Source: a bacterium (GTDB lineage Bacteria > UBA9089 > CG2-30-40-21 > SBAY01). From it: 29,608 nt of DNA. Each line of letters begins with the position of its first letter. The first letter of the stretch is position 1. Position numbers and translations under genes: made by a program. The notes under the pieces were generated by a model, which was not told the origin of the DNA, made no database searches, and was given only the letters and a program-made list of their open reading frames with translations. The stretch is taken from NCBI GenBank assembly GCA_040757115.1, contig JBFLYA010000022.1, forward strand, positions 1 through 29,608, in the 5' to 3' direction. Of the stretch, positions 1 to 29,608 are shown one piece after another.

Positions 1-253
1 TCTTTTATAGTTAATATGACCGTCCTCCAGTTATATTCAGGCAAATATTTAGAAAAATTTAACACCCTCATTGTGCTACTTCTTCCTGAGGGAGGAAAAT
101 CAAAAGTAATTAGAAGAAGATTTTTCATTTATTTTCATTATCCTTTTGGCAATATAAAGAGAATATACCATAAATCTTCATCCAGGTCAATAGATTTTTG
201 AAAAAAGTGATAAATTGAAAGTAAAAAACATATTACCGACCACCGATAGATGA
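1..253. other. Intergenic, no convincing gene
   Basis: This stretch lies downstream of the minus-strand O-antigen ligase gene and runs off the window edge. A 61-codon plus-strand open frame covers part of it, but it has no recognisable domain and a low-complexity composition, so I do not call it a gene. A weak CCCTCA/TGAGGG inverted repeat at 65-92 has a 16-base loop. Nothing else is supported. Confidence 0.5.
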
Positions 254-2575
254 TTACTTCTTTTTCTGTTCCTCAATCATCCGAATTAAATTTTTAGCAT
301 AGGCATTATTTGGGTCTATCTCTAATACTTTCGTAAACTCTAAATATGCCTCTTGAAATCGTCTTTGTTGAAAATAGATAGAGCCAAGATTTTTACGCGG
401 CTCTATATTTTGAGGGGCAATCCGAATCATCTCCTGACATTCCTTAATTACTTCCGTGATATTCTTTTCATCATAGTAAATTCGGGCAAGATTATTATGT
501 GCCTCAAAATTATCCGGGTTTGTCGTGATAAGTTTTTTAAGCAGTGCCTTTGTCTGTTCTGTCTTACCCTGGAGAGTGTATATTTTAGATAGATTATCAA
601 GAGATAAACCACATTCAGGATTTACTTCTAATCCTTGTTTAAACAGTTTGATTGCCTTATCATATTTCTTTTGGCTTATATAGATTGTCCCTAATTTACC
701 CCGGACATCGGTAAAAAACGGGTCAAATTCCAATACCTTTTGATACTCGGAAATAGTCTTATCTATTTGGTCATCCTGGCTATAAGCAACACCAAGTAAG
801 TTATGGAAAATAGTATCTTCGGGGTAAATTTTTGTAATCTTTTCCCCGGCTTCAATTGCCTTTTTAATATTTTCTTTAAAAGTTTGAGTGGTATCTAAAT
901 ATGCATGTAAGATATGTTCGTAATAATGCCTTTCATAAGGATTTAAGAGTAATGCCTTTTCAAATCCTGGGATGGAATCAACTACTGCCCCTCCAAAATA
1001 AAGGTCTCTGCCTTGTTTAAATTCAATGTCGGCAGAATAAATATTAATCGTGAACCTGGTGATAGCAATCATTGGGAGAATAATAATTATGAAGATAACT
1101 AACTTAATCCATCTGGGGATTTCAGGCAGGGAAATAGATGCTGTCCCCTCTTGACTATTAAGCCTTGCCACAACACCACAGAAGATAAAAAAAATAGATG
1201 TGCTGGGAATTATCCAGAAACAGGATTGACTCTGAACAAAATAACCTACCCCCGCACAAAAAAGACCTATGTTCACAAGCCTATTTTCTTTATTTACCGC
1301 AAAAGCCCCTTTCAGGCAGAGCCCGAAGAAGATAATCAGCATCCACAAGTATGCCCCTAATCCTAAAAGTCCTTTTGCTAAGGTTAAATCTATAATATCA
1401 TTATGAACTCGGTCCGGCCTCCCATATTGTCCTCCTTCGGTCAGAATAAGTTCTAAAGAGCGATATTGTGGATAGATAAGTCCAAATGTCTCTGGACCGA
1501 TACCGAGCAGGGGATAATCCTTAATAATTCTAAATGAATCTCGCCACATAATGGGTCTCGCCCCTCCACTGGCTCTCAATCTTCTGGTAAATTCTGTCTC
1601 AATAGAAGTCGTAGGCATCTCTTCATCTACCTTAACAGCCTCATTAACCATTTGTAAGATTCTTCCAAATGAAGAGGTTTCAGGTTTAAGATTGAAATAT
1701 CCAGCTACAACTATAAGAATGCTTAAGGGAATAATTACCTTTTTTGTGATAAAGATATGTTTTATTACCAGGGATAAGCACAGAAAAGCAATCATTGAAA
1801 GCCCACATCCAATAGATGCCCCTCGTCCCTTACTTAAACATAAACCGGCTAAAATAAGAGCTAAACACATTCCGTAAAACCAGGGACTAATTTTGATAGA
1901 AATGGTGACAGGGAATTGAGTTAACTGTTTAATTTTATCCGCGATATTTTTAATCTTAATCGCTGGTTTTTTTTGGATCTTTAGTTCCTGCAAACATAAA
2001 GCAAAGGCAATAGGAACTAAAGTAGCGGTATAAGCACCTAAATAAACAGGATTACCAAAAGTTGAGAAGACACGATTGGCATCATAGGCACCCCATCCCA
2101 CTAAATCACGGTTTAGATGTTGCATTAATCCATAAAAACCGATTAAACCACCTGTAAAAACAGTTATATTTAATATTCGATAAATAGAATCCTGATTTAA
2201 GAAGTTTACCACAACATAAAACAGAAAAAGATAATTAATAAAGGTAATCAATCCTTCATAGCGATAATAGGCACCAACCAGGCTTAAATAAGGATTTTTA
2301 GAGGATATAGTGGCGGCAATACTCACGACAAGAAAAGCAAAAAGTGGCAGGTCAAATTTAGTCTGAAAGAATTTAATCTGTTTAGACAGGAAAAACTTTA
2401 CTAACCAGGTTAAAAGGATAATTCCAGAGAAAAGGTGCATCAAGGCTAATTTGCCTATCATTACTCCACTTAATCTCAAGTCAATAAACCAGGGAACTGA
2501 AATGATAAGTAGCATTAAGTTAATTTCTACGATTAGATTATAATAATCAAAATTCTTTTTCGACTTCTTGCTCAT
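254..2575 (-). CDS. O-antigen ligase/polymerase (Wzy_C) family membrane protein with C-terminal TPR domain
   Basis: Probable inner-membrane glycan ligase or polymerase that transfers or joins lipid-linked oligosaccharides. The 773-residue protein begins with many hydrophobic helices (roughly residues 13-500). A large periplasmic-type loop contains the sequence GRPDRVHNDIIDL, in which His391 sits where the Wzy_C/WaaL family has its conserved loop His. From about residue 540 to the end are roughly six TPR units (for example around NLLGVAYSQDD and NLARIYYDEKN), probably extracytoplasmic and used for protein contacts. The ATG at 2575 is supported by a promoter placed immediately upstream (2585-2613) and there is no Shine-Dalgarno, so the mRNA may be leaderless. 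Family membership is clear; the acceptor (lipid A core, protein or other glycan) cannot be told. The deoxysugar operon at 18713-22968 makes a surface polysaccharide role plausible. Confidence 0.88.
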   Translation of the reverse strand: MSKKSKKNFDYYNLIVEINLMLLIISVPWFIDLRLSGVMIGKLALMHLFSGIILLTWLVKFFLSKQIKFFQTKFDLPLFAFLVVSIAATISSKNPYLSLVGAYYRYEGLITFINYLFLFYVVVNFLNQDSIYRILNITVFTGGLIGFYGLMQHLNRDLVGWGAYDANRVFSTFGNPVYLGAYTATLVPIAFALCLQELKIQKKPAIKIKNIADKIKQLTQFPVTISIKISPWFYGMCLALILAGLCLSKGRGASIGCGLSMIAFLCLSLVIKHIFITKKVIIPLSILIVVAGYFNLKPETSSFGRILQMVNEAVKVDEEMPTTSIETEFTRRLRASGGARPIMWRDSFRIIKDYPLLGIGPETFGLIYPQYRSLELILTEGGQYGRPDRVHNDIIDLTLAKGLLGLGAYLWMLIIFFGLCLKGAFAVNKENRLVNIGLFCAGVGYFVQSQSCFWIIPSTSIFFIFCGVVARLNSQEGTASISLPEIPRWIKLVIFIIIILPMIAITRFTINIYSADIEFKQGRDLYFGGAVVDSIPGFEKALLLNPYERHYYEHILHAYLDTTQTFKENIKKAIEAGEKITKIYPEDTIFHNLLGVAYSQDDQIDKTISEYQKVLEFDPFFTDVRGKLGTIYISQKKYDKAIKLFKQGLEVNPECGLSLDNLSKIYTLQGKTEQTKALLKKLITTNPDNFEAHNNLARIYYDEKNITEVIKECQEMIRIAPQNIEPRKNLGSIYFQQRRFQEAYLEFTKVLEIDPNNAYAKNLIRMIEEQKKK

Positions 2576-2584
2576 TGTTTTATA

Positions 2585-2613
2585 AGTATACTCGGAATAT
2601 TAAGTATTGTCAA
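2585..2613 (-). promoter_or_regulatory. Sigma70-type promoter of the O-antigen ligase gene
   Basis: On the minus strand the -35 box TTGACA (2613-2608) is followed by a 17-base spacer and the -10 box TATACT (2590-2585). Nine bases then lead to the ATG at 2575, so transcription would start about two to four bases before the start codon. The same geometry recurs at 12384 and 25688. Confidence 0.75.
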
Positions 2614-2662
2614 TATAATTCATATTACCACTCGCAATTTTTCTTGACATTCTTAGACAAAG

Positions 2663-2914
2663 GTGATAATGTATAATAGAATTTTGGTAACTATTCACCA
2701 CGAAGGGCACGGAGAGCACGAAGTGAAATTTGATGAATTATCGAATAGAGTCATTGGATGCGCTATAGCGGTGCATCGAACTCTTGGGCCAGGTTTGCTT
2801 GAATCCACTTACGAACAATGCTTGTCCAGAGAGATGAATCTTTCAGGGATATCATTCAAACTACAGTCTCCTTTGTCTGTTGAGTATAAAGGCATAAAGA
2901 GATTTGTTCTGTAA
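2663..2914 (+). pseudogene. Truncated GxxExxY protein (PD-(D/E)XK-like family) inside an inverted-repeat element
   Basis: The segment VIGCAIAVHRTLGPGLLEST, followed by YEQCLSREM, is the family-defining N-terminal half of GxxExxY proteins, which are assigned to a PD-(D/E)XK nuclease-like superfamily. Family members are usually about 120-130 residues. This frame has at most 83 codons and stops just after VEYKGIK, before the part where the D...ExK core would lie, so it cannot make an intact protein. The N-terminal residues (TIHHEGHGEHE) are simply the translated left repeat arm, and the true start is unclear: GTG 2663, ATG 2669, or a later GTG. The fragment sits between inverted repeat arms at 2686-2723 and 2924-2955. 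I read it as decayed cargo of that element. Confidence 0.75.
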
Positions 2915-2955
2915 CATCTCCCTGCCCTTCGTGCTCTTCGTGGTGAATAGTTACC
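2686..2955. repeat. Inverted-repeat element (CACGAAG family) carrying the GxxExxY fragment
   Basis: The left arm starts GGTAACTATTCACCACGAAG and continues with further degenerate 9-base CACGAAGAG-type units to 2723. The right arm (2924-2955) is its reverse complement; the outermost 20 bases match perfectly. The element ends 17 bases before the mltG start and has probably separated mltG from its former upstream region (a TTGACA lies at 2644). Flanks are AATTTT on the left and AATATTTT on the right, too imperfect to call a target duplication. Confidence 0.8.
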
Positions 2956-2972
2956 AATATTTTAAACCAAAT

Positions 2973-3950
2973 ATGAAAAGAAAAAAAATAGTTATTGTCT
3001 CTTTAATCCTTATTGTATTATCCCTGCTGATATTATTCCTGCTTAAAACAGAAGACAGAATCCTTGTTGCCCGAACAATTGTTATACCAAAAGGTGTCTC
3101 GGCAAAGAATATTGCAAAGAATCTGGAAGAAGAAGGAATAATTAAGAATCAAACTGTATTTCTTATTCTGGCAAAAATTTCTGGGGCAAGCAAGAGATTT
3201 AAGGCGGGTGAGTATGAATTAAATAATAGGATGAAGATGACCGAGATTATTGAAAGGCTAAAGAGAGGAAAGAGAATAATTCATCGGCTCATTATCCCTG
3301 AAGGCTATACATTAAAAGATATAGCCAATCTATTAGAAAAAAATGGCTTTGCCAATAAATATAAATTCCTCAATCTTTGCTATGACCCAACCTTTATGGA
3401 TAAGTTTTCTATAAATTCGTCCAGTTTAGAGGGTTATCTATTCCCGGATACATATTTTTTGCATAAGGGAATGGATGAAGAAGAAATAATTTCTCTAATG
3501 GTAACAAGATTTAATGAAGTGGTAAAAAAAGAGATTAAAGATGAGTCGATTCATAAGATTATCACCCTTGCTTCAATTATTGAAAAAGAAGCAAAGATTA
3601 AAAAGGAATACCCCATTATTTCGGCTGTTTTTCAAAATCGTCTAAAGATGGGAATGCCTTTGGAATCTTGTGCCACTGTTTTATATGCCTCAGGAGAGCG
3701 AAAAGAGTGGCTTTCTACTGAAGACACAAAAATACCATCACCTTATAATACTTATCTTCAACCTGGCCTGCCGCAGGGCCCAATCTGCAATCCTGGTATG
3801 ACGGCCATTAAAGCCGCCCTAAATCCTGCAGATGTAGATTATCTCTATTTTGTTTCAAATGGTGATGGAAGTCATACCTTCTCAAAAACCGGCAGTGAGC
3901 ATATTTTTTATAAAAACAATAGGACAAATTGCACTAATAATCACTCTTAA
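2973..3950 (+). CDS. mltG: Endolytic murein transglycosylase MltG (YceG-like)
   Basis: MltG is an inner-membrane lytic transglycosylase that cuts nascent glycan strands and so helps set their length. The 325-residue protein has a cytoplasmic basic start (MKRKK) and one membrane helix (about residues 6-24). A LysM-like region follows (PEGYTLKDIANLLEKNG), then the YceG catalytic domain with ASIIEKEA, whose first Glu (about residue 204) matches the catalytic Glu of the family. The downstream signature YNTYLQPGLPQGPICNPG is also present. I start at the ATG at 2973 and not at the upstream in-frame codon at 2904, because the extra 23 residues are translated repeat DNA. No good Shine-Dalgarno is visible and the 5' region has been replaced by the repeat element. 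The length is normal for the family. Confidence 0.93.
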   Translation: MKRKKIVIVSLILIVLSLLILFLLKTEDRILVARTIVIPKGVSAKNIAKNLEEEGIIKNQTVFLILAKISGASKRFKAGEYELNNRMKMTEIIERLKRGKRIIHRLIIPEGYTLKDIANLLEKNGFANKYKFLNLCYDPTFMDKFSINSSSLEGYLFPDTYFLHKGMDEEEIISLMVTRFNEVVKKEIKDESIHKIITLASIIEKEAKIKKEYPIISAVFQNRLKMGMPLESCATVLYASGERKEWLSTEDTKIPSPYNTYLQPGLPQGPICNPGMTAIKAALNPADVDYLYFVSNGDGSHTFSKTGSEHIFYKNNRTNCTNNHS

Positions 3951-3976
3951 AAAATCCTAAAATTACAAAAAAAACC

Positions 3977-4005
3977 TTGACACAAAAAGAGAAATCTGGT
4001 ATTAT
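3977..4005 (+). promoter_or_regulatory. Extended -10 sigma70-type promoter for the alpha-2-macroglobulin operon
   Basis: TTGACA (3977-3982), a 17-base spacer and TATTAT (4000-4005), with TG one base upstream of the -10 box (extended -10). Transcription would start near 4012, giving a leader of about 38 bases with an AAGGAGG Shine-Dalgarno at 4036-4042, seven bases before the ATG at 4050. Confidence 0.75.
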
Positions 4006-4049
4006 TAAAACATAATGGGAATAACTACTTACAATAAGGAGGATTCAAA

Positions 4050-7000
4050 ATGTTTTGGAAACAGATTTGGGAAAAAATCAAACAACATAAAATTCTAACC
4101 TTATCCTTAATTATTATTGCTCTCTTTGGAGTATCTCTATTCTTAATAAAAGAAAAACCAATCCCTTTAGTCGAAAAGATAAAATCAATAAAAATCCCCC
4201 TACCATTTCAACGAAAACCAGTTAAAAAAGAGTTTCAGATAACTATGCAGCCTGAAGGACTCCTCAAGGAATTTCCCAAAGAGATTACATTTTACTTTGA
4301 AGAAGGATATGCAGAGGCATCTGGGTTGAAGATAGAGGATATCTCCAATTCTATAAAGATAGAGCCAAAGATAAAAACCTCTGGAACATGGATAAATGAG
4401 TGGATATTTCAAGCCTCTTTTCTGGAAAACCTCAAGCCTGAAACAAAATATGAAGTAGAAATATATAGCATCCCTCTAACTATTCCAAAAGCAATCCCTC
4501 ACCAAAAGTTTAGTTTTACTACACCAGGTTTTACCGCCCAAATCTTTCTTAGCTCTTATGAAAACCAGAAACCCAGAATTTTATTAGACTTTACCTTCGA
4601 ACCAGTATTAGAGAAGATAACGCAATATCTTGAGATTCACAATTCAAAGGGAAAAAGGATAACACCATCAGCGATAGAAAAAGTTCAGGGAAAACCTAAT
4701 GAGGTCATTTTCTCTCTGCCAATCATAGAGAAAGCGGATGAGTTCTCTATTGTTTTAAAGAAAGGTCTTCCCTGCACATCCGGTTTCTTTTTAAAGAATA
4801 ATATCCAGGCAAAGATTCCTGTAAGCCCAATAACGATGTCCATAACCGAGCATAGAATTGAAGAAGCAGATGATGGGTATCTGGTGGTATTTTCTGCGGC
4901 ATCGGATGTTGAGAAGAATATTGACCTGGTGATAGATGAGAAGAATATCTCGCATTTTATAAATATAACCCCAGAAATTCCTCTTGATATTACCACCTCA
5001 AGAAATAGAATCTATATTTTATCCTCTAATTTTCTACCTCAAAAAGAATATACAATTACCTTAAGACCAGGGATAAGGAGTAAAAAAGGAAGCCTGCTTA
5101 AGGAGGAATATACCTGCACATTTACCACTCCAGAAAAGAAGCGAAAACTTCAATTCATCTATTCGGGAAGACATTTTGGAAAAACAGGAAACTGGAATCT
5201 TCCTTTAAAGGTAACAGGTATAAAAAAACTAAACCTTGATGTAGTCTATCTCCCTCCCGAGAATACCCTGTTTTGGCACTTGAGAAATTGGAGTCGCACA
5301 GATTATTTCTGGGATTTGGGCGAAGAGGTTATCAAAGATAGTCCTATTTCTGTTGAAAAAGATGGCATATTATGGATAAACCTCAAGGACTATCTAAAGG
5401 ATACACAGCCAGGAACATATCTTGTAAGAACTCGCAGTGTAGAGGGAAAGTATGTGGAGGATAATATTATTGTTGTCCTTTCTGATTTATCCATTGTGGC
5501 AAAGTGGTTTAAGAAAGACCTCCAGGTCTGGTGCTTCAATTCATCAAACCTCAAGCCTGAGGATAATGTTGATATTGAGGTAAGGACTTCAAAGAATTTT
5601 GTCTTCGGAAAAGGGACGACCGATGCCGATGGTAAATGCCATATATCTTCCCCAAAAGAGGAAAGACAACCTTACATCATCTTTGCCAAAAAGGGTGATG
5701 AATGGACATATTTATACATTCCCGGGTTGTCTATCCCTCTATCAGAATACGACATTCAAGGTGAAGACCCTGAAATACCATACCTCGCCTATATCTATCC
5801 TGAGCGGGAACTCTACAGACCAGGAGAAACTGCCAATGTTGGCGTTCTGGTCAGGGAAAGAAATTCATTCAAAGGTGTATCTATACCTGTCAAGATAAAC
5901 ATAAGAGACCCAAAGGGCAATAACTTCCTTTCCTTATCCGGGAAAACTGATGAATATGGACTTTGCACCTTTGTCATTCCTACATCTGCCTCATCTCCTA
6001 CAGGTAAATATATCATCGAGCTTATAGCAGGAGATAAGACACTCTATACCACAGGTATATTTGTTGAATGTTTTGTTCCTGAAAGAATGAGAGTCAATCT
6101 CTCTTTACCCAAAGGGGCATTTGACCCATATAAACCATTTCCTTTAAAGATAGCCGCAGAATACCTTTTTGGTGCTCCTGCTGATAATGAAGAATACCAC
6201 GGTAAGGCAAGGTTTGAAGAGACACCATTCAAATCCTCTGGATATCTTAACTATTCCTTTGGACCAGTCTATTTGGAAAAAGAAAAACCACCTGTTTATG
6301 AAGAGGCAATTGATGAAGGAAATCTTGATGAAAAAGGAGAGGCAAGTGTAGATGTTTGTATCCCTCCAGAGGTTAAATTTAATAACCCGATTCTATTTAT
6401 CGGAAATGTTGAGGTTGAAGAGGGAGGAAGTGGAAGGGTTACCAGAAAAAGGATAACAAAAGAAATTTACACCAAGCCATTTTATATTGGGATAAATCCC
6501 GATGTAACGAGAATAATAGAGAATAAACCCTGCAATGTCTCTGGTGTTCTCTTGAAACCCAAAGGAGATTTTTATCAGAAAAAGACTACATTGTATTACC
6601 AGATATTCAGACTCTCTTATCACTATAGCTATAGATATTGGGACGATGACAATTGGAAGGCAATACTTAATAAAATTCCAGTAACACAAAAGAAGATTCT
6701 TTCTACAAGTGATGGTAAGTTTGCCTTTTCATTTACAGCAAAAACATCATGGGCTGATTACCTGATAGAGGTTGGCAATGAAGATAATGATGTTTTATCC
6801 CAAACAAAAGTCTGTGGCTGGGGTTGGTGGTGGGGTGAAGATGAAGAAACGACAGAATCCCCTGAGGTTCTTTCTTTAAGGCTGGATAAGAAGGAATATG
6901 ATGTAGGAGAAGAGGTCAAGGTTTCAGCATCTTTACCATTTGAAGGAAATATCCTCTGGACGGTTGAGTTGGATAAAGTATATGAATCCTCTTTTCAAGA

Positions 7001-9416
7001 GGCAAAGGGGAAGATAGCTAATTGGTCATTTAATGCACCAAAAGGGGTCTCAACTGTTTATGTTACAGGTTTATTGGTCAGGTCGGGTGAAAACTATTTA
7101 GTCCAGCGGGCATTTGGTGTTTGCAGGGTAAAAATCAGACCGAAAGAACTTAAATTGGCATTAGATATTGAGTCAGTATCTCAAATGAAACCTCAGACAG
7201 AACTCCTTATCAAAGTAAAGGCTCAAGAGAAATTTAAGGCAACGATTGCGGTTGTTGATGAAGGCATACTTCAAATAACAGATTTCAAAACCCCAGACCC
7301 TTACGAAGGCATCCTGCGGAATTTAAGACTTTGCATCAATTCTTGTGAATCATTTGGTTGGCTTGTAAAGAAATTTATGGAAAGACCAGGTGGCGGATTT
7401 ATGGCTCGTGAAAAGGAGTTTCCAGAGGCAAGATTTGCCAGAATAGTCTCTTTTTGGAGTAAAATACAGGAGAGCGACAAGGATGGAAATGTTATTTATA
7501 AAGTAAAGATTCCTCAGTATAATGGAAAACTTCGAGTAATGGCTGTGGCAGTGGGAAAGGATAGTTTTTCTTCAGCGGAAAAAGGAGTTGTAGTAAAAAG
7601 CAATGTGATTATTTCACCAACTATACCCAGATTTATGTCTTCAAACGATACATTCTCATTCCCAATCACTTTAATAAATACAACAAAGAAAGAAGAAAGG
7701 GTTGATATTTCTATTGCGGCAAGTGGTGCTTGTGTCAATCCGAACGGAATTGACCTTTTCCTCTCTGCTAATGAAAAAAGAACACTCTGGTTTAATGGCA
7801 AAGCAGATGATGTGCCTGGGGCAATATCAATAAAAATAAAGGCAAAATCCAGGACAGAAACCTATCAGGAAGATTTTGTCATTCCATTATACCCGGATGT
7901 GCCATATCTTACCCAGTCTGACTATGTTGATATTAAACCCAATCAATCCGTAGATTTGACACCCTATCTTAAAAATTGGTATCCAAGGGCACATACAAGT
8001 AAGATTGTTCTCTCATCTTGTCCCGGTATGTCAAGACTTTCTCATGCGAAGTATGCCATTGGCTATCCTTATGGCTGTATTGAGCAGACATCTACATCAC
8101 TTCTGGTTCTTTTAAGGCTTTCTTCACTCCTGCCCATTATTGCACCAGATATATCAAAGGAAAAATATGTCGATATGGTCAATCATGGAATAAGAAGGCT
8201 TATTTCTATGCAGACAATCTCAGGTGCCCTTTCTTTCTGGCCAGGGGAAGATAGTGAGGCATCACCATATTCAAATGCCTATGCTTGCTTTGTTCTTCTT
8301 GAGGCAAAAGCAAGTGGCTTTCTTGTTCCTGAGAGTATTATTTCTTCCCTCTTATCATGGCTTGATAGGATTGATGATAAGAATGGATATAGATTTTATG
8401 TTCTGGCAAAGGGTGGTCTGCTTAAGAAAAAGCCTGATGCCGTAGATAGACTTATGGCACAAGGAGACAAAAAGGAGTTTTCCTCAAAAGACCTTCTCTG
8501 GATAGCCGCAAGCCTACACCAAATTGGGAAGGTAGGGAAGGCGAAAGAATTTTTACAAGAGTCCCTCAAAACACCACCAGAAAATATAAGAAGATACTAC
8601 GATGATTTCTACAGTTCCTTACAACAATTGGGGATGAGACTTTATGTGGTTAATGATATGATGTCAAATTCAGGATTAGAAAACAGATTGGTTAATGAAC
8701 TTATAACTAACCTTTCCCATAGAGAAAGTTACTGGTACACAACTCAGGAGCTTGCCTGGGGACTTGTTGCCCTCGGAAGGTATGTCGAGAGAAGACAGAG
8801 AGGAGAATTTTCTGGGGAAATTGAAATGAATAAAAAGATTTTATTGCCAAAGAAGGAAAAGTATGGTTTATTATGGATACTTAAAAATCCAGGAGAGAAG
8901 GATGTAATCTTAAAGACAAAATCAGATACATCCCTTTTCTTAAACATAGAAAATACTGGCTTTTGTAGTGAAAAGAGGACATTTGAACCGTATTCAAAGA
9001 ATATATCTATTGAAAGAAAGGTGTTTGATTACTATGGAAGGGAGATTACCTCATCATCTTGCGGAAAGCAGGCTATAGTAGAATTGAAGGTCTGGTCGGA
9101 TAATTGTTATGATAATGTGGCAGTTGAACTTCCTATCCCTGCTGGTTTTGAGATAGAAAATCCAAGACTTACCAAAGATAGCCTTCCAAATTGGGCATCT
9201 GAAAAAGAAAATCTCTGGATGCCAAATTATGTTGATATAAGGGATGATCGGGCAATAATATTTGGAAGGACTGCAAAAGAACCTCATTTTTATTACATCC
9301 AGGTAAGGGTAACCACACCTGGGATTTTCTTCTTCCCACCCGCACAGGCAATGGCAATGTATGACCCGGAGGTAAGGGCAAATACTGCCGCAGGAAGATT
9401 TGAGATAGAGAGATAG
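4050..9416 (+). CDS. Bacterial alpha-2-macroglobulin with thioester, membrane anchored
   Basis: Large periplasmic protease-trap protein of 1788 residues. Family knowledge: bacterial alpha-2-macroglobulins bait and covalently trap proteases and are often encoded beside PBP1C, which repairs the wall; pbpC follows here. A hydrophobic segment at about residues 14-33 is the export signal and anchor. Macroglobulin domains follow, including the YRPGETANVGVLVRE strand (about residue 587) and the AVVDEGIL region (about residue 1067). The thioester motif CIEQ (Cys1343 to Gln1346, in YPYGCIEQTS) is followed by the helical thioester domain and a C-terminal macroglobulin domain ending near FFFPPAQAMAMYDPEVRANT. 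There is no lipobox Cys after the signal, so anchoring differs from lipoprotein members such as the E. coli protein. The start is set by AAGGAGG at 4036-4042. Confidence 0.93.
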   Translation: MFWKQIWEKIKQHKILTLSLIIIALFGVSLFLIKEKPIPLVEKIKSIKIPLPFQRKPVKKEFQITMQPEGLLKEFPKEITFYFEEGYAEASGLKIEDISNSIKIEPKIKTSGTWINEWIFQASFLENLKPETKYEVEIYSIPLTIPKAIPHQKFSFTTPGFTAQIFLSSYENQKPRILLDFTFEPVLEKITQYLEIHNSKGKRITPSAIEKVQGKPNEVIFSLPIIEKADEFSIVLKKGLPCTSGFFLKNNIQAKIPVSPITMSITEHRIEEADDGYLVVFSAASDVEKNIDLVIDEKNISHFINITPEIPLDITTSRNRIYILSSNFLPQKEYTITLRPGIRSKKGSLLKEEYTCTFTTPEKKRKLQFIYSGRHFGKTGNWNLPLKVTGIKKLNLDVVYLPPENTLFWHLRNWSRTDYFWDLGEEVIKDSPISVEKDGILWINLKDYLKDTQPGTYLVRTRSVEGKYVEDNIIVVLSDLSIVAKWFKKDLQVWCFNSSNLKPEDNVDIEVRTSKNFVFGKGTTDADGKCHISSPKEERQPYIIFAKKGDEWTYLYIPGLSIPLSEYDIQGEDPEIPYLAYIYPERELYRPGETANVGVLVRERNSFKGVSIPVKINIRDPKGNNFLSLSGKTDEYGLCTFVIPTSASSPTGKYIIELIAGDKTLYTTGIFVECFVPERMRVNLSLPKGAFDPYKPFPLKIAAEYLFGAPADNEEYHGKARFEETPFKSSGYLNYSFGPVYLEKEKPPVYEEAIDEGNLDEKGEASVDVCIPPEVKFNNPILFIGNVEVEEGGSGRVTRKRITKEIYTKPFYIGINPDVTRIIENKPCNVSGVLLKPKGDFYQKKTTLYYQIFRLSYHYSYRYWDDDNWKAILNKIPVTQKKILSTSDGKFAFSFTAKTSWADYLIEVGNEDNDVLSQTKVCGWGWWWGEDEETTESPEVLSLRLDKKEYDVGEEVKVSASLPFEGNILWTVELDKVYESSFQEAKGKIANWSFNAPKGVSTVYVTGLLVRSGENYLVQRAFGVCRVKIRPKELKLALDIESVSQMKPQTELLIKVKAQEKFKATIAVVDEGILQITDFKTPDPYEGILRNLRLCINSCESFGWLVKKFMERPGGGFMAREKEFPEARFARIVSFWSKIQESDKDGNVIYKVKIPQYNGKLRVMAVAVGKDSFSSAEKGVVVKSNVIISPTIPRFMSSNDTFSFPITLINTTKKEERVDISIAASGACVNPNGIDLFLSANEKRTLWFNGKADDVPGAISIKIKAKSRTETYQEDFVIPLYPDVPYLTQSDYVDIKPNQSVDLTPYLKNWYPRAHTSKIVLSSCPGMSRLSHAKYAIGYPYGCIEQTSTSLLVLLRLSSLLPIIAPDISKEKYVDMVNHGIRRLISMQTISGALSFWPGEDSEASPYSNAYACFVLLEAKASGFLVPESIISSLLSWLDRIDDKNGYRFYVLAKGGLLKKKPDAVDRLMAQGDKKEFSSKDLLWIAASLHQIGKVGKAKEFLQESLKTPPENIRRYYDDFYSSLQQLGMRLYVVNDMMSNSGLENRLVNELITNLSHRESYWYTTQELAWGLVALGRYVERRQRGEFSGEIEMNKKILLPKKEKYGLLWILKNPGEKDVILKTKSDTSLFLNIENTGFCSEKRTFEPYSKNISIERKVFDYYGREITSSSCGKQAIVELKVWSDNCYDNVAVELPIPAGFEIENPRLTKDSLPNWASEKENLWMPNYVDIRDDRAIIFGRTAKEPHFYYIQVRVTTPGIFFFPPAQAMAMYDPEVRANTAAGRFEIER

Positions 9417-9417
9417 G

Positions 9418-9461
9418 ACGGGGAAATAGGACATATAGGACATATAAGACATATAAAGGAG
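9418..9461. repeat. Decamer tandem repeat upstream of the four-helix-bundle gene
   Basis: Three to four units close to GGACATATAA follow the alpha-2-macroglobulin stop. Related units occur inside the next gene (9855-9870) and, inverted, in the first codons of pbpC (10050-10091). The last unit runs into AAGGAG (9456-9461), the likely Shine-Dalgarno of the next gene. Confidence 0.7.
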
Positions 9462-9471
9462 TATAATAATT

Positions 9472-10044
9472 ATGGTTCCCCCAAATGATTCTGGACAACT
9501 TATTCCTGCTCACGGTGGTTACCGAAACTTACAGAGTTACCAGATGGCGGAGATAGTGTTCGATGCCACGACGGTATTCTGCAAACGATTTGTTGATAGT
9601 CGTTCACGCACTACTGACCAGATGGTGCAGGCGGCGCGCTCTGGCAAACAGAACATTGCTGAAGGCAGTATGGCTTCTGGCACCTCCAGGAAAATCGAAC
9701 TTAAACTTGTCGGCATTGCACGGGCAAGCCTTGAGGAATTGCTGATTGACTATCAGGATTTCCTGCGACAGAAAGGCTTGCCACTCTGGACTAAAGATGA
9801 CCCGCAGGCGAAAAAGATCAGAGGACTGGTTTATGAGAAGAATAAGTCATATATGACTTATAAGACCTATATTGAATTTTCTCCTCCTGATGTTGCGGCA
9901 AACACAGTAATTTGCCTGATTCACCAGACAAACTACCTGCTCGACCAACAATTAAGAGCGTTAGAAAAAGAATTCCTGGAAGAAGGCGGGTTCACAGAAA
10001 GGCTTTACCGCATGCGTTCACAAAAACGCCAGGAGAAAAAATGA
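9472..10044 (+). CDS. Four-helix-bundle protein (23S rRNA intervening-sequence-protein-like)
   Basis: A 190-residue helical protein. The core LQSYQMAEIVFDATTVFC..., MVQAARSGKQNIAEG and KIELKLVGIARASLEELLIDY fits the four-helix-bundle family that includes proteins encoded in 23S rRNA intervening sequences. The end, FTERLYRMRSQKRQ, resembles a C-terminal extension I recall in a subgroup of this family. No biochemical function is established, so none is claimed. The gene lies between alpha-2-macroglobulin and pbpC, which are usually direct neighbours, and its DNA is visibly more GC-rich than both, suggesting later arrival. Its stop overlaps the pbpC start (ATGA, 10041-10044), so pbpC translation is probably coupled to it. 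A decamer repeat within it (9855-9870) encodes the stretch SYMTYKTYIE, between the second half of the bundle and the C-terminal helix. Confidence 0.8.
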   Translation: MVPPNDSGQLIPAHGGYRNLQSYQMAEIVFDATTVFCKRFVDSRSRTTDQMVQAARSGKQNIAEGSMASGTSRKIELKLVGIARASLEELLIDYQDFLRQKGLPLWTKDDPQAKKIRGLVYEKNKSYMTYKTYIEFSPPDVAANTVICLIHQTNYLLDQQLRALEKEFLEEGGFTERLYRMRSQKRQEKK

Positions 10045-12290
10045 AAAAAATAGGTCTTATAAGTCTTCTATGTCCTATAAGTCTTATTCTCTTTTTACTC
10101 TTTTTCCCCCTTCCCCAAAAGCTCAATTGCTCATACTCAAAGATTGTCAGGGCTTCTGATGGAAAGGTCTTGCGTATTTTCCTTTCTACGGATGAAAAAT
10201 ATCGAATATTTCTGCCAAAATCTGCTATTTCCCCACTTTTTGTCCAAACAACCATTACCTATGAAGATAAGTTTTTTTACAGACACCCTGGCATAAACCC
10301 TGTTTCTTTCTTTAGGGCATTTTATAAAAATATAAAGGCAAAGAGGATTACACAAGGTGGCTCAACAATAACTATGCAACTTGCAAGAATCCTTGAACCA
10401 AAACCACGCACTATAAAAAATAAACTTATTGAGATATTCAGGGCATTTCAACTCGAACTACATTTCTCCAAAGATAAAATACTCGAACTTTACCTCAATC
10501 TTGCACCTTATGGAGGCAATATCGAAGGCATTGGTGCGGCAAGTATATCTTACTATGGAAGGCTACCTGATAATCTCACGCCCGCAGAAGTAGCCTTTCT
10601 TGTCTCCCTACCTCAACGCCCTCATAAATCCTCTCCCCAAAAGGTATTAAAGATTATGTTAAGTAAAAAACTTATTAGCAAAAGGGAGTATGATTTAGCC
10701 AGGGTATCCTCCTTTCCTTCTAAGAAAATACCCTTTCCATTCGAAGCACCACATACCTGTGATTTTTTGGTAAGTAGATTTCCTCAACTTAATGATATTC
10801 ATTCTACAATTGATACCAATATCCAGAAAAAGGTTGAAAATATCCTGTCTTCTTATAAGAAAAAAATAGAAGAAATGGGTGCATCAAATGCAAGTGTGGT
10901 GGTGATGGAGAATAAGACAAGAAAGATTAGGGCACTTATTGGCTCTCTTGACTATTTTGATAAAGAAAATAGAGGGCAGGTCAGAGGATTTTATGCCTTT
11001 CGTTCACCTGGTTCAGCACTTAAGCCATTCCTTTATATTATGGCAATTGAAGATGGACTTATCAACCCCGAAACTCTTATGGAGGATGCACCCTATAGAT
11101 TTGAAAATTACGAACCTGAAAATTTCTCCAGGCAATTTCTTGGTTTAGCCACAGCAGAAGATAGCCTCTCCTTTTCTCTAAACCTTCCTTTTATCCTTAT
11201 GTTAAAACGATATGGCTACCAAAAATTTTTAAATAGGATTTCTGAAGGAGGGCTTGTTGGACCATTATCACCATCCTCTTATGGACTTCCTATCATTACA
11301 GGTGGGATGGATATTCGCCTCATTGACCTGACAAATCTATACCTCACCCTATCAAGGGGTGGCTTCCATAATGAATGGAGGCTCTTAGAGGATACACCAA
11401 CAAAAAAAGAAAAACTTCTCTTTAAACCTCCAGCAGTTCTATTAGGATTAAATGCCCTTTCAAAGAGGGATAGGCCAGATGCACCAAATCTTGCTTTATA
11501 CACCATCCCAAAGAAAAAGGTTTATTGGAAAACAGGGACATCTTATGGAAGAAGGGATGGCTGGAGTCTTGGTTTTGACTGTGATTACACGGTTGGTGTG
11601 TGGGTTGGAAATTTTAGTGGAGAGGGCTCGGATAAGCTAATTGGTGCCTTAATTGCCTCCCCCATTATGTTTGATATAATAAGGGCAATAGGTGATGAAA
11701 AAGATAAAAAATTCTTCTGGGAAGAACCAGCAAAAACTGATTTAGAAACGGCTTATGTATGTAAGTTTTCTGGATATAAACCTTCTCCATATTGTTTTGA
11801 AAAAAAAGAGGTTTCTGTCCTGAAAAATAACCATCCTTATGTTGAATGCCCATTCCATAAAAAATTTATCATTGAGAAAAAAACAGGATTCAGGGCATCA
11901 CCATTTAAGGAATATAAACCAGGCGAACTCACAGAAAAGATTTTCCTTGTTTATCCAGCCTCCGTGCAAAAAGTCTTAAAAGGAAATAAAGAACCACAAT
12001 TTCCACCAGAATGTAGGGTAGTTGAAAAAAGCAATCTTAATGTTATTAGTCCGGTGGATGGTGAAATATATTTTATTCCCAAAGGGGTTAGAGATGCAAA
12101 TTTTATACCACTTCAGGCATTTAATTCCTGCGGAGATATTCAGTGGTTTATAAATGATAAATACAGAGGGAAGACAAAATCCGGCGAGGTTTTTCAAATA
12201 GAACCAATTTGGGGGAGGATGAAGATTGTAGTTTATGACGATAAGGGAGAAAATAGGATAATCAAGATAAATGTTGAAGCAGAACCATAG
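10041..12290 (+). CDS. pbpC: Penicillin-binding protein 1C (bifunctional transglycosylase/transpeptidase)
   Basis: Periplasmic, membrane-anchored peptidoglycan synthase of 749 residues. A signal-anchor (about residues 3-22) leads into the GT51 glycosyltransferase domain: Glu75 in EDKFFYRHPG, then GGSTITMQLAR and LELYLNLAPYG. The penicillin-binding domain has Ser325-Ala-Leu-Lys328 (SxxK), Ser379-Leu-Asn381 (SxN) and KTGTS beginning at Lys497. A C-terminal domain of the PBP1C type follows (about 650-749). The start at 10041 has AGGAG at 10031-10035 and overlaps the previous stop; the longer upstream frame is out-of-frame four-helix-bundle sequence. The first membrane-helix codons coincide with an inverted decamer repeat, so part of the anchor may have been built from repeat DNA. 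Pairing with alpha-2-macroglobulin suggests a wall-repair role (known association). Confidence 0.94.
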   Translation: MKKIGLISLLCPISLILFLLFFPLPQKLNCSYSKIVRASDGKVLRIFLSTDEKYRIFLPKSAISPLFVQTTITYEDKFFYRHPGINPVSFFRAFYKNIKAKRITQGGSTITMQLARILEPKPRTIKNKLIEIFRAFQLELHFSKDKILELYLNLAPYGGNIEGIGAASISYYGRLPDNLTPAEVAFLVSLPQRPHKSSPQKVLKIMLSKKLISKREYDLARVSSFPSKKIPFPFEAPHTCDFLVSRFPQLNDIHSTIDTNIQKKVENILSSYKKKIEEMGASNASVVVMENKTRKIRALIGSLDYFDKENRGQVRGFYAFRSPGSALKPFLYIMAIEDGLINPETLMEDAPYRFENYEPENFSRQFLGLATAEDSLSFSLNLPFILMLKRYGYQKFLNRISEGGLVGPLSPSSYGLPIITGGMDIRLIDLTNLYLTLSRGGFHNEWRLLEDTPTKKEKLLFKPPAVLLGLNALSKRDRPDAPNLALYTIPKKKVYWKTGTSYGRRDGWSLGFDCDYTVGVWVGNFSGEGSDKLIGALIASPIMFDIIRAIGDEKDKKFFWEEPAKTDLETAYVCKFSGYKPSPYCFEKKEVSVLKNNHPYVECPFHKKFIIEKKTGFRASPFKEYKPGELTEKIFLVYPASVQKVLKGNKEPQFPPECRVVEKSNLNVISPVDGEIYFIPKGVRDANFIPLQAFNSCGDIQWFINDKYRGKTKSGEVFQIEPIWGRMKIVVYDDKGENRIIKINVEAEP
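10050..10091. repeat. Inverted decamer repeat inside the pbpC signal-anchor codons
   Basis: The first 16 bases (ATAGGTCTTATAAGTC, 10050-10065) are the exact reverse complement of 9855-9870 in the preceding gene. Further units (GTCCTATAAGTCTTAT) follow. Together with 9418-9461 the repeat brackets the four-helix-bundle gene in opposite orientations. Confidence 0.7.
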
Positions 12291-12383
12291 GAATTTTGGA
12301 TTGCGGATTTGCGAAATTGGTCCTCAGTTTTTGGTCTTCACTGCTCTACTATTTTTACCTTGAATCATATAGCGAAATTTTCC

Positions 12384-12412
12384 TTGACATCAATAAAATT
12401 ATATATTATTAT
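12384..12412 (+). promoter_or_regulatory. Promoter of the FliK-like gene, predicted leaderless
   Basis: TTGACA (12384-12389), a 17-base spacer and TATTAT (12407-12412), then exactly nine bases to the ATG at 12422. The transcript would begin about two or three bases before the start codon. Confidence 0.75.
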
Positions 12413-12421
12413 AAAATACAA

Positions 12422-13120
12422 ATGAACATCATTCCTTTACAAATTATTGACCAGAAACTACTTGATTTTAAGTTAGCCCCACAAATAAAAGTTGGCGAGG
12501 TTCTTGAAGGAACAGTAGATGAGGTATTAGAAAATAAAACCTATCTTTTTAAACTCGCTGGATTTACTTTTCGAGCAAGAAGTCCACTTATATTAAATAA
12601 ATACGATAGAATCCAGGTAGAAGTAAAAAGCATTGAACCAAGAATTGTGTTCAAATTACTCCCATCACAAAACAAAAGCAATTTACCTGTTTCTGAAAAG
12701 ATAAAATCTCCAGATACAAACTATTTATTTTTTACCACCTCGAATTTATCTTCTCTGGGGATAAATAATCTCTGTGTCAAAACATTTGACACAGATGAAG
12801 AAATCTCTTCTAAAGGACTAAAATCTAAATATGAGGCAGTAGATATTCTTCTGGAGATGTCTGAGTTAGGTAAAGTTTTAGTCAAAATAACTCGCCAGGG
12901 AGATTTATCTTATTATCAAATAATAGTTGAAGATAAAAATATTAAGGAATTTGTTGAGGAGAACCTGCAAGGATTATTAACTGATTTAGAAAATGTCGGC
13001 TTCCCATTTCCCAACATAAATTGTTTAGCTAATCCAGGTTTAAAAAATCAGGATTTTTATGCTGAATCAACAATAACCAGGACGGAAAAAGGGTATAGTC
13101 GAATAGATACAATTGGATAA
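12422..13120 (+). CDS. FliK-like (flagellar hook-length control domain) protein
   Basis: A 232-residue protein. Residues about 20-80 (VGEVLEGTVDEVLENKTYLF...RIVFKLLP) look like the small beta-barrel region found ahead of the hook-length domain in short FliK-like proteins. Residues about 140-205 (DILLEMSELGKVLVKITRQG ... LLTDLENVGFPF) resemble the Flg_hook C-terminal domain, with the usual L-x-M-x-x-L-G-x-V core. Canonical FliK is much longer, and no other flagellar gene is in the window, so a true ruler function is uncertain. The start is the ATG at 12422, set by the promoter 15 bases upstream; an in-frame extension back to 12296 would begin before the promoter. There is no Shine-Dalgarno. 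The next gene follows after 12 bases, so the two are probably co-transcribed. Confidence 0.55.
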   Translation: MNIIPLQIIDQKLLDFKLAPQIKVGEVLEGTVDEVLENKTYLFKLAGFTFRARSPLILNKYDRIQVEVKSIEPRIVFKLLPSQNKSNLPVSEKIKSPDTNYLFFTTSNLSSLGINNLCVKTFDTDEEISSKGLKSKYEAVDILLEMSELGKVLVKITRQGDLSYYQIIVEDKNIKEFVEENLQGLLTDLENVGFPFPNINCLANPGLKNQDFYAESTITRTEKGYSRIDTIG

Positions 13121-13132
13121 AAGAGGTAATTG

Positions 13133-15403
13133 ATGGAAATTATAGTTACCCATACCAATACAGACTTTGATGCCTTAGCCAGTCTGATATTAGCCGCTAA
13201 ACTTTATCCAGACGCTCAACTTGTTCTGCCTGGCTCTTGTGAACAGAATGTCCGGAATTTCTTAGATGAGTATCCTCATGGCTTTAATCTTAAGAAATCT
13301 AAACATATTAAATTAGAGCAAGTCACAAAACTTATTTTAGTTGATACCCGTCAATCTTCCCGCATTGGGAAATTTGAAATCCTCACTGATGGCCAGATAC
13401 CAATTTATATCTATGACCATCATCCTGCACAAGAAGGAGATATTAAAGGTGAACTGATGGAGATAAAAGAACTTGGCGCCACTGTATCAATTATTTTAGA
13501 GAAGATTAAAGAACAAAATATTACCATTAGTCCAATTGAGGCAACAATTGCCGCTTTAGGGATTTATGAAGATACAGGTTCTCTCACCTTCTCTACGACT
13601 ACCACCGCAGATATTTCTGCCATAGAATATCTTATTTCTTGTGGTGCAGATTTAACCATAATTGCCAGGTTACTTGAAAAGGAACTTACTGTGGACCAGC
13701 TTTTTATCCTTAATGACCTCATATCCTCACAAAAGGTATATCAAATTGACCAGACAAATATAGTTATCGCCAAAGTTGTTATAGATAAATATGTTGGAGA
13801 CTTAGCCGTGCTTGCCCATAAGATAATGAATATGGAATCCTTAGAGGTATTATTTTGCATTATTGGTATGGAGGGAAGGGTTCAGTTAATTGCCAGAAGT
13901 CGCACAAACAAAGTAGATGTGGCTGAAATTCTCTCATTAATCGGTGGTGGAGGACATAAAACTGCCGCCTCCGCTACGATTAGAGAATTAAGTTTAGAGG
14001 CAGTTGAACAAAAACTATTGGAAATATTACACCTAAAATTAATTCCAACCAAAGAAACAACTTCTCCTCCAATCCAACTTTATCCGCATAATATTAAACA
14101 TTTAATGAGAAAAAACCTCCCGGAACCAATCCAGAACATATTAAAATTACTCGGGAAAATAGGTGATGGACTTAAAATGAATGTGTATGTGGTGGGCGGA
14201 ATTGTCCGAGACCTTTTATTAGGTAAGGCAACATTTGACCTTGATATTGTCGTTGAAGGGAATGGGATTGAATTTGCCAGAGAGTTAAGTCAAAGGATTG
14301 CAGGAAGTTATAAAAGCCATGAAAGATTTAAAACCGCTGCGGTGGTGTTTCCGGATGGGTTCAAAATAGATATTGCTACTGCTCGAAAAGAGGTTTATGA
14401 CCAGCCAGCCGCATTACCGAGAGTAACTACAGGAGGAATTTATGATGACATTTTAAGACGAGATTTTACGATAAATGCCCTCGCCATTCAGCTTAACCCA
14501 ACATATTTTGGGAATTTAATAGATTTTGTTGGTGGAGAAAAAGACCTGAAAGAAGGATTAATTGAAATCCTTCATGATAAAAGTTTTATTGATGACCCAA
14601 CCAGAATCTTTCGCGCTATAAGATTTACCTCTCGAGGGAATTTCAAACTATCCGACAACACAAAAAACTTAATTATTAAATCAGCGACCAAAGACCTGTT
14701 TTTACGGCTGGCAAAACAACGGCTCCGCAATGAACTTATCCTTATTCTAAAGGATGATAATCCAGATTCCGCTTTTCTCCAATTGCAAGAACTAAATATT
14801 CTTAAGTATATCTATCCCTTACTACAAACCGGGAGAAACCAATCATTACTTTTTAAAAAAATTACCCATACCTTATTCTATCTTGAAGTTATCATTGAAC
14901 ATAAACCTATAGATAAATGGTTAATTTATCTATTAGGTTTGATTGATGGATTAAGTAAAGAAGAGGCATCAGAATTTATGCACCACCTTAAATTTACTAA
15001 GATTCAACAAAAAACAGTTATTACAGATAAAGAGGAATCTCAACTTTTAATAGATTTCCTGAAAAGATATAGAGACCCCTCCCCTGCTGCACTTTATAAT
15101 CGGCTAACAGGAATTCCTTTAGAGGTTCTTGTATTTATTATGGCTAAGGTAGATGCGTTTGAAAACAAAGAAATAGCCTCTTGTATAAAAAAGCAGATAG
15201 TTTTTTTCTTGACGGAATTAAGCAAGGTAAAACTCAGTATAAGCGGGGATGACCTTAAAAAATTAGGAATTGAACCAGGCCCTGTTTATAAAGAAATATT
15301 TGATAAGGTTTTATCGGCTAAATTAAATGGGAAACTGAAGACTAAAGAGGATGAGTTGGAACATGCTAAGTGTCATGTTGAACAAATAACGCACGGAATT
15401 TGA
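13133..15403 (+). CDS. DHH/DHHA1 phosphoesterase fused to CCA-adding tRNA nucleotidyltransferase
   Basis: A 756-residue fusion. The N-terminal DHH domain shows Asp11 and Asp13 (TDFDA), Asp71 and DHH at 95-97. DHHA1 follows with GGGGH at 271-275. The class II nucleotidyltransferase begins with GGIVRDLLLG (from about 355), the metal-binding DLD at 369-371, and then RRDFTINALA and DDPTRIFRAIRF. It adds the tRNA 3' CCA end, or the terminal A if a partner enzyme adds CC; the DHH part is likely a nuclease or phosphatase. Related fusions usually carry two CBS domains between DHHA1 and the transferase. Here only about 80 residues separate them, so the CBS pair is absent. The ATG at 13133 has GAGG at 13123-13126. 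The last eight residues and the stop codon come from the fold-back repeat that begins at about 15369. Confidence 0.9.
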   Translation: MEIIVTHTNTDFDALASLILAAKLYPDAQLVLPGSCEQNVRNFLDEYPHGFNLKKSKHIKLEQVTKLILVDTRQSSRIGKFEILTDGQIPIYIYDHHPAQEGDIKGELMEIKELGATVSIILEKIKEQNITISPIEATIAALGIYEDTGSLTFSTTTTADISAIEYLISCGADLTIIARLLEKELTVDQLFILNDLISSQKVYQIDQTNIVIAKVVIDKYVGDLAVLAHKIMNMESLEVLFCIIGMEGRVQLIARSRTNKVDVAEILSLIGGGGHKTAASATIRELSLEAVEQKLLEILHLKLIPTKETTSPPIQLYPHNIKHLMRKNLPEPIQNILKLLGKIGDGLKMNVYVVGGIVRDLLLGKATFDLDIVVEGNGIEFARELSQRIAGSYKSHERFKTAAVVFPDGFKIDIATARKEVYDQPAALPRVTTGGIYDDILRRDFTINALAIQLNPTYFGNLIDFVGGEKDLKEGLIEILHDKSFIDDPTRIFRAIRFTSRGNFKLSDNTKNLIIKSATKDLFLRLAKQRLRNELILILKDDNPDSAFLQLQELNILKYIYPLLQTGRNQSLLFKKITHTLFYLEVIIEHKPIDKWLIYLLGLIDGLSKEEASEFMHHLKFTKIQQKTVITDKEESQLLIDFLKRYRDPSPAALYNRLTGIPLEVLVFIMAKVDAFENKEIASCIKKQIVFFLTELSKVKLSISGDDLKKLGIEPGPVYKEIFDKVLSAKLNGKLKTKEDELEHAKCHVEQITHGI

Positions 15404-15547
15404 TTCTGGTAACTGGTAATTAAATACCGTTCGGTTGAGCTCACGACGAATCTATTTAAGCAATTACCAGTTACCAGTTACCAATTATCCGTTTGCAGGT
15501 TATGAAATCTGATGATACCCCGTGCAACACTTACTCAACAGCACACT
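15369..15547. repeat. MITE-like fold-back element, copy 1
   Basis: The near-inverted ends AGTGTCATGTTGA and TCAACAGCACACT match at 11 of 13 positions. Inside is a second inverted pair, GGTAACTGGTAATT (15408-15421) against AATTACCAGTTACC (15462-15475). It is highly similar to 27135-27335, which has cleaner ends. It carries no gene. It provides the stop codon of the upstream CCA gene and ends 19 bases before the murJ start, leaving the AGGAAGG Shine-Dalgarno intact. Confidence 0.8.
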
Positions 15548-15566
15548 ACGAAATTAGGAAGGATGT

Positions 15567-17105
15567 ATGGTTAAAGATAGTCAAAAAAGGATAACTAAAT
15601 TTATTGGTATCGTAAGTTTTGGCACATTTACCTCACGGATTGTGGGTTATATTCGAGATGTCTTAATTGCAGATAGGTTTGGGGCAGGTTTAGTTTCAGA
15701 TGCCTTTTTTACCTCATGGCGAATACCTAATACCTTGCGGGAATTACTTGGTGAAGGGGCATTAAGTGCCGCATTTATCCCTGTTTTTACTGAATATTTG
15801 AAGACAAAAGGGAGAGAACAAGCCTGGCAGTTAGCCAATCTGATTATCAATGCCCTGCTCATTATCTCCATATTAATTACCTTGTCTGGTATCATCCTGT
15901 CTCCTTTAATTATTAGCATAATTGCCCCTGGTTTCGTTGGCAAAGATGTTTTTACTTTGACCGTGCTCCTTACCCGTATAACATTTCCTTTTACTATTTT
16001 TATTTGTCTTGCGGCGTTAGTCATGGGGATTCTTAATTCAATTCAACATTTTACCTTACCGGCATTTGCCCCAGCCATATTAAACATTTGTTTAATCCTG
16101 GCAATCCTTTTTCTATGTCCTTTGTTTGGCGAACTATCAATTGTTGGGTTAAGTATTGGACTTTTAATTGGTGGTTTGATTCAGTTGTTAATCCAAATCC
16201 CACCTTTGATTAAAGAACGGATGGAATATCGGTTAATCATAGACTTTTTCCATCCTGGAGTTCGTGAGGTAATTCGTTTGATGTTACCACGGGCACTTGG
16301 CGCCGCGGTTACTCAATTTAATATCTTTATCTCTAATTTATTAGCCTCTTTCCTGATTTTTGGGAGTATTTCTTCATTATTTTATGCCAATAGATTGGTT
16401 CATTTTCCATTGGCAATATTCGGGATAGCTATCGGAACCGTCCTGTTTCCAACTATGTCCAGACAGGTAGTTGAAGGTAATTTACAGGGAGTAAAAGAGA
16501 GTCTTCGTTTTGGCTTGAAAATGGTAATCTTAACCTCCTTGCCGCCAACTATCGGCTTAATGGTTTTAGGAAGACCGATTATCGAACTTTTGTTTCAACA
16601 TGGGGAATTTGACATTACTGCTACTAATATAACTTATTTAGCCTTGTTCTTTTATGCCTTTGGGCTATTAGGCTTTTCGAGCTTGAAGGTTATTGTCCCA
16701 GCCTTCTATGCCCAACATGATACCTGGACACCGCTAAAAATAGGCATAATCTCAGTGATAGCCAATGTTATCTTCAGCCTTTTATTAATGAAACCATTAG
16801 AGCAAGGCGGATTAACTTTAAGCCTTTCTTTATCTGGATTTTTAAATGCTGGTTTATTATTGATAAGCTTAAGACAAAAAATTGGGCCCATCGGATTAAA
16901 AGAAATACTTATATTCCTCTTTAATGTCTTACTTGCCTCATCGATGATGGGATTTTTCTGCGGGATTATCCTGAAAATAGATATAGGCCTTTTTTATCAG
17001 GTGATAATCGGTATAATAGGTGGATTAATCGTTTTATTTTTAAGTTGTAAATGGCTAAAGATAAAGGAGGTTGATGATGTTTGGAAAATGGTTAGAAAAA
17101 AGTAA
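15567..17105 (+). CDS. murJ: Lipid II flippase MurJ (MviN)
   Basis: Inner-membrane flippase that moves lipid II to the periplasmic face for peptidoglycan synthesis. The 512-residue protein has about 14 hydrophobic helices. Its N-terminal MurJ signature runs through SRIVGYIRDVLIADRFGAG, SDAFFTSWRIPNTLRELLGE and GALSAAFIPVFTEYL. Length is normal. The ATG at 15567 follows AGGAAGG (15556-15562); an ATG four bases earlier is out of frame. It lies downstream of the CCA gene across the fold-back repeat, with mgsA 45 bases further on, so a single transcript is likely. With MltG and PBP1C it makes the plus strand rich in peptidoglycan functions. Confidence 0.95.
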   Translation: MVKDSQKRITKFIGIVSFGTFTSRIVGYIRDVLIADRFGAGLVSDAFFTSWRIPNTLRELLGEGALSAAFIPVFTEYLKTKGREQAWQLANLIINALLIISILITLSGIILSPLIISIIAPGFVGKDVFTLTVLLTRITFPFTIFICLAALVMGILNSIQHFTLPAFAPAILNICLILAILFLCPLFGELSIVGLSIGLLIGGLIQLLIQIPPLIKERMEYRLIIDFFHPGVREVIRLMLPRALGAAVTQFNIFISNLLASFLIFGSISSLFYANRLVHFPLAIFGIAIGTVLFPTMSRQVVEGNLQGVKESLRFGLKMVILTSLPPTIGLMVLGRPIIELLFQHGEFDITATNITYLALFFYAFGLLGFSSLKVIVPAFYAQHDTWTPLKIGIISVIANVIFSLLLMKPLEQGGLTLSLSLSGFLNAGLLLISLRQKIGPIGLKEILIFLFNVLLASSMMGFFCGIILKIDIGLFYQVIIGIIGGLIVLFLSCKWLKIKEVDDVWKMVRKK

Positions 17106-17150
17106 TCAGTAAGTATTATAAAACGAAATTTTTGACAGGAGGGAATATAA

Positions 17151-17528
17151 ATGGAAGAAAAAACAATTGTCCTTGTTGCCCATGATTCTAAGAAAAAAGA
17201 TTTACTTGAATGGGCAAAATTTAATAAAGGCACACTTGAAAAATTTATCTTGTATGCTACTAAAACAACTGGGGAAGAAATGATAAAGAATGTTGACCTA
17301 AAAGTCCATTTATTACAAAGTGGTCCCCTTGGCGGTGATTCTCAAATAGCAACAATGATTGTCGAAGGGAAGGTGAATATGCTTATATTTTTCTGGGACC
17401 CTCTCACTCCTCAACCCCATGATGTCGATGTAAAGGCATTACTACGCATCGCCGTGCTTTACAACATCCCTGTTGCCTGTAATCGGACAACGGCTGACTA
17501 CATCATTTCTTCACCATTACTTAATTAG
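17151..17528 (+). CDS. mgsA: Methylglyoxal synthase
   Basis: Cytosolic enzyme converting dihydroxyacetone phosphate to methylglyoxal and phosphate, a bypass of lower glycolysis. The 125-residue protein has the family elements VLVAHDSKKKDL (His11), SGPLGGDSQIA (catalytic Asp63, equivalent to Asp71 of E. coli), FFWDPLTPQPHDVDVKALLR (His90 and Asp93) and CNRTTADYIISSPLL. It is shorter than the E. coli enzyme at both ends but contains the whole catalytic core. A strong GGAGG lies about eight bases before the ATG. It closes the plus-strand block and is convergent with the MNT-HEPN gene. Confidence 0.94.
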   Translation: MEEKTIVLVAHDSKKKDLLEWAKFNKGTLEKFILYATKTTGEEMIKNVDLKVHLLQSGPLGGDSQIATMIVEGKVNMLIFFWDPLTPQPHDVDVKALLRIAVLYNIPVACNRTTADYIISSPLLN

Positions 17529-17542
17529 TTCCATACAAAAAT

Positions 17543-17580
17543 AGTAACTATTCACCACGAAGAGCACGAAGAACACGAAG
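17543..17580. repeat. Solo arm of the CACGAAG repeat family
   Basis: Starts AGTAACTATTCACCACGAAG and continues with two further 9-base units. It is the same as the left arm at 2686 but has no matching right arm in the 17529-17687 gap, so it is a decayed or one-ended copy. The rest of that gap shows nothing recognisable. Confidence 0.75.
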
Positions 17581-17687
17581 ACATCGGCGATTTTATCGGG
17601 TGCGAATCTCTGCAAGAGAATGTGTGTCATTGGATATTCCAATGCCTCTTTAGAAACAAACACCTGCTTAAATCTTTCCACCCTGAT

Positions 17688-18581
17688 TTATTCTGCCTTA
17701 ATTTCAATCTCTTCTTCCGGGATTGATTCTTTTTCCACATATTTTAAGAGGTAATTAAGAAGACTGAGAATATTCAAGAGTTCCTTTTGCACCACCTCGT
17801 ATATTTCTGGAGATTCTACTTCCCAGTATAAATGAATTAGCCTATCGCGTAACTTTATCAACTTCAAAGTCGTCCTGGTAAATTCCTGGGGTATTACCTC
17901 AGATTGAACTAAATAATTAATTATATCTTTAGAACTGCCAGGTCTTCCTAATCCTTTGACCGCAATAATATGAGTGGCAAGGTCAACTAATGAATCAATA
18001 CTTATTCGCAAGTAATGTTCGGCTAAAGCGATATTCTGGGCATCGGTTAAAAAGATAGTCTCTGGAAGTTCTTTTAATTTATTTAATTTCTTTAACGCAC
18101 TCTCACAGATATTTGCTCGTTGGAAAACTATTTCTTTGTTAAACATATTTTCTCCTTTCCTGGTTAATCGTGATTCCAGATATTTATCGTAATGTTCTAA
18201 ATAAGGTTTAAACTTAAAATATTTTTTTGTTGATAAATCCTCAAATTCTCGCCGCAACTCATCATCTTTAGAATAGATAACCCTGCCTTTCGTAATAATA
18301 TCATATCTAAAGGGTAATGGGGCATTATTTAAAATTACCACATCGAATTTATCGAAATTCAGCACTTGAGAAAGGTCGGTGTTTAATTCAATCGCCTTTG
18401 TAAAGGTATTAACCGACTCACCACCTTCAAGAAAAAACGCAATATCTACATCTTCAACCTGTGTCAGGTCTTGAGATACTAAGATAGAGCCAAATAAATA
18501 AACGGCGACGACTTCACCCTTTGTTGAAGAATATCCTTGAATAACTTTAATCCATTCATTTAAATCTATCTTCATAATCAT
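17688..18581 (-). CDS. MNT-HEPN fusion protein (MntA-HepT type toxin-antitoxin in one polypeptide)
   Basis: A 297-residue protein. Residues 1-110 form a minimal nucleotidyltransferase: Gly31-Ser32, then Asp44-x-Asp46 in EDVDIAFF, and a third acidic residue, Asp80, in KFDVVIL. Residues 146-297 form a HEPN domain with Arg245, His250 and Tyr252 in RDRLIHLY, which is the R-x4-H-x-Y motif of HepT. In known systems MntA (antitoxin) adenylylates the HepT RNase on that Tyr, and the two are separate genes; here they are one frame. An internal ATG (18146) with its own GGAG lies exactly at the HEPN boundary. The first Met codons (18581 and 18575) lack a clear Shine-Dalgarno. The GS-to-DxD spacing is 11 residues, one more than the usual motif. 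Neighbours are the deoxysugar operon upstream and mgsA, convergent. Confidence 0.85.
   Translation of the reverse strand: MIMKIDLNEWIKVIQGYSSTKGEVVAVYLFGSILVSQDLTQVEDVDIAFFLEGGESVNTFTKAIELNTDLSQVLNFDKFDVVILNNAPLPFRYDIITKGRVIYSKDDELRREFEDLSTKKYFKFKPYLEHYDKYLESRLTRKGENMFNKEIVFQRANICESALKKLNKLKELPETIFLTDAQNIALAEHYLRISIDSLVDLATHIIAVKGLGRPGSSKDIINYLVQSEVIPQEFTRTTLKLIKLRDRLIHLYWEVESPEIYEVVQKELLNILSLLNYLLKYVEKESIPEEEIEIKAE
18147..18161 (-). promoter_or_regulatory. Internal ribosome-binding site at the HEPN domain start
   Basis: Read on the minus strand, AGGAAAGGAGA is followed by AAAT and then the ATG at 18146, in frame. GGAG is five bases from the ATG, a near-ideal Shine-Dalgarno distance, inside the MNT-HEPN coding frame. 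The product would be a 152-residue free HEPN protein, a normal HepT size. Confidence 0.6.
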
Positions 18582-18606
18582 TGGAACTAATTTCTATACT
18601 GGGTAT

Positions 18607-18644
18607 GTGTTTAGCGTCTGCAGGCATTCAAACACTCTAAACAC
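18607..18644. repeat. Small inverted repeat between the DegT and MNT-HEPN genes
   Basis: GTGTTTAG (18607-18614) pairs with CTAAACAC (18637-18644) across a 22-base loop. No T-run follows on either strand, so I do not call it a terminator. Confidence 0.45.
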
Positions 18645-18671
18645 GGACAACTGGTATCACGCCACACATCG

Positions 18672-18719
18672 GGATTGACAACACTTGTGCAGTCATGACA
18701 CCACAAGTGGTGTCAATCC
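18672..18719. repeat. Overlapping hairpins at the 3' end of the DegT gene
   Basis: GGATTGACAACACTTGTG (18672-18689) pairs with CACAAGTGGTGTCAATCC (18702-18719) with one mismatch. A competing perfect palindrome, TGACACCACAAGTGGTGTCA (18696-18715), shares the right arm. It covers the last codons and the stop of the aminotransferase gene. No U-tract follows in the transcript direction, so an intrinsic terminator is unlikely. Confidence 0.6.
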
Positions 18720-19849
18720 GACCTCACAGCGGTTGGGAATGCTATATTTTCCTGCAAAATCTCACTTATTGCCAGGCAGACTTTATCCTGCTGGTCATAT
18801 TTTAGTCTGGGATACATAGGTAATGAGAAAATTTCCTTAGCTGCTTTTTCTGTTTCGGGCAAATCTCCTTCACTATATCCAAGATAACTATAGCCCCGCA
18901 TAATATGAATTGGCCAGGGATAGCTGATATTAACAAATATCTCGCGTTTGGCTAATTCCTTGATAATATCATCACGATTTGAATGCCGACAAACATAAAC
19001 ATAATAGACATGCGTATTGCCTTTTTCTATCTTTGGAAGTGTTAGTGATGTAGAGGCAAGTATTTTATCATAGCGATTAGATAAAGCTTGTCTCATAGCA
19101 ATATAGTCATCCAATCGTTTCAACTTACGCAGTAAAATTTCAGCATGAACTTCATCGAGGCGTGAATTATAGCCATCTTCTTCAGAATAATAAACATTTT
19201 CCATACCATAAAATCGTAACCTTCTCAATTTAGCATTCAATGCATCATTGTTTGTCATAACCATGCCACCATCTCCATATCCACCTAAAGGTTTGGTTGG
19301 GTAAAAGGAAAAAACACCTAAATCACCCATCGAACCTGCCTTGCGTCCTTTATAAGTAGCACCATGGCTTTGTGAACAATCCTCTATGACATAAAGATTG
19401 TATTTTTTAGCCATGGTCAACAAGGAATCCATATCAACACACTGACCAAAAAGATGGACAGGCAATAAACATTTGGTTTTCTCGGTGATGACTGATTCTA
19501 ATTGTTCGACATCCATCAGGTATGTTTCTGGTTTAATGTCAACGAAGCGTGCTTTTGCTCCGGTAGCGGCTATTGCCGCTACGGTTGGGACAGCGGTATT
19601 GGATACAGTTATCACTTCATCGCCACTGCCAATGCCAAGTGCCTTCATAGCAAGGAATAAACCATTGGTGGCATTATCCACACCCACACCATACTTGACA
19701 TTACAATATTGTGCAAAGGCAAATTCAAAATTTTTGACACTTGGTCCTAATATTAACTGACCTGAGCTGAAAACCTTCTCTATGGCATCAAAAATGTCTT
19801 CTTTCTCTGCCTTATATTCATCTAAATAATCCCATACTTTAATCGCCAT
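18713..19849 (-). CDS. DegT/DnrJ/EryC1 family sugar aminotransferase
   Basis: PLP-dependent aminotransferase of 378 residues that would transfer an amino group to a nucleotide-linked ketosugar. The family pattern is clear: GQLILGPSVKNFEFAFAQY, VDNATNGLFLAMKALG, the LFGQ and IEDCSQSHGA segment, and the PLP Lys186 in FYPTKPLGGYGDGG. It closes the deoxysugar operon 17 bases after the oxidoreductase gene. With an FdtA-type ketoisomerase or a 2,3-dehydratase upstream, C3 amination is the likeliest reaction (inference). I start at the ATG at 19849 because GGAG lies six bases upstream; a TTG twelve bases earlier would put that Shine-Dalgarno inside the gene. The last codons and stop fall inside an inverted repeat, so the natural C-terminus may have been altered. 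Confidence 0.9.
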   Translation of the reverse strand: MAIKVWDYLDEYKAEKEDIFDAIEKVFSSGQLILGPSVKNFEFAFAQYCNVKYGVGVDNATNGLFLAMKALGIGSGDEVITVSNTAVPTVAAIAATGAKARFVDIKPETYLMDVEQLESVITEKTKCLLPVHLFGQCVDMDSLLTMAKKYNLYVIEDCSQSHGATYKGRKAGSMGDLGVFSFYPTKPLGGYGDGGMVMTNNDALNAKLRRLRFYGMENVYYSEEDGYNSRLDEVHAEILLRKLKRLDDYIAMRQALSNRYDKILASTSLTLPKIEKGNTHVYYVYVCRHSNRDDIIKELAKREIFVNISYPWPIHIMRGYSYLGYSEGDLPETEKAAKEIFSLPMYPRLKYDQQDKVCLAISEILQENIAFPTAVRSD

Positions 19850-19866
19850 ATTGATCTCCAATTATG

Positions 19867-20826
19867 TCACATAGCCTTATGTGGAAGATTTCTTATGATT
19901 TCTAATAGTTGTGCATCTTCCAGCAGTATTTTGGCAAATCGTTGAAACGAATTATTCTTTATCGATGTTAGCACATCATCAATAAATAAAGCAAATGAAT
20001 CACCCTTCTCAATTGTAAGTTGTTGAGTTCTATTGCCTCTTTTGACATTAATAACTAATTCAATATCCGCAGGTGGCGTAAATATTCGTTCTGTCTCAAA
20101 GTAATAAGATTGTCCTATACAAGAGATACTATTTTTATATTCTGCCTCCAGACTGAAAAATCCTTGCAGAACAGAACCAGAGTCATAAATCATCATCAGA
20201 CTAAATGAAGTATCAACTCCATTCATATTGGATGAAGTTATCCTTGAGATAATTTCAATCGGCTTTTTACCAAAAAATATTCTGCTACAGCTAACGGCAT
20301 AAGACCCTCGATCAAGGATTATACCACTACCTAATTCTGGATTGTAACGGAAATTGTTTGGTTCTAAAGGTGGAGAGGTAAATGTTGCTGTTATGGATAA
20401 AAGAGGCTTATTATCCTCACTAATCATTTTTCGCAGTATCTTTGTCAGAGGATGATATGACCACACATTTGCCTCAGCCAGGCACAACTTGTTTCTTTGT
20501 GCATACTCCACCATATTCTCCGCATCAGCCAGATTAATAACTGCTGGTTTATCCACCATCACATGGAACCTTTTATTTAATGCTTGCCTTATCCATTCTG
20601 CATGCATACTATTGGGCAAAGACACATAAACCAACTCACCCCTGTATTTAGAAATTGCCTCTCCATAATCGTGATAAACATCACCACGCTTTTCCAAAGG
20701 AATTATATTCTCAATTGGATTTTGTCGTGTTGCCAGATGGATTTTTTCAATATTCTTCAAAGACAATAAAGCAGGTATTACCCTTCGCCTGGCTATTGAT
20801 GAATAACCGATGATAAGTATTTCCAT
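19867..20826 (-). CDS. Gfo/Idh/MocA family oxidoreductase, probable NDP-ketosugar reductase
   Basis: NAD(P)-dependent oxidoreductase of 319 residues. The N-terminal Rossmann segment is MEILIIGYSSIARRRVIPAL; the family motif equivalent to EKP appears as DKP (Asp92-Lys93-Pro94) in FHVMVDKPAVINLADAENMV. The C-terminal alpha/beta domain includes GSGIILDRGSYAVSC. In antibiotic-sugar pathways members of this family reduce the C3 ketone made by an NDP-hexose 2,3-dehydratase, and that dehydratase is the gene immediately upstream, 15 bases away, so a 3-ketoreductase role is likely (inference). GGGAG lies about six bases before the ATG. Confidence 0.85.
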   Translation of the reverse strand: MEILIIGYSSIARRRVIPALLSLKNIEKIHLATRQNPIENIIPLEKRGDVYHDYGEAISKYRGELVYVSLPNSMHAEWIRQALNKRFHVMVDKPAVINLADAENMVEYAQRNKLCLAEANVWSYHPLTKILRKMISEDNKPLLSITATFTSPPLEPNNFRYNPELGSGIILDRGSYAVSCSRIFFGKKPIEIISRITSSNMNGVDTSFSLMMIYDSGSVLQGFFSLEAEYKNSISCIGQSYYFETERIFTPPADIELVINVKRGNRTQQLTIEKGDSFALFIDDVLTSIKNNSFQRFAKILLEDAQLLEIIRNLPHKAM

Positions 20827-20841
20827 TCTATCTCCCTTTCC

Positions 20842-22272
20842 TTACTGGCTTGATTGGACAGACAAACAAGATAACAACCCCCTTGCTTCTATGTTCAAAT
20901 AATTATTAAATCTAATAAATCCTTTTATCTGATGGATGGTCATCCAGACATAATTGTCAGGTAGTTTTAATTCCTCATCTTCATCAGCTTCAATAACAAG
21001 ATAACGGTTCTGGTCATGGTAAAACCTTCCGCCTTCTTCAGATTGTAGGGCACTGTAGCGTATCTGGTCTGGTCTAGCATTAACAACAAAATCATAAAAT
21101 GGCGGAAAAAGATTTGTCTGCTCATAATTAGAGGGAGTGCATTGTAGGGTTGGAGCCATTTCAAGGCAATCAAAATTGCCTGGTTCAACCCTTCCTTGAA
21201 TAAGGAAATGCAGAATACCATTTTTTTTCTGGCAAATAAAACATAAAATCCCTCCTTTGGCGGATTCAATTAAAGGTTGTTCCCAACCTTGCACCTCACG
21301 ATTACTTGCTTTAACCGCTACCCCGATGATGGAAAAGTATTTCCCATTCTCTGCTCGAATAACATTTCCGTCATTTTGCCATCCTTTTACTTGATTAAGA
21401 GCAATTCGAGAAATTTTCAGTTCATAATGTGTTTTCATATGAGTGAACCAGCTGACAATGTTATCAAAGTCATTCACCGCCTCGGGTTCATTTCTTAATG
21501 ATGATAACAAAACAGCCTGGTCAAAAGAAAGTTTATCTCTATTCTTGAGTAAATAATTCAAGTTGTCTTCATTGTCATCGAACCGTATGCAGGATAGGAC
21601 AGTGCGAGAATCCATATTAATCAAATTATCTATCTTGAGTAATTCAAATAATTGTCCTAATGTCAGCCAGCAGAAATCATCATATACTTCAATATCTTCA
21701 TCTTCCTGAATTTCAACAATCATATTGCGATTACGCTTGCATAAAAACCGCGAGCCTTGCTCAGACTGCAACTGGTCAATCAAAAATTTATTATTTTTTC
21801 TATCCAAAAAATAATCTAAGTATTTTGGTCTGGAACCACCGTGAACCTGGGTAAAATTACTTCGCGTTGCCTGCACGGTTGGTGATATTTGCACCAAATT
21901 CACATTTCCGGGCTCCATTTTAGCCTGAACAAGAAAATGCACTACTCCATTTATTTTTTTTACTAAAAACCCTAATATTCCGATTTCTGGCTGATTGATA
22001 ATTGGTTGCATCCAGTGACTGGTATGCCCAAAATTTGTTTGGACATCTATCCCTTCAATACGGAAAAATTTCCCACTCTCATGCACAAGATTACCGGTAT
22101 CTTTTTCAAAATACCAGCCTTTTAATTTATTCAATGAGGTTTTCTCAACTAAAAAAGTGTTGGCCTGACAACGATTTTCTAACCATCTAAAGAATTCCGA
22201 TAGCTTTAAAATACCCTCCTTGACAAGAGCGGATTTCAGGAATTCTTTTTCCCATCTTTTTTTTGAAACCAT
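20842..22272 (-). CDS. NDP-hexose 2,3-dehydratase
   Basis: Removes water across C2-C3 of dTDP-4-keto-6-deoxyglucose, opening the route to 2,6-dideoxysugars. The 476-residue protein is an internal duplication typical of the family. The first half has WMQPIINQPEIGILGFLVKK, HFLVQAKMEPGN and ISPTVQATRSNF. The second has WEQPLIESAKGGILCFICQK, HFLIQGRVEPGNF and MAPTLQCTPSNYE. Each half ends with a Gln-Ser-Glu-(Gln/Glu)-Gly segment and an acidic strand (EIQEDEDIEVYDDFCW and EADEDEELKLPDNYVW). It starts four bases after the ketoisomerase stop with AGGT as a modest Shine-Dalgarno, so translation is probably coupled. The usual RmlA and RmlB enzymes that supply its substrate are not in this window. Confidence 0.92.
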   Translation of the reverse strand: MVSKKRWEKEFLKSALVKEGILKLSEFFRWLENRCQANTFLVEKTSLNKLKGWYFEKDTGNLVHESGKFFRIEGIDVQTNFGHTSHWMQPIINQPEIGILGFLVKKINGVVHFLVQAKMEPGNVNLVQISPTVQATRSNFTQVHGGSRPKYLDYFLDRKNNKFLIDQLQSEQGSRFLCKRNRNMIVEIQEDEDIEVYDDFCWLTLGQLFELLKIDNLINMDSRTVLSCIRFDDNEDNLNYLLKNRDKLSFDQAVLLSSLRNEPEAVNDFDNIVSWFTHMKTHYELKISRIALNQVKGWQNDGNVIRAENGKYFSIIGVAVKASNREVQGWEQPLIESAKGGILCFICQKKNGILHFLIQGRVEPGNFDCLEMAPTLQCTPSNYEQTNLFPPFYDFVVNARPDQIRYSALQSEEGGRFYHDQNRYLVIEADEDEELKLPDNYVWMTIHQIKGFIRFNNYLNIEARGLLSCLSVQSSQ

Positions 22273-22276
22273 ATCA

Positions 22277-22711
22277 CTATCTACCTTTTGGTTCCTCCCG
22301 CCATGGCAATCCTTTAACTTTAAGATATTCTTCCCATGTCCTTATCGATTTTGACATATCATATTTAGTATTGGCAAGTATAAGACAAACACCATCCGGG
22401 CTAAAGTTATACATATGTATCCAGAGCATCCTTGGCACATAAATTCCTTTTCCAGAGTCATCAAGCAAAAATGTCTTAACCTCCTCTCCATCTGACACAT
22501 CCACCTTCAACGAGCCATGTATGCCAATTAATACCTGATCTGTATCTCTATGAGCGTGGCCACCCCTGGCTACACCTAATACTACCTGATGAACATAAAA
22601 TACCCTGGCAATTTGGAAAGGAATATGCTCTTCACCCTCAATAGCAGTCAAACGACCTCTTTCATCTCTAACATCCTGAAATTTAATCCAATCAACTATT
22701 TCTAAATTCAT
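22277..22711 (-). CDS. FdtA/QdtA-type dTDP-sugar 3,4-ketoisomerase (WxcM-like cupin)
   Basis: A small cupin of 144 residues. The segment ARGGHAHRDTDQVLIGIHGS carries the paired His52 and His54 equivalent to the catalytic His pair of FdtA; IYVPRMLWIHMYNFSPDGVCLILA is the second cupin strand set. FdtA/QdtA enzymes shift the keto group of dTDP-4-keto-6-deoxyglucose from C4 to C3 ahead of a DegT aminotransferase, and such an aminotransferase closes this operon. Start and previous stop overlap (ATGA, 22708-22711). It sits next to a 2,3-dehydratase that uses the same substrate, so the exact step is open: isomerase or a related epimerase. Confidence 0.85.
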   Translation of the reverse strand: MNLEIVDWIKFQDVRDERGRLTAIEGEEHIPFQIARVFYVHQVVLGVARGGHAHRDTDQVLIGIHGSLKVDVSDGEEVKTFLLDDSGKGIYVPRMLWIHMYNFSPDGVCLILANTKYDMSKSIRTWEEYLKVKGLPWREEPKGR

Positions 22712-22968
22712 ATCATCTGATTACCAATTTCTAATACCTTTTCATATACTTTGATTGTGCCTTCAGCCATACTTTCCAAACTAAACTCTCTTACTGCTGT
22801 TTTTCTTCCTTCTTCTTCAATCTTTTTCTTTAATTTAGAATCCTGCTCTATCCTGATTATACTTTCACTTAGGCTCTTGATATCTCCTTTGGGCACAAGA
22901 ATACCCTTTTCTCCATCTTTAATTACCGTTGGGACACTGCCAATATTAAAGATCACAAAGAGTTTCAC
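22708..22968 (-). pseudogene. C-terminal remnant of a GT4-type glycosyltransferase
   Basis: Only the last ~80 residues of a GT-B glycosyltransferase remain: IGSVPTVIKDGEKGILVPKG, then the helical tail (SLSESIIRIEQDSKLKKK). Complete enzymes are around 350-400 residues. Homology begins abruptly at NIGSVP, and the preceding residues (MKLFVIF) are translated repeat DNA of the CACAAAG element at 22954-23030, so the gene was broken there. It overlaps the ketoisomerase start by ATGA and once belonged to the same operon. It is most likely inactive. Confidence 0.8.
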
Positions 22969-23030
22969 AAAAGAGTCAAAGATTTTTGAGAGAATAAATT
23001 TTTCCCTTTATTTCTTTGTGTACTTTGTGG
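22954..23030. repeat. Inverted repeat of the CACAAAG family at the glycosyltransferase break
   Basis: The left arm is CACAAAGAGTTTCACAAAAG and beyond (22954-22980); the right arm is CTTTATTTCTTTGTGTACTT and beyond (23007-23030), roughly its reverse complement. The arms again have a short repeated unit (CACAAAG). This starts the gene-free stretch 22969-23514, which otherwise holds the repeats and the promoter listed separately. Confidence 0.65.
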
Positions 23031-23055
23031 TTAATTTCAGAGACCATCTAATTTT

Positions 23056-23093
23056 CTTCGTGTCCTTCGTGTTCTTCGTGGTGAATAGTTACT
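23056..23093. repeat. Solo right arm of the CACGAAG family
   Basis: CTTCGTGTCCTTCGTGTTCT and on to TGAATAGTTACT: the reverse-complement orientation of 17543-17580, without a left arm here. Confidence 0.75.
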
Positions 23094-23155
23094 CAAAATG
23101 TAAAATTATCTCTTTCCTTTCAGCGTTAAAATACTTGAAGCAAAGATATTACCAA
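23093..23155. repeat. 63-bp perfect repeat, copy 1
   Basis: Sixty-three bases identical and in the same orientation as 29538-29600. Begins TCAAAATGTAAAATTATCTC and ends CAAAGATATTACCAA. It abuts the CACGAAG arm on the left and an AT-rich ATTTGATATTTA-type stretch (to about 23217) on the right. No frame or RNA fold is evident. Confidence 0.85.
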
Positions 23156-23258
23156 TTTGAAATTTGATTTGTAATTTTGCATTTTGATATTTATATTTGA
23201 TATTTAATATTTATTTGTTGTCTCCCCCAAATCCTATTTTGCAGAACCCTAAATTATA

Positions 23259-23288
23259 ATAATACTATATTTTACTTCATTTTGTCAA
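23259..23288 (-). promoter_or_regulatory. Probable promoter of the deoxysugar operon
   Basis: Minus strand: TTGACA (23288-23283), an 18-base spacer and TATTAT (23264-23259). It points toward the glycosyltransferase remnant and the sugar genes, about 290 bases away across repeats. It is the best promoter-like sequence between glyS and the operon. Confidence 0.5.
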
Positions 23289-23350
23289 GAGGCTGACCGA
23301 GAATCTTTTAAAAATATCTTCTACTATTTTGGTAAAACCTACTAATAAAA

Positions 23351-23433
23351 AGTAACTATTCAGCCACAGATGGACACAGATGAAACACGGATTTTATTTT
23401 TTATCCGTGCTAATCCGTGGCTGAATAGTTACT
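23351..23433. repeat. Short inverted-repeat element (CACAGATG family), no cargo
   Basis: The outer 17 bases, AGTAACTATTCAGCCAC, are repeated exactly as the reverse complement at the right end (23417-23433). The inner arms carry CACAGATGGA/CACAGATGAA-type ten-base units and an A/T-rich centre. It could fold into one long hairpin. It has the same AGTAACTATTCA terminus as the CACGAAG family but different inner arms. Confidence 0.8.
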
Positions 23434-23516
23434 AATCTTTTATGTGATCTAATTTATTTCTATGTCTTCTCTGTTTCTCTGCGTCTGTGCGGTAAATTAC
23501 CACCTGAACGGTTACT
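23434..23516. repeat. Right arm of the CGCAGAGA family, overlapping the glyS stop
   Basis: It matches the right part of the element at 25797-26049, through AATCTTTT, TCTGCGTCT and on to ACCTGAACGGTTAC. It abuts the CACAGATG element, and its last bases overlap the glyS stop codon (23515-23517). Confidence 0.75.
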
Positions 23517-25650
23517 ATTTTTCAATCTCTGAGAAATTGGCTATTTTTAAAAATAAACCGGCTATCATCGCCAATAACGCCAGTCTGTTCTTTCGTAACT
23601 CCTTATCCTCAACCATCACCATGACCTCATCAAAGAAATTATCAATTGGTTGGCGAAGTTGGGCTAATGTCCATAGATAGTTTGAATAATCCTTTTTTAT
23701 CAGATAAGATTCTAATTCTTCTTTAATCTTTAGATAAACAGCATAAAGATTTTTTTCAGAATCTTCTACAAATAATTCCTTTCTGACTTCTGATTTGTGA
23801 GTTTTGATTTCTGTTTTCACGATATTCATTGCTCGTTTAAAGGCAATAATTAGTGGTTCAAAGTCAGCGGTTTTAGAAAATTTTGATAAAGCATCAGCCC
23901 TCTGGAGCACATCCAGAATATCATCTACACCTACGGATAATAAGCCTTGAGCTTGACTTGAAGTTACTATCCCTGGTTGTGAAAACATACCATTTATCAA
24001 TATATTTTGCAATCTCTGGGTTAAAAAGGTTAACACCTCAATCGCTACCTTTTCTTTATCTCTTTTTATCTTACCCTCTAATAAAATCAAGGCATAGTCA
24101 ATTAATTCCCGTAAAGATAAGGGAGGAATAGATGGGGTTGCGGGAATTTTAAAAAACTCAGCCGCTAAAATATTAATTATTCCCTGTGCCTGTCTTCTAA
24201 GTGCATACGGGTCTTCAGAACCACTCGGGATTAATCCAACACTAAAACAACCCACGATTGAATCTATTTTATCAGCAAGGCTCACGATGCTTCCAGTTAG
24301 GGTTTGTGGTAAAACCCCATCTGCCGAAGTCGGTAAATAATGTTCCCAGATTGCTCTGGCAACATCTTTATCTTCACCCGAACTAAGGGCATAGTAATAG
24401 CCCATTATTCCTTGAAGTTTCGGGAACTCGCCAACTATTTCTGTGGATAAATCTGCCTTTGCCAGTAATGCCGCCCGACTTGCCTTTGCGGTATTCTCTG
24501 GGGCTATTTTTTTCGAGATAAACTCGGCTAATTTTACAATTCTAAGTGTTTTCTCATAAACCGTGCCCAAATCCTCCTGCCAGACCCTTTCTTTTTCCTC
24601 CTCTAACCGTGATTCTAATGAAATCTTCTTATCTTGACTAAAAAAGAAAAAAGCATCGGATAGTCTTGCCGAAAGCACCCGCTCATTCCCTGCACGAATA
24701 ATATTGAGCGTATCCTTAGTCACCTTTTCAGGATTAGTATTGGCGATGACTAAGAAATTTGGCAAAAAGTTATTTTCTTTATCGACAAGATGAAAATACC
24801 GTTGATGTTCGCGCATTGCCGAAACTAATACCTCTGGTGGTAATTTTAAGGATTCTTTCGCAAAGTTTCCCACAACCATCGTTGGATATTCTACTAAATA
24901 GACAACCTCATCTAATAATTCATCAAGTTGCGGGGCAAGGCAATTATTATCTTCACAATATGCCTTTATCTCATTGAGAATCATTGCTCGCCTTTTCGCC
25001 TGGTTCACGATGACAAAATTTTCCTTGAGTTTATCTTCATATTCAGCCGGATGATTAATTTTAATCACCCGGTTCGATAAAAATCGATGTCCATAAGAAA
25101 TATTATCTGATTTCATACCGCTGAGTTCAAATTTTAGTTTCTCTTCACCCAAAAGGGCTAATATCCAGCGGACAGGTCGGGCAAAATAGAAATTTTTATC
25201 CTGCCAATACATCGATTTCGGGAAGGAGATAGATTTGATAATTTCCAGGAGGATTTTAGTTAAAACCTCTTTAGTTTCCTTGCCTGGCATTGTTTTATGT
25301 GCCAGGATATAGATACCTTTTGGTGTCTCTTTAAATTTTAATTCTTCTACGGCGATTCCTTGACTTCTGGCAAAGCCTATCGCGGCTTGAGTAGGTTTTC
25401 CGTCGGTGTTAAAAGCCGCATTCTTAGGCGGACCAATTGTTTCTGAAACTAAATCCTTTTGTCTTGAGGCGACCTCCTGAACATACAGCACTAATCTTCT
25501 TGGTGTGCCATAACTAAAAATACCCTTCTGTTCAATTCTTTCTTCTTGAAAAGCCGTATTGGTCAGGTTTTTTAACTGCTCCAGCGCCGGGGGAATATAT
25601 CTTGCAGGTATCTCTTCTGTGCCTATTTCTAACAACAAATCTTTATTCAT
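23515..25650 (-). CDS. glyS: Glycyl-tRNA synthetase beta subunit
   Basis: Beta chain of the bacterial alpha2-beta2 glycyl-tRNA synthetase, which charges tRNA-Gly in the cytosol. The 711-residue protein opens with LLLEIGTEEIPARYIPPAL and contains segments typical of the family, such as VRWILALLGEEKLKFELSG, REHQRYFHLVDKENNFLPNF and GSEDPYALRRQAQGIINIL. The C-terminal anticodon-binding helices end in FFDEVMVMVEDKELRKNRLALL. Length is normal. The alpha gene (glyQ), often adjacent, is not in the window. The ATG at 25650 lacks a Shine-Dalgarno but lies nine bases after a -10 box, so the mRNA is probably leaderless. Its stop overlaps the end of a repeat arm. Confidence 0.95.
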   Translation of the reverse strand: MNKDLLLEIGTEEIPARYIPPALEQLKNLTNTAFQEERIEQKGIFSYGTPRRLVLYVQEVASRQKDLVSETIGPPKNAAFNTDGKPTQAAIGFARSQGIAVEELKFKETPKGIYILAHKTMPGKETKEVLTKILLEIIKSISFPKSMYWQDKNFYFARPVRWILALLGEEKLKFELSGMKSDNISYGHRFLSNRVIKINHPAEYEDKLKENFVIVNQAKRRAMILNEIKAYCEDNNCLAPQLDELLDEVVYLVEYPTMVVGNFAKESLKLPPEVLVSAMREHQRYFHLVDKENNFLPNFLVIANTNPEKVTKDTLNIIRAGNERVLSARLSDAFFFFSQDKKISLESRLEEEKERVWQEDLGTVYEKTLRIVKLAEFISKKIAPENTAKASRAALLAKADLSTEIVGEFPKLQGIMGYYYALSSGEDKDVARAIWEHYLPTSADGVLPQTLTGSIVSLADKIDSIVGCFSVGLIPSGSEDPYALRRQAQGIINILAAEFFKIPATPSIPPLSLRELIDYALILLEGKIKRDKEKVAIEVLTFLTQRLQNILINGMFSQPGIVTSSQAQGLLSVGVDDILDVLQRADALSKFSKTADFEPLIIAFKRAMNIVKTEIKTHKSEVRKELFVEDSEKNLYAVYLKIKEELESYLIKKDYSNYLWTLAQLRQPIDNFFDEVMVMVEDKELRKNRLALLAMIAGLFLKIANFSEIEK

Positions 25651-25659
25651 TCTGAAGAT

Positions 25660-25688
25660 ATTTTACTATACTTTTATATTTCTGTCAA
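25660..25688 (-). promoter_or_regulatory. Promoter of glyS, predicted leaderless
   Basis: Minus strand: TTGACA (25688-25683), a 17-base spacer, TAAAAT (25665-25660), then nine bases to the ATG at 25650. This is exactly the geometry seen at 2585-2613 and 12384-12412. Confidence 0.7.
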
Positions 25689-25780
25689 TAAAAATCAAGT
25701 GATTATTGTAATGGGTGAGTTATTTGGGTGAATAGTTATACCCAAATAAATTGAGTTTGCAAATATTTTGCTCTAAAAAG

Positions 25781-26133
25781 GGATCAAGGATTCGAGTAAC
25801 CGTTCACCGCAGAGACACAGAGACGCAGAGAAAAAATTAAAAACTATTTACCAGACGCAGAATTCCATCACGGATTTTCATCAGTGCAAGCTTTTGAGGA
25901 CCGACATATCATGATTGATTAACAAATTTGGTTTTGATGTCCTATGTAGGACAATAATTGCATCAATAATCTTTTCTGTTATCTGATTTATTTCCATGTC
26001 TTCTCTGTTCCTCTGCGTCTCTGCGGTGAATTACCACCTGAACGGTTACGGATTCGAGGGGGCAAGGATTCAAGTGCTTGAAAAATAAGGTGTTCACTCG
26101 ACCCCTGGATCCCTTGACCCCTTGAATCCTTTC
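25781..26133. repeat. Outer inverted repeat (GGATTCAAGG family) split by an insertion
   Basis: The left arm begins at 25781 (GGATCAAGGATTCGAG) and resumes at 26059 (GGGGCAAGGATTCAAGTG) after the inner element. The right arm (about 26096-26133) has CACTCGACCCCTGGATCCCT followed by TGACCCCTTGAATCC. The arms are built from degenerate 9-10-base units. This accounts for much of the 25651-26169 gap, which holds no gene. Confidence 0.65.
25797..26049. mobile_element. CGCAGAGA-family inverted-repeat element with 9-bp flanking duplication
   Basis: The left end is TAACCGTTCACCGCAGAGAC; the right end is the reverse complement of a related arm, finishing CACCTGAACGGTTAC. GGATTCGAG occurs directly on both sides (25788-25796 and 26050-26058), as expected of a target-site duplication. 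The 253-base element has no gene. Its centre includes GTCCTATGTAGGAC and an ATGATTGATTA segment. No transposase is encoded, so movement would be in trans. Confidence 0.7.
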
Positions 26134-26169
26134 AAGAAAGTTTTTGCAAACCTGTTTTCTTTGAGTATA

Positions 26170-26895
26170 CTACCCATCATTCTTCAGAGTCTCTTTGAGC
26201 ATTGCCAAAAGCCGATTAGTATCTATGGGCTTTTCTATCCAGCCATAGAAGCCCATCTTCAAGGCATCCTTAATTACTGATTTAAGTGGTTTATCCAGCA
26301 TTAGCATAACCACGACATCCTGGTCGATTTTCCGAACCTCTCTAAATATCTCCAGACCATTCATATCAGGCAAACCATAGTCTAAGAGGATAATATCATA
26401 CTCCTTCTCCCGGACGCGAGCGATAACTTCCTCTCCATTTTTAGCCTCATAGACGATATATTTTTTACCTTCAAGAAAAATCTTGAGTTCCTGTCGCATC
26501 CTTTCGACATCATCGGCAATAAGGACAACTCTCTTTTTAGATTTCAGCACGGATTCAATTTGTTCTAAAAGTTTCTCTATATCAAATGGTTTATGGATAC
26601 AGGCATAAGCCCCTTCCTTAAGTGCTTGATTAATCAAATCTTCAACTGCAAATCCAGTCATCATCAGGACACGAACCCCTGGGATTATTTCTTTTATTTT
26701 CAGGAATACCTCCACACCGTTCATATCTGGTAGTCTGATATCGAGGAGGCAGAGGTTATATGTAGTTTTTCTGACTTTCTCTATTGCCTCATACCCGGAT
26801 TGGGCATAGTCAACCTCATAGCCCGAAATCTCCAGAATTCGTTTTACGATAAATCCCAGGTCTTTTTCGTCATCAACAATTAATATTTTTGCCAT
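26170..26895 (-). CDS. Tandem-receiver response regulator without output domain
   Basis: Cytoplasmic two-component protein of 241 residues with two receiver domains. The first (3-118) has the acidic pair Asp8-Asp9, phosphoacceptor Asp52 (LLDIRLPDMNG), Thr80 and Lys102. The second (122-241) has Asp128-Asp129, Asp172 (LLDYGLPDMNG) and Lys222, but Leu200 replaces the conserved Thr/Ser, so its signalling may be altered. There is no DNA-binding or enzymatic domain, so it may act in a phosphorelay or by protein contact. The ATG at 26895 is chosen because GGAGGAG lies about eight bases upstream; the longer frame adds repeat-derived residues. The kinase gene upstream on the same strand (27399-29423) is the likely partner, separated by about 500 bases of repeats. 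Confidence 0.9.
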   Translation of the reverse strand: MAKILIVDDEKDLGFIVKRILEISGYEVDYAQSGYEAIEKVRKTTYNLCLLDIRLPDMNGVEVFLKIKEIIPGVRVLMMTGFAVEDLINQALKEGAYACIHKPFDIEKLLEQIESVLKSKKRVVLIADDVERMRQELKIFLEGKKYIVYEAKNGEEVIARVREKEYDIILLDYGLPDMNGLEIFREVRKIDQDVVVMLMLDKPLKSVIKDALKMGFYGWIEKPIDTNRLLAMLKETLKNDG

Positions 26896-26922
26896 TTTTG
26901 ATGCTCCTCCCATTAAAAAATT

Positions 26923-27390
26923 GTAACTGTTCACCGCAGAGACGCAGAGAAACAGAGAAAATAAATCAGATAACAGAAAAGATTATTGAGACAATCTCTA
27001 CAAATATATCGCTCCTCTGGAGCTAATTATGATTGATAGATGGATTCTTCTATAAACATGTCATTCCTACGGAACTGTTTTTATCGCCAATCTAAGATAA
27101 AGAAGTGTTACCCACAAATACTAACTTGACAAGGCACTATTGTCGTGTTGAACAAATAACGCACGGAATTTGATTTTGGTAACTGGTGATTGGTAACTGG
27201 TAATTAAATACCGTTCGGCTGAGCTCAGGACGAAACTATTTAACCAATTACCAGTTACCAGTTACCAATTATTCGTTTGCAGGTTATGAAATCTGATGAT
27301 GCCCCGTGCAAAACTTACTCAACACGACAATAGTGAATCTGCAAATAGATTTTATTTTTTCTCTGCGCCTCTGCGTCTCTGCGGTGAATA
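26923..27390. repeat. CGCAGAGA-family inverted element split by the fold-back element
   Basis: The left arm (from 26923) reads GTAACTGTTCACCGCAGAGA and continues to about 26992, matching in reverse complement the right part of 25797-26049. The right arm (27361-27390) is CTCTGCGCCTCTGCGTCTCT then GCGGTGAATA, lacking the final GTTAC. Between them are two CTCC-type small palindromes (GCTCCTCTGGAGC near 27011 and ATTCCTACGGAAC near 27064) and the complete fold-back element at 27135-27335. This fills the gene-free stretch 26896-27398. Confidence 0.7.
27135..27335. mobile_element. MITE-like fold-back element, copy 2 with perfect 17-bp ends
   Basis: CACTATTGTCGTGTTGA (27135-27151) and TCAACACGACAATAGTG (27319-27335) are exact reverse complements. 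The 201-base body closely matches 15369-15547, including the inner GGTAACTGGTAATT/AATTACCAGTTACC pair, and has one extra TGGTAACTG-type unit. There is no coding potential and no clear flanking duplication. Confidence 0.8.
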
Positions 27391-27398
27391 ATCTCTCC

Positions 27399-29423
27399 CT
27401 AAATCGGCAGAAATACCACAAATGTTGTTCCCTTCCCAACTTCACTCTCTACCTCTATCCTGCCCTGGTGTGCCTCAATTAAACGCTGGCAGATAGCCAG
27501 ACCCAGACCTATTCCTTTGCCTCTGCTGGTATAAAATGGCTCGAATATCTTGCTTATATCCTCTCTGGATATGCCTTTGCCCATATCCGAGATGCCTATC
27601 TTGATAAAATCTCCCTCTCTTTCACTTTTTACCTTTAACTTTTTACTCTTAGCTTCTCTCATTGCCTCAACCGCATTCTTCACCAGATTAACCAGCACCT
27701 GACGAATGCGGTCAGAATCCACATTAATCTCCGGCAGGTCGCTGGCTAAATTTTGCGTTACCTCGATATTAAAAAGGAATTTTGTCGGGAGTTCCTTTAT
27801 TGCCTCCTTGATTAATTCATTCACCTGGCACTTAGTCGTTTTCAACTCAAGTGGCTTTGAGAAATTCAGCAGGTCATTGATAAACCCGGTTGCTCTTCCT
27901 ATGGCATTATCCATCTGCTGGATAGTCTGCTGGGCATCAATATCCTCTTTGTGAGTCATCTTCAGATAGTATAGTCCTGATTTGATGACCTGTAATGGAT
28001 TTTTTACCTCATGAGCGGCCTCAGCGGCAATCTGGGCTGTGGCGGCTAATTTTTCTGTCTCTATCAGTTTTTTTTGTAACCTCTTTCGTTCGGTGATGTC
28101 GTGAAATATCCCCTGAATTGTTGGCTTTCCCTGAATTAAAGTCACAGAGGTGGTGATGCTCACCGGGATTATCTTCCCTGATTTAGTGATTACCTCTGCC
28201 TCATCATCAACCCAGCCCTTATGTTCGATATGTTTGCGAAACATCTCTGCGTAGTATTGTGCCTTTTCTGGTGGATGAACTGTGGTTTGATGTGAGCCTT
28301 TAATTTCGCTCTTTTCTTTCTCTAAAAGAACCTCCGCAGATTTGTTACACTCAAGTATTATACCTGTTTGCGGGTCTGCCCAGAAGATAGCATCCTTTGC
28401 GTTCTCAAAGGCTAACCTAAATTTCTCTTCGCTCTCCGCAAGTGCTTTCTCTGTCCGTTTGTGCTCCATAATCTCGTTTCTTAGTTCCACAGTTTGTTCT
28501 TCTACCAATTCCTCAAGGTGCTCGGTATGTTTTTCTAATTCTTCCTCCATCCATTTCTGCCTGGTGATGTCACGGGCAATACCAACCAGACCAATGATAT
28601 TACCGTTATCCTCAAACTGAGGAACCTTTATTGCTTGAAACCAGTATTTTCTTCCATCCACATCGGTCATATGCTTGGTGATTTCTTGAGGTTTGCCAGT
28701 TTTGAAGACTGTCTGGTCATCTTCGACATTCTTTTTTGCTTCTTCTGGGTCTTGCATCAATTCAAAATCGTTTTTCCCAATTACTTCTTCACGGGAAAGA
28801 CCAAAAGCCTCTAACGCCTTATTATTGGCAATAATATACCTGCTCTCTAAGTCTTTAAAGAAGATGGCATCATGAGCAGATTCCACCATAGATTGGTATA
28901 ACTTTAGTCTTTCCTCTGATTGTTTCAGTTTTTGATGTGATAAGCATCCTTTAAGGGAAATAGTAAATTCAGAGATAATATCACAGAGTTGAGAAGGTTT
29001 TTCTTTTTCAAATGGAGTTTCTTTGGCTAATTTTAAGAATCCCAGATTGTTGAGGCTATAAACAGCAAAAGCCTCTTTTTCTATCTCTTTCTCGGTAACA
29101 ACCTGAGAGAAATCAGGTTCACATGAGGCAACTGTCCAGAATTTTCTGCCTTCCAGGAGGGTAAAGAGGGGATGATTAAGGGGTAGTCTGGTCTCTTTCA
29201 CTCGAAACTCTGGATAGGCATAGATTAAAGAGGCGTATTCCTTGTCCTCTTTATCCAGATATTCGTTTTTTATCCAGATTGAGGCAAATCCAAGATTTTG
29301 TCGAGACATAAGTGCCTTTAAGAATATGGCACAGTTTTCTTTTAAATCCAGGGACTTACCAATAGAAAGAGCCAACTCGTAAAGCATAAAAATATCTTTT
29401 AGGACTTTTGATTTATTATTCAT
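27399..29423 (-). CDS. PAS sensor histidine kinase
   Basis: Soluble (no membrane helix seen) two-component sensor kinase of 674 residues. A GAF-like N-terminal domain (about 10-160) is followed by PAS 1 (about 176-288; IFFKDLESRYIIANNKALEA), a coiled coil (about 289-332), PAS 2 (about 333-448; DAIFWADPQTGIILECNKSA) and HisKA with phospho-acceptor His471 in EAAHEVKNPLQ. The ATPase domain (about 564-674) has the N box with Asn583, DMGKGIS and RGKGIGLGLAICQRLIEAHQ. I start at the ATG at 29423, which has AAGGAGG six bases upstream; the frame extends 28 codons further without support. A Lys/Ser-rich stretch (SKKLKVKSERE) sits between the N and G1 boxes. The tandem-receiver regulator downstream is the probable partner. 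Confidence 0.92.
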   Translation of the reverse strand: MNNKSKVLKDIFMLYELALSIGKSLDLKENCAIFLKALMSRQNLGFASIWIKNEYLDKEDKEYASLIYAYPEFRVKETRLPLNHPLFTLLEGRKFWTVASCEPDFSQVVTEKEIEKEAFAVYSLNNLGFLKLAKETPFEKEKPSQLCDIISEFTISLKGCLSHQKLKQSEERLKLYQSMVESAHDAIFFKDLESRYIIANNKALEAFGLSREEVIGKNDFELMQDPEEAKKNVEDDQTVFKTGKPQEITKHMTDVDGRKYWFQAIKVPQFEDNGNIIGLVGIARDITRQKWMEEELEKHTEHLEELVEEQTVELRNEIMEHKRTEKALAESEEKFRLAFENAKDAIFWADPQTGIILECNKSAEVLLEKEKSEIKGSHQTTVHPPEKAQYYAEMFRKHIEHKGWVDDEAEVITKSGKIIPVSITTSVTLIQGKPTIQGIFHDITERKRLQKKLIETEKLAATAQIAAEAAHEVKNPLQVIKSGLYYLKMTHKEDIDAQQTIQQMDNAIGRATGFINDLLNFSKPLELKTTKCQVNELIKEAIKELPTKFLFNIEVTQNLASDLPEINVDSDRIRQVLVNLVKNAVEAMREAKSKKLKVKSEREGDFIKIGISDMGKGISREDISKIFEPFYTSRGKGIGLGLAICQRLIEAHQGRIEVESEVGKGTTFVVFLPI

Positions 29424-29537
29424 CCAAAACCTCCTTACCATTTCTCGCCTGGAGTTCTGCAACACTAAGAAACTGTAGTTCTTAAGCGGGTATTCTCCAA
29501 AAATCAAAATGCAAAAAGCAAATATAAAAATTACATA

Positions 29538-29600
29538 TCAAAATGTAAAATTATCTCTTTCCTTTCAGCGTTAAAATACTTGAAGCAAAGATATTACCAA
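29538..29600. repeat. 63-bp perfect repeat, copy 2
   Basis: Identical and co-oriented with 23093-23155. It lies upstream of the kinase gene beside ATCAAAATGCAAAAA-type AT-rich sequence and may continue past the window edge in altered form. Confidence 0.85.
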
Positions 29601-29608
29601 ATTCCTCC

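Follow-up and report, generated by a model that had tools for sequence, protein, structure and literature searches.

Three genes of dissimilar function lie in one stretch of DNA, each with a promoter reaching nearly to its start codon, and the question that this raises is how such genes begin to be translated. The stretch, hereafter the window, is 29,608 nt long and is contig 22 of a 4.3 Mb genome in 462 contigs. Read directly, TTGACA-N17-TANNNT-N9-ATG occurs at 2613-2573 (minus strand), at 12384-12424 (plus strand), and at 25688-25648 (minus strand). These coordinates and this spacing are as claimed in a preliminary description of the window, as too is the absence of a Shine-Dalgarno (SD) sequence, with none seen between promoter and ATG at the ligase, fliK, or glyS sites. 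The same three ATGs are chosen as starts, moreover, by a coding-potential caller that is blind to both promoters and SDs. The features involved are these:

2585 to 2613, minus strand: promoter of the O-antigen ligase gene, -35 box at 2613-2608 and -10 box TATACT at 2590-2585, read directly.
254 to 2575, minus strand: gene for an O-antigen ligase with TPR repeats, ATG at 2575-2573, matching Pfam Wzy_C (1.2e-13) plus TPR.
12384 to 12412, plus strand: promoter of the FliK-like gene, -35 box TTGACA at 12384-12389 and -10 box TATTAT at 12407-12412, read directly.
12422 to 13120, plus strand: FliK-like gene, its ATG 9 nt past the -10 box, with the start at 12422 taken from coding potential.
25660 to 25688, minus strand: promoter of glyS, -35 box at 25688-25683 and -10 box TAAAAT at 25665-25660, read directly.
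23515 to 25650, minus strand: glyS, glycyl-tRNA synthetase beta subunit, ATG at 25650-25648, matching Pfam tRNA_synt_2f from residue 5 (2.2e-192).

The FliK-like protein matches Pfam Flg_hook at 28.6 bits (1.3e-6), slightly under that family's curated cut-off. A looser pattern, i.e., a spacer of 16-18 and a -10 to ATG gap of 3-15, matches four times in the window versus 0.32 expected, with 0 of 100 shuffles reaching four. An Rfam search of the window gave 0 matches. Dispersed motifs, e.g., ctctgcgtctctgtgtctctgcggtgaa and ggtgaatagttacc, are present also ahead of both the ligase and the glyS promoter, at 2690-2720 and 25800-25850 (minus-strand reading), and motifs like these are found as well before other promoters of the genome.

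The fourth match is to the promoter of an alpha-2-macroglobulin gene, which the preliminary description had put forward as an SD-led contrast. The SD indeed is present, but the same promoter geometry precedes this gene as well, and it is this match that had been overlooked:

3977 to 4017, plus strand: fourth N17/N9 match, consisting of the alpha-2-macroglobulin promoter and an ATG (4015) at which the gene does not start.
4036 to 4042, plus strand: SD AAGGAGG of the alpha-2-macroglobulin gene (ATG at 4050), that is, the leadered mode, conserved in the congener G001.

The real start, at 4050, is in another reading frame than the ATG at 4015. In the congener the 29-base promoter is intact, the N9 ATG is ATC instead, and extra sequence is found between promoter and SD. 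The ATG at 4015 thus is rejected as a genuine upstream start, as it is not conserved, and an N9 ATG therefore can occur by chance. The 3977-4017 match in this way serves as an internal control, i.e., a non-start N9 ATG that is not retained in the congener.

Three other open reading frames (ORFs) of the window may be mentioned. That at 17688-18581 (minus strand) is a single ORF consisting of a Polbeta nucleotidyltransferase plus a HepT-like RNase domain, which normally partner one another as an MNT-HepT toxin-antitoxin pair. At 13133-15403 (plus strand) a single ORF joins DHH/DHHA1 phosphoesterase domains with a poly(A) polymerase or CCA-adding head. An ORF at 9472-10044 (plus strand), which the genome's coding model does not call and whose G+C is seemingly above that of its surroundings, possibly was acquired.

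Whether the window's arrangement is more general can be asked of 1.22 Mb of the genome, that is, 20 kb from the beginning of each of contigs 1-61, with the window standing for contig 22. Genes were called using coding potential and start-codon type alone, with promoter and SD information unused, by a home-made caller whose starts may be inexact. A ‘near’ promoter is defined here as TTGACA (at most one mismatch), a spacer of 16-18, and TANNNT located 5-12 nt before the start. Near promoters are seen with 27 of 331 first-of-unit genes, versus 1.56 expected given dinucleotide-keeping shuffles, and with none of 167 internal genes, the enrichment at computed starts being 17-fold. Given a requirement for exact TTGACA, there are 20 such first-of-unit genes versus 0.03 in shuffles. 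If any run of 5 or more nt that could pair with the anti-SD is counted as an SD, then 0 of 31 near-promoter genes possess one versus 21 of 44 far-promoter genes (p about 1e-6), with SDs found also at 276 of 534 genes lacking a detected promoter. The promoters' position, their genes' lack of an SD, and their confinement to first genes all are direct observations. The missing SD nevertheless is partly mechanical, since the -10 box fills the space that an SD would occupy. The 3' end of the 16S rRNA, for its part, keeps the anti-SD (its complement reads AAGGAGGTGATCC), and the SD mode therefore is intact.

RNA polymerase usually starts 6-9 nt downstream of a -10 box. With sigma70-like, housekeeping-type promoters whose -10 boxes lie 5-12 nt ahead of the start codon, the 5' end of the mRNA for that reason would be expected to be the AUG itself or a few bases before it. 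Such an mRNA would be too short at its 5' end to carry an SD, and its 5'-terminal AUG would be taken directly by the ribosome, which is an established though rarer mode of initiation. Downstream genes of units, along with first genes possessing distant promoters, would employ instead an SD together with the intact anti-SD. We give this reading a probability of roughly 0.86, where both the transcription start site and the ribosome mechanism are what we infer. ‘Leaderless’ here, it should be said, may mean a very short leader, with 1-3 nt possible given N8-9. The idea of two start modes, which the preliminary description had suggested, stands on the confinement of near promoters to first genes and on their lack of SDs, though the ‘fixed geometry’ to which it was tied does not; as far as can be judged from the DNA, the two-mode reading is right.

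The geometry, that is, is not fixed. Distances from promoter to start spread over 5-12 nt, with a maximum at 8-9: 7 genes each at 9 and 8 nt, 5 at 7 nt, 4 at 10 nt, 3 at 6 nt, and 2 each at 11, 5, and 12 nt. That spread, in combination with a gap of 10 nt for the congener's ligase, is why a fixed 9-nt spacing is rejected. Genome-wide there are 528 TTGACA-N17-TANNNT promoters, and exact N9 sites number 52 versus about 9 expected at one offset, an apparent peak of the sort that had been proposed as a check. Of these sites, however, 31 are copies of a single dispersed repeat of about 93 nt, and the remaining 21 are about twofold above chance.

Could exact N9 geometry therefore be mostly inherited, by way of copies of a single dispersed repeat that holds both promoter and ATG, rather than being a product of selection on spacing? 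The 31 of 52 sites point in that direction, as does the abundance of the repeat, with 52 copies in this genome and 46 in the congener as counted using a 93-position profile. The window's three genes nonetheless lie outside of this family, none of the three carrying the repeat (12, 17, and 18 mismatches at 29 free positions), and the 5-12 nt peak persists following the family's removal. Particularly, given the 210 promoters left, and anchoring on those promoters while requiring that an ATG open an ORF of at least 60 codons, there are 4.25 ATGs per offset at 5-12 nt versus 1.25 at 18-65. Such inheritance holds for the N9 count but not for the near-promoter class, and as a general account it is unlikely. 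We consider it rather improbable, too, that the near promoters are secondary, with distant promoters giving rise to leadered mRNA under most conditions, as near-promoter genes lack the SD that a longer message would use.

It might be suspected instead that start codons have been misassigned, with true starts found further downstream and possessing their own SDs, for the starts indeed are computed. Pfam matches begin early, however, at residue 5 for glyS and at residue 7 of 450 for argininosuccinate lyase (L084), and near promoters are enriched at these computed starts while being absent from internal genes, all of which makes misassignment very improbable. Promoter-like strings also can arise by chance near ATGs in AT-rich intergenic DNA, as the coincidence at 3977-4017 within the window itself illustrates. 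Yet shuffles yield 1.56 where 27 are observed, and the reversed pattern is found 0 times versus 52. Chance thus is scarcely credible, indeed refuted, for the near-promoter class, although any single site could be due to chance.

The repeat has as its consensus TTGACA-nAGGATAAAATTTGTGG-TAAAAT-ATCnTCAnA-ATG, followed by about 50 nt more, ending with CCTATCAGT. Beyond this genome and the congener, the same profile finds 11 copies in one family relative, 8 in another, and small numbers in further families of this phylum. Many copies are at matching sites in this genome and the congener, several with different upstream flanks. Of 77 copies looked at, which had been chosen in part using the ATG pattern, 50 possess the ATG. 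In 11 copies an ORF of at least 70 aa begins in frame with it, a count that omits two more fused ORFs lacking a nearby second start, and several of these (L023, L031, L034, L039, L048) have no alternative, SD-bearing start near the protein's beginning. Some copies in this manner would seem to supply the sole plausible start codon of unrelated proteins. Copies are found before PMT_2, GT4-type, GT2, DUF4384, spermine-synthase-domain, and nucleotidyltransferase proteins, with the fused ones belonging to unrelated Pfam families, and copies without the ATG often are found ahead of genes having their own SD. Among three near-identical antitoxin-like small genes (L062 774-683, L186 1408-1317, and L033 about 8063), two have the repeat upstream and one does not, though such a with/without pair may be paralogous, its orthology being uncertain. 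In a collection of genome contigs the repeat's pattern matched one contig, titled Nitrospira sp. Bin_21_1, a hit that is not decisive as to phylum.

As to what the repeat is, its ends are weakly complementary by eye (that is, as terminal inverted repeats, in comparison with a MITE). A structured RNA was considered and rejected, given 6 pairs and -1.97 kcal/mol by RNAalifold and a single-strand DNA fold z of -0.32. An encoded peptide probably is not conserved, since the length of an A-run moves the reading frame between copies. The safest reading would be that of a dispersed promoter whose ATG optionally is captured as a gene start. It is possible, more tentatively, that these elements form a phylum-wide family of portable leaderless-start ‘cassettes’, in which a consensus promoter is joined to an ATG by a fixed gap of 9 nt. 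If inserted in frame, such a cassette would swap the promoter, ribosome site, and start codon of an unrelated gene in one step, adding about 20-30 N-terminal residues, while if inserted before an SD-bearing gene it would serve as promoter only. Copying of promoters may extend beyond this one family, because the fliK promoter's initial 26 bases have exactly one further genomic copy, at C23:7813-7838 and without an N9 ATG. The end of the glyS promoter, AAAATATCTTCAGAATG, closely resembles some repeat copies. Another promoter-like sequence, TTGACAGAATATTTTATTTATGCTACTCT, forms a second repeat family, its five copies (L047, L055, L079, L109, L222) also having about 70 downstream bases in common. 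In addition, near-identical promoters at 13249 and 16312 of L110 are each followed by a common leader, ggaagtccttgtgagattcaaggcactgccccgcaacgg, which looks like a cobalamin riboswitch.

How well are near promoters kept among relatives? The fliK block, from -35 box through ATG, is identical at 41 of 41 positions in the congener, despite an indel immediately upstream, and the congener's ligase keeps both boxes along with the 17-nt length of the spacer. In the family-level relatives G002 and G003, no near promoter is found at fliK, ligase, or glyS. Upstream of glyS there is instead an SD-like stretch in G002, neither signal in G003, and AGGAG in members of the order, while G009 and G014, of another family, have TTGACA plus a TAAAA stretch near the glyS start. 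Start mode thus appears to shift between lineages, and indeed to turn over quickly, as the glyS start differs in the nearest relatives in which that gene was found. In G003, glyS (L114) and the alpha-2-macroglobulin gene (L145) each have one in-frame TAG within the protein match, representing either assembly error or read-through.

Across 19 genomes of the phylum there are 1384 ATGs at 6-11 nt from promoters versus 634 at 60-65, and across 42 other genomes 834 versus 553, repeat copies being included in both cases. Near-to-far ratios range from about 1.2 to 5.6 per phylum member, but some outside genomes also are high, and the near-ATG signal therefore is not unique to this phylum. Leaderless initiation mostly has been discussed for Actinobacteria, Deinococcus-Thermus, and archaea. 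Its sequence signature now is seen in a little-studied lineage as well as in most of the phylum members examined, where gene callers that expect SDs may misplace the starts of first genes. The promoter-plus-ATG repeat suggests also a simple route by which leaderless starts might spread, because the entire start signal is about 41 bases and is independent of the host gene's ribosome site.

The closest likeness is to TA-like leaderless genes (Zheng et al. 2011, PMC3160421), which possess TANNNT just before the start, lack an SD, and are operon-proximal, with distal genes having SDs and with start mode switching between relatives. All of these properties are shared. The signal there, however, is about 12 bp upstream (first T), whereas here the first T is 14-15 nt upstream (a gap of 8-9), i.e., 2-3 nt longer, and the present promoters, as a further difference from PMC3160421, possess a strong TTGACA -35 box, which was built into detection. 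In Deinococcus-Thermus, a -10 box adjoining the ORF has been shown experimentally to drive leaderless expression (PMC12340547). The likeness is in that -10 box beside the ORF. Most such Deinococcus-Thermus genes are without a -35 box, and the motif is found at about 30% of ORFs (PMC12340547), versus a -35 box being present here and about 8% of first genes involved given the strict pattern. Mobile promoters, in turn, are homologous promoters found ahead of unrelated genes of the same genome (Matus-Garcia et al. 2012, cited in PMC8049555). Going by that citing description, the repeat resembles them in being a homologous promoter before non-homologous genes, but it has as well the N9 ATG and, in some copies, becomes the gene's N-terminus. 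The leaderless class, that is, already is known from other phyla, and it is the promoter-plus-ATG repeat that is the less expected part.
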